From Methanohalophilus portucalensis (GTDB taxonomy: Archaea > Halobacteriota > Methanosarcinia > Methanosarcinales > Methanosarcinaceae), in assembly GCF_002761295.1 (NCBI RefSeq), contig NZ_CP017881.1, positions 1,983,750 through 2,047,749 of the forward strand: 64,000 bases of DNA. Reading direction: 5' to 3'. Positions 1-64,000 of the stretch are shown piece after piece (position 1 is the stretch's first letter; each line of letters begins with the position of its first letter). The notes under the pieces are model-generated. The model saw only the letters and a program-made list of their open reading frames with translations, was not told the DNA's origin and ran no database searches. A program made the translations under genes and the position numbers.

Positions 1-1
1 C

Positions 2-433
2 AAGAAAACCCCTGACAGGTATGAGGTACAGATACCCTCCCGAATCTTCCACGAATACGTATCCTACATGAGGGAGAGGATCAACAAAGGCATGAATGTG
101 GCAGAGGAAGCAATACGTGAGGCTTCCCGCGAATGTCTTATCCAGAATTCACAGGCAGAAACCAAACAAATAGTGGAGAGGGATATCGATCGCGAAGTAG
201 TGGGTTCCGTTGTGAACAAATTCCGCAACAAATACCGCTCAGCCCTGCGTTACGGAATACTGGACAGTGCACCGGATATCGATGTGCTACTGCTGGCAAA
301 AGAACTTGATGCAGCCGTAGTTGCCAAGGATTACGGGATTCAGAAATGGGCCGAACAATTGGGAGTGAGGTTTGTTCCCGCCGAAACATTTCCCCGGATG
401 TTGCAGGAATATCTCAGACATAAATCCCGTTAA
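2..433 (+). CDS. RNA ligase partner protein, PIN domain (5' truncated)
   Basis: The frame is already open at base 2, so the N-terminus lies outside the window; 143 codons remain. The visible part has the C-terminal half of a PIN-type nuclease fold: an acidic cluster around [15 protein letters not shown], then [20 protein letters not shown], where the aspartate and lysine sit as in PIN domains. This resembles the archaeal UPF0278/RNA-ligase-partner family, which is usually encoded beside an ATP-dependent RNA ligase. That ligase would be upstream and is not visible. The stop overlaps by four bases the stop of the convergent prenyltransferase gene. The family call is by recognition and fairly secure; the biochemical role is not established. 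Confidence 0.75.
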
Positions 434-1269
434 GCACCTGCCACAAAGGCAAACAATGCCATGAACATAGCCAGTTTGAAGCGTTTGGAGGAAAGGACCG
501 GGTCATTTTTCAGCACTGAGTAGACAGCCGCTATAAAAAGAAGGTCAGCAATACCCACCAGAGGAAGGTAATATTCACCCAGCATGGAATTCAGGTAAGG
601 GTAAGGACTGGCAGCAATCCCTATCAGGGCAAGAACCGAAGCTACAAGTCCTGCCTGTTTTTTCCCAATGAGAATGGGGAGAGTGGTTGCTCCTGCTTTT
701 AGGTCTCCCTCCATATCCTCGATATCCTTCACAATTTCACGTGCAATTGTAGCCAGGGTTGCAAGCAGGAATAATACCGACAGGGCATACAATCCTTCTA
801 TCCCAAATACAGCGGCACCGAAAAGAAAAGTGGAACCTGTCAGGTAACCCACCGCAGCATTGCCAAAAAAGGGAGTAGTTTTAAGATTGCGGGCATACAG
901 GACAAGCAAGAAAGAATTTAAAAGCGCTATTAAAGCACAGACCAGATTAATGAACCAGGCAATGGTTATTCCGACAATGAAAAGGAATGCAGCAAAAAAA
1001 AGAGCCTGTTTCTTACTTACCCTTCCAGAGGGAATTGGCCTGTCAGGCCTGTTTATAGTATCAATAGCCACATCGAAATAATCATTAATGGTATTGCCGG
1101 CCCCTGTTACGAGCATTACTACAATTCCCACACCCCCTGCCTCAAAAAATGGAAGGGCCTGAAAGGATTGTTCAAAAATGATTCTAAAAGCGATCAGCAC
1201 GCCGATAACTGCGGCAAAGGCTGCCATTACACAATTGGCAATACGCATTAATTGAAGATAAGCGTGCAT
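430..1269 (-). CDS. Digeranylgeranylglyceryl phosphate synthase (UbiA family)
   Basis: Membrane prenyltransferase of 279 residues that adds the second geranylgeranyl chain to geranylgeranylglyceryl phosphate in archaeal ether lipid synthesis. The first aspartate-rich motif is N62-D63-x-x-D66-x-x-x-D70 followed by [10 protein letters not shown]; the second is KDIEDMEGD at about residues 181-189 with KAGATTLP after it. Both are hallmarks of UbiA enzymes, and the short length with no extra domain fits the DGGGP synthase branch. About eight or nine hydrophobic segments are visible. It lies directly downstream of nadA on the same strand with a 15-base gap, so co-transcription is possible although the pathways differ. 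A role in another prenylation cannot be excluded from sequence alone. Confidence 0.88.
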
Positions 1270-1284
1270 TAAACCGGCCCGCCT

Positions 1285-2202
1285 TTATGCTCTTCCTGCT
1301 TCTAGCATGCGATCAAGTGCTTTTTTGGCCTGCGCTGTGACCTTTTCCTCTACTCTGACCTCATATTCTTCATTTTCCAGACAAGCCAGAACAGATGCAG
1401 GGTCGATGGTTTTCATATCCGGACATATAGCATATTCGGAGCAGGGGTAAAAGTGCTTATCCGGATTTTCCTTGCGCAGGCGATGGAGAAGGCCGTTTTC
1501 CGTAGCTATAATGAATTCTTTTGAACCAGAAGAGGAGCAGTGTCTTGTCATTCCTGTAGTACTGAATATGTGATCGGCTTTTTCAAGTATCTCACGCCTG
1601 CATTCCGGGTGGGCCAGAATCTCAGCGTCTGCATGGGATATTTTGGATAAATGCACATCTGATTCAAGCATATGATTATGGGTCGGACAGTAGCCATCCC
1701 AGAAAATAATTTCTTTATCAGTATTTTTGGCCACATGATCCCCCAGGTTTTTGTCAGGAATGAAAAGTACTTTCGAGCAATCCAGTGAGTTGACAACTTC
1801 CACCGCATTGGCGGAGGTACAGCATACATCACTCTCTGCTTTCACCTCTGCACTGCTGTTTACATAGGACACAACCATCGCATCGGGATGTTGTTCTTTG
1901 GCTTTCCTCACCTCATCTGCAGTAGCCATTGCCGCCATCGGGCAGCGGGCAAACATGTCCGGAATGAGGACTTTCTTGTGGGGACTCAGGATAGCAGCGC
2001 TTTGCGCCATGAAATCCACACCACAAAAAACAATGATATCAGCGGGCTGCTCAACTGCCTGACGGCTCAGGCCGAGTGAATCACCTACAAAATCAGCTAT
2101 ACCCTGTACATCGCCACGGCAGTAATTGTGGGCAAGGATCACCGCATTTTTTTCTTTTTTCAGGACATTAATCCTGTCTATTATAGCCTGCTTATCCTGC
2201 AT
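1285..2202 (-). CDS. nadA: Quinolinate synthase
   Basis: Condenses iminoaspartate with dihydroxyacetone phosphate to quinolinate in NAD biosynthesis; a [4Fe-4S] enzyme. The 305 residues match the archaeal short form. Likely cluster ligands are C87 (in FARCPMA), C172 (in DGYCPTH) and C260 (in AICPDMK), the three conserved positions of the family. The early HNYCRGDVQG and later HPECR and TTGMTRH motifs are also typical. The start at 2202 is followed by a short KKEKNAVILAHNY strand as expected. nadX lies immediately upstream on the same strand and supplies iminoaspartate, and nadC diverges beyond it, so the three genes make one NAD de novo cluster. Confidence 0.95.
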   Translation of the reverse strand: MQDKQAIIDRINVLKKEKNAVILAHNYCRGDVQGIADFVGDSLGLSRQAVEQPADIIVFCGVDFMAQSAAILSPHKKVLIPDMFARCPMAAMATADEVRKAKEQHPDAMVVSYVNSSAEVKAESDVCCTSANAVEVVNSLDCSKVLFIPDKNLGDHVAKNTDKEIIFWDGYCPTHNHMLESDVHLSKISHADAEILAHPECRREILEKADHIFSTTGMTRHCSSSGSKEFIIATENGLLHRLRKENPDKHFYPCSEYAICPDMKTIDPASVLACLENEEYEVRVEEKVTAQAKKALDRMLEAGRA

Positions 2203-2276
2203 ATTACCACTGCAATCCCGGGATAATGAATTCCGGGCGAATACATAGATTATATAACATATAAGTTTATGCGATT

Positions 2277-3092
2277 TCAGGTCCCCACGTTGAAGGATTG
2301 AGTCAGTTTCTTCAAAGTAGAGATTACGGAAAGAGGAGCCAGATAACTTGTTTTTGGATTTGTGGGAGAAGGCACGTTTTCCACTCTGGAGGTAAACCTT
2401 CCAAACTCACCTTCTACTGTGATTTCATGGACATTTCTTGTAAGGGCAGGATTGAGCACTATCCTTACCCTGGTATTATCAAATCCAATCCCTGCAAGAC
2501 TTAGAGTAGCAGCCACATTCACATTTGCAGGGAATGACTGTACCGCCTCGGTCGCAGAGCCTTCAAAAAGAACAGTTCTGCCAGTTATGGAATCAATATC
2601 GATATTATTTTCAAGGACATAAGGGGCACCCCTTAATCCCCCGGGGGGTTTTTCGGTTGTCAGGGTGACTGAATGCAGAGCAGCTGCAGAAGCTGAGATC
2701 AAACCATCTATCCCACAGATGGCACCTGAAGGGACGTAAATCCGGCAATTTTTTTCACGGGCTATGTTTTCGGCCATGCCAAGAAGTTGTGTGTCAACAA
2801 AAGCTCCGACACTTACTACCATGACATCACATTTTGCATGCAACGCCGCGGGAACCACTTCATAAACCGCCTGCTGGGAAGCACATTCTACCACCAGGTC
2901 CACCTCCCTGACCATGTCAACAATTTCCATGATCTGCGGGTCAAAATTTTCCAGTGAACTTTTCACCCTGTCCAGGGATTCATTATGGCGGTCATATATA
3001 GCATAGAGTTCTGCTTCAATCTGGCCATTATCAATAGCCTTACAGATCTCGCCACCAATGGCACCACAACCGAAAACTCCTATTTTAAGCAT
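2277..3092 (-). CDS. nadX: L-aspartate dehydrogenase
   Basis: NAD(P)-dependent oxidation of aspartate to iminoaspartate, the first step of NAD synthesis in organisms lacking NadB. The N-terminal Rossmann motif GVFGCGAIGGEI is at residues 4-15, and the C-terminal domain has the family's GAICGIDGL and KPPGGLRGAP elements. An upstream GTG-like start at 3143 would add 17 residues, but the ATG at 3092 puts the first beta strand at the N-terminus and has an AAGGAG ribosome binding site about nine bases upstream, so 3092 is preferred (271 residues). It sits 74 bases upstream of nadA and diverges from nadC. Confidence 0.93.
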   Translation of the reverse strand: MLKIGVFGCGAIGGEICKAIDNGQIEAELYAIYDRHNESLDRVKSSLENFDPQIMEIVDMVREVDLVVECASQQAVYEVVPAALHAKCDVMVVSVGAFVDTQLLGMAENIAREKNCRIYVPSGAICGIDGLISASAAALHSVTLTTEKPPGGLRGAPYVLENNIDIDSITGRTVLFEGSATEAVQSFPANVNVAATLSLAGIGFDNTRVRIVLNPALTRNVHEITVEGEFGRFTSRVENVPSPTNPKTSYLAPLSVISTLKKLTQSFNVGT

Positions 3093-3193
3093 TAATGAGA
3101 CTCCTTTATGTTCTAGAGGGCCAGCGCATAAAAGTATTATCATTACAAAGCATATTAAAACTCCTCGAACATAAAGTAAATCCGGTGAAAAGG

Positions 3194-4030
3194 ATGCTGA
3201 GAGGACAGATAGAGAATTTCATCCAGGAAGATCTGGGTTATCATGATATCTCATGCCAGATGGTACCGGATACAATTGCAGAAGCCGTGATTTTTGCAAA
3301 GCAGGATTGTGTAATTGCCGGTGTGGAGATTGCAGAGGCCATTTTTGATTATTTTGATATCGAATATACAAGAAAGGTTGCAGACGGGGAAAAAGTCCAG
3401 AATAACGATGTGATCTTTGAACTTAAGGCAGACACAGTATCCTTATTACGTGCTGAAAGATTGAGTTTGAATTTCCTGGGACACCTGAGCGGTATTGCGA
3501 CCCTTACAAGAGATTGCGTGGAAGCTGTAAATGAGTGTTCTGAAGCAGTTGTGGCTGCAACCCGTAAAACAACTCCGGGAATCCGGGAGTTCGAAAAACT
3601 GGCTGTAATCGCGGGTGGAGGTGACCCCCACAGGTTCAATCTTTCAGATTCCATTATGATAAAGGACAACCACAGGAATATAATGGGCCTGGAAAATGCA
3701 ATTCTTAAAGCAAAGGAAATGGCAAGTTTTACCCAAAAAATAGAAGCTGAAGTTGAATCCGCAACCGATGCCATTCTGGCTGCAAAGATGGGAGTAGACA
3801 TCGTTATGCTGGACAATATGTCCCCTTCAGAAATAATATCAACCGTGGAAAAGTTACGTCACGAAGGATTAAGGAATAGGGTAATAGTAGAAGTATCGGG
3901 AGGGATAAACACCGAAAACCTTGCAGAATACGCAAAAACCGGAATTGACGTAATCTCTATGGGCTCCCTGATCCATAAAGCACAATGGGCCGATCTGAGT
4001 ATGGAGATGAAAGACTCTTTTATGTCATAA
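3194..4030 (+). CDS. nadC: Nicotinate-nucleotide pyrophosphorylase (quinolinate phosphoribosyltransferase)
   Basis: Transfers phosphoribose from PRPP to quinolinate with decarboxylation, giving nicotinate mononucleotide. The N-terminus starts in the typical way (MLRGQIENFIQEDLGYHD), and the TRKTTPGIREFEKLAV segment with the following GGGDPHRFNLSD and IKDNH is the PRPP/quinolinate site. The C-terminus has the EVSGGIN and ISMGSL barrel motifs. The open frame extends upstream to 3095, but those residues are not NadC-like; the ATG at 3194 gives 278 residues, a normal length. A GTG three codons earlier is an alternative. It is divergent from nadX across about 100 bases that would hold both promoters. 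Confidence 0.94.
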   Translation: MLRGQIENFIQEDLGYHDISCQMVPDTIAEAVIFAKQDCVIAGVEIAEAIFDYFDIEYTRKVADGEKVQNNDVIFELKADTVSLLRAERLSLNFLGHLSGIATLTRDCVEAVNECSEAVVAATRKTTPGIREFEKLAVIAGGGDPHRFNLSDSIMIKDNHRNIMGLENAILKAKEMASFTQKIEAEVESATDAILAAKMGVDIVMLDNMSPSEIISTVEKLRHEGLRNRVIVEVSGGINTENLAEYAKTGIDVISMGSLIHKAQWADLSMEMKDSFMS

Positions 4031-4041
4031 ACTTTATATTG
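4031..4041 (+). promoter_or_regulatory. Probable TATA box for the COG1361 gene
   Basis: ACTTTATATTGG directly after nadC, 67 bases before the ATG at 4108. Composition fits an archaeal TATA box; the transcription start would fall near 4060. Assigned by eye. Confidence 0.4.
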
Positions 4042-4107
4042 GTTTCCAGTAGTGTATTTAGGCAGTATTTAGATAACAAATCATGAAAAAATCGTGGCGA
4101 GGGGAAC

Positions 4108-5355
4108 ATGGAATTCAAAAAAATGATAGTATGCCTGCTCTTGATAGCAGCCTTGTCCTCAGTGGTATTTGCGGGCTCTGCCTCTGCAAAAAGTGTTCTT
4201 TATGAAGGAGATATACAAGCCGGTGACGGGTACCAGATAAACAATCATGTAATAGATGTAGCCGATGTGTTCCCTGAAAACGAATATGCATCGTTTTATG
4301 TGTATGAGAAGGACACTGAATTGATGGACAAAGGGCTGGATATTAACGACACTTTTACCTTTGAAATCGATAATGAAGAAGTTGAAGTGAAACTTCTCGA
4401 TACAAAAACAGGTACTTTACCCCGTGCCGAAATAGCCATTACAATTACCGATGATGACATTGTTAATACAAAGGGAATTGTCGACGGTGGTCATGAAAAG
4501 GCGGAATTTTCCGGTACACCCATTATTGAAATTACCAAGAGTGTAAGTTCTAATACCATACAAGCAGGTGATTCAGTAACAGTTACTGTCAGGGCAGAAA
4601 ACAAAGGGGATGACGAGGCAACTGACCTCAGGTTTTCCAACAACCTCCCCGAGAAATTCATCCTGGAGGAAACTTTCGTAAGCCAATCCGGGGAAATGTC
4701 CCTGGACATTGGGGAATCACAGCAAATCTTTGTCTATCGCATCAAGTCAACAGAACCCGGCACATTTACACTCAAACCTACTACTGCAACCTTTTCCAAC
4801 AATGCGGGAGTTGATTTCCCGCAGACAAGTTCCAACACTCCTACAATCACAGTGGAAGGCGAACCTGCAGCCATGGCAGATGTGGAAGTTTCGGCAGACC
4901 TTCAGGAACCTGTTATACCGAGAGGGGAGAGTACTGAAGTAACATTACTCATAAGAAATAACGGTGAAGGGGATGCTGAAGCTGTTTCCGTGGACATCCA
5001 GCTTCCCGATGGACTTGAGTATGAAAGCGGGGACAGTGATATTGAGATGATCAGTGGTACACCCACAATATACCTGCAAACCCTGGGAGTGCAACAGGAA
5101 AAGGAATTCACATTCAACGTCAAAGCAGAAGAGATGGGAAGTTATACGGTAACAACCTCCTATTCCTACATAAGTGCAGAGGACCCTGAAGCAGAAGAAA
5201 TAAACAGTGAAACAACAGCGGATGAACTGCAAGTTACAGAAGGTAAATATGATTTTCTTTTAGAGCAGCCGCTATATGTATATATCGTGCCTGTAGTCAT
5301 CATCCTTGGGGCAGCAGCATGGATATATTACCGCCGCCAACAATACCGCTTTTAA
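4108..5355 (+). CDS. Secreted membrane-anchored COG1361 / S-layer-associated protein
   Basis: A 415-residue cell-surface protein of unknown exact function. The first 27 residues form a clear Sec signal peptide ending in an alanine/serine cleavage region (FAGSASA). Residues about 150-380 hold two tandem Ig-like CARDB/DUF11-type domains (NTIQAGDSVTVTV..., then VIPRGESTEVTLLI...), the arrangement seen in COG1361 proteins. A C-terminal hydrophobic helix at about 388-408 is followed by a short basic tail (YYRRQQYRF), giving an outside-facing domain anchored in the membrane. The RBS GAGGGG lies four to nine bases before the ATG. The tubulin-like gene starts 20 bases downstream, suggesting an operon linking a surface protein with a cytoskeletal one. 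Confidence 0.82.
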   Translation: MEFKKMIVCLLLIAALSSVVFAGSASAKSVLYEGDIQAGDGYQINNHVIDVADVFPENEYASFYVYEKDTELMDKGLDINDTFTFEIDNEEVEVKLLDTKTGTLPRAEIAITITDDDIVNTKGIVDGGHEKAEFSGTPIIEITKSVSSNTIQAGDSVTVTVRAENKGDDEATDLRFSNNLPEKFILEETFVSQSGEMSLDIGESQQIFVYRIKSTEPGTFTLKPTTATFSNNAGVDFPQTSSNTPTITVEGEPAAMADVEVSADLQEPVIPRGESTEVTLLIRNNGEGDAEAVSVDIQLPDGLEYESGDSDIEMISGTPTIYLQTLGVQQEKEFTFNVKAEEMGSYTVTTSYSYISAEDPEAEEINSETTADELQVTEGKYDFLLEQPLYVYIVPVVIILGAAAWIYYRRQQYRF

Positions 5356-5375
5356 ATATCATCTGGAGGAATTAA

Positions 5376-6482
5376 TTGCTCAACATACTTATGGTCGGAA
5401 ACGGACAGTGTGGCAACCGTATTCTGGACTCTATAAACAGGCAGGCATTCGGCTCCAAAAGTCGGTTTGCCAAATTCTACGCAAAACAACAGTATAAAAG
5501 TAATGTACAAACCCTTGCCATAAATACTGCCGTAAACGACCTCAAGGAAATGAAATATACCAAGGCAAAGGATCGAATCCATATACCTCACCTGCATGGA
5601 GTTGGTGCAAACAGAAACGTGGGAAGGAAAGTTTTTGACGAAAATAAATCCCAGATAATGCGCAACCTCGATGAGAGAGGCAGTTTTGATATTGCTTTTG
5701 TTATAACTTCTGCCTCCGGAGGTACAGGATCATCTTTTACCCCTTCCCTGATCCGGGAATTGAAAGAACAAAATGATTATCCTGTATATGCAGTAGTTGT
5801 TCTGCCCTTCAGGGAAGAAGGAACACTTTACCTGCAAAACGCTGCATTTGCTCTCAAGGACATAAGGGAAAGCGGGGTTGACGGGATAATCCTTGCAGAT
5901 AACCAGTATCTCAAACAGATGGGCGGAGATGTGGAAACTGCATATGATTCCATAAATGAGATGATCGCAAAAAGGCTGATCTTCCTGCTGGATTCCCTGG
6001 ACAGCGAGATGATGATGGTCACAGACCTGGGTGATTTCAAGACTGTTATGAGTGGAGGAGCCGGGATTGCAACAATTGGTTACTATGAAGCAGACGGGGA
6101 AGTGCCTATCAGAACAGCCATACAAAAGGCTGTATCTCCAAGCGGATTACTGTTTAATACCAATGTTTACGAGGAAGCAAGCAGGTCCATGATGATCATC
6201 AAGGGTGACAAGAGTTACCTGAGTATCGATGAAATCTCTACGGAAGTTGAGAAACTTTCTGATTCAGTAGGCCATGTTTTCAAAGGAATAATTGTCCGCA
6301 AAGGTGAATATCCTCGTGTACTGTCTGTCCTTACCCTTGAATCCGCTTCCGAGCTGGAAGAACTTTATCATCTTGCAGTCGATGCTATCAATACCGAAAA
6401 AGAAAAAAAGGAACGAGTCCAGGAAGATAAGGAAGTCGATAAGGCATTCTCCCAGATAGAAGGCCTGGAACCGCATTACTGA
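5376..6482 (+). CDS. Tubulin/FtsZ superfamily GTPase (CetZ-like), TTG start
   Basis: A 368-residue GTP-binding cytoskeletal protein. The T1 loop GNGQCGN (residues 8-14) resembles tubulin and CetZ more than FtsZ, the T4 signature is SGGTGSS (114-120), and the synergy region VTDLGDFKTVMSGGAG (about 215-230) corresponds to T7. The start is TTG at 5376: an excellent CTGGAGGA ribosome binding site ends five bases upstream, while the first in-frame ATG (5391) would remove the first beta strand. The C-terminal 30 residues are charged and probably disordered. It belongs to the non-canonical FtsZ-like group linked in haloarchaea to cell shape rather than division; that role is inference. It is probably co-transcribed with the preceding surface protein. 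Confidence 0.88.
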   Translation: MLNILMVGNGQCGNRILDSINRQAFGSKSRFAKFYAKQQYKSNVQTLAINTAVNDLKEMKYTKAKDRIHIPHLHGVGANRNVGRKVFDENKSQIMRNLDERGSFDIAFVITSASGGTGSSFTPSLIRELKEQNDYPVYAVVVLPFREEGTLYLQNAAFALKDIRESGVDGIILADNQYLKQMGGDVETAYDSINEMIAKRLIFLLDSLDSEMMMVTDLGDFKTVMSGGAGIATIGYYEADGEVPIRTAIQKAVSPSGLLFNTNVYEEASRSMMIIKGDKSYLSIDEISTEVEKLSDSVGHVFKGIIVRKGEYPRVLSVLTLESASELEELYHLAVDAINTEKEKKERVQEDKEVDKAFSQIEGLEPHY

Positions 6483-6511
6483 CATGATGTGCAATGTTTC
6501 CAGGGAGGGAC

Positions 6512-7192
6512 ATGCCACAAACAGACAATATAATCGAAATCCGTGGGTTGGAAAAAGTCTATGGAGATGGTGTCGAGGTAAAGGCGCTTGACGGACTGGA
6601 CCTTGATGTGAAAAAGGGAGAATTCCTTTCCATAGTTGGCCCTTCCGGATCCGGCAAAAGTACCCTGCTCCACATGATAGGTATTCTGGACACGCCCACA
6701 AAAGGCACTATCCTGATTGATGGCCAGGATGTCACCAGCATGGATGACCGGCAGCGATCCAGTGCACGAAACAAATTGCTTGGCTTTATTTTCCAGTATC
6801 ATCACCTTTTACCCGACTTCACTGCACTGGAAAATGTCATGATGCCTCTTTTGATAGCCGGCAAGAAAAAGGATGAAGCTACCAGAGAAGCTGAAAAATT
6901 GCTCAATGAAGTTGGACTTAAAGACCGCCTGCATCATTTTCCAGGCCAGCTTTCAGGGGGACAAAACCAGCGTGTCGCCGTTGCAAGGGCACTTGTCAAC
7001 AAGCCAAAGATCGTTATCGGAGACGAACCTACCGGGAATCTGGACAGTCATTCCAGTGACAAGGTCTACGAACTTTTAAGGAAACTGAACCGGGAATTTG
7101 ACCAGACATTCATCCTGGTGACCCATGATGAAAACATGGCCCGCAAAACCGACAGGATCGTCAGGATCATAGATGGCAAAATTACTGAATAA
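6512..7192 (+). CDS. ABC transporter ATP-binding protein, LolD/MacB type
   Basis: Cytoplasmic ATPase subunit of an ABC complex, 226 residues from the chosen start. Walker A is GPSGSGKST (43-51), the Q-loop is FQYHHLLPDF, the signature is LSGGQNQRVAVARAL and Walker B is KIVIGDEPTGNLD. The DEPTGNLDS form is characteristic of the LolD/FtsE/MacB branch. An upstream in-frame ATG at 6494 lacks a ribosome binding site, whereas ATG 6512 follows GGGAGGGA. A matching FtsX-fold permease is encoded at 9461, so the two probably act together although three genes separate them. The substrate cannot be told; members of this group export lipoproteins or peptides, or act as mechanotransmitters. Confidence 0.9.
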   Translation: MPQTDNIIEIRGLEKVYGDGVEVKALDGLDLDVKKGEFLSIVGPSGSGKSTLLHMIGILDTPTKGTILIDGQDVTSMDDRQRSSARNKLLGFIFQYHHLLPDFTALENVMMPLLIAGKKKDEATREAEKLLNEVGLKDRLHHFPGQLSGGQNQRVAVARALVNKPKIVIGDEPTGNLDSHSSDKVYELLRKLNREFDQTFILVTHDENMARKTDRIVRIIDGKITE

Positions 7193-7201
7193 GGGAATAA
7201 C

Positions 7202-7651
7202 ATGGAATACAGAGAAGGAAAAGTCGGAAGAGTATTTGTCCTCAGGGTAGATAACGGTGAAGACATACTGGAAAGTATAACAGCCCTGGCAGAAGAAAAA
7301 GGTATAGAAAAAGCATTCCTTTTCATGTTGGGAGCATGCAGGAACTCAAATCTGGTCACCGGCCCCCTCAAAGATATGATTCCTCCGGAGCCCATATGGA
7401 ATTCATTTGTGGACCCGCATGAAATAATCGGTATTGGCAATATAATGCTTGAAAACAAAAAACCCGTAGTTCACCTCCATACCGGCCTGGGCAGAGACGG
7501 CAAAGCCAGTATTGGATGTATGCGAAAGCACAATGAAGCCTTCATGGTAACGGAAATCCTTCTTCTTGAAATCGATGGAATGGATGCTTTGCGCAAATTT
7601 GACAGTAAAAGAGGATTCTCACCTATCGATTTCGGTAAAAAAGAGAATTAA
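7202..7651 (+). CDS. PPC/DUF296 domain protein
   Basis: A single-domain protein of 149 residues matching the plants-and-prokaryotes-conserved (PPC, DUF296) fold. The pattern RVFVLRVDNGEDILESI, then FLFMLGACRN, then VHLHTGLGRDGKASIGC is typical. The HLH pair together with a later histidine could bind a metal, as in crystallised homologues. In plants PPC accompanies AT-hook DNA-binding motifs; stand-alone archaeal versions have no established function. It starts nine bases after the ABC ATPase gene, and its stop overlaps by four bases the stop of the convergent regulator gene. Confidence 0.82.
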   Translation: MEYREGKVGRVFVLRVDNGEDILESITALAEEKGIEKAFLFMLGACRNSNLVTGPLKDMIPPEPIWNSFVDPHEIIGIGNIMLENKKPVVHLHTGLGRDGKASIGCMRKHNEAFMVTEILLLEIDGMDALRKFDSKRGFSPIDFGKKEN

Positions 7652-8025
7652 TTACAGATTTGTTTTAGCCTATTTAGAGCATGGGATTTACACTCTATTT
7701 CGGCCGATATGTCATTTTCCAGATTTCTCATGAATGTATCAAAGGTTAATTTTAATTTGTAGTAACGTCGAGGCCTGCCCCGATCCTTTGATAACTTCTG
7801 ATCCCAGGACTCCACTATACCTTTTTTGCAGAGAGGTTTCATGGCAACACTTACTTCGGGCTGTCTCAGGCCGGTGAGATTTTCAATCTCACTTGAGGTA
7901 AGCGAATCGCCATCGATAAGGCAGGTCATAGCTAGAGATTCTATGCGGGAGAGGGAGAGGTTTTGAAGTAGGGCTGCAATTTCCCTCTTGCTGGAATCAA
8001 GCTTTATGAAAGCAGCATCATTCAT
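7648..8025 (-). CDS. Winged-helix transcriptional regulator (MarR/TrmB-like)
   Basis: A 125-residue predicted DNA-binding protein. Residues about 25-80 form a winged helix: the helix-turn-helix SLTSSEIENLTGLRQPEVSV and the wing GIVESWDQKLSKDRGRPRRYYKL. The GRPRRYYKL strand recurs in archaeal regulators of this type. The C-terminal helix could dimerise. It diverges from enolase, so the 150 bases between 8026 and 8176 could hold its binding site, and control of eno is a possibility but only inference. No ligand or sensor domain is visible. Confidence 0.75.
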   Translation of the reverse strand: MNDAAFIKLDSSKREIAALLQNLSLSRIESLAMTCLIDGDSLTSSEIENLTGLRQPEVSVAMKPLCKKGIVESWDQKLSKDRGRPRRYYKLKLTFDTFMRNLENDISAEIECKSHALNRLKQICN

Positions 8026-8120
8026 AAAGGAAGAAGAATGGCTCCATTAATATATATTTTATGAATACATTATATGAAGATGCCTACAAAACATTAGCAA
8101 CAAGGATTTCAGGGACAAGA

Positions 8121-8133
8121 ATATTATATATAC
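8121..8133 (+). promoter_or_regulatory. Probable TATA box of eno
   Basis: ATATTATATATAC at 8121-8133, 44 bases before the eno ATG, with a purine-rich stretch just before it as in a BRE. Predicted transcription start is near 8155, giving a short leader that contains the AAGGCGG ribosome binding site. Confidence 0.55.
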
Positions 8134-8176
8134 AGTAATTTCCTATTCAGTAAACAAAGTCCAAGGCGGAATTATC

Positions 8177-9454
8177 ATGAGTTACAGGGCAGAAGAAGCA
8201 GGATACCGGATAGAAAAGATTCATGCAAGAGAGATATTGGACTCCAGGGGAAATCCCACAGTGGAGGTTGATGTGTTCACGCCAAAGGGTTTTGGCAGGG
8301 CCAGTGTCCCTTCAGGAGCTTCCACAGGAACAAATGAAGCCATTGAAATGCGGGATAAGGAGGATGAACGCTACAATGGTAAAGGTGTCCTCGATGCCGT
8401 GGACAATGTCAATACAACAATAGCCGGGGAATTGACGGGTTATGATGTGCGCAGCCAGAGGGAGATCGATGGGTTAATGATTGCCCTTGACGGGACCGAC
8501 AACAAGATAACTTTCGGTGCAAATGCCATCCTGGGTGTTTCAATGGCTGTTGCCAATGCAGCTGCTGATTCGCTCAATATGCCCCTGTACAGGTATCTTG
8601 GAGGATCTAATTCCTTCGCACTACCCGTTCCTACAATGAATGTCCTCAACGGCGGCAAACATGCAGGCAATGGTCTGGCGATCCAGGAATTCATGATCCA
8701 GCCCAAAGGAACTGATACTTATTCAAATGCCCTGCAGATGGGAAGCGAGACCTATAGTGCCCTGGGAAAGGTCCTGGAAGACAAATATGGTGCTTCTGCA
8801 ACCAATGTGGGATATGAGGGAGGATATGCTCCACCCATTGACCAAACAGTGGATGCCCTGGATGCTCTGGTAAGTGGCATCGAAGAAGCAGGATATACCG
8901 AGTCCGAGGTGACCATCGGAATGGACGCCGCTGCTTCTGAGTTTTTCGATGGGGATAACTACAATATCGACGGGACCACCATGACCGGAGCAGAACTTAC
9001 CGATTTCTACGTCGACCTGATTGACACATACCCTATAGTAATGATTGAAGACCCTTTCCATGAGGAAGCCTTTGAGGATTTTGCAAACCTCACCAATGAA
9101 GCCTGGGAGACAATTATTGTGGGAGATGACCTGTTTGTCACAAATGTTGCAAGGCTTGCTAAAGGCATCGAGATGGAAGCTGCAAATGCTCTTCTGCTCA
9201 AGGTAAACCAGATCGGTACTCTTTCTGAGGCATTTGATGCTGCAAGCATGGCATTCCGCAGCGGCTATAATGTAGTGGTAAGTCACAGGTCTGCAGAAAC
9301 CGAAGACGCAATGATTGCAGATATTTCAGTGGCAATCGGAGCGGACCTTATCAAGACCGGAGCTCCGGCCAGAGGGGAAAGAACTGCCAAGTACAACCAG
9401 CTTCTGCGTATTGAAGAAAATCTGGGAGATGCTGCACGTTATGTGCAGCTCTAA
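8177..9454 (+). CDS. eno: Enolase
   Basis: Converts 2-phosphoglycerate to phosphoenolpyruvate in glycolysis/gluconeogenesis; cytosolic and magnesium dependent. The 425 residues cover the whole family. Near the N-terminus are the conserved ILDSRGNPTVEV and VPSGASTG; the active-site blocks include GYEGGYAPP, the metal ligands in GMDAAASEFF, IEDPFHEE and VGDDLFVTN, the catalytic lysine in LLLKVNQIGT, and SHRSAETED followed by KTGAPARGERTAKYN. The RBS AAGGCGG lies about seven bases upstream. It is divergent from the HTH regulator gene and followed six bases later by the FtsX-like permease gene. Confidence 0.97.
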   Translation: MSYRAEEAGYRIEKIHAREILDSRGNPTVEVDVFTPKGFGRASVPSGASTGTNEAIEMRDKEDERYNGKGVLDAVDNVNTTIAGELTGYDVRSQREIDGLMIALDGTDNKITFGANAILGVSMAVANAAADSLNMPLYRYLGGSNSFALPVPTMNVLNGGKHAGNGLAIQEFMIQPKGTDTYSNALQMGSETYSALGKVLEDKYGASATNVGYEGGYAPPIDQTVDALDALVSGIEEAGYTESEVTIGMDAAASEFFDGDNYNIDGTTMTGAELTDFYVDLIDTYPIVMIEDPFHEEAFEDFANLTNEAWETIIVGDDLFVTNVARLAKGIEMEAANALLLKVNQIGTLSEAFDAASMAFRSGYNVVVSHRSAETEDAMIADISVAIGADLIKTGAPARGERTAKYNQLLRIEENLGDAARYVQL

Positions 9455-9460
9455 ACCTTT

Positions 9461-10630
9461 ATGTTCGAATTCAGGATTGCCCGCAGGCATATCGCTTCAA
9501 AACAACGGAATACATTCTTTTCCATTCTTGCTGTAGCCCTTGCTGTAGTGGTCATTGTAGTCCTGATGTCCCTTATGACCGGGTTTACCGATGAACTGAT
9601 AGAAAAGACAGTGGAAAACTCTCCTCATATAGTGGTGTATCCTGCAGAGGACAAGGATGCAGGCATACATCTCTATGATTATTATAAGTCTGTAATCGAA
9701 AGTACACCTACAGTTATTGCTTCTTCTGCATACCTTGAAAAACAGGCCGTGATTACATACCGGGATAATTCCGCAGGGATCAACATATTCGGAGTGGACC
9801 CTCCGGATGAAAATAAAGTGATGCACCTTAAACCCGATATAGTAGAGGGTAATTATGAGGATCTTTCCAGAGGTGGCAAAGGTATCCTTATAGGGGATGA
9901 CCTGGCCGATGATCTGGAAACAAGACCTGGTGAGTGGGTACAGATAACCTCCCCTCAAGCAGGCGAGCTTTCCCTGAAAGTTATCGGGATTTTTGACAGT
10001 GGCACCGGCCGGGACAAAAGTGTTGCCTATGCAAGACTGGAAACCCTGCAGGATTTTTATGATGAGAAGGGAACAATCACTGCAGTATCCATGCGTGTCA
10101 CAGATCCATATGATGCAGAGAAAACCGCTTCAGAGATTGAAAAAGAAACCGGTCTGAAGGCTGATAGCTGGATTGAGATCAACAGTCAGCTCCTGGATTT
10201 ACTCAATACCCAGAAGGTGGTTGTGTGGCTTTACTATATCCTGATCTATATTACCGCAGGGTTTGGCATCGCCAATACACTGATCAATATTGTCATGGAC
10301 AAGAAAAGTGAGATCGGAATGCTCATGGCAATGGGTACTTCCAGAAAAAGCATCACTAAAATATTCCTGATAGAATCTACAATACTGGGAGCTTTCGGTC
10401 TCCTGCTGGGTCTTGTACTGGGATATTTTACAGCTTTAGCGATTGGATCCTATGAGATAGAATTGCCTGCTGAAATGTATCTGGGCCTTACACGTATGCC
10501 CATGAAAATTGAGGCAATGAATTTCTTTTATGCCTCCATTTTTGCTTTTGTAATAAATATGATCGCCGGGGTCTATCCGGCAAGAAAGGCATCAAAGCTG
10601 GATCCCGTGGAAGCCATAGAAAGTATATGA
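9461..10630 (+). CDS. ABC transporter permease, FtsX/MacB family
   Basis: Membrane subunit of 389 residues with the MacB layout: one N-terminal transmembrane helix (about 19-43), a large periplasmic-type extracellular domain (about 45-250), then three helices (about 253-280, 305-330, 350-375). Motifs include EIGMLMAMGTSRKSITKIFLIES, the coupling-helix region, and the C-terminal GVYPARKASKLDPVEAI typical of FtsX-fold permeases. It starts six bases after eno and is likely co-transcribed. It probably partners the LolD-like ATPase encoded at 6512. The substrate is unknown. Confidence 0.88.
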   Translation: MFEFRIARRHIASKQRNTFFSILAVALAVVVIVVLMSLMTGFTDELIEKTVENSPHIVVYPAEDKDAGIHLYDYYKSVIESTPTVIASSAYLEKQAVITYRDNSAGINIFGVDPPDENKVMHLKPDIVEGNYEDLSRGGKGILIGDDLADDLETRPGEWVQITSPQAGELSLKVIGIFDSGTGRDKSVAYARLETLQDFYDEKGTITAVSMRVTDPYDAEKTASEIEKETGLKADSWIEINSQLLDLLNTQKVVVWLYYILIYITAGFGIANTLINIVMDKKSEIGMLMAMGTSRKSITKIFLIESTILGAFGLLLGLVLGYFTALAIGSYEIELPAEMYLGLTRMPMKIEAMNFFYASIFAFVINMIAGVYPARKASKLDPVEAIESI

Positions 10631-10631
10631 T

Positions 10632-13388
10632 TCAGAAATCAAGAAGAGAACTCTGGTTGCCGTTTTCAGGAAGTTTCTCCTTTTCAGGTTCCCTTATTTC
10701 AGCATTCATCTGACACCCGTTGTCGGCAGGTTTGGTTTTTGAAAAATCAAAAAGCCCTTTTTGCCTGGAGTCATGATCCAGGGTTGCTATATTCACACCG
10801 AATACCGAAAGGATACGTTCCACCGGTGGAAGCAGCTGTTTCTGGATATAGTAATCAACATCCAGGGCTATGTTGTGCTGCCTGACATACTCAGGATCTT
10901 CCGCACGATTTACAAAAAGGTCCTTGCCCGCAACTATCACAAAGGGAATTCTCTCCCCGATAGAAGGACGCATTCCGGTACGCTGTTCTATCTTCTCCAC
11001 AACGGTGAGATGAGGTTGTTTGTTCTTGTAACTTGAAGGACTCTTGGAAAAGGTCTTTGTCAGTACCAGATCATCAATAATATCAGAATCCCGGGTGACA
11101 TCCAGGTTGCGCACCCTGTCCACAGTGGATTTCACATGTTCCACTGCCTTTTCTACATTACCTTCTTTCAGGACATATTCCAGTACACGGTTTAACATAT
11201 TAGATGTCAGCTCACACCAGTCACGCCTGACGGTTTCCAGACCCTTGACCTTGATCTTATCCTTCCAGCCATCTCCCTCAGGTTCAAACAGCCATTGTGC
11301 ATAGCGTTTCTTTGCTACAAGCAAAACACGCCTGGCGGTGGCTTCAAACTCAAGTTCCATGGGATCCGGCAGGGATGCGGTCACCAAGGAAGCAACTTTG
11401 CTGCCCACCCGGGCAGATTCTTCCAAAGTCAGGTCATCAGGAGATATTTCCCTGTTATTCCTATCCATACAGTGCACAAAAACACTGTCCGTATCCCCAT
11501 ACACAATGGAGAGGTTCACTTCTTTGTCATCAGATCCAATCTCACCTGCTTCATCCCTGAAATAGACCTCGTCATTCCTGAGCACCACACTGCCTATCTG
11601 ACTGCAGACAATCTCTTCTGTGCGGGAGATATTTTCCCTGCCAATACTTGTTACTGAGCCGGCCATTCCCAGACTGTACAGACGGGCCCGGGCATAACCT
11701 GAATAACCATAAAAACTGTTGAGCAGGATTTTCAGGGCAAGCTGGGTAGCATCAAGGACACGGTGTTGATTTTCATCCCGGGTCTTTTTCATTATCTGCT
11801 TGGTCTCACTGCGCCTTCTCAAAAGTTCCTCGAGTACCGAGGGTACGATGCCCTTGTATAGGCGGGGTTTGACAAATTTATCCCCGGTAGGAGAGACTAT
11901 AAGGTCATCTGCTTGTAAATTGGTGTTTTCCACAACGGTAGTATAGCAGAGATTGTGGGCCATTATAATGGTGGGATAAAGTGACTTATAATCCAGCACA
12001 AGAACGTTTTCATGTAACCCCTTATGGGGCTCAAGGACTGCCCCTCCTTTCAGATTCTCATTCAGCTTCCTTCTTTGCTGGGATGTATGTTCATCGGGTT
12101 TGGATGACATGACCCTGTTCTGCTTGCCATATTCACTCAGGAGCAACTGTTCGACCATATTGGTCTGGCCACCGCTTATAACGTCCTGAAGCAGAGTTCC
12201 GCTGACCTGGGATACCGCTATATGTTTATCGAGTAATTTTAGTTGCAGGAGCAGTTCAAGGGCAAGCTCGGAGTCACGTCTGGCATAATTAATAAATTCG
12301 TAGAGTTTGGCGCCATTATCTTCCCAATATTCTTCCATGTCCTGAGGCGAAACATCCAGTTTTTCCTTGTCGAGCAATTCATGAGAGACATTCCTGAGTG
12401 TATAGCGTTTCAGGCTGAATTCCTGTCTGATCAGGGGCAAAACATCGACAACGGCCCTGCCAGTTATATCAACCATTGTGCGAGTACCTATTTTCCTGTA
12501 ACCCAGGCTTCTGCCATCCCTTCCAACATCGGATTTAATCCTGTGACCATTTTTGTTGAGAATGGATACACGATCTGTTACATAGGGAATATCAAAATCA
12601 TTGCTGTTGTAGCCGGTCACTACATCGGGATCGTATTCCCTGAATATCTCAAAAAACCGGGACAACATGGAAGCTTCATCCTGACAGGCTTCCACATCAG
12701 TGTCCACGCCATCAGCAGGCTTGGCTATCAGGACTATGGTTTCTTTGCCCTGGTAGGCCGGTGCAAAGGAGATACTGATCATTATCACGGGAGAGGTTTC
12801 AGGAGTGGGCATATTGCCATCCACTGGCAAACACTCGATGTCAAAGGCCAGATGCCTCAGAGGGGCAGGTTCCTTCCTTTCAAATTCTTCCACTGCCTCA
12901 CTGCTGCAGGTTATATTGCAGAGAGGAAGGTCCTGCAGGGCAGCCTGAGGGGTCAACCGCATCCAGCCCATCCCATGCAGACCCCGGTCAATTAGGAAGC
13001 GGTTCCTGAATAAAATGTCTGCCTCATAGATCTCTTTTACAGCAGGCATGGCGGCTATATCATCCCTGATCTCCGGTACGTTACCCGGATCATAGGTAAT
13101 TATCTTTAACATGCGGGTGGGTGTGGTCTGGTAGCCTACAGGTTCAAACCTCTCAACCTGTTCAATGGCCTTTACCTGCTCGAACTTTTGCTTGATATCA
13201 GATGCAACCAGTTCCAGATCTGCATTACAATTTACATAAAAATAAGGTTCGAAACCAGGTACCTGACAGCATATACTTTTACCTTCTGAGGAACGCCCAA
13301 ACAGGCGGATTACAGGAGAGTTGTCCTGTCTGAAGTAGTCGGCATCTATGAGCTGGAATTCTAACTGGTCAGGTAGGTTTGTGGCCAT
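10632..13388 (-). CDS. polB: DNA polymerase, family B
   Basis: Replicative family B polymerase with 3'-5' exonuclease, 918 residues from the ATG at 13388 (a GTG three codons upstream is possible). The exonuclease motifs are FDIECLP (Exo I), GYNSNDFDIPY (Exo II) and YARRDSELALEL (Exo III). The polymerase motifs are DYKSLYPTII (A), KILLNSFYGYSGYARA (B) and YGDTDSVFV (C), all with catalytic residues intact. The tail carries two sliding-clamp (PCNA) binding-like sequences, QKGLFDF and the extreme C-terminal QSSLLDF. No intein interrupts the conserved motifs. It converges on the FtsX-like permease gene with one base between stops. Confidence 0.96.
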   Translation of the reverse strand: MATNLPDQLEFQLIDADYFRQDNSPVIRLFGRSSEGKSICCQVPGFEPYFYVNCNADLELVASDIKQKFEQVKAIEQVERFEPVGYQTTPTRMLKIITYDPGNVPEIRDDIAAMPAVKEIYEADILFRNRFLIDRGLHGMGWMRLTPQAALQDLPLCNITCSSEAVEEFERKEPAPLRHLAFDIECLPVDGNMPTPETSPVIMISISFAPAYQGKETIVLIAKPADGVDTDVEACQDEASMLSRFFEIFREYDPDVVTGYNSNDFDIPYVTDRVSILNKNGHRIKSDVGRDGRSLGYRKIGTRTMVDITGRAVVDVLPLIRQEFSLKRYTLRNVSHELLDKEKLDVSPQDMEEYWEDNGAKLYEFINYARRDSELALELLLQLKLLDKHIAVSQVSGTLLQDVISGGQTNMVEQLLLSEYGKQNRVMSSKPDEHTSQQRRKLNENLKGGAVLEPHKGLHENVLVLDYKSLYPTIIMAHNLCYTTVVENTNLQADDLIVSPTGDKFVKPRLYKGIVPSVLEELLRRRSETKQIMKKTRDENQHRVLDATQLALKILLNSFYGYSGYARARLYSLGMAGSVTSIGRENISRTEEIVCSQIGSVVLRNDEVYFRDEAGEIGSDDKEVNLSIVYGDTDSVFVHCMDRNNREISPDDLTLEESARVGSKVASLVTASLPDPMELEFEATARRVLLVAKKRYAQWLFEPEGDGWKDKIKVKGLETVRRDWCELTSNMLNRVLEYVLKEGNVEKAVEHVKSTVDRVRNLDVTRDSDIIDDLVLTKTFSKSPSSYKNKQPHLTVVEKIEQRTGMRPSIGERIPFVIVAGKDLFVNRAEDPEYVRQHNIALDVDYYIQKQLLPPVERILSVFGVNIATLDHDSRQKGLFDFSKTKPADNGCQMNAEIREPEKEKLPENGNQSSLLDF

Positions 13389-13535
13389 GGTTTTCACTGT
13401 GAAAGATGATTGATTATGGGTATGCAGTATGAGTTTTCTTATTTATAACTTAAACCCTGTGACATACCTATAAAAGCCAAAGTGTCTGGAATTCCTACCA
13501 AACAATCACTGGATTTAAAGAGCAAAGAAAATATT

Positions 13536-13790
13536 TTAAGATTTCACCGCGAAGTCACTTTTTTTCCTGCGATGAAACCTGCAACTATAGTCGAATATGA
13601 TTTGCTTTTCAGTTGCCTTTGCAAACTCTTCTTTTGTCATGGATGCAAGTTTTTCAACTTCCTTTACATCCAGTTCCAAGTATTTATCCACTCGTGCTCC
13701 ATAATCAGGATCTGCCTTGAAGAAATAATTGGTCTGTAAAAACCTAAAGAAAGGGCAGCGTTTCAAATTGAATTGAAACGCCGCTTTCAT
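13536..13790 (-). pseudogene. Remnant of a monofunctional (heme) catalase, C-terminal fragment
   Basis: An 84-codon frame whose central part, FLQTNYFFKADPDYGARVDKYL, followed by a helix rich in lysine and glutamate, resembles the C-terminal tail of clade 3 type heme catalases, where F-x-ADPDYG-x-RV is a recurrent motif. The first ten or so residues and the last twenty look unrelated. Nothing upstream, up to the katG stop at 13856, encodes the heme-binding core, so this is a decayed 3' end. It lies just downstream of katG on the same strand, suggesting that katG replaced or was inserted into an older catalase locus. No function is expected. Confidence 0.6.
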
Positions 13791-13855
13791 ATGCTTCTAA
13801 TAGCCCTGTGAGCTTTTAAATATGCTTTAGAAGCCCTCAGATGTTGATGCTGCGA

Positions 13856-16380
<2,525 letters not shown>

Positions 16381-16516
16381 AAGTTGAGTCAGCAGCGATG
16401 CATATTTCCCAAAGGCTCTCGCACTTTAGTACAGTATACAACGCTGGCAGGCTTATCTTCTGTGTTCGGGATGGGTACAGGAGTTACCCTGCCGCTATGG
16501 CCGCTGTCCTCAACTT
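16381..16516 (-). rRNA. rrf: 5S ribosomal RNA
   Basis: Minus strand sequence contains the conserved 5S core GCGGCCATAGCGGCAGGG, then CCCATCCCGAACAC, and ends near CATCGCTGCTGACTC. Eight bases at each end (AAGTTGAG and CTCAACTT) pair as a terminal helix, which sets the outer limits; the mature ends may be a few bases inside. It follows the 23S gene and precedes tRNA-Cys in coordinates but not in transcription: the order of transcription is 23S, tRNA-Cys, 5S. Confidence 0.85.
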
Positions 16517-16532
16517 ATATGAGATGGATGAA

Positions 16533-16604
16533 AGCCAAGGCCCGGATTCGAACCGGGATGGAATCGCTCTGCAGGCGATTGCGTAGCCGCTCCGCCACCT
16601 TGGC
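16533..16604 (-). tRNA. tRNA-Cys (GCA)
   Basis: A 72-base cloverleaf on the minus strand. The acceptor stem GCCAAGG pairs with CCTTGGC, the discriminator base is U as expected for cysteine, and the T arm is CCGGGTTCGAATCCGGG-like. The anticodon stem-loop places GCA at 16570-16572. It lies between 23S and 5S in the rRNA transcript, a common arrangement in this group. CCA is not encoded. Confidence 0.95.
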
Positions 16605-16686
16605 ACATTGGGCATGTGCGAAGCGTGATTCTATGACGCAACCGTCATAAACTTTGCGTTTCATCTGACCGTGTATTTATACATTA

Positions 16687-16714
16687 CATACCTGATTTCG
16701 CCTGGAATAAGCAA
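16687..16714 (-). other. 23S rRNA processing stem, 3' arm (bulge-helix-bulge)
   Basis: This 28-base arm is complementary to 19638-19665 on the other side of the 23S gene. The pairing is interrupted by two three-base bulges on opposite strands, the substrate form of the archaeal splicing endonuclease. Confidence 0.75.
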
Positions 16715-19637
<2,923 letters not shown>

Positions 19638-19665
19638 TTGCTTACTCCAGTAAGCGTCAGGTATG
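19638..19665 (-). other. 23S rRNA processing stem, 5' arm (bulge-helix-bulge)
   Basis: Partner of 16687-16714. Reading the RNA, CATACCTGA pairs with TCAGGTATG, CTGGAGTAAGCAA pairs with TTGCTTATTCCAG (one G-U), and a short central helix CGC/GCG is flanked by three-base bulges on opposite sides. Confidence 0.75.
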
Positions 19666-19756
19666 CAACTTATACACGATCTCATCGTGCTCTCCTTGGT
19701 CAGAAAGAGCACATCCATCCTTCCCGGGCAAAATTACTTGCCTGGTGCATTAAATA

Positions 19757-19829
19757 TGGACTTGCTGGGATTCGAACCCAGGGCCTCTGCCTTGCAAAGG
19801 CAGCGATCTTCCAACTGATCTACAAGCCC
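19757..19829 (-). tRNA. tRNA-Ala (TGC) in the 16S-23S spacer
   Basis: A 73-base cloverleaf: acceptor GGGCTTG with CAAGTCC, D arm TAGATCAGTTGGAAGATC, anticodon loop TTTGCAA with TGC at 19794-19796, and T arm CTGGGTTCGAATCCCAG. The discriminator is A. An alanine tRNA in this spacer is the usual euryarchaeal arrangement. Confidence 0.96.
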
Positions 19830-19861
19830 TTGGTCTCCCAACGATGTTGGATTATATGATT

Positions 19862-19889
19862 GCAATGGCAGTTTTTCGGTTTCTGATCG
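19862..19889 (-). other. 16S rRNA processing stem, 3' arm (bulge-helix-bulge)
   Basis: A 28-base segment just downstream of 16S that pairs with 21493-21520: an outer helix of 11 pairs, an inner helix of 9 pairs and a central helix of 4-5 pairs (TCGG/CCGA) between two three-base bulges on opposite strands. Confidence 0.8.
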
Positions 19890-19905
19890 AAAGTTTTTTT
19901 TGCTT

Positions 19906-21381
<1,476 letters not shown>

Positions 21382-21492
21382 TTTAATTATTTCTAGCACA
21401 CCTTTTGAAGGTTAAAGGAAATTGTTGGCAGGGTACCATTTAAACAACATGATGCTGATTAAAGGCCCTGCACAGTGAATTCTTAATACTAA

Positions 21493-21520
21493 CGATCAGA
21501 ATTCACCGAACTGCCATTGC
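21493..21520 (-). other. 16S rRNA processing stem, 5' arm (bulge-helix-bulge)
   Basis: Partner of 19862-19889; GCAATGGCAGT and TTCTGATCG in the leader pair exactly with the matching segments after the 16S gene. The bulge on this arm is GAA and on the other arm AAA. Confidence 0.8.
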
Positions 21521-21640
21521 GTGAGTCAGACAGAATTGTTATCTCCTGTCTCCATTAAAATGAAGGTGATTATGTTTCCACACACTTCCTGTGCGGGAAC
21601 ACATGAATGTTACTTGTAGTATATTAACTTTTTGCAAGCG

Positions 21641-21653
21641 GGATTATTTATAC
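21641..21653 (-). promoter_or_regulatory. Candidate TATA box of the rRNA operon
   Basis: Minus-strand GTATAAATAATCC. A transcription start about 25 bases downstream, near 21620, would give a leader of roughly 240 bases that includes the 16S processing arm. Another AT-rich stretch near 21680-21720 could be a second promoter. Confidence 0.45.
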
Positions 21654-22069
21654 ACATGACCATAGTTGGATAAACATATTTTTATTAAAATATACAAAAT
21701 GCCTATATAATATCTTAAGTGCCAGGGCAAATACTTATATTACACAAATCAACATTGTTAGACTTGTTCAACCTCTATCATTGAATAATAATGTTCATCT
21801 GTCAAATTTTATTAACCTATTTTTGCTTATTTTTTGAAACTATAAAGGATCGTTTATGTTGAGTGTAAAATTTGCTCTTTGAAATCCTATTCTTTTATTC
21901 TCGCCATCAAGTCAGCCCAGTCCATAAACCAGATATACAATACAGACATTACATTACTGGGCACAATCAACAAATTGTGGTTTCAATAAAAAGTGCATGT
22001 GGCATACTTCTATTTAATTATCCATAGTGCAAAATGGACAAACAATAATCACTTTGCAGGATAACTGAC

Positions 22070-23503
22070 ATGCGTAGGCGGAAAGTGACATTCAACTCAT
22101 TGGAATTAATTCATCCACGTTCTCTTAAACATCTGAACAATCAACTTCAGTCACTTGTCAGAGGCAGACTGTGGCTTAAGATATTGTTGGGAATGTTTTT
22201 GGGAATTGCTGTAGGATTAGTTTTAGGCCCATCTACAGGATTAGTCGACCCTTCGGTTGCAATGACTATTGGTGAATGGGTTGCTATTCCTGGTTATATC
22301 TTTCTTGGCTTGTTACAGATGATTGTTGTACCTCTGGTTTTTGCTTCTATTATAAGGGGATTGGCTGCTGGAGAAGATATTGAGCAATTGAAAAAAATGG
22401 GATCGAGAACGGTTGTTTTCTTTCTAGGTACAACTTCCCTGGCCATTATAATTGGTTTAGGATTAGCCCTCTTTATAAAACCGGGTTTGTTTATAGATAG
22501 TGAACTTGTCCAGAACACAATGGATGATAGCACAACTTCACTTTCTCCGGATAACGTTTATGGTCCTGCTTTATCCGACATTCCCGGTCTTGTCAGTACT
22601 GTTCTTCCCACAAATCCCCTGGGAGCAATTGTAACCGGCCAGATGTTACAGGTAGTTATATTTTCAATTATCGTAGGTATTGCTCTGGTTTCTATGAAGC
22701 CAGATAGCTCCAAACCTCTTCTGGAGTTGCTTGGTTCAATACAGGAAGTTACAATGACAGTTGTCAAATGGAGTATGTTGCTGGCTCCTTTTGCTGTTTT
22801 TGGGTTGCTTACAAAATTTACCATAAATCTGGGCATAGACACATTACTGGGAATGACCGTCTACGTGGGTACGGTTCTTGCCGGGTTACTCACAATGATG
22901 GTTATTTATCTTTTTATTGTTTTCCTTTTATCAAAAAAGAATCCGATAAAGTTTTTAAATTCTATTCGTGATGTTCTCCTGCTGGCTTTTTCGACATCCA
23001 GCTCTGCTGCTGTAATGCCTCTTTCAATTAAAACAGTGGAAGAGAAACTTAATGTACGGCCTTCTGTATCCCAATTTGTTATACCTCTGGGAGCTACCAT
23101 TAATATGAATGGAACCGCCCTTTACCAGAGCATTGCAGCTGTATTCCTATCCCAGGTATATGGCGTGGAACTTGGTATAGGGCAACTTGCAATAATCATG
23201 GTTACCGTGGTTGGAGCATCTATCGGTACCCCTGCAACTCCGGGGGTTGGTATAGTCATCCTTGCAATGGTATTGAACAGTGTAGGTATTCCTGCAAGTG
23301 GAATTGCCCTTATAATAGGTGTGGACCGTATCCTTGATATGAGCCGTACATCGGTTAATGTGACCGGTGACATTGTGGCCTGTGCAGTTGTTGATCGCTG
23401 GATAGGGGAGGAAAGGTCGGTCGAGAAGGAGTTTCAGGAAGCCAGAATTCGGGATCGTCAGAGACGTATAGAAGGAGAAGATGTGATTGTAAATTCACAT
23501 TGA
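22070..23503 (+). CDS. Dicarboxylate/amino acid:cation symporter (SDF family)
   Basis: A 477-residue secondary transporter of the DctA/GltP (DAACS) family, importing a dicarboxylate or acidic amino acid with Na+ or H+. About eight membrane segments and two re-entrant loops are expected. The serine-rich hairpin is FSTSSSAAVMPLS (about 305-317), the NMNGTALYQ cation motif follows at about 344-352, and DRILDMSRTSVNVTGD near the C-terminus carries the substrate-binding aspartate and arginine region. The N-terminal 30 residues before the first helix are basic and longer than usual, so a later start is possible. It stands alone after the rRNA operon. Confidence 0.93.
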   Translation: MRRRKVTFNSLELIHPRSLKHLNNQLQSLVRGRLWLKILLGMFLGIAVGLVLGPSTGLVDPSVAMTIGEWVAIPGYIFLGLLQMIVVPLVFASIIRGLAAGEDIEQLKKMGSRTVVFFLGTTSLAIIIGLGLALFIKPGLFIDSELVQNTMDDSTTSLSPDNVYGPALSDIPGLVSTVLPTNPLGAIVTGQMLQVVIFSIIVGIALVSMKPDSSKPLLELLGSIQEVTMTVVKWSMLLAPFAVFGLLTKFTINLGIDTLLGMTVYVGTVLAGLLTMMVIYLFIVFLLSKKNPIKFLNSIRDVLLLAFSTSSSAAVMPLSIKTVEEKLNVRPSVSQFVIPLGATINMNGTALYQSIAAVFLSQVYGVELGIGQLAIIMVTVVGASIGTPATPGVGIVILAMVLNSVGIPASGIALIIGVDRILDMSRTSVNVTGDIVACAVVDRWIGEERSVEKEFQEARIRDRQRRIEGEDVIVNSH

Positions 23504-23748
23504 ATTATTCGCTCATGTATTTCACATATCTTTTCAACATTAACTGGAAACATGAGATAGCATAAGTTTCTATATTTTTTATATATTGTCGTTTTTTAGA
23601 AAAAAGCCATTTAATGTTTATTCCGGTATTGCACACAGAGAACTTCGTTTGATCCAATTACTAATTTTGATTTTTACAGAAACAGTGATCAAATAAAAAT
23701 ACATCCCGGGCAAACCTAAAAACAAGTCTCACCTTTAAAAGAAAAAAA
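23504..23748. other. Intergenic region after the symporter
   Basis: AT-rich, with T-runs around 23571-23600 that could end the symporter transcript. Nothing else is recognised. Confidence 0.3.
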
Positions 23749-23858
23749 TGCCCGGAGCGTGACTCGAACACGCGGCCTCCAGATGTCTCAGGAGACATGG
23801 GAGCACCCAATCGTTTACCCTATGAGTCTGGCGCCCCAACCAACTAGGCTATCCGGGC
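23749..23858 (-). tRNA. tRNA-Met (CAT), elongator, with a 36-base intron
   Basis: Minus strand, 110 bases. The acceptor is GCCCGGA with TCCGGGC and the T arm GCGTGTTCGAGTCACGC. The anticodon stem CCAGA/TCTGG closes a loop CTCATA+A with anticodon CAT. An intron of 36 bases (23785-23820) separates positions 37 and 38. The exon-intron junctions form a bulge-helix-bulge: central helix CTCA/TGAG, with bulges TAG and ACA. The stem sequences differ from initiator tRNA, so this is the elongator type; a tRNA-Ile2 with modified C34 is a less likely alternative. Confidence 0.85.
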
Positions 23859-24231
23859 CTGGTAGCACATACAGAAGGTAAAAGTGATATTAAAAAGTAT
23901 CGATTATAATCGAGTTGCACTGCAAGAAGATGCCTCTCGATCATAAGTGTGATCAGGATTAAGGGAGCTTACATCCCGATGCTTCATTTTAAAAATGAAA
24001 CTCCCATTAAATCTGATTTAACGCGATTCAAAAGACACAGAAGTTTTACGTTTAAATTATAAAAGCAAATTAGATGATTAAACATTTTCTCTGCTCGTCC
24101 CAATTTGATATTGCTATAGTTATCCTTTATAGTGCAAGTATTTCTCAAAATGCATATAAACTTTAAAGTGTATACCCAGTACAAAGGTAGAAAATTTAAT
24201 ATACTGATACCATATCCTTTCAGGTGGTACA
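23859..24231. other. Intergenic region at the left edge of the accessory stretch
   Basis: About 370 AT-rich bases between tRNA-Met and the 349-codon gene. A TATA-like region for the tRNA lies near 23890-23900 on the minus strand, and one for the rightward gene near 24195-24205. No gene is seen. The phrase AAACTCCCATTAAATCTG at about 23998 has a similar copy near 26130 (AAATTCCCATTAAATCCG). Confidence 0.35.
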
Positions 24232-25281
24232 ATGGAAACTCCAAAAGACAAAGGTAAAATTTCTCTATCCATAGATGGAGAAAAGAAGATTCCTGTACTG
24301 GATGTGACTAATGCAATACAGAATCTTCAAAATATCATTTACAATCTTGGTGATTACTATTTTGAAAATCCTTGTCGTGAAGCCGGAGATTTCCCACAGG
24401 ATGTGAAAAAATACTGCACATTACTTTTTACTGATATTGAAATGGGTAGTGTACATGCCGACCTCCAAATAAGTAATGAACAGACAGCTCTTGGAGAAAG
24501 TGGAACTATCGGCGAAAGGTCTATAGTAGCTACCAGGGATCTTCTTGAAGCTCTCTCTAAAAAAGATATTCCAAAAGAAGAATTGTACAATATTGTTAAT
24601 GATCCTCATCGAGTAAACAAATTACTTAGAGAATTTTATGCAATGTGGCCAGATGAAAATTCCAAACGTACATTATCGATAGGATTCCAGGGCAATTCAC
24701 AAATACAACTAAAAGGTTTTCGAAAAGAGAGTATAAAGAAACTTTTACACAAACCCATTGAAGAATATGAAAAGGAAATTTTTGGATGGATATCCGGAAT
24801 AAATATTGGCCAGAGTAAGAAGATAACAGTTGAAAGTAATCAAGGGAAAATAAATTGCTATTTTGATCCTGAAATCAAAGATTGGGTGCAAGAGCATCTT
24901 GGAAAATTTGTAGTATTACGTGGAACAATGAAGCCGTTAAATAAAGGAAACTTTGGATTGTTCATTGATAGTGAAGATTCGATAGAACAAACCTGTTATT
25001 ATACTCTTGATAATATACCTTCTCCGGATAGAATTATGGAACTAAAGAATAAAATCCCCATTGAATTTATATTAGAAGATGAACTTTTTATTGGTTCCAA
25101 CGATGAATTGGGCCTTTTTGCTATGAATACAGGGATGAAAGATGTTTTTAAAGAATTGGAAGAACAACTCTTCATATTATATCAGGAATATGTCCTGACT
25201 GATGATGAGTTATCTAAAAGTGGCCAGTTACTGAGGGGGAGACTGATTTCAATTGTGGGGGACTCTCGTGGCCTCATATAA
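24232..25281 (+). CDS. Uncharacterised 349-residue protein coupled to a HicA-like toxin
   Basis: Not recognised. It is a soluble acidic protein with no signal peptide or membrane helix. The N-terminal third opens with KISLSIDGEKKIPVLDV and a helical segment (AIQNLQNIIYNLGDYY). The middle has GFRKESIKKLLHKPIEEYEKEIFG followed by a beta-rich part, ITVESNQGKINCYFDPEIKDW, that could be an OB- or SH3-like barrel. The ribosome binding site is AGGTGG, five bases before the ATG. The next gene starts inside its last codons (overlap of 14 bases), so the products are translationally coupled and probably function together. The position suggests an antitoxin or partner, but its length is far above HicB. 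Base composition is AT-richer than that of the core genes. Confidence 0.6.
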   Translation: METPKDKGKISLSIDGEKKIPVLDVTNAIQNLQNIIYNLGDYYFENPCREAGDFPQDVKKYCTLLFTDIEMGSVHADLQISNEQTALGESGTIGERSIVATRDLLEALSKKDIPKEELYNIVNDPHRVNKLLREFYAMWPDENSKRTLSIGFQGNSQIQLKGFRKESIKKLLHKPIEEYEKEIFGWISGINIGQSKKITVESNQGKINCYFDPEIKDWVQEHLGKFVVLRGTMKPLNKGNFGLFIDSEDSIEQTCYYTLDNIPSPDRIMELKNKIPIEFILEDELFIGSNDELGLFAMNTGMKDVFKELEEQLFILYQEYVLTDDELSKSGQLLRGRLISIVGDSRGLI

Positions 25282-25549
25282 AGCAAAAACGATACAAAAA
25301 GCATTGCCCAAAAAAGGTTTTGAAGAAAGACGTAAAGGTCATCACATATTTTATGTTTATTATCTGGATGGCAAGAAAACCGGTAATAGAACATTCATAA
25401 GCCACGGGAGCAAAGTGGAATATAATAGCAATCTTTTGAGTAAAATGGGCAAACAACTAAATCTTTCTAAGGAACAGTTATGTGATCTTATAGATTGTCC
25501 TTTGACCAAAGAACAACTTCAACAGATTTACAGCCAAAAAGAAAGGTAA
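25268..25549 (+). CDS. HicA-like toxin family protein
   Basis: About 93 residues from the GTG at 25268, which follows a GGGGGA ribosome binding site. The sequence KALPKKGFEERRKGHHIFYVYY resembles the HicA/YcfA double-stranded-RNA-binding-like fold, in which a GF....R.GSH motif holds the catalytic histidine; here GHH occupies that place. The C-terminal helices (LSKEQLCDLIDCPLTKEQLQQIY) are longer than in classic HicA. It could be an mRNA interferase controlled by the overlapping upstream gene. There is no HicB-like antitoxin next to it. An RNA-binding role without toxicity is the alternative. Confidence 0.6.
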   Translation: MASYKAKTIQKALPKKGFEERRKGHHIFYVYYLDGKKTGNRTFISHGSKVEYNSNLLSKMGKQLNLSKEQLCDLIDCPLTKEQLQQIYSQKER

Positions 25550-25622
25550 GTCATTTATTTGGTCCAGCAGATATTATAATCGGCTTCATAGCTTATACAT
25601 ACGTTTTTTCGGACAAAGCTGA

Positions 25623-25730
25623 TTAAAGTCTTCCGTATTTTTTATGCGCCTGTTCGGCTGTCAGGACATCAAAAACAGTTGATGGAATCCTATCAAATAT
25701 ATTCGGCAATATTAATACATCATATTTCAT
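25623..25730 (-). CDS. Short 35-residue frame coupled to the upstream antitoxin, possible truncated toxin
   Basis: The ATG at 25730 lies inside the last codons of the RHH-like antitoxin gene, an overlap typical of toxin-antitoxin pairs. The 35 residues begin MKYDVLILPNIFDRIP, like the first strand and helix of ParE/RelE toxins, then stop with TAA. At this length it cannot form a full RelE or PIN fold, so it is either a decayed toxin or an unrelated small protein. No continuation is found downstream. Confidence 0.35.
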   Translation of the reverse strand: MKYDVLILPNIFDRIPSTVFDVLTAEQAHKKYGRL

Positions 25731-25914
25731 CGACATTGATAAATTCCTCTTTCCGATCAGTTACAATTTTTCGTGAATTTTCCAGGAAAGAGTTGCGGTT
25801 ATGCTCTATAATCAATTTCTCAATTACAGAGTTATAATCATCCTCCATGGAGCCCATTTCCCTCAAAGCATCACGAGTCTGCGCTTTGACCTGTATTGGT
25901 GTACTGCTCGCCAT
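25720..25914 (-). CDS. Antitoxin-like small protein (VapB/DUF7557-type)
   Basis: A 64-residue protein. STPIQVKAQTRDALREMGSM followed by a coiled helix DDYNSVIEKLIIEHNR resembles the strand-helix-helix start of VapB-type and ribbon-helix-helix antitoxins common in archaea (the I-x-V-x-x-x-T/R-D-x-L pattern). The C-terminal tail would be the toxin-binding part. A well-placed AGGAGTG precedes the start. The expected toxin gene downstream is only 35 codons, so this may be an orphan antitoxin. It faces away from the AbrB/MazF pair. Confidence 0.6.
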   Translation of the reverse strand: MASSTPIQVKAQTRDALREMGSMEDDYNSVIEKLIIEHNRNSFLENSRKIVTDRKEEFINVDEI

Positions 25915-26283
25915 TTGGTTTTCACTCCTTTTTCTATTTGATTTCTGTTACTTCTGGTTATTATGATTTTTATTAATTTCCATATTTATCATAATTGTGA
26001 ATCCTGACTATAATAACTATATTTTATCATAGTATATACTTGTACCATTTCCACACCACCCTTAAATTCCCAATGTGATTCTGGATAGACAAAACACAAA
26101 GAGGATGAATGTATTTTTTTCAGATCGAAAATCTGAAATTCCCATTAAATCCGGGACCATAAATTTATGTATTATTCCAGAGCAATACAGAGTAAGATGG
26201 ATTTTTACCAAAGATTTTGTATTACATAAACTCCGAAGGGAAATGAGAGATATCGTTATAAAAAATAAAAAGGAGAATTTGGA
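25915..26283. other. Intergenic region between two antitoxin genes
   Basis: About 370 very AT-rich bases with divergent promoters for the RHH-like and AbrB-like antitoxins. TATA-like sequences occur around 25975-26035. A 73-codon open frame at 26075 has no recognisable features and is not annotated. Confidence 0.35.
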
Positions 26284-26568
26284 ATGGACGCAATAATTGG
26301 ATTCAAAGAAATGACAGTGTCCTCAAAAGGGCAAATTGTCATACCCAAGAATCTGCGAAACAGCACATTCCCGGAAGGCTCACATGCCGCAATTGTGGCA
26401 TACTCGGATCACATAGAGATCCGCCCCCTCTCATACGTATTGGAAAAATTAGAATGTGCTTTAACATCCGAGCCTTCGTTTGCCAAAGAGTGGGATACTC
26501 CAGAGGAAGACCAAGCATGGGACAATTTGCTTGAACATGCCCTGGAAAATGAACAGACCGAAACATGA
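26284..26568 (+). CDS. AbrB/MazE-type antitoxin
   Basis: A 94-residue protein with an N-terminal swapped-hairpin DNA-binding domain: MTVSSKGQIVIPKNLRNS is the AbrB/SpoVT signature (V-S-x-K-G-Q-I-x-I-P). The C-terminal acidic tail (residues 55-94) would wrap the toxin. The RBS is AAGGAGA eight bases upstream. The MazF-like toxin gene begins 12 bases downstream, so the two make a classical type II module in which this protein neutralises the toxin and represses the operon. Confidence 0.85.
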   Translation: MDAIIGFKEMTVSSKGQIVIPKNLRNSTFPEGSHAAIVAYSDHIEIRPLSYVLEKLECALTSEPSFAKEWDTPEEDQAWDNLLEHALENEQTET

Positions 26569-26580
26569 GGTTTTTTACCA

Positions 26581-26919
26581 ATGGCAGGAACGTTCAGGAA
26601 AGGGGATGTAGTGGTTATACCATTTCCCTATACAGATATGTCGAAGTTAAAGACCCGACCAGTACTGGTAGTTGCCTGTCCTAGAGGGACTAATGTGATT
26701 GTGTGTCAAATTACAAGTCAAACGACACGCAATGACGAATATGCAATACAAGTGAACTCAAATGATTTCGCAAAAGGATCATTACCCTCATCCAGCCTTG
26801 TAAAAACTAACATGATAATGACCCTGGATGTGGATACAATTCTTGCAAAATCAGGAACACTGAGTTCAGAAAAGATACAACAAGTCGAAGAGAAATTAGT
26901 TGAAGTATTTACTTCCTGA
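26581..26919 (+). CDS. MazF/PemK-type endoribonuclease toxin
   Basis: A 112-residue protein of the PemK/MazF fold. The N-terminal RKGDVVVIPFPYTDMSKLKTRPVLVV contains the conserved G-D-V/I-x-x-x-x-F-P-x-x-D and K-x-RP-V/A-L-V-V motifs, and VCQITSQ and KGSLPSSSLVKTNMIMTLD complete the family pattern. MazF enzymes cut single-stranded mRNA at short sequences. It is paired with the AbrB-like antitoxin immediately upstream. The catalytic arginine (in TRPVLV) and the serine or threonine in ITSQ are present, so it is probably active. Confidence 0.88.
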   Translation: MAGTFRKGDVVVIPFPYTDMSKLKTRPVLVVACPRGTNVIVCQITSQTTRNDEYAIQVNSNDFAKGSLPSSSLVKTNMIMTLDVDTILAKSGTLSSEKIQQVEEKLVEVFTS

Positions 26920-26978
26920 TTACCTGTTATTTTCTCCGGTAGCAATCATAACAATGATTGATTAGATATTATTCAGAT

Positions 26979-27012
26979 AAAAAAAGAAGATGGGAGAAAA
27001 ACTCTCCCCATC
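26979..27012 (-). terminator. Hairpin and T-run ending the lipoprotein transcript
   Basis: On the minus strand GATGGGGAG and CTCCCATC form a stem around a T-rich loop, followed by TTCTTTTTTTATC. It overlaps the stop codon of the lipoprotein gene. Confidence 0.5.
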
Positions 27013-27565
27013 AGTAACCTGTGGCCTGTGCAAAGGTAAACAGCAGGTTGGGATCAGAAGTAGTACCCCTGACCTGAATCACCATGCTGTCATTATTCCA
27101 GACATAGGCATAGCGTGGCACGTCCTCTCCGCCCTCGGTCACATGCCAGATGATGCGTGTGGCAAAGTGGTCGTTGATGGAATGCTCGGTGAACCTCTCT
27201 CCCTGTGCCATTGGATTGAATTCGTTTTTGTAGTCGTTGACCAGGGTTTGGGCAGCATCCGTGTCAGTGCATTCAATGGCGCTGATTTGCACTTCCACAC
27301 TATCCCCGTTTTTGTAAATTCCCTGCGTGGCTTCAACTACCGTATCTTCACTGCCCACACCGTCCAGCACACTTCCAAAGTCCAGCTGGCGCTCACCTAT
27401 CATATCAAACCCTGCCGGCACTTCGTCAAGTGACACTGCATCTGAAACAGACCCGATTTCAGGATTGTCGATTTCTTCACCTGTACCGCCTGTATCGGTA
27501 CATCCCGACACTGCAAGCATTATCATTGTAATGGCCAAAAGCAATGCTACTATTCTCATTTTCAT
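27011..27565 (-). CDS. Predicted lipoprotein of unknown function
   Basis: A 184-residue secreted protein from the ATG at 27565. The open frame extends to 27658, but those residues are not hydrophobic in a useful way, while MKMRIVALLLAITMIMLAVSGC at 27565 is a signal sequence with lipobox AVSGC and is preceded by AAGGGATC. After the cysteine there is a short linker of glycine, threonine and acidic residues and a compact domain (about residues 45-184) that I do not recognise, with regularly alternating strands such as TRIIWHVT and RYAYVWNNDSMVIQVRG. It lies next to the S-layer gene, so a cell-envelope role is plausible. Confidence 0.7.
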   Translation of the reverse strand: MKMRIVALLLAITMIMLAVSGCTDTGGTGEEIDNPEIGSVSDAVSLDEVPAGFDMIGERQLDFGSVLDGVGSEDTVVEATQGIYKNGDSVEVQISAIECTDTDAAQTLVNDYKNEFNPMAQGERFTEHSINDHFATRIIWHVTEGGEDVPRYAYVWNNDSMVIQVRGTTSDPNLLFTFAQATGY

Positions 27566-27662
27566 AAAAGATCCCTTTTCCAAAGCGGATGGATTGTAAT
27601 CAAGGTTAATATATTTAAAAGTAATCCGCAACGAGCAGATCAAAAAAGAATAAAACACAAAC

Positions 27663-27702
27663 CAAAAAAAGAAAAGAGAAGTAGAAGGGATTATTCCCTT
27701 CT
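27663..27702 (-). terminator. S-layer gene terminator
   Basis: An inverted repeat AGAAGGGA-TTAT-TCCCTTCT at 27683-27702, followed on the minus strand by TTTTCTTTTTTTGG. It lies 16 bases beyond the S-layer stop codon. Confidence 0.6.
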
Positions 27703-27717
27703 ATCATTCAAGTCTGC

Positions 27718-29949
27718 TTAGTTTCTCCTTACGAGGTAGGCAACTGCCAGAAGTCCAGCGATTGCGAAGACTGCTTCAAATCCAGGGATTCCCTGATCTT
27801 CTTCAGTTTCGTTTTCTGCTGGTTCCTCAGGTTCTTCAGGTTCAGTTACGTTCTCTTCAGGTTCTTCAGGCTCGACAGGTTCCTCAGGTTCTTCAGGTTC
27901 AGTTACGTTCTCTTCAGGTTCTTCAGGCTCGACAGGTTCCTCAGGTTCTGCAGGTTCCTCTTCGCCTTCGATGGTTCTCTCAACGAATGGGTAGAATCTT
28001 ACATCGTCACTGTCAGCCACCTTGAAGTAGATATCTTCCATCAGATGCTGGGTGCTGTCCTGACTGAGTGTAATGGAACTGCTCAGAACCATCTCTATCG
28101 TGTCAGTGTTTATGGAATCGATTTCCATGTTACCGAAAGAATCTTCGGATTCAAGTTCTATTCCGTCATCTTCAATCTGCCAGACACCTTCAATCACACA
28201 GAGGCTGTCAACCTGACCCTGGAAGACTTCATCGATATTGACTTTGAGTGTGACAACGTCATCTTCACCCATTACGGTTTGGTCGTATTCCCATACATTG
28301 AGATCGCTACCATTTACTGTAATTACTTTGTCATCCACATATTCGCCGTCTTTCTGGAGTTCGAGCCAGACCTTGTCACCTTCAACATCGATCTGCTGTG
28401 GAATGATTGCATAACCATCAGCAAGTTCCAGAGATTCACCGGTTCTGATAGTGTAGGAGGTGTCGTCATCCATTGCAAGCTTGGACAGTTTGTCAGCTTC
28501 ACCTGATACGACTGGGACATATTCCTCTGCAAGGAAGCCAACCTTCTCAAAGGTAGAGGGGCCGTCATTGCTGAAATTAAATGTAGTCTCTACACCTGGT
28601 ACTATGGTACTGGCATATGTTACATCACTTGGATCATCGTCAAGCTCTCTGTCATCATCATCCATTCCAGAAACATTGACTTCAAGTTCTTCAGAGAAAT
28701 CATTGTCAGCAAGGTCATACCAGAATCCTGCGAAGGAGTAACCTGATGCACCTGTTGGAGTCCAAGTTACCGAACTGTCACTTATATCGGGTACATTAGC
28801 AACTGTACCTCTTACCTCATAGGTACCAGGCTCGGTCATGACTTTTGTCAAATGGAATCTAAGCTCATCTGCATCTGCAGTTGTGAAATAGATGTCTTCC
28901 ATTACATTAAAGGTATCATCGGAGTTAAGGGTAATGGAATTGCTCAATATCATATCTATTGTATTACCACTTACGGTATCAATTTCCATGTTACCGAAAG
29001 AATCTTCGGATTCAAGTTCTATTCCGTCATCTTCGATCTGCCAGATACCTTCAACCACACAGAGACTGTCAACCTGACCCTGGAAGACTTCATCGATATT
29101 TACTTTGAGTGTAACAACGTCATCTTCACCCATTACGGTTTGGTCGAATTCCCAGAGGTTGAGACCAGATTCTACTGTAATTACTTTGTCATCCACATAT
29201 TCGCCGTCTTTGTTGAGTTCGAGCCAGACCTTGTTACCGTCAACATCGATCTGCTGTGGAATGAGTGTATAACCATCAGCAAGTTCCAGAGATTCACCGG
29301 TTCTGATAGTATATGAGGTGTCGTCATCCATTGCAAGCTTGGACAGTTTGTCAGCTTCACCTGGTACGACTGGGACGTATTCTTCTGCAAGGAAGCCAAT
29401 CTTCTCATAGGTAGAGGGGCCATCATTGCTGAAATTAAATGTAGTCTCTATTTCATCCTGTATTTCACTATTGTAAATAAGAGCGTCAGTGTCGTCTCCA
29501 AGTTCATTCTCACTTTCAGTCTGATAAACATCAAGTATTATAGTTTCGCTTGCTTTGTTATCATCGATGTCATACCAGAATGCTGCGAAGTTCTCAGAAT
29601 CTGCGACAAGTTTGAAAAGGTCAGTATGATCGCCTGAAGTGACATTTTCAAACTGGATTTGTACATCACCATCAGAATCATAACCTGTTACATATGCATA
29701 GCCATCAACCGAAGCATCTAGTTCTGATGAATTTTCGTCTGCTAAATCTTTCCAGTCCTCAAAGTTATTAAGAGTTGCTGAATCGTTTATAACATACGTA
29801 TCAGTCTGATTCGTAACTGTCACATTAGTTACCTGCATGTTCCATACAGGGCCTCTGGTCTCCACAGTATGACCTGCTGCGCTTGCTACGCCAGCAAATA
29901 CTGTCAAGACCATAAGGGCAGCCATTAAAGTTGCTAATAGTCTTTTCAT
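27718..29949 (-). CDS. S-layer protein with two tandem S-layer domains and PGF-CTERM anchor
   Basis: A 743-residue major cell-surface protein of the Methanosarcina S-layer type. Residues 1-24 are a signal peptide (ending VASAAGH). Two copies of the S-layer domain follow (roughly 30-390 and 390-665), each with the strings EADKLSKLAMDDDTSYTIRTGE and VMGEDDVVTLKVNIDEVFQGQV in nearly identical form. A Pro/Glu-rich spacer (about 670-718) with repeated EPEEPEENVT units follows; its N-V-T sequons may be glycosylated. The C-terminus GIPGFEAVFAIAGLLAVAYLVRRN-like region is a PGF-CTERM sorting signal for archaeosortase A. Strong expression is expected; the leader is unusually long. Confidence 0.92.
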   Translation of the reverse strand: MKRLLATLMAALMVLTVFAGVASAAGHTVETRGPVWNMQVTNVTVTNQTDTYVINDSATLNNFEDWKDLADENSSELDASVDGYAYVTGYDSDGDVQIQFENVTSGDHTDLFKLVADSENFAAFWYDIDDNKASETIILDVYQTESENELGDDTDALIYNSEIQDEIETTFNFSNDGPSTYEKIGFLAEEYVPVVPGEADKLSKLAMDDDTSYTIRTGESLELADGYTLIPQQIDVDGNKVWLELNKDGEYVDDKVITVESGLNLWEFDQTVMGEDDVVTLKVNIDEVFQGQVDSLCVVEGIWQIEDDGIELESEDSFGNMEIDTVSGNTIDMILSNSITLNSDDTFNVMEDIYFTTADADELRFHLTKVMTEPGTYEVRGTVANVPDISDSSVTWTPTGASGYSFAGFWYDLADNDFSEELEVNVSGMDDDDRELDDDPSDVTYASTIVPGVETTFNFSNDGPSTFEKVGFLAEEYVPVVSGEADKLSKLAMDDDTSYTIRTGESLELADGYAIIPQQIDVEGDKVWLELQKDGEYVDDKVITVNGSDLNVWEYDQTVMGEDDVVTLKVNIDEVFQGQVDSLCVIEGVWQIEDDGIELESEDSFGNMEIDSINTDTIEMVLSSSITLSQDSTQHLMEDIYFKVADSDDVRFYPFVERTIEGEEEPAEPEEPVEPEEPEENVTEPEEPEEPVEPEEPEENVTEPEEPEEPAENETEEDQGIPGFEAVFAIAGLLAVAYLVRRN
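27819..27950. repeat. Tandem repeat encoding the Pro/Glu spacer of the S-layer protein
   Basis: About two and a third copies of a 57-base unit, coding for 19 residues with EPEEP and one NVT sequon per unit. Shorter internal repeats of GGTTCTTCA type are also visible. Copy number may vary between strains. Confidence 0.75.
28021..28592. repeat. S-layer domain repeat, copy A
   Basis: About 570 bases highly similar to 28884-29451; long stretches are identical, including third codon positions. It encodes the core of the second S-layer domain. Confidence 0.75.
28884..29451. repeat. S-layer domain repeat, copy B
   Basis: Partner of 28021-28592, encoding the core of the first S-layer domain. The similarity at DNA level points to recent duplication or ongoing gene conversion. 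Confidence 0.75.
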
Positions 29950-30567
29950 AATTTTCCTCCGTTAGTTAATTTGTAGATATATGGTCAAGGTAAAGAGTGA
30001 TTGATAAACAATAAAACGTACACATGTACGTTAAATCAACCTTTCATCGGTGAACATTACGTCCATTGACGAAAGGAAACTCATCACCCTCTTGATCCCG
30101 TCATATTGGTTTGCAACCCTCTAATAAGAAAATTGCTTATTAAATCTTTTGTGGTCTCGAGGGTCAAAAAACGCCATTTTTACTGGTAAATATCGATGTA
30201 TTTCACGGCATATGCCGAACAATTTTCGTCTGATTTAATAAAGGGACCGTTGAAAATACAACCAGCACTTGGCATATTGTCGACTTCAGACTTTGTGGGT
30301 TGAATTTGAGGCGGATATTGCCCTGACAGCACCACACAAAATGGTTGGTTTATTCGACAAAATGTATATGTGATTTCCAGTATATTGCAGTTTGCAAAGA
30401 CAGTTTCTAACTAAACATCACCTATATATAAATTAAATCACATTAATACTATTTGATATATGGAGCATTAATTTCATAATGCCTCAAAATCTAATAGGAT
30501 GAATAAAATCACTATACATAAGTTCATTAGGGGTACTACCCGGCTTACATGAAGAAGGCGATGCTAA
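29950..30567. other. Long leader of the S-layer gene and divergent promoter region
   Basis: A 618-base stretch without a gene. A strong minus-strand TATA box (30421-30432) predicts a leader of about 450 bases for the S-layer mRNA. Within it, ACCCTC (30116-30121) can pair with GAGGGT (30159-30164) around an inner stem AATAAG/CTTATT. The plus-strand promoter for the KaiC-like gene should lie within 30440-30520 (for instance TTGATATATGG near 30450). Confidence 0.45.
30421..30432 (-). promoter_or_regulatory. Probable TATA box of the S-layer gene
   Basis: Minus-strand TTTATATATAGG, a near-ideal archaeal TATA box, about 470 bases upstream of the S-layer ATG. No comparably good box lies closer. Confidence 0.45.
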
Positions 30568-31341
30568 ATGTTTACAGGCGCAGAGAATATTTCCACTGAA
30601 GACGAAGGGAACAGGGTCAAGACCGGCATTCCCGGCTTTGACGAATTGTGCGGGGGAGGCCTTGTACGTGACAGGAGTTATCTGGTATCCGGTACATCAG
30701 GTGCCGGCAAGACCATTTTCTCAACCCAGTACATCTACAACGGGATCACCCAGTACGGGGAAAACGGTATAATCGTGGCCACAGAGGAGCGCCCCGAACA
30801 GATCCGCGAGAACATGATGCGTTTTGGCTGGGACCTGCAGGCCTTAGAAGAAGAGAACAAACTCGCAATAATCGATGCCTGTTCGACAAAGATCGGAATC
30901 CCATCCCAGGAAAAATACGTGGACGTGCGCCCCTTCGACATTCGTTCAATGATGGACCAGATCATCGCCACACAGGAAGAGATCGATGCCAAAAGGGCCC
31001 TGATAGATTCAACGACATCCATCAGTTTCTACCTGCATGAAGCCGCCCGGATACGTGTCGAATTGCTCAAACTCAGCACCACCCTGGAAATAATCGGCCT
31101 GACATCCCTGATGACCTGTGAGATCGTCGATGAGAACCAGCCCTCCAGGTTCGGTGTGGAAAACTTCGTCACCGATGGTACATTCTCCCTCTACTATGAC
31201 ATGCGTGACAACGTCCGCAGCCGCAGTGTCGAGATCTACAAGATGCGCGGCTCAGACCACAGTAAAAAGGTCCACCCCTATGAGGTCACAAAAGAAGGCT
31301 TCGTGATCCACCCCCACGAAGAAGTCTATACTCACTTCTAA
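30568..31341 (+). CDS. KaiC-like RecA-superfamily ATPase
   Basis: A 257-residue single-domain ATPase of the archaeal KaiC-like group. TGIPGFDELCGGGLVRDRSYLV is the typical entry, Walker A is GTSGAGKT (about residues 43-50), and ATEERPEQIRENM is the conserved E-E motif with catalytic glutamates. The Walker B strand is KRALIDSTTSI. The C-terminus shows the standard RSVEIYKMRGSDHSKKVHPYEV ending. Such proteins occur in many copies in methanogens, and a role in signal integration or motility is suggested for relatives (FlaH, KaiC). The one here has no neighbour that reveals its task. Confidence 0.85.
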   Translation: MFTGAENISTEDEGNRVKTGIPGFDELCGGGLVRDRSYLVSGTSGAGKTIFSTQYIYNGITQYGENGIIVATEERPEQIRENMMRFGWDLQALEEENKLAIIDACSTKIGIPSQEKYVDVRPFDIRSMMDQIIATQEEIDAKRALIDSTTSISFYLHEAARIRVELLKLSTTLEIIGLTSLMTCEIVDENQPSRFGVENFVTDGTFSLYYDMRDNVRSRSVEIYKMRGSDHSKKVHPYEVTKEGFVIHPHEEVYTHF

Positions 31342-31351
31342 GCCCCGGCCC

Positions 31352-31495
31352 TTAAAGGTCGGGATACATTTCCTCATTTCCACATTCAATACACTTGTAT
31401 ACTACAAGGTTGCGTCCAAACTGATCGTGGCGCTTAAGGGCCGGATATCTCCACCTGTTCATTTTACCTTCACATAGGGAACATCTGTAATTCAT
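31352..31495 (-). CDS. Small zinc-ribbon protein (47 residues)
   Basis: A short gene ending 11 bases after the convergent KaiC-like gene. The ATG at 31493-31495 starts MNYRCSLCEGKMNRW, and a second pair follows in VVYKCIECGNEEMYPDL, giving C-x2-C and C-x2-C knuckles at residues 5/8 and 35/38, a compact zinc ribbon. A purine-rich GGAGAA lies upstream. Such small ribbons are frequent in archaea and bind nucleic acids or proteins; the specific role is unknown. The clean CxxC pairs and stop argue that it is real despite its size. Confidence 0.65.
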   Translation of the reverse strand: MNYRCSLCEGKMNRWRYPALKRHDQFGRNLVVYKCIECGNEEMYPDL

Positions 31496-31556
31496 GATTG
31501 ATCATCTTCTCCATAAATATATTTACTCTATGTTGTGTAAACATATCTAAACCTTT

Positions 31557-34217
31557 TCACCCGTAATTCTTCCTGAACAATAACCCCTTCAAAACTTCCA
31601 CAAATCCCAGTGTAACTGCCGCAAAGCCAAGAGGTAACAACCAGTCCTGCAGATCCATGGGCTGCAGGTCAAATACAGCAGCCAGGAAAGGCACATACAT
31701 AACCACCAGTGTCAGGAGCAATGTGCTCAAAACGCCTGCAATGATCAACTTGTTCCTGAAACCGGTTTTCAGCACAGATACCTCAAGGGAGCGGAAAGCA
31801 AACGGCACAAACAGGATCATACTCACCACCGTAGCAAACGCGATTGTGCGTGCCCGCTCCAGGTCTGCGGTCGGGTCTGCAAACAAGAAGGAAACAAAGC
31901 AGGTAAGTCCCATCACACCGGCCACAGAACCCACAAGTACAAGTTTCCTGCCGGCCAGGATTCCTTCACCCACAGGTCGGGGTCTGCGGTGCATTACCTC
32001 CTCTCTTGCCGGATCAAGGCCCAGCGCAATTGAAGGCATGATCTCGCCGAACATATTGATAAAAAGGATCTGCAGGGCAAGCAGGGGGACCAGTTCATAT
32101 CCCAGCAGGGAGATACCCAGCATGATCAATATTATCTCATTGAAATTACGTGAGACCAGGTAACTTGTAAATTTCTCAATATTATCATAAATGGTCCTGC
32201 CTCTCTTGATAGCCTCCACAATAGTAGCAAAATTATCATCCTGCAGCACCATATCACTGGATTGGCGGGCCACATCTGTTCCTTTAAGCCCCATCGACAC
32301 ACCAATATCAGCCCTTTTAAGCGCGGGAGCATCATTCACCCCGTCCCCTGTCATGGCAACAACATGTCCCTCTGCCTGCAGGGCTTTAACGATCCTCAAT
32401 TTCTGCTCTGGCATAACCCTGGCATACACATGAATATGATCCGCAATCTTTGCAAAGGCTTCATCACTCAAACCGGCCAGTTCGTCTCCCGTAATCGCCC
32501 CGTCAGCCAGTATACCATCAGGATCTGAAATATTATCAGGCTGCTCCACAGGAATTCCCAGTTTGTCAGAGATAGCCAGGGCGGTTTTTACGTTATCCCC
32601 GGTAATCATCACCACTTTGATACCCGCCTGGTGACACAAACCGATAGCCTCGGTAACACCTTCCCTTACCGGATCGGTCATTGCCATCAGGCCCAGGAAA
32701 GTCATCCCCTCTTCCAGATCAGTTTCATCCCACTTATCCCCCACATCCTTGCGGGCAATTGCAATCACCCTATAGGCTCCGGAGGCAAGCCTGCTGTTTT
32801 CCTCCAGAATGGTCTTCCTGGTGGTCTGGTCAAGTTGCACCCGCTCATTATCTTTAAGAATGTGATCACAGCGCTCCAGCACAACCTCCACAGCCCCCTT
32901 GGTAAAGGAAATCGATCCCTCTTTTTCCCAATGGACTGTAGTCATCATTTTTCTATCTGAGGTGAAAAGGATCTCATGCAATCTTTCATGATCATCGGCA
33001 AACTTCTCCCTGCGAATACCCGCCTTTGAGGCAGCCGCCAACAGGGCCAGTTCTGTGGGATCTCCCACCACATCCTCTGAATTGTCGTTTTGATTCAGGG
33101 ATGCATTGTTGCAAAGGGCTGCCCCCTTCAACAGGATTTCCAGTGTGGAATCTTTGGGATTGAAATTATTCCCGTCAAGCACAAATTCCCCTTCATCTCC
33201 ATAACCCGAACCCGTAACCTCGAACAACCCTTCCATGGTCCAAATCTTTTCAACCGTCATCTCATTACGGGTCAGTGTCCCGGTCTTATCCGTACATATC
33301 ACCGAGGTCGAACCCAGGGTTTCTACTGCAAGCATCTTGCGGATGATAGCGTTTTTGGCAGCCATGCGGCGCATCCCGTAGGCCAAAGTGATCGTCAGGG
33401 TCAGAGGAAGGCCTTCAGGCACCGCGGCCACTGCCAGTGCCAGGGCAATAATCAGCATCTCCTCGACAGGAGCACCGGCAAAAATACCCAGCCCCAAAGC
33501 CATCCCCGATGCCAGCAAGGCAACAACTGCCAGTTTTTTGGAAAATGCCGAGATCTCCTTTTGCAGGGGAGTTACTTCCTTTGCAGGTTGAATCAGGGAA
33601 GCGATTGACCCCAGTTCCGTATCCATACCCGTAGCCATCACCACAGCCCTGCATTTACCTCTGACAACCTGGGTTGCGGCATAAAGAGGCTCGTTCAAGT
33701 TTTTCTCCACAGGCAAACTTTCCCCGGTCAATGCGGATTCATCCACCTTAAGTTCCTGCAATTCAAAGACACAGGCATCTGCAGGTATACTGTCACCGGC
33801 TTCCAGTACCAGAATATCCCCTGTAACAACTTCCCGTGTCGCAACCTGGCGCAGGGTACCTTCACGTAAAACAGTGGTCTTTGGCCTCACAATCCCCTTG
33901 AGGGATTCCATGGCCTTTTCAGCCCTGTATTCCTGCACAAAACCCAGCAGGATTACAAAAATAATAAGCCCTAAAATAACCCAGAAATTTACCACTTCAT
34001 CTATATACAGGGAGATCAGGGCCGCTGCAGCCAGCACCCATACAATAACATTACCCAGCTGGCCAATGAAGATCTTAAGCGGAGTGGTTTTTTCCGTCTC
34101 TTCCAGCTCATTATACCCTTGGCTTTGGAGTTTGGCAGAAACTTCATCTCTTCCAAGCCCTTCAGAATCTGCGATATTCTCGGGCAATTGCATACAACCC
34201 TGCTCTGATAATTTCAT
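31557..34217 (-). CDS. Cation-transporting P-type ATPase, P2 (PacL/SERCA-like) type
   Basis: An 886-residue membrane pump from the ATG at 34217 (an in-frame GTG at 34235 is possible). The N-terminal cation-ATPase domain is followed by the actuator with ALTGESLPVEK, the phosphorylation site ICTDKTGTLTRNEM, the nucleotide-binding region, and the hinge MTGDGVNDAPALKRADIGVSMG. The C-terminus has the six-helix cation-ATPase domain, so it is of the Ca2+/Na+-type P2 group, not a heavy-metal pump. PEGLPL in helix 4 is present, as in Ca2+ ATPases. The gene is the last of a run beginning with cbiM; Ca2+ or Na+ export are both plausible in a halophile. Confidence 0.92.
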   Translation of the reverse strand: MKLSEQGCMQLPENIADSEGLGRDEVSAKLQSQGYNELEETEKTTPLKIFIGQLGNVIVWVLAAAALISLYIDEVVNFWVILGLIIFVILLGFVQEYRAEKAMESLKGIVRPKTTVLREGTLRQVATREVVTGDILVLEAGDSIPADACVFELQELKVDESALTGESLPVEKNLNEPLYAATQVVRGKCRAVVMATGMDTELGSIASLIQPAKEVTPLQKEISAFSKKLAVVALLASGMALGLGIFAGAPVEEMLIIALALAVAAVPEGLPLTLTITLAYGMRRMAAKNAIIRKMLAVETLGSTSVICTDKTGTLTRNEMTVEKIWTMEGLFEVTGSGYGDEGEFVLDGNNFNPKDSTLEILLKGAALCNNASLNQNDNSEDVVGDPTELALLAAASKAGIRREKFADDHERLHEILFTSDRKMMTTVHWEKEGSISFTKGAVEVVLERCDHILKDNERVQLDQTTRKTILEENSRLASGAYRVIAIARKDVGDKWDETDLEEGMTFLGLMAMTDPVREGVTEAIGLCHQAGIKVVMITGDNVKTALAISDKLGIPVEQPDNISDPDGILADGAITGDELAGLSDEAFAKIADHIHVYARVMPEQKLRIVKALQAEGHVVAMTGDGVNDAPALKRADIGVSMGLKGTDVARQSSDMVLQDDNFATIVEAIKRGRTIYDNIEKFTSYLVSRNFNEIILIMLGISLLGYELVPLLALQILFINMFGEIMPSIALGLDPAREEVMHRRPRPVGEGILAGRKLVLVGSVAGVMGLTCFVSFLFADPTADLERARTIAFATVVSMILFVPFAFRSLEVSVLKTGFRNKLIIAGVLSTLLLTLVVMYVPFLAAVFDLQPMDLQDWLLPLGFAAVTLGFVEVLKGLLFRKNYG

Positions 34218-34290
34218 TACCTGCCAGCTCCCCACTTAACTTTGACACATACTTATTAAATCTTTATTGCAGTGAAATACAATTCCGGCT

Positions 34291-35469
34291 TCAACTTGCA
34301 GGGGCAGAGGAGTTTTTATGCTTGTCCTTTTGTATTGCAAATTTGAGCACAATAGGTGAGATAATAATAGAAACTACTACCATCAGGACCACGGCTGAAA
34401 AGATTTCTTCTCCTATTATTCCCATATCCCTGCCAATGGAGATCACCACAAGTTCCACACCCGCCCTGGGCATGACCCCTGAGCCAAATATGAAACTCTC
34501 ATAGGAATCAAAACCAATAGCTCTGGCACCCACAAAACCCCCTATAAGTTTACCCAGCAGGGCCAGGACCACAACCAGAATGGTGAAAGAGCCCAGGGTA
34601 TTCAGGGCTTCCAGTTCCACAGCCATACCTATATGAGCAAAAAAGATAGGCACAAGTATACCATAAGCCAGACCCGATACCTTGCTCTGTATATCATTTA
34701 TTTTTGCAACCGCTACATTGGAAAGCATCACACCCCCGATAAAGGCCCCAATGACCGCATCAAGCTCCATTATCTCTGCAAAATATGCCGAAAACAGGGC
34801 AATCAGGACCACCGCAGCGAATATGGATTCCTTTGAGTGCATCTTCTGCACGTAATTAAAAATGTAAGGGAAAACCCGGTAACCCAGTATCACCATGATC
34901 CCAACGAAAAACACTAGTTTTCCCAGCAGGAGCATAAACTGAGTGGCAGTAGGGAATGCATTGTACTTTCCTACAGTAACTACTATGGATAACAGGAAAA
35001 TACCTATAATGTCATCGAAGATCGCCGAGGTTAGCATCATGGAGCCGGGTTTACTGGACAGGTAACCCATATCAAGCAATGTTTTTACCACAACTCCTAT
35101 ACTGGTAGGACTGAAAGCCACGGCCAGAAAGAGGCTTTCCACAAAATCAAACCCAAAAAACCTGCCCAGTGCAAAACCTGCAATAAAGGCAGCAGCTATC
35201 TGGAAAAAAGTTGCAACAATTGCCTTTTTTGATGAAGCTTTCAGGTCTTCAATATGTACTTCCTTATACCCTGCGGTAAACAGAAGGAAAATAGCTCCCA
35301 GTTCCGCAACAGAAGCAATTGTTTCGGTTTCTTCCACTATCAGCAGGCCAAGCAGCAATCCGGCAAGGATTTCTCCAAGTATACCGGGCATACCCACTCT
35401 CTCGGAAACCTCGGACAACAACCTGGCAACCAGTAGAATGACAAGGATCTGGAACAGAAACTCCATCAT
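34291..35469 (-). CDS. Cation:proton antiporter, CPA2 (Kef/NapA) family
   Basis: A 392-residue membrane protein with 12-13 hydrophobic segments and no soluble regulatory domain. GMPGILGEILAGLLLG and the core FDDIIGIFLLS, with paired aspartates on the ion-translocating helix, are typical of CPA2 antiporters, and LDAVIGAFIGGVMLS is the second repeat. It would exchange Na+ or K+ for H+. Its start overlaps the stop region of the CBS-domain gene upstream (TTGAATG), so the two are translationally coupled and the CBS protein may act as a separate regulatory subunit. Confidence 0.9.
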   Translation of the reverse strand: MMEFLFQILVILLVARLLSEVSERVGMPGILGEILAGLLLGLLIVEETETIASVAELGAIFLLFTAGYKEVHIEDLKASSKKAIVATFFQIAAAFIAGFALGRFFGFDFVESLFLAVAFSPTSIGVVVKTLLDMGYLSSKPGSMMLTSAIFDDIIGIFLLSIVVTVGKYNAFPTATQFMLLLGKLVFFVGIMVILGYRVFPYIFNYVQKMHSKESIFAAVVLIALFSAYFAEIMELDAVIGAFIGGVMLSNVAVAKINDIQSKVSGLAYGILVPIFFAHIGMAVELEALNTLGSFTILVVVLALLGKLIGGFVGARAIGFDSYESFIFGSGVMPRAGVELVVISIGRDMGIIGEEIFSAVVLMVVVSIIISPIVLKFAIQKDKHKNSSAPAS

Positions 35470-36027
35470 TCAACCCCTTGAACTGTAAATCGCCTGAATG
35501 ACATCCGATTTACAAACAATTCCCACAAGTTTTTTCTCATCAACCACACAAAAGTGCTCTACCTTGTGTTTTATCATTGTTTCTGCTATTTCACACAGGG
35601 TCGTGTCGGAAGTTATGGTTATGGGATGGGGTATCATGATCCCGCGGGCTGATTGACTGAGGGACCTGACAGCCATAAGATGAGTATGGTCAAGTCGCGA
35701 TACACGTCTTGTAAGTAATAATTGGAGAATTGTATTCTGATCGATTATACCCAGCAGATCACCGTTTTCGTCTACAACCGGGTAGGTATGGAAATGTTCT
35801 TTATTGAACAGGTCGAAGATTTTCTCTATAGGAGCCTCACCTTTTATGGTGATCGGATCAGTTATCATTATATCCCTGACAAGAACCTCATTGCATTTCT
35901 CTTCAAGGTCTAACCCCTCCTCTTCTGAGAAAGCCTGCCTGCCACTGGACTCCCCTTCTGCGGTCATATGCATCCCGTATGCAATATCTTCTTTCTTCCT
36001 ACAAAAGATATTGCTTTGGAAAATCAA
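35470..36027 (-). CDS. CBS-domain pair protein
   Basis: A 185-residue soluble protein of two CBS motifs (about residues 50-105 and 120-180): [22 protein letters not shown] and [22 protein letters not shown] each begin a CBS unit that together would bind an adenine nucleotide. The frame opens with TTG at 36027, overlapping the cbiO stop (TTGA); an ATG at 35973 is an alternative start that would remove 18 residues. It precedes and overlaps the antiporter gene, so nucleotide-dependent gating of the transporter is a reasonable inference. Confidence 0.8.
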
Positions 36028-37331
36028 TTCCCATTTAGGACCCTGACATTCAGGGCTATGCCACTTCTGTCAATATATTCATTGATCCTTTTCATCGAAT
36101 GAGGGATCATACCCCCGCTTGTCAATATCATACACCTTTTGCCGCACAGAGCCATCAGGATAGTGCGATCGATAACCCCGGTTGATATATCGACACATAA
36201 CGAGTTCTTCTCAGCCATAAGTTTGCTCTTTTTCCCCATGGCACCCACAATATCAATATTCTCTTTTTCCAGAAATTCGTCAAAACCAGCCGGATCGAAC
36301 CTATCCATATCATAGATCAGGATTCCCCCGGCTTTTATACCATGCCTTGTAAGTTCCACAATCGCCCAGCCACCATCATGGATATGCAAAACACGGGCAT
36401 TGACCGCTTCATAAGGACAGTGCAGCGCATATTCACCATGCAGTACACCCAGATTCAATATGTCGCCTTCCCGGGTTTCCGGAGGCACTTCCACCCACAT
36501 CAATTCCGGTGGTTTGAGAGTATCCACGATTTCCGGCACGGTCCTGGGCTGCCTGTTGCCATGGGCAAGCCCTCGCCTTTCAATCTCCTTATATATATCA
36601 AAGGTCACCGGCCGTTTCAGGTGGGCCTGTCGCAGCAGTTCATCATCCTGGAATACTTCATCCGGGGTACCTTCCCCTATAACCTCCCCGTCCACCATGA
36701 AGAAAACATAATCCGCCCAGCTGTAGGCCAGATCAACATCATGGGTGGAAATGATCAGGCTGGTACCCATATGATTGAGTTCGTGCAGTACATCCAGAAG
36801 TTCATCCGCCCCTACAGGGTCCAGGCTTGCCAGTGGTTCATCCAGTATGATAGCCAGGGGATCCATTGCCACAATTCCCGCAATAGCAACCCTCTTTTTC
36901 TGGCCGCCACTCAAATGATGCGGAGGTTTATCCTTTAGTCCGCTCAGGCCGAAATATTCCAGGGTCCCGTTTACCTTCTTTTCAATCTCTGCCTTACTGT
37001 AGCCAAGATTGACCGGCCCAAAAGCCACGTCCTGATAGACTGTAGGTGCAAATACCTGATCATCGGAATTCTGGAAAACAATACCAATGTTTTTTCTTAT
37101 TTCCCTTAAGGACGCCTGATCGTAAGCCAGTTCCTTACCATCATAAAATATCCTGCCTTCAGCAGGCTTGAGAGTACCGTTAAGTAACAAAAATAAAGTG
37201 GATTTACCCGATCCGTTTTTTCCTACAAAAGCAATTCTTTTGCCCTTTCTCAATTTGATGTCCACACCTTTGACAGCACTGGTCCCGTCAGGATAGGAAT
37301 ATTTCAGTCCGCGTGTTTCAAGTATTACCAT
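36024..37331 (-). CDS. cbiO: Cobalt ECF transporter ATPase with C-terminal extension
   Basis: Energy-coupling ATPase of the cobalt uptake system, 435 residues. The first 270 residues are a standard CbiO: Walker [10 protein letters not shown] (about 37-45), Q-loop [21 protein letters not shown], signature [13 protein letters not shown] and Walker [13 protein letters not shown]. The remaining 165 residues are extra, with a strand-rich part ([19 protein letters not shown]) and [20 protein letters not shown], and are not recognised as a known domain. The gene overlaps cbiQ by seven bases and the CBS gene by four. The extension could sense cobalt, cobalamin or ATP state. Confidence 0.9.
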
Positions 37332-38116
37332 AAACTAGCCTCCAGCATACCATTAGAAACGTACCATACCCCCACGATTGTAACCATGTAACCCAGACTC
37401 AATGCAACTTCTGAAAATTTCACCGGTCTTTTTTCCTCAAAGATCATCATTTTCCCGTCATAACAGCGGGCATTCATTGCCACAAAAGTTTTTTCTCCCT
37501 GCTCCCAGGACCTCAAAAAAAGTGTCGAACAGAGCATGGCCATGGAATTCAGGGATGTCCTCAGATCATGATAACCCAGCCTTACTGTCTGGGCATGCTT
37601 GATGCACCAGGCAACATCCAGAAACACAAAGATGTACCTGTACATCATCATTGACAGTTCAATGAAAGAATCAGGCAATCTCGTTTTTTTAAGTACCGAA
37701 AAAAGCTCCACCATGGGGGTTGTCAGCGCCAGGAAGAACAGACAGCACATTCCTCCCAGGGTCCTGGAAAATACCAAGAAAGCCATTGACAGCCCACCGG
37801 TATTCACACCCAGACGATAGTCCAGCACATTGAAACCAAAAAGTTCAGGTCCACCCCCAAAAAAGAAGGCAATAATGATTACACTAAACACAACGAAAAC
37901 TGCAGGTCCCATCAGGAGCTTCAGGTAGAATTTCGGAGGTACTCTCCCAAAAATAAGCGTTGCCAGTGACATACAGATGGCTATAGAAAAAGGCACAAGC
38001 GGAGCTTGTGAAGATATACCCATAAGAATCCCAAAACCAACAACCCCAATTTTTAGCCAGTTATTGGTATAACGCAGGGGGCTGAGCAGTGCATAATCAT
38101 CAAGCATCTTGGTCAT
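37325..38116 (-). CDS. cbiQ: Cobalt ECF transporter transmembrane protein
   Basis: A 263-residue membrane component (EcfT/CbiQ), with five to six hydrophobic helices. The coupling motifs typical of the family are near the C-terminal third, for example [20 protein letters not shown], close to the conserved A-R-G-x-x signature in the helix that contacts CbiO. It stands between cbiN and cbiO and overlaps cbiO by seven bases. Together with CbiM, CbiN and CbiO it forms a Co2+ importer that supplies the cobalamin pathway whose genes lie upstream. Confidence 0.92.
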
Positions 38117-38174
38117 AATGAAAATTTCCGTATGTGAATTGTAGTGCGCAAAATTGATTTTTAGGTATTAATAT

Positions 38175-38211
38175 ATGTCGTCAAAAAAAAGGAAAGGAGG
38201 TAAAAGGCAAA
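38175..38211 (-). other. T-rich stretch between cbiN and cbiQ
   Basis: On the minus strand, TTTACCTCCTTTCCTTTTTTTTGACG follows cbiN. It could cause partial termination and lower expression of cbiQ and cbiO relative to cbiMN, which would fit their subunit ratio. No hairpin is clear. Confidence 0.35.
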
Positions 38212-38505
38212 TCAGTCAGAGCGACCTTTACCCTTATAGTAACCAAAGAAGTATCCTATCACAACTGCCCCAATGGCTGCCTGCAGTGCGAACAGGAGAC
38301 TTTCTGTTTCCCCGCCCGGAGGCTCAAAACCCATGTTACCGACCCAGGGCTCATAACCACCTGTTACATCAGTGATCACTCCTTCGGCAGCACCGTCTGC
38401 ACCCCCGAACTCGGAACCCGGGTTTGCAGCCATCCCGTAGAAGAAGGATGCCACAAAGAATATAGCGATCACCGCAAATATGATCTCACCTTTGCCGATC
38501 TTCAT
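38212..38505 (-). CDS. cbiN: Cobalt transporter accessory protein
   Basis: A 97-residue membrane protein with two helices (about 8-28 and 68-88) and a loop containing GSEFGGADGAAEG and the F-E-P-P-G-G-E element. These match the CbiN family, which is required with CbiM for cobalt capture. It overlaps cbiM by four bases, the typical cbiMN coupling. Confidence 0.92.
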   Translation of the reverse strand: MKIGKGEIIFAVIAIFFVASFFYGMAANPGSEFGGADGAAEGVITDVTGGYEPWVGNMGFEPPGGETESLLFALQAAIGAVVIGYFFGYYKGKGRSD

Positions 38506-39197
38506 GCAGAAATCCCCCTGATCTTGTTAACAGTTTCCTGAGAGATTACTTTCAATTCCACAAGGGCATCGCTCTTGACCTGTATAATATACTTGAATAT
38601 CAATGCAGTCAAAGCACCTTCCATGATCGCCAGTGGTACCTGAGTGGTGGCAAATATCGCCAAAAAGGCCTGAAGAGATCCCAAAAATCCGCCAGCCTGT
38701 GACGGGAACGCTAGGGCAAGCTGGGTGGACGTTACCACATAAGTAATCCAATCCGCAAAGGTGGCCGCAATGAAAACCACCACATAGAAATTGATATTGG
38801 CCTTCATACCTGCTTTATAGATCAAATATGCAAATAGCGGACCTATAATACCCATTGAAGCCACATTTGCACCCAGAGTTGTCAATCCGCCATGGGCCAG
38901 GAAAAGAGCCTGATACAACAGTACGATTACACCCATTACTGCTGTGACTGCCGGGCCAAACATTATGGCGGCCATTCCCGTTCCCGTGGGATGGGAGGAA
39001 CTACCCGTTACAGATGGTAACTTCAGGGAGGACAGGACGAATATGAACGCCCCTGCTACTGCAAGTAAAGGCAGCAGATCACGTCTTTCAGAGACCAGTT
39101 TATTGAGGCGATACATACCAAACATTATAACCGGAATAGAGAATACAAACCATAATTGCCACCAGGGGGAGGGCAAAAATCCTTCGAATATGTGCAT
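38502..39197 (-). CDS. cbiM: Cobalt-specific substrate-capture protein
   Basis: A 231-residue integral membrane S component. It starts with MHIFEGFLPSPWW: in CbiM the mature N-terminus with a histidine at position 2 binds Co2+ and this is retained. The GTGMAAIMFGPAVTAVMG and HGGLTTLGANVASMGIIGP motifs are also characteristic, with six to seven helices. RBS TAGGAG lies nine bases upstream. It is the first gene of a polycistronic run that continues to the P-type ATPase. Confidence 0.95.
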   Translation of the reverse strand: MHIFEGFLPSPWWQLWFVFSIPVIMFGMYRLNKLVSERRDLLPLLAVAGAFIFVLSSLKLPSVTGSSSHPTGTGMAAIMFGPAVTAVMGVIVLLYQALFLAHGGLTTLGANVASMGIIGPLFAYLIYKAGMKANINFYVVVFIAATFADWITYVVTSTQLALAFPSQAGGFLGSLQAFLAIFATTQVPLAIMEGALTALIFKYIIQVKSDALVELKVISQETVNKIRGISA

Positions 39198-39280
39198 ACT
39201 ATATCACTCCTAATTGCAACATTTTACAAGTAAACTTAACTAAACAACATGATAGTTGATAGATTCCATAGAGAATTTAT

Positions 39281-39292
39281 TGTATAAATATC
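39281..39292 (-). promoter_or_regulatory. Probable TATA box of the cbiM operon
   Basis: Minus-strand GATATTTATACA, about 85 bases upstream of cbiM. The surrounding 150 bases contain repeated AAGTAAAC/TAGTAAAC words that could be operator half-sites for a metal-sensing repressor; no riboswitch fold is recognised. Confidence 0.4.
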
Positions 39293-39392
39293 TTGTCACT
39301 TAGTAAACCAAACTTGATTACAAGATAAAACAAATGCCTGCCAATTAGTTAATATTTTTGAACAATAAAAATAAAACAAAATTGCTGGATTC

Positions 39393-39974
39393 TTATCTGA
39401 CAACCAGCAAACAGTGAAGAGCCGATTGAGCTAGCGGAGGATTGTCAACTGTGCCCTCAATTATACTTTCCTCAGGATAACCCAGTTTTTCACAGACGTA
39501 TATCCTTGCCTGCACTTCCATTTCCTCTAGAATTTCGGCAACTTCCACTGACCCGAAAGTCTCGGCAGGAAGCAGGAGGACATTCTTCCCCAGTTTAATT
39601 TCGGTAACAAAAGCCTCTCTTGCAGGACGGGGATCCCTGCCATGAGCAGTAATCACCGCCAACCCGTTCATAGTCGTTTTCGTCCTGGCACAGGCAACAT
39701 GCATCGAGGATATACCCGGAATTATACTGTCCCCTTCTCCGGCAAACTTGCCCAGGCCAGAAAACATGGGATCTCCGGTGGAAAGCACTACAGCATCTTC
39801 GCCCAGCAGGTGCAGGTTCTTATAATCCTTTATTTTCATTGACTCTCCCTTTATATAGGGACCGGCGAGCTCAAGAGATCGCGGAGAACCATACACCTCA
39901 CCCGCATTTTCGATTGTCTCGATAGCCTGCTCTGTGAGCATTCCAGGCCCCACTCCTACACCCACAACTATCAT
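39393..39974 (-). CDS. cbiE: Cobalt-precorrin-7 C5-methyltransferase
   Basis: A 193-residue tetrapyrrole (SAM) methylase of anaerobic cobalamin biosynthesis. It opens with [19 protein letters not shown], the standard glycine-rich start of the fold, and continues with [16 protein letters not shown] (the S-T-G-D-P-x-x SAM-binding strand) and the later [10 protein letters not shown]. It acts at C5; the usual partner CbiT is not in this window. Its start overlaps the end of cbiD by four bases. Confidence 0.92.
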
Positions 39975-40996
39975 TTCTTTTCCCCGCTATCCATAAGCAC
40001 AGTACCGTCACGCTCAACGATCACAACACGGGCACCCTTTGCCTTTTCCACGGTTTTTTCAAAAGCCCTGCTCAGGTGCTGCCCTTCAGGTTCCATTTCC
40101 ACCATTTCGGCAACCGTAGCAAAACCCGTACCCTCAAGTACATCCGGGTCACCCCATTTGATGATAAGCCCGGGCAGGCCACAGATTATGACATCGCCTG
40201 TGGCAGCCTCGAGTGCCTCTGAGATACGGCTGCCTGCAAGTACAACCGTGTAATCGGGAAACAGCATTGTAGAATAACGAATACCTATACGGCCGGTGGT
40301 AAGGACAACTTTATCGGAACAACGAATCAGGTCTCCTTTCATTTCCCCGAGATGGTCATTCCAGGGTTCTACAAACCCCGTGGTACCCAGAATAGAAATG
40401 CCTTCCTCCACACCGATAGTGGAATTAAGGGTCTGTCGTGCTATTTCTTCCCCTCTGGGGAGGGATATTTCCACTTCCGCACCCTTAAGACCCAGTTGTT
40501 CAACAGCTTCAAAAACGGCCATCTTAATCTGTTGCAGGGGTTTGGGATTGATTGCAGGATGACCTTTTTTAGCCTGCAGGCCTCCGCGTGTCACTGTGCC
40601 TATACCCTCACCGGCATTAATTATAATTGAATCTGCTTCACGGGCATCCCCTACAAACTCAAGCCCCCGGGTAATATCGGACTCGTGGTCATTATTGACC
40701 TTGGTCACCATCGCATAGCCAGTGTCCGTTTCCTTCACATCAATATAGGCACGCAGGCCCACAGGAGTTGGTATTGAAACAGTCCTAACCTTCTCTTGCA
40801 GGGAAAGCACAGCCGCTTTGGCAGCTGCAGCCGCGGTTGTCCCGGTGGTATAACCTCTCTTGAGAACTGAACCATCACTTAAAACTACGAGCCTTCCGTT
40901 CTTTATACCCTCCACGAGTTCCTCACGTGGCATGGCTGCCTTGTCAAGCCACTCTTCGGGAATTTTGGATTTATTCACAGGATCGATCATTGTCAT
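39971..40996 (-). CDS. cbiD: Cobalt-precorrin-5B C1-methyltransferase
   Basis: A 341-residue enzyme that methylates C1 in the anaerobic cobalamin pathway. The hallmark is [20 protein letters not shown] near residues 62-80, and [15 protein letters not shown] and [12 protein letters not shown] are also family motifs. It is translationally coupled to cbiE. Corrinoid synthesis is essential for the methyltransferases of a methylotrophic methanogen. The operon begins about 30 bases after mutL on the same strand. Confidence 0.95.
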
Positions 40997-41027
40997 TTAC
41001 TCCATCTGAAAAGTTATAAAATTAGCG

Positions 41028-42821
41028 TCATACACCCGTGCGCTTGAACAGCTTATCCAGTTCTGCTTTGCCCAGGGTTATCATTGTGGGTCTGCCATGG
41101 GGACATGTATAGGGATTCTCGGTCTTTTCAAGCTGGTCCAGCAAATTTTGCATCTGTTCCATATTACAGGACGCCCCTGCCTTAATGGCACTCCTGCAGG
41201 CCATTGTCTTGCATAACATGTCTTCCATACCCTTCTTCTCCTTTACCCTGCCCTGGGCAAAGAGATCGGCCAGTAGGTCGTACACAACCGAAGGGTCCTC
41301 TATCTTTCCCATCACGGTGGGAACGGTGGTTATCACATAGGTCTGCGTACCAAATTCTGACAGGGAAAATCCTAAGTTTTCCAGATAGGGTATGTACTCT
41401 TCCAGTAACACTTTTTCCCTGGTGGTCAGATCAACTGTCACAGGAGAGATCAGTTCCTGCCAGTCGTGTTTTACTTTCCTGGATATCTGTTCATACATTA
41501 TCCGTTCATGTGCAGCATGCTGGTCTATAAGCAAAATTCCCTCATCGGTCTCAGCCACTATATATAGGTCATTGACCTGCCCCAGGATACGTGCATCTGA
41601 CACACCCGATCCCACCCTTTCAGGTTGAGCTTTTTCTTCTGCCATAGCCCTTTCTGAGCTTTTGAGCCGGCGCTGGGTATCTCTGGGAGGGGCAGTGTAA
41701 TTCGAGGTATTTTCCCGGATAACAGGAGATTCAGAAGATACAGGTTCCTTTGAAGTTGGTTTCTCAGGAGATGCCAGGGATGACTGCATGGTCATTGTAC
41801 GGGACGGTTTTACCTCGGGTACCAGTTTCTCCTGTTTGAGGGCCTGCTCAACAGCCGCCGTGATACCATCCATAATTTCATTTTCCCTGCTCAGCCTGAC
41901 ATAACGTTTTGCCGGATGGACATTGACATCCACCTCCTCCAGATTGATCTTCACATTAAGTACTGCGGCAGGATAGCGACCTTTGGCCAGCATGGTGTAA
42001 TATCCCAGCCTCACGGCATTACTGATAGCAGGGGACGATATATTCCTTCCATTAATGAAAAAATAATTCATTTCCCGATTGCTGCGGTAATATCCCGGTT
42101 TTGAGATATAGCCCCAAAGGGATAACAGGCCATCCTCGTATTCCAGGGGTATCAACTGTCTTGCAACATCTGCTCCCAGCACCTGTACCATCCTGTCGAA
42201 TAGTTCACCTTTGCCGCAACGCAGCACCACCTTTCCCTCATTTAACAAAGTAAAGGCAACCCCTGGGTTACCAAGTGCCTGACGGGTTACGGTATCAGTT
42301 ATATGGGAAAGTTCGGTCCTTTTGCTCTTGAGATACTTACGCCTGGCAGGTGTATTATAGAATAGATCCCGTACCTCTACACGTGTACCCACCGAAGATC
42401 CGGTCTCTGTTGCCTCCCCAACCAGACCTCCTTCCACTCCGATTTTTACAGCCGAAAGGCAATCCGCGGTTCTGCTGATAAGTTCTACTCTGGAAACAGC
42501 CGCAATCGAGGAGAGTGCCTCCCCCCTGAAGCCCAGGGTAATTATCCTGTGGAGGTCATCCTTGCTTTCAATCTTGCTTGTGGAATGCTTGGTAAAGGCC
42601 AGCGGAACTTCATCCCGGCCTATTCCGCTGCCGTCATCTATCACAGTGATATTCTTTGATCCAGCCCCCTCTATTTCCACTCGAATATCCGATGCTCCTG
42701 AATCCAGAGAGTTATCTATCAACTCCTTGACAACAGAAGCAGGTCTTTCTATGACCTCTCCTGCAGCAATCTGGTTGATTGTGGCCTCATCAAGTAAATG
42801 GATATGCTCCGGCTTTTCCAT
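41028..42821 (-). CDS. mutL: DNA mismatch repair protein MutL
   Basis: GHKL ATPase that works with MutS, 597 residues. N-terminal motifs: NQIAAGEVIERPASVVKELIDNS, IDDGSGI and TLGFRGEALSSI. The C-terminal domain has the nicking endonuclease motif DQHAAHERIMYE and the metal-site CPHGRPT, so it is an endonuclease-type MutL as in bacteria without MutH. The ATG at 42821 follows AAGGAG by eight bases and is preferred to a TTG at 42827. The middle (about residues 340-410) is a flexible linker. With mutS it is a bacterial-type system, present in relatively few archaea and thought to be acquired by transfer. Confidence 0.95.
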   Translation of the reverse strand: MEKPEHIHLLDEATINQIAAGEVIERPASVVKELIDNSLDSGASDIRVEIEGAGSKNITVIDDGSGIGRDEVPLAFTKHSTSKIESKDDLHRIITLGFRGEALSSIAAVSRVELISRTADCLSAVKIGVEGGLVGEATETGSSVGTRVEVRDLFYNTPARRKYLKSKRTELSHITDTVTRQALGNPGVAFTLLNEGKVVLRCGKGELFDRMVQVLGADVARQLIPLEYEDGLLSLWGYISKPGYYRSNREMNYFFINGRNISSPAISNAVRLGYYTMLAKGRYPAAVLNVKINLEEVDVNVHPAKRYVRLSRENEIMDGITAAVEQALKQEKLVPEVKPSRTMTMQSSLASPEKPTSKEPVSSESPVIRENTSNYTAPPRDTQRRLKSSERAMAEEKAQPERVGSGVSDARILGQVNDLYIVAETDEGILLIDQHAAHERIMYEQISRKVKHDWQELISPVTVDLTTREKVLLEEYIPYLENLGFSLSEFGTQTYVITTVPTVMGKIEDPSVVYDLLADLFAQGRVKEKKGMEDMLCKTMACRSAIKAGASCNMEQMQNLLDQLEKTENPYTCPHGRPTMITLGKAELDKLFKRTGV

Positions 42822-42823
42822 AA

Positions 42824-45469
42824 TCAACTCTCCTTCAGTTTTTTCTGTATATCATGCAGCCTGTTCAGGGCTTCCAGGGGGGTGAGGTTATTGATATCCA
42901 GGTCCCTTATTTCCTCTGCAACCGGATCAAAATCCTTCTCACCGTTATTTTCCGGATCTACCAGCAAAAGCTGGGTATATTTGGCACCACTCTTGCGTTT
43001 TCTGGAACCTTCACTTTCCCTGCTGATCACACTCTCACTTTCAATATCTTCCAGAATTGACTGCGCCCTTTTGGTTACCTTATGGGGAACACCGGCAAGC
43101 CTGGCTACATGAATACCATAACTTTTGTCAGTGGCACCGGGCACGATCTTGCGCAGGAAGACAAGATCGTCTCCGTCCTCCTTGACCGCTATATGATAAT
43201 TCTTAACCCTCTTGAGCGATTCAGCGATCTCTGTCAGCTGGTGATAATGGGTCGCAAAAAGGGAGCGGACACCCTGGCGGCCCTTGTTATGGATATACTC
43301 CACAACCGCCTTGGCTATACTGTATCCGTCATAGGTACTGGTCCCCCTGCCGATCTCATCCAGCAGCACCAGGCTTTTCGGAGTGGAATTATTCAGGATA
43401 TTGGCAAGTTCCACCATTTCCACCATGAAGGTACTCTGTCCGCTTGCCAGGTCATCAAAAGCCCCCACACGGGTGAATATCCTGTCCACGATACCCACCG
43501 ATGCATGGGTAGCAGGTACAAAGGATCCCGCCTGGGCCATTATGACAATCAGGGCAACCTGTCTCATGTAGGTGGATTTACCCGCCATATTGGGGCCCGT
43601 TATAAGGAGGAACTGCTCATCAGAACAATCCATTTCCACATCATTGGGCACAAATCCTCCCTCAACTGAGTTTTCCACAACAGGATGCCTGCCTTCCCGT
43701 ATCAGTATCCTGCAGTCATCGGTAATGGAAGGACGCACATAATTATTGTTCACCGCAACCTCTGCCAGAGAGGCCAAAACGTCCAGCTCTCCAAGCAAGA
43801 CTGCCATCTCCTGCAACTGTTTCGAATGACTTGCTACCACCGAAATTACTTCATTGAATAGTTCATATTCCAATGCCACCCTTTTCTCATCAGCAGACAG
43901 GATTTTGCCTTCCCAGTCCTTAAGCTGGGGGGTGTAAAATCGCTCGGCATTGGTCATGGTCTGTTTGCGGATGTAATCATCAGGCACCTGGGAAATATTG
44001 GGCTTGGTAACCTCCAGATAATAACCTATCACCTTGTTGTAGCCTACTTTAAGGGATTTGATCCCGGTCCTGTCCCTCTCCTTCTGCTGGAATGAGGCAA
44101 TCCAGGATTTGGCATTACTGGAAATTTCCTTCAGTTCATCCAGTTCCTCACTGTAGCCGGGTTTGATCAGCCCGCCTTCCCGTACAGAAAGAGGTGGCTC
44201 TTCCACGATAGCCCGCTCGATCAGATTAGTGAGAGTATCGATTTCCCTGAAATCTTCCATTCCCTGCACTATCCGGGCAAGCATTGCCTTATGTTCCCCT
44301 TCCAAGGTTTCCAGGAGAGAGGGCACCGACTGCAGGGATTTTTTGAGAGCAACAAGGTCTCTGGCATTGGAATTACCATAAACCACCCTGCCCACAAGTC
44401 TCTCCACATCCTTTACATAGGAGAGATGGGAGCGCACATCAAATCTCAACAGGGTGTTATCAGACAATTCTTCCACGGCATCCAGCCGTTTATTTATATG
44501 GAAGACATCAAGGAGGGGTTTGAGGATCCATTTTTGAAGCAGACGGCTGCCCATAGGTGTTTTGGTATCATCCAGTACCTGGAGAATCGTAGTATCCTTT
44601 CCCTCTCCCCGCACATTTCTCACAACTTCCAGATTACGCAGTGTAATGGAATCCAGTATCATGAATTCGGATGATGAATAGGTATGGAGGGATTGGACAT
44701 GATTTAATTCACGCATCTGGGTTTCCAGGGCATATTCCAGGGCACAGCTGGCCGCCATTTTTGCAAAGGCAAGCCCGGCACAACCCATGCCTTCCAGGGT
44801 GGAGACACCCAGATGTTCACATAGATGCCTGTCCGCAGATTCCGGGTCTGTGGAAGCAGCATCAAATTCATTGGTGGAAAGCTTCAACTCTGCCAACCTG
44901 CTTTGTAATTCCTCATTTTCACTTAACTGGGGAAGGATAATACATTCGGCAGGTCGCATTCGTGCCACCTCTCCCGCAATTCCGTCAAAAGGAGGTTGAT
45001 CGTTGATCTGGGTAGTCAGGAATTCTCCTGTGGATACATCCAAAAAGGCCACACCAAAATCCTGACCCCTGCCGGCAATTGCCATCAGGTAATTGTTCGA
45101 GGGATCAGAAAGCATGGAAGGATCGATAACAGTACCGGGGGTTACCACCCTTACCACTCCCCGTTTGACAACTCCTTTAGCCTTTTTGGGATCTTCCAGC
45201 TGCTCACATACTGCTACCTTGTAGCCTTTCCTGACCAGTCTGGGAAGATAATTATCCACCGCATGATAGGGAATTCCTGCCAGGGGCATTTTTTCCCCCT
45301 CTTTTCCCTTCCCGCGGGTGGTGAGAGTTATGTCAAGTTCCTGTGCGATGGTCTTTGCATCTTCCCCGAAGGATTCATAGAAATCCCCCATACGGAAAAA
45401 TATCAGCGAATCGGGATGTTGCTCCTTGGCAGCATAATACTGTTGCATCGCAGGTGTAATCTTGCTCAT
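42824..45469 (-). CDS. mutS: DNA mismatch repair protein MutS
   Basis: Mismatch sensor ATPase, 881 residues from the ATG at 45469 (a TTG six codons upstream is less likely). The mismatch-binding phenylalanine motif is [15 protein letters not shown] (about 26-40, F-x-E present as FYE). The ATPase core has [13 protein letters not shown], the signature STFMVEM and Walker [17 protein letters not shown]. Length and layout are those of bacterial MutS1, including the C-terminal [17 protein letters not shown] tail. mutL follows two bases later, so the genes form one operon. Confidence 0.96.
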
Positions 45470-45506
45470 TGGTAATCTATCCGGCAAACGTGTAATTCTT
45501 GGTCTA

Positions 45507-46292
45507 TCACACTATAAGCCTCTTTTTCATAAGGTTTATTGACAGCAGGAAAACCAGCAGGGTTGCCCCAAGCATCCAGGCAATGTTCAGTAGCAGGGAA
45601 GCCTCTATAATTCCACCCATCAGTGACCTGACAACGATCACTATATGTGCCAGGGGCAGGATTGCCAGGGCTATGTACTGTACAGTTTCCGGTAGCAGGG
45701 ATAGCGGGAAAAAGGTACCGCTGAACAGGAACATGGGGGTTATCAGCAGGATGGAAGGGTAGGTCAGGGAATTGATATTGGGAGTGATTGCCGTAAAACA
45801 CATGGCAATACAGGAAAACATCAATCCTGCCAGAAAGGCAAAGGGGATTACCAGCAGGGAATGCGGATAGACAGCCAGGCCAAAAATTGACAGGATCGGC
45901 AGGATAATACTGGCATTGATCACACCCCGCGTCGCTCCCCATAGTAATTCTCCTGCTATGACTTCATCTATGTTCAGGGGAGTTGCAATAATGGCATCAA
46001 AGGTTTTCTGGTAATACATTCGCACATAGGAGCCGAAGGTACATTCATAAAAACCGGCAAACATCATTGAAACCGATATCAGAGCAGGGGCAATGAACTT
46101 TGTATAGGGTACACCTTCGATTTCATTGATGTAGTTACCCAATCCAAATCCCAGGGCAAACAGGTACAGGATAGGTTCCACCAGGGGTGGGAGGAAGTTC
46201 ACCGTCAAAGTGGTCATGAACACATCCCGGTTGCGCATCCAGACTTTCAGGACACGCGGGGTAATATCCGGCAGGGCAAAATACGACATCAT
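45507..46292 (-). CDS. ABC-2 type transporter permease
   Basis: A 261-residue membrane protein with six helices and the ABC-2 pattern of the NodJ/DrrB kind: the amphipathic N-terminal region [15 protein letters not shown], the [17 protein letters not shown] motif after helix 2, and a final TGLF-like [15 protein letters not shown]. It overlaps the ATPase gene upstream by four bases, and together the two form a two-gene exporter. Substrates of this family include polysaccharides, lipids, and drugs; none can be chosen here. Confidence 0.9.
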
Positions 46293-47197
46293 TCCCGCAA
46301 CTTCCTCCCTGTAAGTTTAAGGAACACGTCCTCCAGTGTTGCAGCCCTTGCGGTAATCTTACCCAGCCTGCATTCACTAAAAAGATGTTCAGTAATGTCA
46401 TGAGGGTCATTGGTATAAATCTGGACCATATCCCCTGCCTGTTCATACCTTGCCTTGCTGTTTTCAAGACAGGCTATTACTTCAGGGGTATTTTCAGCTT
46501 CTACTATATCCGTACCGATATACTCCTTTATTATCGATGACGGGCTACCTTCCACAAGAATATTGCCATAATCCATTATAACCAGCCTGTCACACAGCTG
46601 GGCGGCCTCTTCCAGGTAATGGGTGGTCATTACAATGGTAACTCCCTCTTTTTTGAGACTGCGCAGTTTATCCCACATTACATGCCTGGACTGTGGATCC
46701 AGGCCCACTGTGGGTTCATCCAGGATCAGTAACCGGGGTTCATTCACAAGCGCCCTGGCAAGAATAAGGCGCCGTTTCATACCACCGGAAAGAAGATCGG
46801 TCATTGTATCCTTCTTTTCATTGAGCTGCACAAAATCCAGTAATTCATTAATCCTTTTTTCGGCTTTTCTTTTGGGGATATCAAAGTAACGTGAATATAC
46901 ATAGAGATTCTTGTAAACGGAAAAATCGATATCGAGATTGTTTTCCTGAGGTACAACTCCCATTAAGTTTTTAATTTTGCGCTGGTCACGTGTTACATCC
47001 ATATCGAAGACTTTGAGACTGCCTCCGCTGGGAGGAGATACACATTGTATAATCCGCATTGCAGTAGTCTTGCCGGCTCCGTTGGGTCCCAGAAAACCGA
47101 ACAGCTCACCTTTATTTACCTCAAAACTGACATCATCAACAGCCACAAAAGTTCCAAAATTCTTGTGTAAATTTTTCGCAACGATTACAGGTTCAAT
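46289..47197 (-). CDS. ABC-2 type exporter ATP-binding protein; N-terminal start unusual
   Basis: ATPase partner of the ABC-2 permease. Walker A is GPNGAGKTT, the signature LSGGMKRRLILARAL and Walker B LLILDEPTVGLDPQ. The first in-frame GTG (47146) would start at VAVDDVSFEV and lose the first beta strand of the fold. The needed residues EPVIVAKNLHKNFGTF are encoded upstream in frame, with no ATG, GTG or TTG: either translation starts at ATT 47197, which is preceded by GGTGAT five bases away, or one extra T near 47198 has shifted the frame from an ATG at 47219 (MDDVVMA...). I give the ATT-started version. The C-terminal domain of about 60 residues is typical of exporters. Confidence 0.82.
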   Translation of the reverse strand: MEPVIVAKNLHKNFGTFVAVDDVSFEVNKGELFGFLGPNGAGKTTAMRIIQCVSPPSGGSLKVFDMDVTRDQRKIKNLMGVVPQENNLDIDFSVYKNLYVYSRYFDIPKRKAEKRINELLDFVQLNEKKDTMTDLLSGGMKRRLILARALVNEPRLLILDEPTVGLDPQSRHVMWDKLRSLKKEGVTIVMTTHYLEEAAQLCDRLVIMDYGNILVEGSPSSIIKEYIGTDIVEAENTPEVIACLENSKARYEQAGDMVQIYTNDPHDITEHLFSECRLGKITARAATLEDVFLKLTGRKLRE

Positions 47198-47248
47198 AGG
47201 CCATCACCACATCATCCATTATCAACTGAAATAGGGTTTATTAATATT

Positions 47249-48685
47249 TCATTTTTTCCAGAAAGCAGAAGTAAGCATTACCATCACTGTAAATACTTCC
47301 AATCTGCCAATCCACATATTCAACACAAGCAATAATTTACCCATAAACGGCAACAGGTTATAATTTGCCATCGGTCCAAAAAGATTGAAAGCCGGTCCAA
47401 TGTTACCCAGTGTTGCTATGGATGCACTCAATGAACTAAAAACATCCATTCCCATCATCGTAAGCAAACCAGAGCTTATGAAAAAAAGGATGAAATAAAT
47501 TATAACAAACGATACAATGGAATGCATTACATCATCAGATACTGCTTTTCCATTGAAACGAATAATACGCACAGCTTTAGGGTGAACAGCTTTGAATAGC
47601 TCCCTGTTTGCATACCTTAAAAGAAGCAGGATACGCACAATCTTAATCCCACCGCCGGTTGAGCCGGCACATCCCCCAAAAAACATCACTATAAATAGAA
47701 GCATCCTGCCTGAATCTGCCCATTGATTAAAATCAACAGTTGCGTACCCGGTAGTTGTTAAAATAGATAATACCTGAAATACAGAATACCTGAAAGAAGT
47801 ACCCAGATCATAGACATGATCTTTGAAAAGAAGAAGGGTAAGACTTAGAGTTGCAATTGCAATAATTAAAGTATAGAATTTGAATTCGTCATCTTTTAAA
47901 AGACTACCTTTATCCACATAGAACATTCTGTAATGCAATGCAAAATTTGCACCTGCAAGGAACATAAAGAAACATATTATACCTTCCACAACAGGACTGT
48001 TAAAAGCAGCTATGCTATCTGCATAAGGGGAAAAACCCCCACATGCCATGGTGGTAAAAGTGTGAGTGATAGCATCATACAGGTTTAGTCCGGCAAGATA
48101 GAGTGCTACACATTCTACAACGGAAATAGCCACATATACCATCCATAGGATCTTTGCGGTCTCTCTAATGCGAGGACGCAATTTGTCCTCCTGGGGACCA
48201 GGTACTTCAGCTCTGAACATCTGCCGACCGGCAATACCCAATTTGGGCAGAATGGCTATAAACAGCATAATTATACCCATTCCACCAAGCCACTGGGTCA
48301 TGGATCTCCAGAATAAAAGGCCTCTGCTATGACTCTCAATATCCACCATCACCGTAGCTCCGGTCGTAGTAAACCCGGACATGGATTCAAAAAAAGCATT
48401 TATTGGAGTCATTCCTTCAAGAACAAAGGGTATTGCACCGAAAATTGCTGCTGCAAGCCATCCAAAAGCAACAATCATGAAACCTTCCTTAAGATCCCAA
48501 TCTTCTTTTGCAGGCTCTATCCTGAAAGCAAATATCGTGCCTGCTACCATTGTTATCGTAAAAGCTATAGCGAATGTCTGGGGAGATTCACTATAATACA
48601 TACTTACAAAAAGGGGTATGAGCATCAGTAATCCAAGAAGCCATAGTAAAGTACCCAGAACACCCATCACAACTTTGAATTTCAT
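47249..48685 (-). CDS. trkH: Potassium uptake protein TrkH
   Basis: A 478-residue membrane K+ translocation subunit. Four repeated pore-loop units are visible: GFTTTGATVM, THTFTTMACGGFSPY, LTTTGYATVDFN and ATLGNIGPAFN, with GG(C)AGSTGGGIKIVRI after the third. These selectivity filters with one conserved glycine each are diagnostic of TrkH/KtrB. Gene order trkA-trkH, nine bases apart, shows that TrkA controls it. In a halophilic methanogen it would accumulate K+ as osmolyte and maintain turgor. Confidence 0.95.
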   Translation of the reverse strand: MKFKVVMGVLGTLLWLLGLLMLIPLFVSMYYSESPQTFAIAFTITMVAGTIFAFRIEPAKEDWDLKEGFMIVAFGWLAAAIFGAIPFVLEGMTPINAFFESMSGFTTTGATVMVDIESHSRGLLFWRSMTQWLGGMGIIMLFIAILPKLGIAGRQMFRAEVPGPQEDKLRPRIRETAKILWMVYVAISVVECVALYLAGLNLYDAITHTFTTMACGGFSPYADSIAAFNSPVVEGIICFFMFLAGANFALHYRMFYVDKGSLLKDDEFKFYTLIIAIATLSLTLLLFKDHVYDLGTSFRYSVFQVLSILTTTGYATVDFNQWADSGRMLLFIVMFFGGCAGSTGGGIKIVRILLLLRYANRELFKAVHPKAVRIIRFNGKAVSDDVMHSIVSFVIIYFILFFISSGLLTMMGMDVFSSLSASIATLGNIGPAFNLFGPMANYNLLPFMGKLLLVLNMWIGRLEVFTVMVMLTSAFWKK

Positions 48686-48694
48686 GCAAACACC

Positions 48695-50023
48695 TTATTT
48701 GAACAGTTTTTCTACATCTGGAAGTACAGAAGGTATAGAAAATACAAGAATATGATCACCTTCTTTTACCTTGTAATTTCCACGGGGAACAATAGTTGAG
48801 TCGTCATTGATAACCATACTTGCAATTGAACCCTCCGGGAAGTTCACATTTTTGAGAAACTTGCCATTTATTTTTGATTTTTTAGAAACTGTGTACTCCA
48901 CAATTTCAGCCTTATCTCCTTCAATGGTTGTCAGGGCCTCTATTCCTGTACCCATCGTGAGTTTGAGCACTTCATTAATCGTTGCTTCCCTGGGACTTAC
49001 AGCACGATCTACACCAACCATTTCAAATAAAGGTACATAATCAAAATGGTCCGCTCTTACTATCACCTTTTTTGCACCCATTTGTTTGGCCAAAAGAGAG
49101 CAGAGCAGATTTTTTTCATCACTGTTTGTAACAGATATTACCACATCCATTTCCCCTACACCCTCCTCCTTGAGGAGATTAAGATCAGAACCATCGCCCC
49201 ACAATACAAGCGTTTTTTTGAGGTTATCAGCTACCATTTCAGATCGGTATCTGTCTTTTTCTATAATCTTTATTTTCATATCAGTCGTTTCAAGCAACTG
49301 TGCCAGATAAAGTCCAACGATTCCGCCACCAATAATCATAGCAGTATTTTTTTTGATCTTTCCAAAAAAGGAAGATATATCTTTCATTGCGGATTTTTCA
49401 CCGATAATGACAATGTGGTCTTCTGCGCGGATAAGATCGTCACCATGGGGAATAATAATTTGTGAGCCCCTGAAAAGGGCGCTCACAATACAGCAGCCAA
49501 ATAAGCCTATATCACGGATGTGTTTATCCACAAGATGGCTGTCTTCTTTGACAACAAATTCCATCATTTTTATTTTTCCATCGGCAAATGACTCCGAATC
49601 AATCGCAGAAGGTATAGAAAGAATATCAGCAATCTCCGATGCAAGTGCAAGTTCAGGACATATCATTACATCGATACCAACCTGGGTACGTTTGGCTACC
49701 GGCCTGTCTATATAATCAGGATTACTGACCCGGGCCATGGTTTTAAAGGTCTTACTGGATTGCTTTATCAATTTAGTTGCCATACAGGCGACAATATTTA
49801 CCTCATCATCACCTGTTAAAGCCAGAAGAAGATCGGCATCGATCAAAACTTTTTCAAGAATTGTAGCGTTTGCACCATTTCCCATGATTACCTGAACGTC
49901 AAGCTCATCCACTCTCTGACAGGCATCTTCATCCTCATCGATGACAACAATATCATTTTCCAGATACAATGATTTTGCTATATGATAGCCAACTTCACCT
50001 GCACCTATGATGACTATTTTCAT
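48695..50023 (-). CDS. trkA: Trk system potassium uptake protein TrkA
   Basis: A 442-residue cytoplasmic gating subunit with two RCK (KTN plus TrkA-C) repeats. Each NAD-binding domain begins with a GxGxxG loop: MKIVIIGAGEVGYHIAKSL at residues 1-19 and TAMIIGGGIVGLYLA at about residue 230. The TrkA-C modules follow, e.g. SKINGKFLKNVNFPEG. It binds NAD(H)/ATP and sets TrkH conductance. The full-length double-repeat form is typical for Trk rather than Ktr systems. Confidence 0.95.
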   Translation of the reverse strand: MKIVIIGAGEVGYHIAKSLYLENDIVVIDEDEDACQRVDELDVQVIMGNGANATILEKVLIDADLLLALTGDDEVNIVACMATKLIKQSSKTFKTMARVSNPDYIDRPVAKRTQVGIDVMICPELALASEIADILSIPSAIDSESFADGKIKMMEFVVKEDSHLVDKHIRDIGLFGCCIVSALFRGSQIIIPHGDDLIRAEDHIVIIGEKSAMKDISSFFGKIKKNTAMIIGGGIVGLYLAQLLETTDMKIKIIEKDRYRSEMVADNLKKTLVLWGDGSDLNLLKEEGVGEMDVVISVTNSDEKNLLCSLLAKQMGAKKVIVRADHFDYVPLFEMVGVDRAVSPREATINEVLKLTMGTGIEALTTIEGDKAEIVEYTVSKKSKINGKFLKNVNFPEGSIASMVINDDSTIVPRGNYKVKEGDHILVFSIPSVLPDVEKLFK

Positions 50024-50212
50024 CCATATTCCTCATAAAATTACACTATACAAAGCAAATTCATATCCCTACTATTAAGATCACTCATATTAATCTTTGT
50101 TAGCTTACCATTCTTCCTGTGTGGATTTGGAATTCTGTAAGGATTAATATAGGGAAAATGGACAAAGCCACAGAAATATCATTTAATATTTAAAAAAGGA
50201 GTTGATGTATGG

Positions 50213-50287
50213 TGGGACCGCGGAGATTTGAACTCCAGTCGCAAGACCCCCAGCCTTGCAGGATGGACCAGGCTACCCTACGGTCCC
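50213..50287 (-). tRNA. tRNA-Pro (GGG) with encoded CCA
   Basis: Minus strand. The acceptor stem GGGACCG pairs with CGGTCCC, the discriminator is A, and the next three bases (50210-50212) are CCA, so the tail appears to be encoded. The anticodon stem CAAGG/TCTTG encloses CTGGGGG with anticodon GGG. The T arm is GGAGTTCAAATCTCC. It follows ribB by about 35 bases on the same strand. Confidence 0.92.
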
Positions 50288-50321
50288 ACGAGGATTGGTT
50301 CTAATAGGAACTTTCCCTATA

Positions 50322-51050
50322 TCACTTTTTCTGCCGGGTTACCCATTCTTTATAGACCTTTGTGATCTGGGCACCTTCCAGAAAAACACATCCATGCAAC
50401 TGGGCATAGGTTCTGGCATCCTCTTTTGAAAGGGCTTTGCCGTTGGTATCATCCAGCATTTCACAGACTACCATTACAGGGGTTATACCGGCCATCTGTG
50501 CAAGAGCAACCGACAGCTCGGTCTGGCCCCGACGGTTTTCTACAAGCCCTTCAGCTGCCCGTAGCAATGCAACATGGCCCGGCGCACGGAACTCTTCTCC
50601 AAAAACAACGGTTTCCCCGTTTCTACCCTTTTCAGAAATCTCAGCCAGCTTGTTGATTGTCAGGGCACGATCATTATCAGGAATGCCGGTACGTGTGTCC
50701 CTGTGATTGACCCAGATGGAAAAGGAAGAACGACTATCATATGCCAGATCACCGGCCTGCTCCACAGTATTACCAATTGCAGGCCATCTGCCTGCCCCCT
50801 CTGCCAGCAAATCCGCCATGAAAGGCAGACCCAGCGTCGTACAGACCTCATCGGCCAAGGCAGTGCATATCAACCCTCCACCATCGCGACGCATCCAGCG
50901 TACATCATCAGGAGTAATAGCCGAAGCCGCAATCACAAAATCCGTCTCCCCTTCCCGGCTGTCCGAATCAAATATAAATACCATTTCTCCCCGCTCAACC
51001 GCCTCAACGCCCTTTTTCACTTCGGGATCTGAAAATTTAAAATTGTCCAT
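50322..51050 (-). CDS. ribB: 3,4-dihydroxy-2-butanone 4-phosphate synthase
   Basis: Converts ribulose 5-phosphate to the four-carbon unit of riboflavin. A single-domain 242-residue form. The metal and substrate site is in FIFDSDSREGETDFVIAA, where the usual DDEDRENE motif appears as DSDSREGE, as in other archaeal enzymes; RRDGGGLICTALAD, the H-R-D-T-R-T-G-I-P string and GHVALLRAAEGLVENRRGQTE complete the active site. The RBS GGAGGT lies ten bases upstream. The riboflavin kinase gene ends 16 bases before it, making a ribK-ribB operon. Confidence 0.94.
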   Translation of the reverse strand: MDNFKFSDPEVKKGVEAVERGEMVFIFDSDSREGETDFVIAASAITPDDVRWMRRDGGGLICTALADEVCTTLGLPFMADLLAEGAGRWPAIGNTVEQAGDLAYDSRSSFSIWVNHRDTRTGIPDNDRALTINKLAEISEKGRNGETVVFGEEFRAPGHVALLRAAEGLVENRRGQTELSVALAQMAGITPVMVVCEMLDDTNGKALSKEDARTYAQLHGCVFLEGAQITKVYKEWVTRQKK

Positions 51051-51066
51051 ACTAAATTACCTCCAA

Positions 51067-51729
51067 TCAATAATCAACAGTAACCTCTACCTCATCTCCG
51101 TCCTTCAAATCAAGCTCATCACGCAATTTCACGGGGGAGATTATCTCCAGCAGATCAGCCGGATAATGGGTCCTGTCTGGAACCACAACTGCTGCCTCAA
51201 AACCCTCAACTTTCACACAAAAACAATGACATGCACCGAAAGTACGCTCCCCGCTTGTGAAACCGGAGATAGGAATCACAGCACTTTCTGCAAGTTTATC
51301 CCTGAACTTCAGGCTAAGGTCATCCAGATGCACATTGAGAGTCCCAGGGTAAGGAGCAAAACCGAGTTTGTCCCCGAACTGGCGCTGGTAGCCTTCCTGG
51401 CCAATATAGTAGTGACCTTCACCAAGCCCGCTTACAATATGTCCCCGCAGATAAATCGGGTTTTTCTCAACGATTTCGGTGAATATATGCCTGTAATCTT
51501 CGTATTCCTTTTTCAACAATTGCCGGCCAGTTTTCGAGAGCAGTACTTCCTGTCCACCAGGCACAATACGCCTCTCAATATAGCCTTCATCTTCCAGGGA
51601 TTTGAGAATCCTGGCTGAAGTCTTGGAACTGGTCGCCATGTATTCGGCAAACTCAGCTGAGGATAGTTTAACCGGATGATTCAATCCGCCTAGGAGGCCC
51701 AGTTCTTTCAGTGCTGGAATTAGATGCAT
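51067..51729 (-). CDS. CTP-dependent riboflavin kinase with N-terminal regulatory HTH domain (RbkR type)
   Basis: A 220-residue two-domain protein. Residues about 1-85 form a winged helix (VKLSSAEFAEYMATSSKTSARILKSL, then GYIERRIV). Residues 90-220 are the archaeal riboflavin kinase, with GHIVSGLGEGHYYIGQEGY for the CTP/substrate loop, PYPGTLNVHL (T and N ligate the metal) and PDRTHYP. The fused form is the known regulator/enzyme RbkR of archaea, which represses riboflavin genes and makes FMN. It heads the operon with ribB. A palindrome 14 bases upstream of its start may be its own operator. Confidence 0.92.
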   Translation of the reverse strand: MHLIPALKELGLLGGLNHPVKLSSAEFAEYMATSSKTSARILKSLEDEGYIERRIVPGGQEVLLSKTGRQLLKKEYEDYRHIFTEIVEKNPIYLRGHIVSGLGEGHYYIGQEGYQRQFGDKLGFAPYPGTLNVHLDDLSLKFRDKLAESAVIPISGFTSGERTFGACHCFCVKVEGFEAAVVVPDRTHYPADLLEIISPVKLRDELDLKDGDEVEVTVDY

Positions 51730-51742
51730 GTGAAATACTCCA

Positions 51743-51756
51743 TCTCAAAATTGAGA
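51743..51756. promoter_or_regulatory. Palindrome upstream of the riboflavin kinase/regulator, candidate operator
   Basis: TCTCAA-AA-TTGAGA, perfect six-base arms, with a further TCTCAT half-site at 51761-51766. It begins 14 bases upstream of the ATG at 51729, in the position of a promoter-proximal operator. Assignment to the regulator itself is inference. Confidence 0.5.
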
Positions 51757-51867
51757 CGTATCTCATATCTGGCTGATCGTTAATAAATGTTCGGCTGGCA
51801 ACAGAGTAAATTATAACCATCGGGAAGACCATGAGAATTTAGGGAGAAGAATGTCCAGAGGATAGCC

Positions 51868-52749
51868 ATGAAAAAATACAACCCATATGAGAACAGGCCC
51901 TCTCATACAGGCTGGAGAAGAGACCTGTATGATATAATCTTCGAGGCTGATACACCTCTTGGAAAGGCCTTCGATATAGCACTTATAGTTGCCATCCTGG
52001 GAAGTGTTGCAATTGTAATGTTGGACAGTGTGCAATCCATAAGCACCGTCCATCACCATAGCCTTTACATGCTGGAATGGAATTTCACCATTCTGTTCAC
52101 CATAGAATATATCCTGCGGCTTATTTGTGTCAGAGACAAAAAAAAGTATGCTACCAGTTTTTTTGGTATAATAGATCTGCTGGCAATACTGCCTACTTAC
52201 CTTATAGTGATCCTGCCCGGCGGACAATACCTTCTTGTGGTACGTATCCTGAGACTGTTGCGGATATTCAGGATACTTAAGCTCGTGCAATATCTCTCGG
52301 AAACCGAACTTTTGCTCAGGGCCCTTAAGGAGAGTCAGCGCAAGATTACGATATTTTTGTTTACAATCCTGAATCTTGTCGTGATACTGGGTTCTGTGAT
52401 GTATGTTGTTGAAAGCTCCAATCCACAATTTTCCAGTATACCCGAGAGTATTTTCTGGGGCATCGTCACCATAACAACGGTAGGTTACGGGGATATTATA
52501 CCCACCACATTCCTGGGAAAGACCATCGCTTCACTGGTAATGATCATCGGTTATTCTATCATCGCTGTACCTACAGGGATAATCACACAATCTATAATAC
52601 GAGTTTCCAACGAGGAAGATAAAGCAAAAATCGTAGAACAGACAAAAGGAAATATGTTTTCAAAAAAATGTCCGGGTTGTGCTTTTCAGGGACATGATCT
52701 GGATGCTGCCTACTGTAAACGTTGTGGGGAGAGACTTGAGGAGGAATGA
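51868..52749 (+). CDS. Voltage-gated-type potassium channel with C-terminal zinc ribbon
   Basis: A 293-residue six-helix channel. Residues 25-215 hold S1-S6, with an S4-like voltage sensor RILRLLRIFRILKLV bearing arginines every third residue, and the K+ selectivity filter TTVGYGD in the pore loop. The last 40 residues contain C-P-G-C and, 16 residues later, C-K-R-C, a zinc ribbon not usual in prokaryotic Kv channels. The stop overlaps the start of the CopB-type ATPase gene (ATGA). The zinc ribbon could be a soluble oligomerisation or metal-sensing element. Confidence 0.9.
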   Translation: MKKYNPYENRPSHTGWRRDLYDIIFEADTPLGKAFDIALIVAILGSVAIVMLDSVQSISTVHHHSLYMLEWNFTILFTIEYILRLICVRDKKKYATSFFGIIDLLAILPTYLIVILPGGQYLLVVRILRLLRIFRILKLVQYLSETELLLRALKESQRKITIFLFTILNLVVILGSVMYVVESSNPQFSSIPESIFWGIVTITTVGYGDIIPTTFLGKTIASLVMIIGYSIIAVPTGIITQSIIRVSNEEDKAKIVEQTKGNMFSKKCPGCAFQGHDLDAAYCKRCGERLEEE

Positions 52750-54728
52750 AAATGGAGCATGGAGATAATAATGGACATTCGCATCATGCAATGATGCTGG
52801 AAGATTTCAGGAAACGCTTTTTCGTATCTGTAGTTCTTACATTACCGGTTTTATTTCTTTCACCTATAATTCGCCAGGGGTTGGAAAGTGCAGGAGTGAG
52901 CCTACCGGCAATTGAAGGTGCCTCTTATCTGCTTTTTGCCTTTTCCACACTGATCTTCTTCTACGGTGGCAAACCCTTCCTTACCGGCCTGCTGGATGAA
53001 CTCAAATCCCGCCAACCCGGCATGATGACATTGATTGCCGTTGCCATCAGTGTGGCCTACATATACAGCAGCCTGGTGGTTTTCGGTCTGGCAGGCAAAT
53101 TCTTTTTCTGGGAACTTGCAACCCTTATCGACATCATGCTCCTGGGCCACTGGATCGAGATGAGATCTGTAATGGGAGCTTCCATGGCTCTTGAGGAACT
53201 GGCAAAACTCATGCCTTCAAAAGCCCACCGCATAGGAAAAGATGGTGAGACCGAGGATGTAGCACTGAACGAGTTACAGAATGGAGACAGGTTGCTGGTC
53301 AAACCCGGGGAAAAAATTCCTGCAGATGGCAGTATCCTAAAGGGACAATCTTCGGTCAATGAAGCAATGTTGTCCGGAGAAACCACACCGATATCCAAAG
53401 AAAAAGACGATGAAGTGATTGGTGGTTCCATCAACGGGGAAGGGTCCCTGGAGATCATTATCGAAAAGACCGGTTCCGATTCATTCCTTTCGCAGGTAAT
53501 TGAACTTGTAAAACAGGCACAAGAAAGCCGCTCCCGTGCACAGGACCTGGCCAACAGGGCCGCCCTGTGGCTGACTATAATAGCCTTAAGTGCAGGTGCT
53601 ATAACCCTGTTTGCCTGGTTTAATCTGGCAGACTATGATTTCGCTTTTTCCCTGGAAAGAGCTGTTACCGTAATGGTAATCACATGTCCCCATGCCCTTG
53701 GTCTAGCAATTCCCCTTGTGATTGCAGTATCCTCTGCACTGGCCGCCAACAACGGGCTGCTGATCAAGGACAGGGCTGCCTTTGAGAAGGCACATGAGGT
53801 CGATGCGGTGGTTTTTGACAAGACCGGAACACTTACTGAAGGAAAATTCGGGGTCACCGACATAATTCCCTTTGAGAATGTATCAGAAGAAGAAATCTTG
53901 AAACTGGCTGCTTCAGTAGAAGCCGAATCGGAACATTCCATAGCCCGGGGTATTGTGGAATCTACAGAGGAAAAATATCCTATTGAGGATTTCAACAGTA
54001 TCCCCGGCAAGGGAGCGTATGCAACAGTTGAGGACAGGCAAATCACAGTTGCAAGTGGCTCCTATATAGCTGACCAGGGGTTCGAACCTGACGCAGCTGA
54101 AACAGAGGGGTTAACAGCTCAGGGTAAGACTGTTGTTTTCGTGGTTGAGGAGGATAGATTAATTGGTGCCATTGCCCTCGCAGATATTATACGTCCCGAA
54201 TCAAAACAGGCTATTGCAACCCTTAAAGAGCGGGGCATACGCTGCATGATGCTTACGGGAGATAATGATAATGTAGCCCGGTGGGTAGCTGAAAGCATAG
54301 GCCTTGACGAATATTTTGCCGAAGTACTCCCAAAGGAAAAAGAAGGGAAGGTCAAGGAAATCCAGGATCGCGGACTGCGTGTAGCAATGACTGGTGATGG
54401 TGTGAATGATGCACCTGCCCTGGCCCGTGCTGACCTCGGTGTGGCAATCGGGGCCGGAACTGATGTGGCAGTGGAAACGGCAGATATTGTGCTGGTACGC
54501 AGCAATCCCCTTGATATGATAACTGTCCTGGATCTTTCGGCAAAGACCTACAGCAAGATGAAGCAGAACCTGTTCTGGGCCACAGGTTACAATGCCATTG
54601 CCATCCCACTTGCAGCAGGGGTGCTGGTGGGACAGGGAATCCTGCTGTCCCCGGCTGTAGGGGCGGTGCTTATGTCGCTGAGTACGGTTATAGTTGCAGT
54701 CAATGCAAAATTCCTCTCCCTTAAATGA
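52746..54728 (+). CDS. Heavy-metal P-type ATPase, CopB (P1B-3) type
   Basis: A 660-residue metal pump. The N-terminus is short and His-rich (MEHGDNNGHSHHAMM). Motifs: actuator MLSGETTPISK, the membrane metal site TCPHALGL (CPH rather than CPC, at about residue 313), the phosphorylation site VFDKTGTLTEGKF, and MTGDGVNDAPALARADLGVAIGAGTD. CPH with a histidine-rich tail marks the CopB subgroup, which transports Cu2+ or Ag+ outward. It overlaps the K+ channel gene by four bases. There is no CXXC heavy-metal-associated domain. Confidence 0.93.
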   Translation: MKMEHGDNNGHSHHAMMLEDFRKRFFVSVVLTLPVLFLSPIIRQGLESAGVSLPAIEGASYLLFAFSTLIFFYGGKPFLTGLLDELKSRQPGMMTLIAVAISVAYIYSSLVVFGLAGKFFFWELATLIDIMLLGHWIEMRSVMGASMALEELAKLMPSKAHRIGKDGETEDVALNELQNGDRLLVKPGEKIPADGSILKGQSSVNEAMLSGETTPISKEKDDEVIGGSINGEGSLEIIIEKTGSDSFLSQVIELVKQAQESRSRAQDLANRAALWLTIIALSAGAITLFAWFNLADYDFAFSLERAVTVMVITCPHALGLAIPLVIAVSSALAANNGLLIKDRAAFEKAHEVDAVVFDKTGTLTEGKFGVTDIIPFENVSEEEILKLAASVEAESEHSIARGIVESTEEKYPIEDFNSIPGKGAYATVEDRQITVASGSYIADQGFEPDAAETEGLTAQGKTVVFVVEEDRLIGAIALADIIRPESKQAIATLKERGIRCMMLTGDNDNVARWVAESIGLDEYFAEVLPKEKEGKVKEIQDRGLRVAMTGDGVNDAPALARADLGVAIGAGTDVAVETADIVLVRSNPLDMITVLDLSAKTYSKMKQNLFWATGYNAIAIPLAAGVLVGQGILLSPAVGAVLMSLSTVIVAVNAKFLSLK

Positions 54729-54807
54729 GACAAAAAGCAATGTCGAAGATTATTTGTACTGCAAACAGTATCTCCCTTGTACCCTTAATTAAAGAGCAGG
54801 TGTCATA

Positions 54808-55701
54808 ATGGAAATTAACGGAGTAGAAATCGAAGATACTTTTGCAGAAGCATTCCCGATAAAGATCGGAAGAGTACTGATCACAGCCGTGAACGAAAAA
54901 TGGGCAAGGGTAGCTGCACAGGAAGCCACAGGTTTTGGTACCTCTGTCATCATGTGTCCCGCAGAAGGCGGTATCGAAAGGGTTGCCAGTCCTGATGAAA
55001 CCCCTGATGGAAGACCTGGTGTTTACATCCAGCTCTGCACCTTCGGCTACAAGTCCCTGGAAGAACAGCTCCTGGAAAGACTGGGCCAGTGCGTATTGAC
55101 CGCTCCCACAACAGCCATGTTCAACGGTCTCCCGGATGCTGAAAAACAGTTTGACACCGGTTTCAAGCTCAAATTCTTCGCAGACGGTACAGAATCCGAA
55201 ACCGAAGTCGGTGGCAGGAAGGCCTATAAGATTCCAATGATGGAAGGTGACTTTATTACCGAACACTCCATGGGTGGAGTAAAAGGTATAGCAGGAGGGA
55301 ACTTCTTCATCTTCGGAGACTGCCAGATGAGTGCTCTCAATGCCGCAGAAGCAGCAGTTGAAGCTATAGAGAAGGTAGAAGGCTCCATTACTCCATTCCC
55401 CGGTGGTATAGTGGCCAGCGGCTCCAAACCAGGTGCCAACAAGTACACTTTCCTCAAGGCAACAGCAAACGAAAAGTTCTGCCCCTCCATCAGAGACCAG
55501 ATAGAGGATACCCAGATCCCCGAAGGTGTGGGAGCAGTTTACGAGATCGTTATCAACGGTGTCAGCGAAGAAGCAATTTCCAGCGCAATGTCAGCCGGTA
55601 TAAAGACAGCCGTAAAGGTTCCGGGTGTCAAAAAGATCTCCGCAGGCAATTACGGCGGAAACCTTGGCCCCTACAAATTCAATCTCCATGACCTCGTATG
55701 A
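54808..55701 (+). CDS. ftr: Formylmethanofuran--tetrahydromethanopterin formyltransferase
   Basis: Transfers the formyl group from formylmethanofuran to tetrahydromethanopterin (tetrahydrosarcinapterin here), the second step of CO2-dependent methanogenesis and part of the oxidative branch of methyl-group metabolism. 297 residues, the full family length. It starts with MEINGVEIEDTFAEAFPIKIGR and holds ATGFGTSVIMCPAEGGIE, AYKIPMMEGDF and the C-terminal SAGNYGGNLGP. The protein is strongly acidic, consistent with salt adaptation. TATA and RBS elements lie in the 80 bases before it; it is probably highly expressed. Confidence 0.97.
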   Translation: MEINGVEIEDTFAEAFPIKIGRVLITAVNEKWARVAAQEATGFGTSVIMCPAEGGIERVASPDETPDGRPGVYIQLCTFGYKSLEEQLLERLGQCVLTAPTTAMFNGLPDAEKQFDTGFKLKFFADGTESETEVGGRKAYKIPMMEGDFITEHSMGGVKGIAGGNFFIFGDCQMSALNAAEAAVEAIEKVEGSITPFPGGIVASGSKPGANKYTFLKATANEKFCPSIRDQIEDTQIPEGVGAVYEIVINGVSEEAISSAMSAGIKTAVKVPGVKKISAGNYGGNLGPYKFNLHDLV

Positions 55702-55736
55702 GCCGGGGTCCTCTTTTTTCTTTTTCGGATTCGGTA

Positions 55737-56225
55737 ATGATGCTTGAAAGTGAACCCTCTGAGCGTATCGATTCACGTGCATTGAAATCCTGGTTTGTAA
55801 GCGGACTCTTGCTAGGTATTGCCACCTTTTCAATTCCATTAGCATACATCGTTCTAATAGGTCCTGCATGGGATTTGCCACGGTATTGGGGCTGGATAGG
55901 TATAGCACTGGTGACAGTATTCACATTATGGTCGGCAATAATTGCACCACAACTCAGGATACGTTTCTGGCGCTATGAAATAAGAGAAAATGAAGTAGAT
56001 ATCCAGAACGGTATTTTCATTATCAGAAGAACTCTTATCCCTATGGTCAGGATACAGCATGTTGATACTGAACACGGCCCCGTGATGAGATTCTTCGGGC
56101 TGGCAACATTAAGGATATCCACAGCTGCTACAGACCATTATATTCCCGCTTTATCAAGGGAAAAAGCTGCAGAGCTCATGGGAGAAATAGCAGCTCTTGC
56201 AAGAGTAAGTGATGAAGATGTCTGA
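55737..56225 (+). CDS. PH-domain membrane protein, YdbS-like
   Basis: About 162 residues with two membrane helices (roughly 19-42 and 48-70) and a C-terminal bacterial PH (DUF304/bPH2) domain: RFWRYEIRENEVDIQNGIFIIRRTLIPMVRIQHVD is the typical beta sandwich entry. The frame is open from 55698 (ATG overlapping the ftr stop), but the extra residues are not family-like and lie over a T-rich stretch that could end ftr transcription; ATG 55737 is preferred but not certain. The second PH protein starts before its stop, as in ydbS-ydbT pairs. Confidence 0.82.
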   Translation: MMLESEPSERIDSRALKSWFVSGLLLGIATFSIPLAYIVLIGPAWDLPRYWGWIGIALVTVFTLWSAIIAPQLRIRFWRYEIRENEVDIQNGIFIIRRTLIPMVRIQHVDTEHGPVMRFFGLATLRISTAATDHYIPALSREKAAELMGEIAALARVSDEDV

Positions 56226-57654
56226 ATTTAAGCGCCAGCATCCCGTCATGATAATCCTAGAGACAGTCAAAAGCATAATATATGCAATACCACCGGTGTT
56301 CTTCTTTGCATTATCCCTAAGGGATGAATTGAGCAGTGTGGACATTCCTCTTCTGCTTGTTATTGCTTTGATCGCCACCCTTACGTATTCTACAGCAAAA
56401 TGGTATCTTTTCACCTATCAGTATGAAAACGGCTACTTGCACATAAGAAAGGGATTGCTATTTAAAAAGGAAAGATCAATCAAGAGAGAAAGAGTCCAGA
56501 CGGTCAATGTAATCACAAATTTTATACAAAAACTTCTGGGTGTCACGAGTTTACATGTAAAAACAGCCGGCAGTACAGAAGCAGAACTATCACTCACCGC
56601 TGTAACCCTGCAGGAAAGCCAGAATATAAAGACCTATTTAGAAAACCATACAACAAACGAATCCGCCAAAAATCATACAGAAGAATCAGAAACCGGGAAT
56701 TCAAAAGTAGATACTGTAAATACTTACAATATCCCCCTACGTAATCTGCTTCTGGCAGGAGCCACTTCAGGAAGGTTCATGTTACTTTTTTCCCTTATAG
56801 CGGCTGGATTATCCCAGCTTTATCCATATATTCCTGAAAATTATCTGGGACTCGTTCTTGAGCGGGTAATTCCTCAGAACAATATCAATATCAGTCTACT
56901 CCTGATACTAATATTTGGATTATTGCTGCTTTCATGGATTATATCAACCCTGGTCTTTGCAGTCCAATACGCCAATTTTACCCTGCAACGCCAGGAAGAT
57001 GATATCCGGATATCCTACGGCCTTATCGAACAGAAGGAATACAACCTGAATATGAAACGAATCCAGGCGCTGTCTGTAAAGGATAGTTTGCTGCGACAGC
57101 CCCTTAACCTGTGTTCGATCTATGCAGAAGTTGCCGGGGGCAGCTCTGAAAAACAGGATTATGTGACTACATTATATCCTCTGCTGAATTTAAGGGAACT
57201 GTCAAAATTCATGGACAACATGTTTCCCGAATACACTATTCCTGAAAATATGCATCCCCTGCCATTGAGGTCAAGGAAACGTTATATTATACGTTTACTG
57301 GTTCCAGCTATTGTGATTGTTTTATTGCTCCAGCTGGTTCCCTACGGATGGGTCTCCCTGTTGGTCCTGCCTCCTGTCTTCTTATTGGGACTTTCCCGCT
57401 ACAATACAGGAGGAACTGCTATCCTGGAAAAACAATTAACACTCAGATTCCGCAATATCCACCGCTATCATGTATTCGTATTGAGAGACCATATCCAGAC
57501 TATGCAGATAAGTTCCAACCCTTTCCAGCGCATGAGTGATCTGGATACAATCGGGATTTCCGTATTATCATCAAGAGGCGGAAACCGGTTTGCACTCGCT
57601 GATGTTGACAGGGAAGAAAGTGGGAAAATCTGGAACTGGTTTTCCCGCAACTAA
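56212..57654 (+). CDS. PH-domain membrane protein, YdbT-like
   Basis: About 480 residues. It contains three PH/DUF304 modules separated by membrane helix pairs: the first after LFTYQYENGYLHIRKGLLFKKERSI, the second around FTLQRQEDDIRISYGLIEQKEYN, the third around LTLRFRNIHRYHVFVLRDHIQ. This is the YdbT architecture, always found with YdbS; the pair forms an envelope complex of unknown function, related in some bacteria to export or antimicrobial tolerance. Start codon choice is open (GTG 56209, ATG 56212, ATG 56218). Its last ~85 bases are duplicated further on. Confidence 0.85.
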   Translation: MKMSEFKRQHPVMIILETVKSIIYAIPPVFFFALSLRDELSSVDIPLLLVIALIATLTYSTAKWYLFTYQYENGYLHIRKGLLFKKERSIKRERVQTVNVITNFIQKLLGVTSLHVKTAGSTEAELSLTAVTLQESQNIKTYLENHTTNESAKNHTEESETGNSKVDTVNTYNIPLRNLLLAGATSGRFMLLFSLIAAGLSQLYPYIPENYLGLVLERVIPQNNINISLLLILIFGLLLLSWIISTLVFAVQYANFTLQRQEDDIRISYGLIEQKEYNLNMKRIQALSVKDSLLRQPLNLCSIYAEVAGGSSEKQDYVTTLYPLLNLRELSKFMDNMFPEYTIPENMHPLPLRSRKRYIIRLLVPAIVIVLLLQLVPYGWVSLLVLPPVFLLGLSRYNTGGTAILEKQLTLRFRNIHRYHVFVLRDHIQTMQISSNPFQRMSDLDTIGISVLSSRGGNRFALADVDREESGKIWNWFSRN

Positions 57655-57655
57655 A
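57571..57655. repeat. Duplicated segment, original at the 3' end of the ydbT-like gene
   Basis: About 85 bases covering the last codons and stop of the PH-domain gene. A direct copy with about eight mismatches is at 58239-58323. The two flank the lipoprotein gene. Confidence 0.75.
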
Positions 57656-57684
57656 AACGGTTCACATTAATTTAATGATGGAAG

Positions 57685-58134
57685 TTATATTGAACCAACA
57701 ATTTTGTCAATTGTTGCAATATCAAAAGATGAGTTAATGACATCATAGTAAACTTCATCAACTTCCATAATTTTAGAATCTACAATAACTATTTTTGAGA
57801 TTTTACTGGAACCACTGTAAAATTTTATTGAATAACGATACCCGAACATAGGCTCTTGATTATCTTTTTCTTCCAATGTATACCTATCAAGTTGACTGAT
57901 CAATTTTTCTATTTTTACTCTATCATTTGTTGTACTCAAATCTCCACTTAGTCCATTCCTGACGGAAACTTTTGTGATTATATGCTGATCGATATCTGTC
58001 AGTTCAATGACTTTTTTTTCTTCAGTTTGGTTTGACACAAAATCTTCTTCAGTTTCATTTGATATACAACCAGAATAAAGTAAGGTACTGCACAAGATTA
58101 AACATAAAATTACGCTGTTAATTATTTTGCTCAT
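57685..58134 (-). CDS. Predicted lipoprotein of unknown function
   Basis: A 149-residue protein with signal sequence MSKIINSVILCLILCSTLLYSGC, lipobox LYSGC with the cysteine at residue 23. The rest is a hydrophilic domain rich in lysine and isoleucine (IELTDIDQHIITKV, IKFYSGSSKISKIVIVDS), AT-rich in codon use compared with its neighbours. I do not recognise the fold. It is transcribed against ydbT and is bracketed by two copies of the ydbT 3' end, which suggests it arrived by recombination. Confidence 0.65.
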   Translation of the reverse strand: MSKIINSVILCLILCSTLLYSGCISNETEEDFVSNQTEEKKVIELTDIDQHIITKVSVRNGLSGDLSTTNDRVKIEKLISQLDRYTLEEKDNQEPMFGYRYSIKFYSGSSKISKIVIVDSKIMEVDEVYYDVINSSFDIATIDKIVGSI

Positions 58135-58219
58135 TTTAAACCCAATAACACAAATAGGAAACTTCTTCTTATAAAAATAATAATGTATTAATGGAATTTA
58201 AAGGAAAGTTTTCTACAGT

Positions 58220-58325
58220 GCCAGATACCATCTATTCTCATCAAGAGACAGAAACCGGTTTACAATCACTGATTTTGACAGGAAAGAAAGTGGGAAAATC
58301 TGGAATTGGTTTTCCCGCAACTAAC
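58220..58325 (+). pseudogene. Remnant of a second ydbT-like 3' end
   Basis: About 105 bases matching the end of the ydbT-like gene, including GAAAGTGGGAAAATCTGGAA and GGTTTTCCCGCAACTAA. The reading frame for the original W-F-S-R-N ending is retained but without any upstream gene. It marks a past duplication or insertion. Confidence 0.65.
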
Positions 58326-58341
58326 ATTACCGATAATTCAT

Positions 58342-59682
58342 TTAAAGACCCAGCATGGCCAACCCAGACGAAAGGGAACTGCGTATCAATTCCAGCGGGT
58401 CCACTCCTGTAACTTGTATCATAACCCAGGCTCCCAGGAATGTCCCTACCACACTTCCGATATTTGCTAGGGCTGCCACCAGAACTACTTTGAAAAATCT
58501 GTTTTGACGTGCCTCTGCAAAAGATTCTGTATCCATCATGGCTTTGAAATCAGCAGTCGTGGGATGGCGCTGTTTTGCTTCCACAAGACCTGCAAACCAG
58601 CCTGCAGCCATCATGGGATTCAAGGAAGTCAGCCAGGCTACACCAAAGGATGTCGCTATAGAATAGGGATGTCCCCCCGCAATGATTGTCCCTAAAGCAC
58701 TCAGGGTGCCGTTTATGATAAACCACCATCCAAAGGCGATCAACAGGAGTTCAATGGAAGTCCCTGATAGGATAATCAACAGGAATGTTGCAAGTGCCAG
58801 AGCCACTATAGCGATACCAAAGACCTTCATCAAACTAAAACGTTTTTTGGGCAGGGTTACCAGAGACGATAACGGGGGTATGGTCCTGGGGTTGGAGAGA
58901 TATTTCTCGATACCATTCCTGTGACCCGCACCTACAACAGCGACTATGTTTTTACCGCCACCTGCAGCCGTTCTTGCCAGACTGCCTGCAATGTAGGCAT
59001 CCCTCTCATCGATAAGTACTTCTGCAGCATTGGGGGAGGTATGACGTAATTCCTCGATCAGGACTGTAACTGTATCCTGTTCGGTGATATTATCGATATC
59101 GATATCATCGCCGCCTCCAATTCCAAGAGCTGCGGCTATCAGGGTTCCTATCATTTTTGTTTTTTCGATCAAACCCATTTTTCCCCAGAAACGCTGAAGA
59201 GTTACCTGGATATCACGATCTACAAGGGCAACGTCCGCCCCAATTTCTTCTGCTGCTTCAATCGCAGCTAACATTTCAGCACCGGGCTGTACTCCCATAT
59301 CCTTGCCTATCCTTTTCTGGACATGGGCAAGCAGCATATGGACCAGGAAAAAATAGATCTTACCCTCTGCAAGCAGTTCCTTAACAGATATATCCGAGGT
59401 TTGGGTCTTACCCTTAAGGGCATCATAGCGGCCCTTGCACAATTCAACAGCAACGACATCAGGTTGCTGGTTGTGAATAGTCTCCTTTACTTCACGGATA
59501 CTTTTTTCCGAAACATGGGCCGTTCCCACCAAGCTTATCCTGGAAGGAGCAGGACCCACATTTTCAGAAGTGGAATCTGTTGAGAAATCGTGTTCCTGAA
59601 CTTCTGAAGAGCTGGTGGTGCTTTCATAGTTATAGCTCATGGTGTCCTGTCGGGAATCGGTAATATACGGGTCATTAGCCAT
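58342..59682 (-). CDS. TraB/PrgY/GumN-family membrane protein
   Basis: About 446 residues. The conserved TraB core is at about residues 45-260: ISLVGTAHVSEKSIREVKE with the G-x-x-H motif, VAVELCKGRYDAL, and VAVVGAGHRNGIEKYL with a second G-x-H. This fold resembles metal-dependent erythromycin-esterase/ChaN-like hydrolases. The C-terminal third has about four membrane helices. An N-terminal 35-residue region is serine/threonine rich. ATG 59682 follows AGGGA and is preferred to a GTG at 59703, which overlaps the protease gene. The substrate is unknown; family members regulate pheromone or peptide signals in bacteria. Confidence 0.88.
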   Translation of the reverse strand: MANDPYITDSRQDTMSYNYESTTSSSEVQEHDFSTDSTSENVGPAPSRISLVGTAHVSEKSIREVKETIHNQQPDVVAVELCKGRYDALKGKTQTSDISVKELLAEGKIYFFLVHMLLAHVQKRIGKDMGVQPGAEMLAAIEAAEEIGADVALVDRDIQVTLQRFWGKMGLIEKTKMIGTLIAAALGIGGGDDIDIDNITEQDTVTVLIEELRHTSPNAAEVLIDERDAYIAGSLARTAAGGGKNIVAVVGAGHRNGIEKYLSNPRTIPPLSSLVTLPKKRFSLMKVFGIAIVALALATFLLIILSGTSIELLLIAFGWWFIINGTLSALGTIIAGGHPYSIATSFGVAWLTSLNPMMAAGWFAGLVEAKQRHPTTADFKAMMDTESFAEARQNRFFKVVLVAALANIGSVVGTFLGAWVMIQVTGVDPLELIRSSLSSGLAMLGL

Positions 59683-59695
59683 TAAAATCCCTGTT

Positions 59696-60796
59696 TTACT
59701 CACTTAAAAGTGTCATTGTATGCATAAGGTCTGTTCTTGAAAGGATGCCGATAATCTCTCCATCTTCCATTACCACAAGACGGCCTACGTTATTATTGTT
59801 CAGGACCTTGAAGGCTTCAGATGCATTATCGGCAGGTGAGATAGTAACCACATCCCTTGTCATCACATCGGAAACGAGGGTACTTATCCTATCCACTTGC
59901 GCTACCTTATGTACATCCGTAAACGTAACAATGCCTTTTAAAACATTGTGCTGGATCACCGGATAACCCATATGTTTGTGTTCAAACATGAATTGTACGA
60001 GTTCTTCCAGGTTCATCTCAGGAGATACTGAAATAATATCACTGCTCATCACATCTTTTACCATGACATTCTCAAGGGTACGGGTAACAGCAGTGGAACG
60101 TTCCTCTCCTGAAGCTCCCATGTAAATAAATACCGCAATCAACAAAAGCCAGGGATTCCAGGGATTGGAAAGAATACCCAAAAGTGCCAGCATGAAAGCA
60201 AAAAATTTCCCGACAGTCGCTGCGTTACGGGTTGCCTGTATATAATTCATACGGCGAGCAAAAAATGCACGCAAAATCCTACCCCCATCCATGGGGAAAG
60301 CAGGAATCAAGTTGAATGCCCCCAATACAATATTGATGGAAGCAAGGATATAGACAAGACGATAGGGTATGGTAGTAGAATAACCTGCAACCATCATATC
60401 TACAATCAAATTCAATCCAAACAGGATACCACCAATCAAAAAACTTACAAATGGTCCCGCAAAAGCCATTTTTGCTTCCTGTCCAGGATCACGGGGCATC
60501 TCTTCCATTGAAGATACACCACCAATCAAAAAAAGGGTGATGTTATCTATCTTAACCCCATACTTTTTTGCAAAATAGGAATGACCCAGCTCGTGCAAGA
60601 GTACACAGGTAAAAAGGAGGATGGTTGTCAAAAGGGACAGGCCGTAACCTAATAGAGCAGGCTGGACATCTGCAAATCCAACGGGTTCGGGTACACTTGA
60701 AAAAACAAATGCAAAGAGAAACAGTACAATAAGAAAAGTGATATGGATCAATATAGGGATACCCATTACACTACCGATTTTGAAAGAAGTTTTCAT
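59696..60796 (-). CDS. Site-2 protease (M50) with two CBS domains
   Basis: A 366-residue intramembrane metalloprotease. The zinc motif HELGH is at about residues 68-72 in LLHELGHSYFAKKYGV, and NLIPAFPMDGGR (about 163-174) gives the third ligand. About six helices span the first 225 residues. The C-terminal 130 residues carry two CBS units (VKDVMSSDIISVSPEMNLEEL and VSDVMTRDVVTISPADNASEA), which would bind nucleotide and control cleavage. This is the archaeal Rip1/MjS2P-type arrangement. Its targets are unknown. Confidence 0.93.
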   Translation of the reverse strand: MKTSFKIGSVMGIPILIHITFLIVLFLFAFVFSSVPEPVGFADVQPALLGYGLSLLTTILLFTCVLLHELGHSYFAKKYGVKIDNITLFLIGGVSSMEEMPRDPGQEAKMAFAGPFVSFLIGGILFGLNLIVDMMVAGYSTTIPYRLVYILASINIVLGAFNLIPAFPMDGGRILRAFFARRMNYIQATRNAATVGKFFAFMLALLGILSNPWNPWLLLIAVFIYMGASGEERSTAVTRTLENVMVKDVMSSDIISVSPEMNLEELVQFMFEHKHMGYPVIQHNVLKGIVTFTDVHKVAQVDRISTLVSDVMTRDVVTISPADNASEAFKVLNNNNVGRLVVMEDGEIIGILSRTDLMHTMTLLSE

Positions 60797-60823
60797 AACT
60801 GAACCTTTTTAAGTTCCTATTAT

Positions 60824-60976
60824 TTAGTTATTTAGTTTTAGTGATGTGAATGAGTACCTGACGAATAATACTTTCACACCACTTGGTTTCAAAATATATA
60901 CCCCTGAAGACCTATTAGGAAATAGTCACGGATTCGATGGGCACACGCCTTTACAAGTTTCAAGGCTAGGTGCCAT
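60824..60976 (-). pseudogene. Interrupted short frame between mfnA and the protease gene
   Basis: On the minus strand an ATG at 60976 opens MAPSLETCKGVCPSNP, then TGA at 60926-60928, and the same frame continues LFPNRSSGVYILKPSGVKVL to a TAA at 60824. The continuation after the stop looks protein-like (regular hydrophobic alternation), which suggests a decayed small gene or a conserved repeat of the sort scattered in Methanosarcina genomes. I cannot verify that from here. An overlapping plus-strand frame at 60846 is equally unrecognised. Confidence 0.3.
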
Positions 60977-61011
60977 CGATCATCCCCTCAACCGTGATAC
61001 CAAGCACCCTT

Positions 61012-62160
61012 TTATTTTTTATTTTGAGATTGATTTACAACAGTATCCAGATCCGCAAGAAACATATCTATGATCTCATTATCCAGATGGGGCATGATAA
61101 CCAATCTTAATGCCTGTGGATTTCTCGTAAGAGAAACACGCCATCCAAAATCCTCGTAAAGTCTGTTTTGAATATCACCTGGTGACTCTACATCCAGCGC
61201 CACGATATTCATAACAGGTTCTATCACCGGCCGGATTCCTATATTCCTGGCTCCTGCAACAAGCCTTTCAGTCATATCCATACATCGTTGTACGATGGCA
61301 CCATAACCTTTTCTTCCAAGATGGCGCATAACTGCGTAAGTGGATACTACAGCTGCTCCACTACGGGTACCTGTCAGGGAATACTGACTGCTTATAGTAA
61401 GATAAGGTGTCTTTACCGCCAGATTGTCAAGATCAAGACTGTGGCGGAAAAGTAATCCTCCTGAAGGAATAGTACTTAGACCCATTTTGTGGGGATCTAT
61501 TGTTACAGAAGATACACCGGGAATTTCAAAATCAAATTTATATTTAGGTTTAAGGAAAGGCAGTACAAAACCCCCGAAAGCCGCATCTACGTGGAAAGGT
61601 AAACCATTTTCAATAGCTATGCCAGAAAGGGTTTCAAGAGGGTCTACCTGCCCAAACTCAGTAGTACCGGCTATACCCACCAATCCTATGGTATTACTAT
61701 CTATCAGGGAGTTAACTGCATCCGTATCCACCTGCAAATTATCAGAAAGAGCTGCTCTGCGTATATCTATACCTGAAAGATCACCAACTTTATCAAAAGA
61801 AAAATGAGCTGAATCAGGAACAACAATGTTAGGATTTACAATTGATCTATTACGATTACGCATAGCTCTTACGGCCTGGATATTTGATTCAGTGCCTCCT
61901 GTACTGATATAACCACAGGCATCCGGAAGATGCAACATGGCACCCAGCATTTCCATGACCTGTTCTTCCAGTTCAGATGTTCCCTGAAAAAGACCTGGGT
62001 CTCCCATATTAGCTTCGATGAAATTGCAATGGGCATGCTATGCTATTTCATGAGGATAGGTACACATGGAACTCAGAACTTTCCTGTAATCACTATCCCT
62101 GTTTTTTTTTTGAGATAATTCCTTTAGAACTGAATCTCTTGTGATGCCATTGCTATACAT
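61012..62160 (-). CDS. mfnA: L-tyrosine decarboxylase, with an in-frame TAG codon
   Basis: PLP enzyme that decarboxylates tyrosine to tyramine, the first dedicated step to methanofuran. Read through, the frame from ATG 62160 gives 382 residues, a normal family length. ATG 62160 has AAAAGGA six bases upstream. Residues 29-60 ([12 protein letters not shown], then TAG, then [20 protein letters not shown]) align with the family, so the TAG at 62038-62040 replaces a sense residue at position 41. The PLP lysine is in [11 protein letters not shown], and [10 protein letters not shown] is the conserved PLP aspartate. Without read-through only an internal ATG (62007) remains and the N-terminus would be lost. 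TAG is otherwise unused as stop in this window, so insertion of pyrrolysine is likely. Confidence 0.85.
62038..62040 (-). other. In-frame TAG (amber) codon in mfnA, candidate pyrrolysine
   Basis: Codon 41 of mfnA. Context on the minus strand: GCA-TAG-CAT. The frame continues without any further stop for 341 codons. Homologues should have a sense residue here in a solvent-exposed N-terminal helix. Confidence 0.7.
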
Positions 62161-62248
62161 GAGAATCCTTTTCCTAGAAGAGCTTTTTAATTATAATCGT
62201 TTTGAGTTATATTTGATTTTCAGATTTTTAAATTTCAGGAATTGCTAG

Positions 62249-62275
62249 AGGGGGACCCCATAGTTTCTATTGGAA
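62249..62275 (-). repeat. ORB-like origin repeat 1 (inverted)
   Basis: Plus strand GGGGGACCCCATAGTTTCTA; its complement has GAAACTATGGGGTCC, the origin-recognition core, facing the other three. Confidence 0.75.
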
Positions 62276-62400
62276 ACATAGTTCAATTTGAAAAAAGGGA
62301 TTTTTGTAAAACAAAGTTTTATATATTAAAACCTCTCTACTTACACTGCTATATTTTTTCAACATATTAAAAATATGTATTTCATATTTTTTCCTTATCT

Positions 62401-62427
62401 CCAGTTGAAACCATAGGGTCTCTCCCC
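62401..62427 (+). repeat. ORB-like origin repeat 2
   Basis: CAGTTGAAACCATAGGGTCT followed by CTCCCC. It has GAAAC then AGGGTC, one base from the others. Confidence 0.7.
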
Positions 62428-62438
62428 TTTATAAATGT

Positions 62439-62463
62439 TCCAAACGAAACAAAGGGGTCTACC
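62439..62463 (+). repeat. ORB-like origin repeat 3
   Basis: CCAAACGAAACAAAGGGGTC then TACC. It shares GAAACAAAGGGGTCT with repeat 4 exactly. Confidence 0.75.
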
Positions 62464-62522
62464 TTTTTTGTCGTTTTTTACATCTATAATTTTAATTGTA
62501 TCTTTTAAACTTACTTTATAAG

Positions 62523-62549
62523 TGCACTTGAAACAAAGGGGTCTTTACC
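62523..62549 (+). repeat. ORB-like origin repeat 4
   Basis: GCACTTGAAACAAAGGGGTC then TTTACC, 85 bases after repeat 3 and in the same orientation. Confidence 0.75.
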
Positions 62550-62716
62550 ATAACTGTTAAGAATAGATACCTATATTTCCATTAGAGTACTAACAGAGGA
62601 AAATTACGTCCTTTTGCATATACCAAATATTGCTAAGAGGAGGTACCCGCTTTGGTTTCAATCTACTAAAAAAACGATTATACGGTATTGTCATATTACA
62701 AATAGAAGGTGTTTGG

Positions 62717-63952
62717 ATGGATAATGGTTCACTTGATGGGTTATTTGAAGAGTTATTGGAGACAGAATCCCTTTTTAAGAATAAGGAAGTGTTGAGACCT
62801 GCGTATACACCGGAAAATCTTCCTCATCGTAGTAACCAGATAAATAATATTGCTACGGTACTGGTATCAGCTTTGAGGGGTCATACACCTTCTAATGTTC
62901 TCATTTATGGAAAAACAGGTACAGGTAAAACTGCTGTTGCTAGATATGTGGGTATTGAACTTGAAAGGAAAAGTGATCATCTCAATGTACAATGTAATGT
63001 GCTGTACATAAATTGCGAAGTAATAGATACACAGTATAGGTTATTGGCCAATCTTGCAAAACAATTCGGTGAAGATGTCCCTATGACAGGATGGCCTACA
63101 GATCAGGTCTTTTTCCGATTTAAAGAGGCAGTGGATTCCCGCAAACAGGTAATCATAATAATTCTTGATGAAATTGATAAATTGATAAAAAAAGGGGATG
63201 ATGTCCTCTATAATCTTTCCCGGATGAATACGGATCTTAAAAATGCCCGGGTAAGCATGATAGGTATTTCCAATGATCTGAAGTTCACTGAATTTCTGGA
63301 TCCACGTGTGAAAAGTTCTCTGGGAGAGGAGGAAATTATCTTTCCACCCTATGATGCCGAACAGATAAGTGATATTCTCAGGCAGCGTGCTGCTATTGCT
63401 TATAAGGAAAACAGTATGGATGACATGGTAATTCCTCTATGTTCTGCTTTTGCGGCACAGGAACACGGGGATGCACGGCGTGCTCTTGATCTTATGAGGG
63501 TTGCCGGGGAAATAGCCGAACGTGAGAAGAAGAATATTATCGAGGAAGAACACGTCAGGCAAGCCCAGGAAAAAATCGAAGTGGATCGTATAGTGGAAGT
63601 TATACGCACTCTTCCTACCCAATCCAAGCTCGCTCTCTATAGTGTGATGCTGCTGCGCAATAATGGCCACCGTAATGTGACAACGGGTGAGGTGTATAAC
63701 GTTTACAGACAGTTATGCCGCAATGTTGATACCGATATCCTGACCCAGAGAAGGGTCACCGATCTCATATCAGAGCTTGATATGCTGGGTATCCTCAATG
63801 CTATAGTCGTGAGCAAGGGCAGATATGGCCGTACCAAGGAAATCGTATTGAGTGTACCTGTGGAAAGTACCAAGAAAGTCTTGCTTGAAGATTATCGCCT
63901 CAATATGCTGGCCGATTTCAAACCGGTTCTGACAGCCCAGATGCATCTTTGA
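62717..63952 (+). CDS. orc1: Origin recognition ATPase Orc1/Cdc6
   Basis: Initiator of DNA replication, 411 residues from the ATG at 62717, which follows AAGGTG by six bases. The open frame begins at 62630, but those 29 residues are not family-like and cover the leader. AAA+ motifs: Walker A GKTGTGKTAV, Walker B IIIILDEIDKL, sensor 1 MIGISNDLKF and sensor 2 region HGDARRALDLMRVAGEIAE. The C-terminal winged helix (about 310-411) binds ORB DNA. The gene lies next to its own ORB repeats, as usual for archaeal Cdc6-linked origins. Confidence 0.96.
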   Translation: MDNGSLDGLFEELLETESLFKNKEVLRPAYTPENLPHRSNQINNIATVLVSALRGHTPSNVLIYGKTGTGKTAVARYVGIELERKSDHLNVQCNVLYINCEVIDTQYRLLANLAKQFGEDVPMTGWPTDQVFFRFKEAVDSRKQVIIIILDEIDKLIKKGDDVLYNLSRMNTDLKNARVSMIGISNDLKFTEFLDPRVKSSLGEEEIIFPPYDAEQISDILRQRAAIAYKENSMDDMVIPLCSAFAAQEHGDARRALDLMRVAGEIAEREKKNIIEEEHVRQAQEKIEVDRIVEVIRTLPTQSKLALYSVMLLRNNGHRNVTTGEVYNVYRQLCRNVDTDILTQRRVTDLISELDMLGILNAIVVSKGRYGRTKEIVLSVPVESTKKVLLEDYRLNMLADFKPVLTAQMHL

Positions 63953-64000
63953 ACTGGAATTGTTAGATTAAGCAGGTTTAACCTGTCTTTCTTTTTTAAA

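Follow-up and report, generated by a model that had tools for sequence, protein, structure and literature searches.

Is an amber-bearing mfnA gene of Methanohalophilus portucalensis a single functional gene, and if so, how is its UAG codon read? The gene lies in the window, by which we mean the whole 64,000-nucleotide stretch of DNA that was analysed (contig NZ_CP017881.1, positions 1,983,750 to 2,047,749). It encodes L-tyrosine (tyrosine/aspartate) decarboxylase on the minus strand (61012–62160): from an ATG at 62160 the frame meets a TAG at codon 41 (62040–62038) and continues through 341 sense codons (42–382) to a TAA at 61014–61012, which agrees to the base with the frame described in the initial annotation. 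The TAG is the sole interruption of these 382 codons, counting UAG as a residue. The start codon is preceded by a purine-rich stretch (...TCTAGGAAAAGGATTCTC-ATG), an unscored candidate ribosome-binding site. MfnA converts tyrosine to tyramine, the first step of methanofuran synthesis.

The read-through protein matched TIGR03812 (tyrosine decarboxylase MfnA) at 524.6 bits over residues 8–374 of 382, the curated cut-off being 299.4 bits, and aligned end to end across the TAG with the solved MfnA structures 3f9t and 6jy1 (E ~ 1e−83), so the frame is not a product of chance. Codons 1–40 (62041–62160, minus strand) encode the N-terminal part with the invariant MCT-PH-A motif, and codons 42–382 (61015–62037, minus strand) the PLP-dependent catalytic part, which contains a PF00282 match and the PLP-lysine motif D222, P223, H224 and K225, invariant in 21 aligned family members. 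The residues flanking the TAG had been said to fit tyrosine decarboxylase, and in the same alignment invariant residues were indeed found on both sides: T34, P36, H37 and A40 before it, and H44, F47, E49, N51, G53, D54 and G56–F58 after it. No second mfnA was found in the complete 2,084,875-bp chromosome, where the gene is single copy. An AlphaFold2 model built from 21 sequences had low confidence (mean pLDDT 57, with residues 31–91 below 50) and is no guide to the surroundings of residue 41, suggesting no more than a helix at residues 38–51.

We then compared codon 41 between relatives. The same TAG was found in all six close Methanohalophilus genomes (G000, G031, G032, G034, G035 and G036), which include the named relatives Methanohalophilus sp. 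RSK, M. euhalobius and M. profundi (94–95% identity), and in no relative read outside these six species. Elsewhere in the Methanosarcinaceae read, codon 41 mostly encodes Val; Leu occurred in one case, and the two deeper members of the genus had Ala. Across all 16 relatives aligned the position was Val, Ala or Leu, with an entropy of 0.87 bits; this moderate conservation indicates that the site is not idle. In Methanocaldococcus jannaschii, Arg aligns with this position. An MtmB-type pattern of conservation, as expected of a catalytic residue, was not found at position 41, given the Val, Ala or Leu outside the six species.

Selection on mfnA was estimated from five species, giving a dN/dS of 0.115 for codons 1–40 and 0.113 for codons 42–380 (dS 0.23). 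Such equal constraint before and after the TAG means that selection acts on a single full-length protein, and would not be expected of a gene truncated at codon 41. Of the six close species, five have an intact gene under constraint; in the sixth, M. profundi (G035), one additional T in a T5 run approximately 45 nt past the TAG shifts the frame. This is probably a homopolymer sequencing error, or else recent damage, and the extra T was skipped for the silent-site count only. The total tree length at four-fold sites was 0.51, so that in the absence of selection the three bases of the TAG should have undergone about 1.5 changes; the probability of no change is then ~0.2 by hand arithmetic, and retention of the TAG over the genus tree is compatible with neutrality. 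The data show translation across codon 41, not a preference for pyrrolysine there.

The initial annotation had proposed that the amber is decoded as pyrrolysine, and the genes for this were all present: a pylSBCD operon with an adjoining tRNA-Pyl (CUA) gene, pylT, lies ~0.83 Mb from mfnA on the same chromosome, and its products exceeded the curated cut-offs (PylS 692.9, PylB 512.4, PylC 454.6 and PylD 352.2 bits). Two mtmB genes in the genome carry TAG at the pyrrolysine site (AVOGPETSLSAQ). A further full-length MtmB homologue (G000:C1:546785–548131, minus strand) has Val and no TAG at this site, and is found near a betaine-type transporter-like frame. A 2021 review describes Methanohalophilus as being without a Pyl system (PMC8211752), but this is contradicted by the present genome and by the mass spectrometric measurement of pyrrolysine at the UAG of M. 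portucalensis MttB (PMC4928046). The release factor aRF1 is encoded by one full-length copy with NIKS and YxCxxxF motifs which look normal by eye, so some termination at UAG may persist.

We also compared the use of TAG as a stop and as a sense codon. In a sample of 464 kb, consisting of the window and twenty 20-kb stretches, a simple ORF caller gave 280 non-overlapping ORFs with a length of 200 aa or more, of which 147 ended in TGA, 131 in TAA and 2 in TAG; with sampled stretches and such a caller, the TAG figure is an estimate and not a genome-wide count. One of the two TAG-ended ORFs was pylB and the other covered the N-terminal half of a histidine kinase, whose frame runs on for 291 codons unbroken. 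Smaller samples from a second Methanohalophilus (61 ORFs), the deeper branch of the genus (51 ORFs) and a sister genus (66 ORFs) contained no TAG stops at this length, and in a 5-Mb relative TAG ends 4–8% of ORFs. The earlier statement that no other gene in the window ends in TAG is true for recognisable genes, as the window's remaining TAG-bearing frames are within the rRNA operon or antisense to a gene. Single in-frame TAGs were seen in this histidine kinase (L049, 5506–7143, minus strand) and a GNAT acetyltransferase (L050, 15–452, minus strand), and two in a TPR protein (L047, 823–1449, plus strand), so that a scatter of in-frame TAGs is normal for this genome. One relative also has the kinase TAG frame (92% identical, one TAG), while the GNAT TAG was not seen in the close relatives which have that gene.

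It should also be noted that TAG was the stop of pylB, at codon 354–355, in 28 of the 30 species inspected (L103–L132; here L053, 9878–9880, minus strand), as previously noted for three species (PMC2933860). In the same 28 species pylC starts four bases from the T of this TAG and one base after the stop. The pylB TAG is thus conserved in genomes that seldom end other genes in TAG. For a silent site to persist in this way suggests that selection maintains it, perhaps through a feedback of Pyl-tRNA on pylB–pylC translation.

Taken together, the pyl genes, the TAG in mtmB, the near-absence of TAG stops, the identical TAG in six species and the purifying selection on both sides of it strongly support decoding as pyrrolysine. 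In our preferred reading, which we hold with high confidence, mfnA is a single functional gene whose UAG at codon 41 is read as pyrrolysine, having originated in an ancestor within the genus, with the residue probably being tolerated. The cell's own tRNA-Pyl (CUA) and PylS would decode the UAG to give full-length MfnA, while a fraction of ribosomes may still stop there. The TAG would trace back to a single mutation of a Val, Leu or Ala codon, near the start of a helix, in the ancestor shared by the six close species, and would have been acquired near-neutrally, as in Methanosarcina Thg1. Such a mutation would be survivable because these archaea produce pyrrolysine for their methylamine methyltransferases, and UAG seldom serves them as a stop. 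Pyrrolysine at residue 41 is probably tolerated and not catalytic.

The other readings of the locus are less probable. Either a pseudogene or a sequencing error could account for one nonsense codon, and the +1 insertion in the T run of one relative might be taken as a further sign of decay or error. However, the identical TAG in six assemblies makes a base error very unlikely, the dN/dS of ~0.11 applies to both sides of the TAG and this is the only copy of mfnA, so that we assign this explanation a negligible probability and consider it ruled out by the six genomes and the dN/dS. Termination at the UAG followed by re-initiation, which would yield an enzyme of 331 aa that lacks the N-terminal part, is also very improbable, if slightly less so. 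An internal ATG at codon 52 (62005–62007, minus strand), ten codons past the TAG, does open a frame of this length and is the nearest possible restart site, but no ribosome-binding site precedes it, codons 1–40 are constrained equally to the rest of the gene and contain family-invariant residues, and codons 42–51, which would also be lost, hold the invariant H44, F47, E49 and N51.

An unlikely reading, though the least unlikely of these, is a regulated dual output with the UAG as a deliberate control point, in which a 40-aa peptide is made if pyrrolysine is scarce and full-length MfnA if it is plentiful, so that methanofuran would follow methylamine use. Any UAG codon brings with it a dependence on Pyl-tRNA, UAG was ambiguous in M. 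acetivorans reporters (PMC2933860), and in Acetohalobium its use is reported to depend on the carbon source, according to the secondary account in PMC8211752. However, the 103 nt from the UAG showed no excess of structure over shuffled sequence (z = −0.48), folding revealed no PYLIS-like structure 3' of the mfnA UAG, and the TAG is kept only within six close species, where its retention fits neutrality as calculated above. Methanofuran is required for growth on methanol as well, and switching its supply off would therefore make little sense. Of the interpretation first put forward, decoding as pyrrolysine is thus strongly supported, and regulated read-through found no support. The proposed tie between methanofuran synthesis and the supply of pyrrolysine holds in part: if the UAG of MfnA is read as pyrrolysine, methanofuran synthesis would by logic depend on pyrrolysine, and any gene with a UAG is unavoidably sensitive to Pyl-tRNA, but no regulatory signal was found.

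Directly downstream of mfnA we observed an unannotated conserved RNA of ~140 nt (60860–61008, minus strand), which in the window sits between mfnA and a gene at 60796–59696. Its counterparts in the five remaining close species are 94–98% identical to it. BLASTN detected it in 40 of 112 genomes of the family and a covariance model in 77 of 238 genomes of the class, ~60 of these scoring above 75 bits, all belonging to the family. At the inspected loci with both neighbours the RNA lies between mfnA and a same-strand M50/CBS protease-like gene, and this synteny extends across several genera of the Methanosarcinaceae. The RNA contains a stem with compensatory changes and had no match in Rfam, making it a candidate for a new ncRNA family. 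Extra, weaker-scoring copies adjoin unrelated genes in a sister genus, which makes a free-standing RNA probable.

Pyrrolysine is commonly presented as a specialist residue of methylamine metabolism. A more far-reaching reading, for and against which we see the chances as even, is that one nonsense substitution in mfnA, fixed in the ancestor of the genus, left an essential cofactor of methanogenesis with an obligate need for pyrrolysine. The Pyl system would then have become indispensable in Methanohalophilus on any substrate, methanol included, and the expanded genetic code could no longer be lost. With its fixed pyrrolysine codon in the only gene copy for a core cofactor, mfnA would show clearly and testably how a neutral substitution can lock an organism into an expanded genetic code. 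There is also a consequence for annotation: by translation table 11 MfnA would be cut to 331 residues or called a pseudogene, and the methanofuran pathway would be lost from these genomes. A search of the papers available to the analysis returned none linking mfnA with pyrrolysine.

Several known systems resemble this case. In M. acetivorans, UAG is read in an ordinary reporter at 20–30% efficiency and also in the tRNA-His guanylyltransferase Thg1 (PMC2933860), where pyrrolysine is attributed to neutral evolution (Heinemann et al. 2009, as cited in PMC2933860). Like mfnA, the Thg1 gene has an amber codon in an ordinary enzyme of a pyl-bearing member of the Methanosarcinaceae, with a sense codon in relatives. 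As far as that secondary account goes, the pyrrolysine of Thg1 is not essential for activity, to which we liken the probable tolerance in MfnA, and the Thg1 amber is limited to one species, whereas that of mfnA is fixed in six and in a single-copy gene for a core methanogenesis cofactor. The citrate synthase of M. mahii, for which an amber codon has been suggested to encode pyrrolysine (PMC3017947), is, like mfnA, a housekeeping gene of Methanohalophilus. However, citrate synthase is decaying across the genus (L082–L087), being intact without a TAG in the window genome, having one TAG in G034 and persisting as C-terminal remnants in four species, while five of six species have an intact mfnA under constraint. 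Separately, the aconitase of G031 has one in-frame TAG where others have Gln.

In 'Ca. Methanomethylophilus alvus', 16 Pyl proteins besides the methyltransferases are predicted (PMC4153887). Low use of UAG as a stop and in-frame UAGs in ordinary genes are features which this organism shares with Methanohalophilus, but it belongs to another order and the part of that study consulted here does not name MfnA among its Pyl proteins. In MtmB, MtbB and MttB the UAG is decoded by the same tRNA-Pyl as is proposed for mfnA; there, however, pyrrolysine is catalytic and conserved, whereas the MfnA position is Val, Ala or Leu elsewhere. An archaeal 'Pyl code', in which all TAG codons are pyrrolysine, has reportedly been described by Kivenson et al. 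in Science in 2025, and Methanohalophilus would resemble it in the genome-wide sense reading of TAG in pyl-bearing archaea. MfnA is predicted to join the known class of incidental pyrrolysine proteins, among which it would be notable because its codon is fixed in six species and belongs to a core cofactor pathway.
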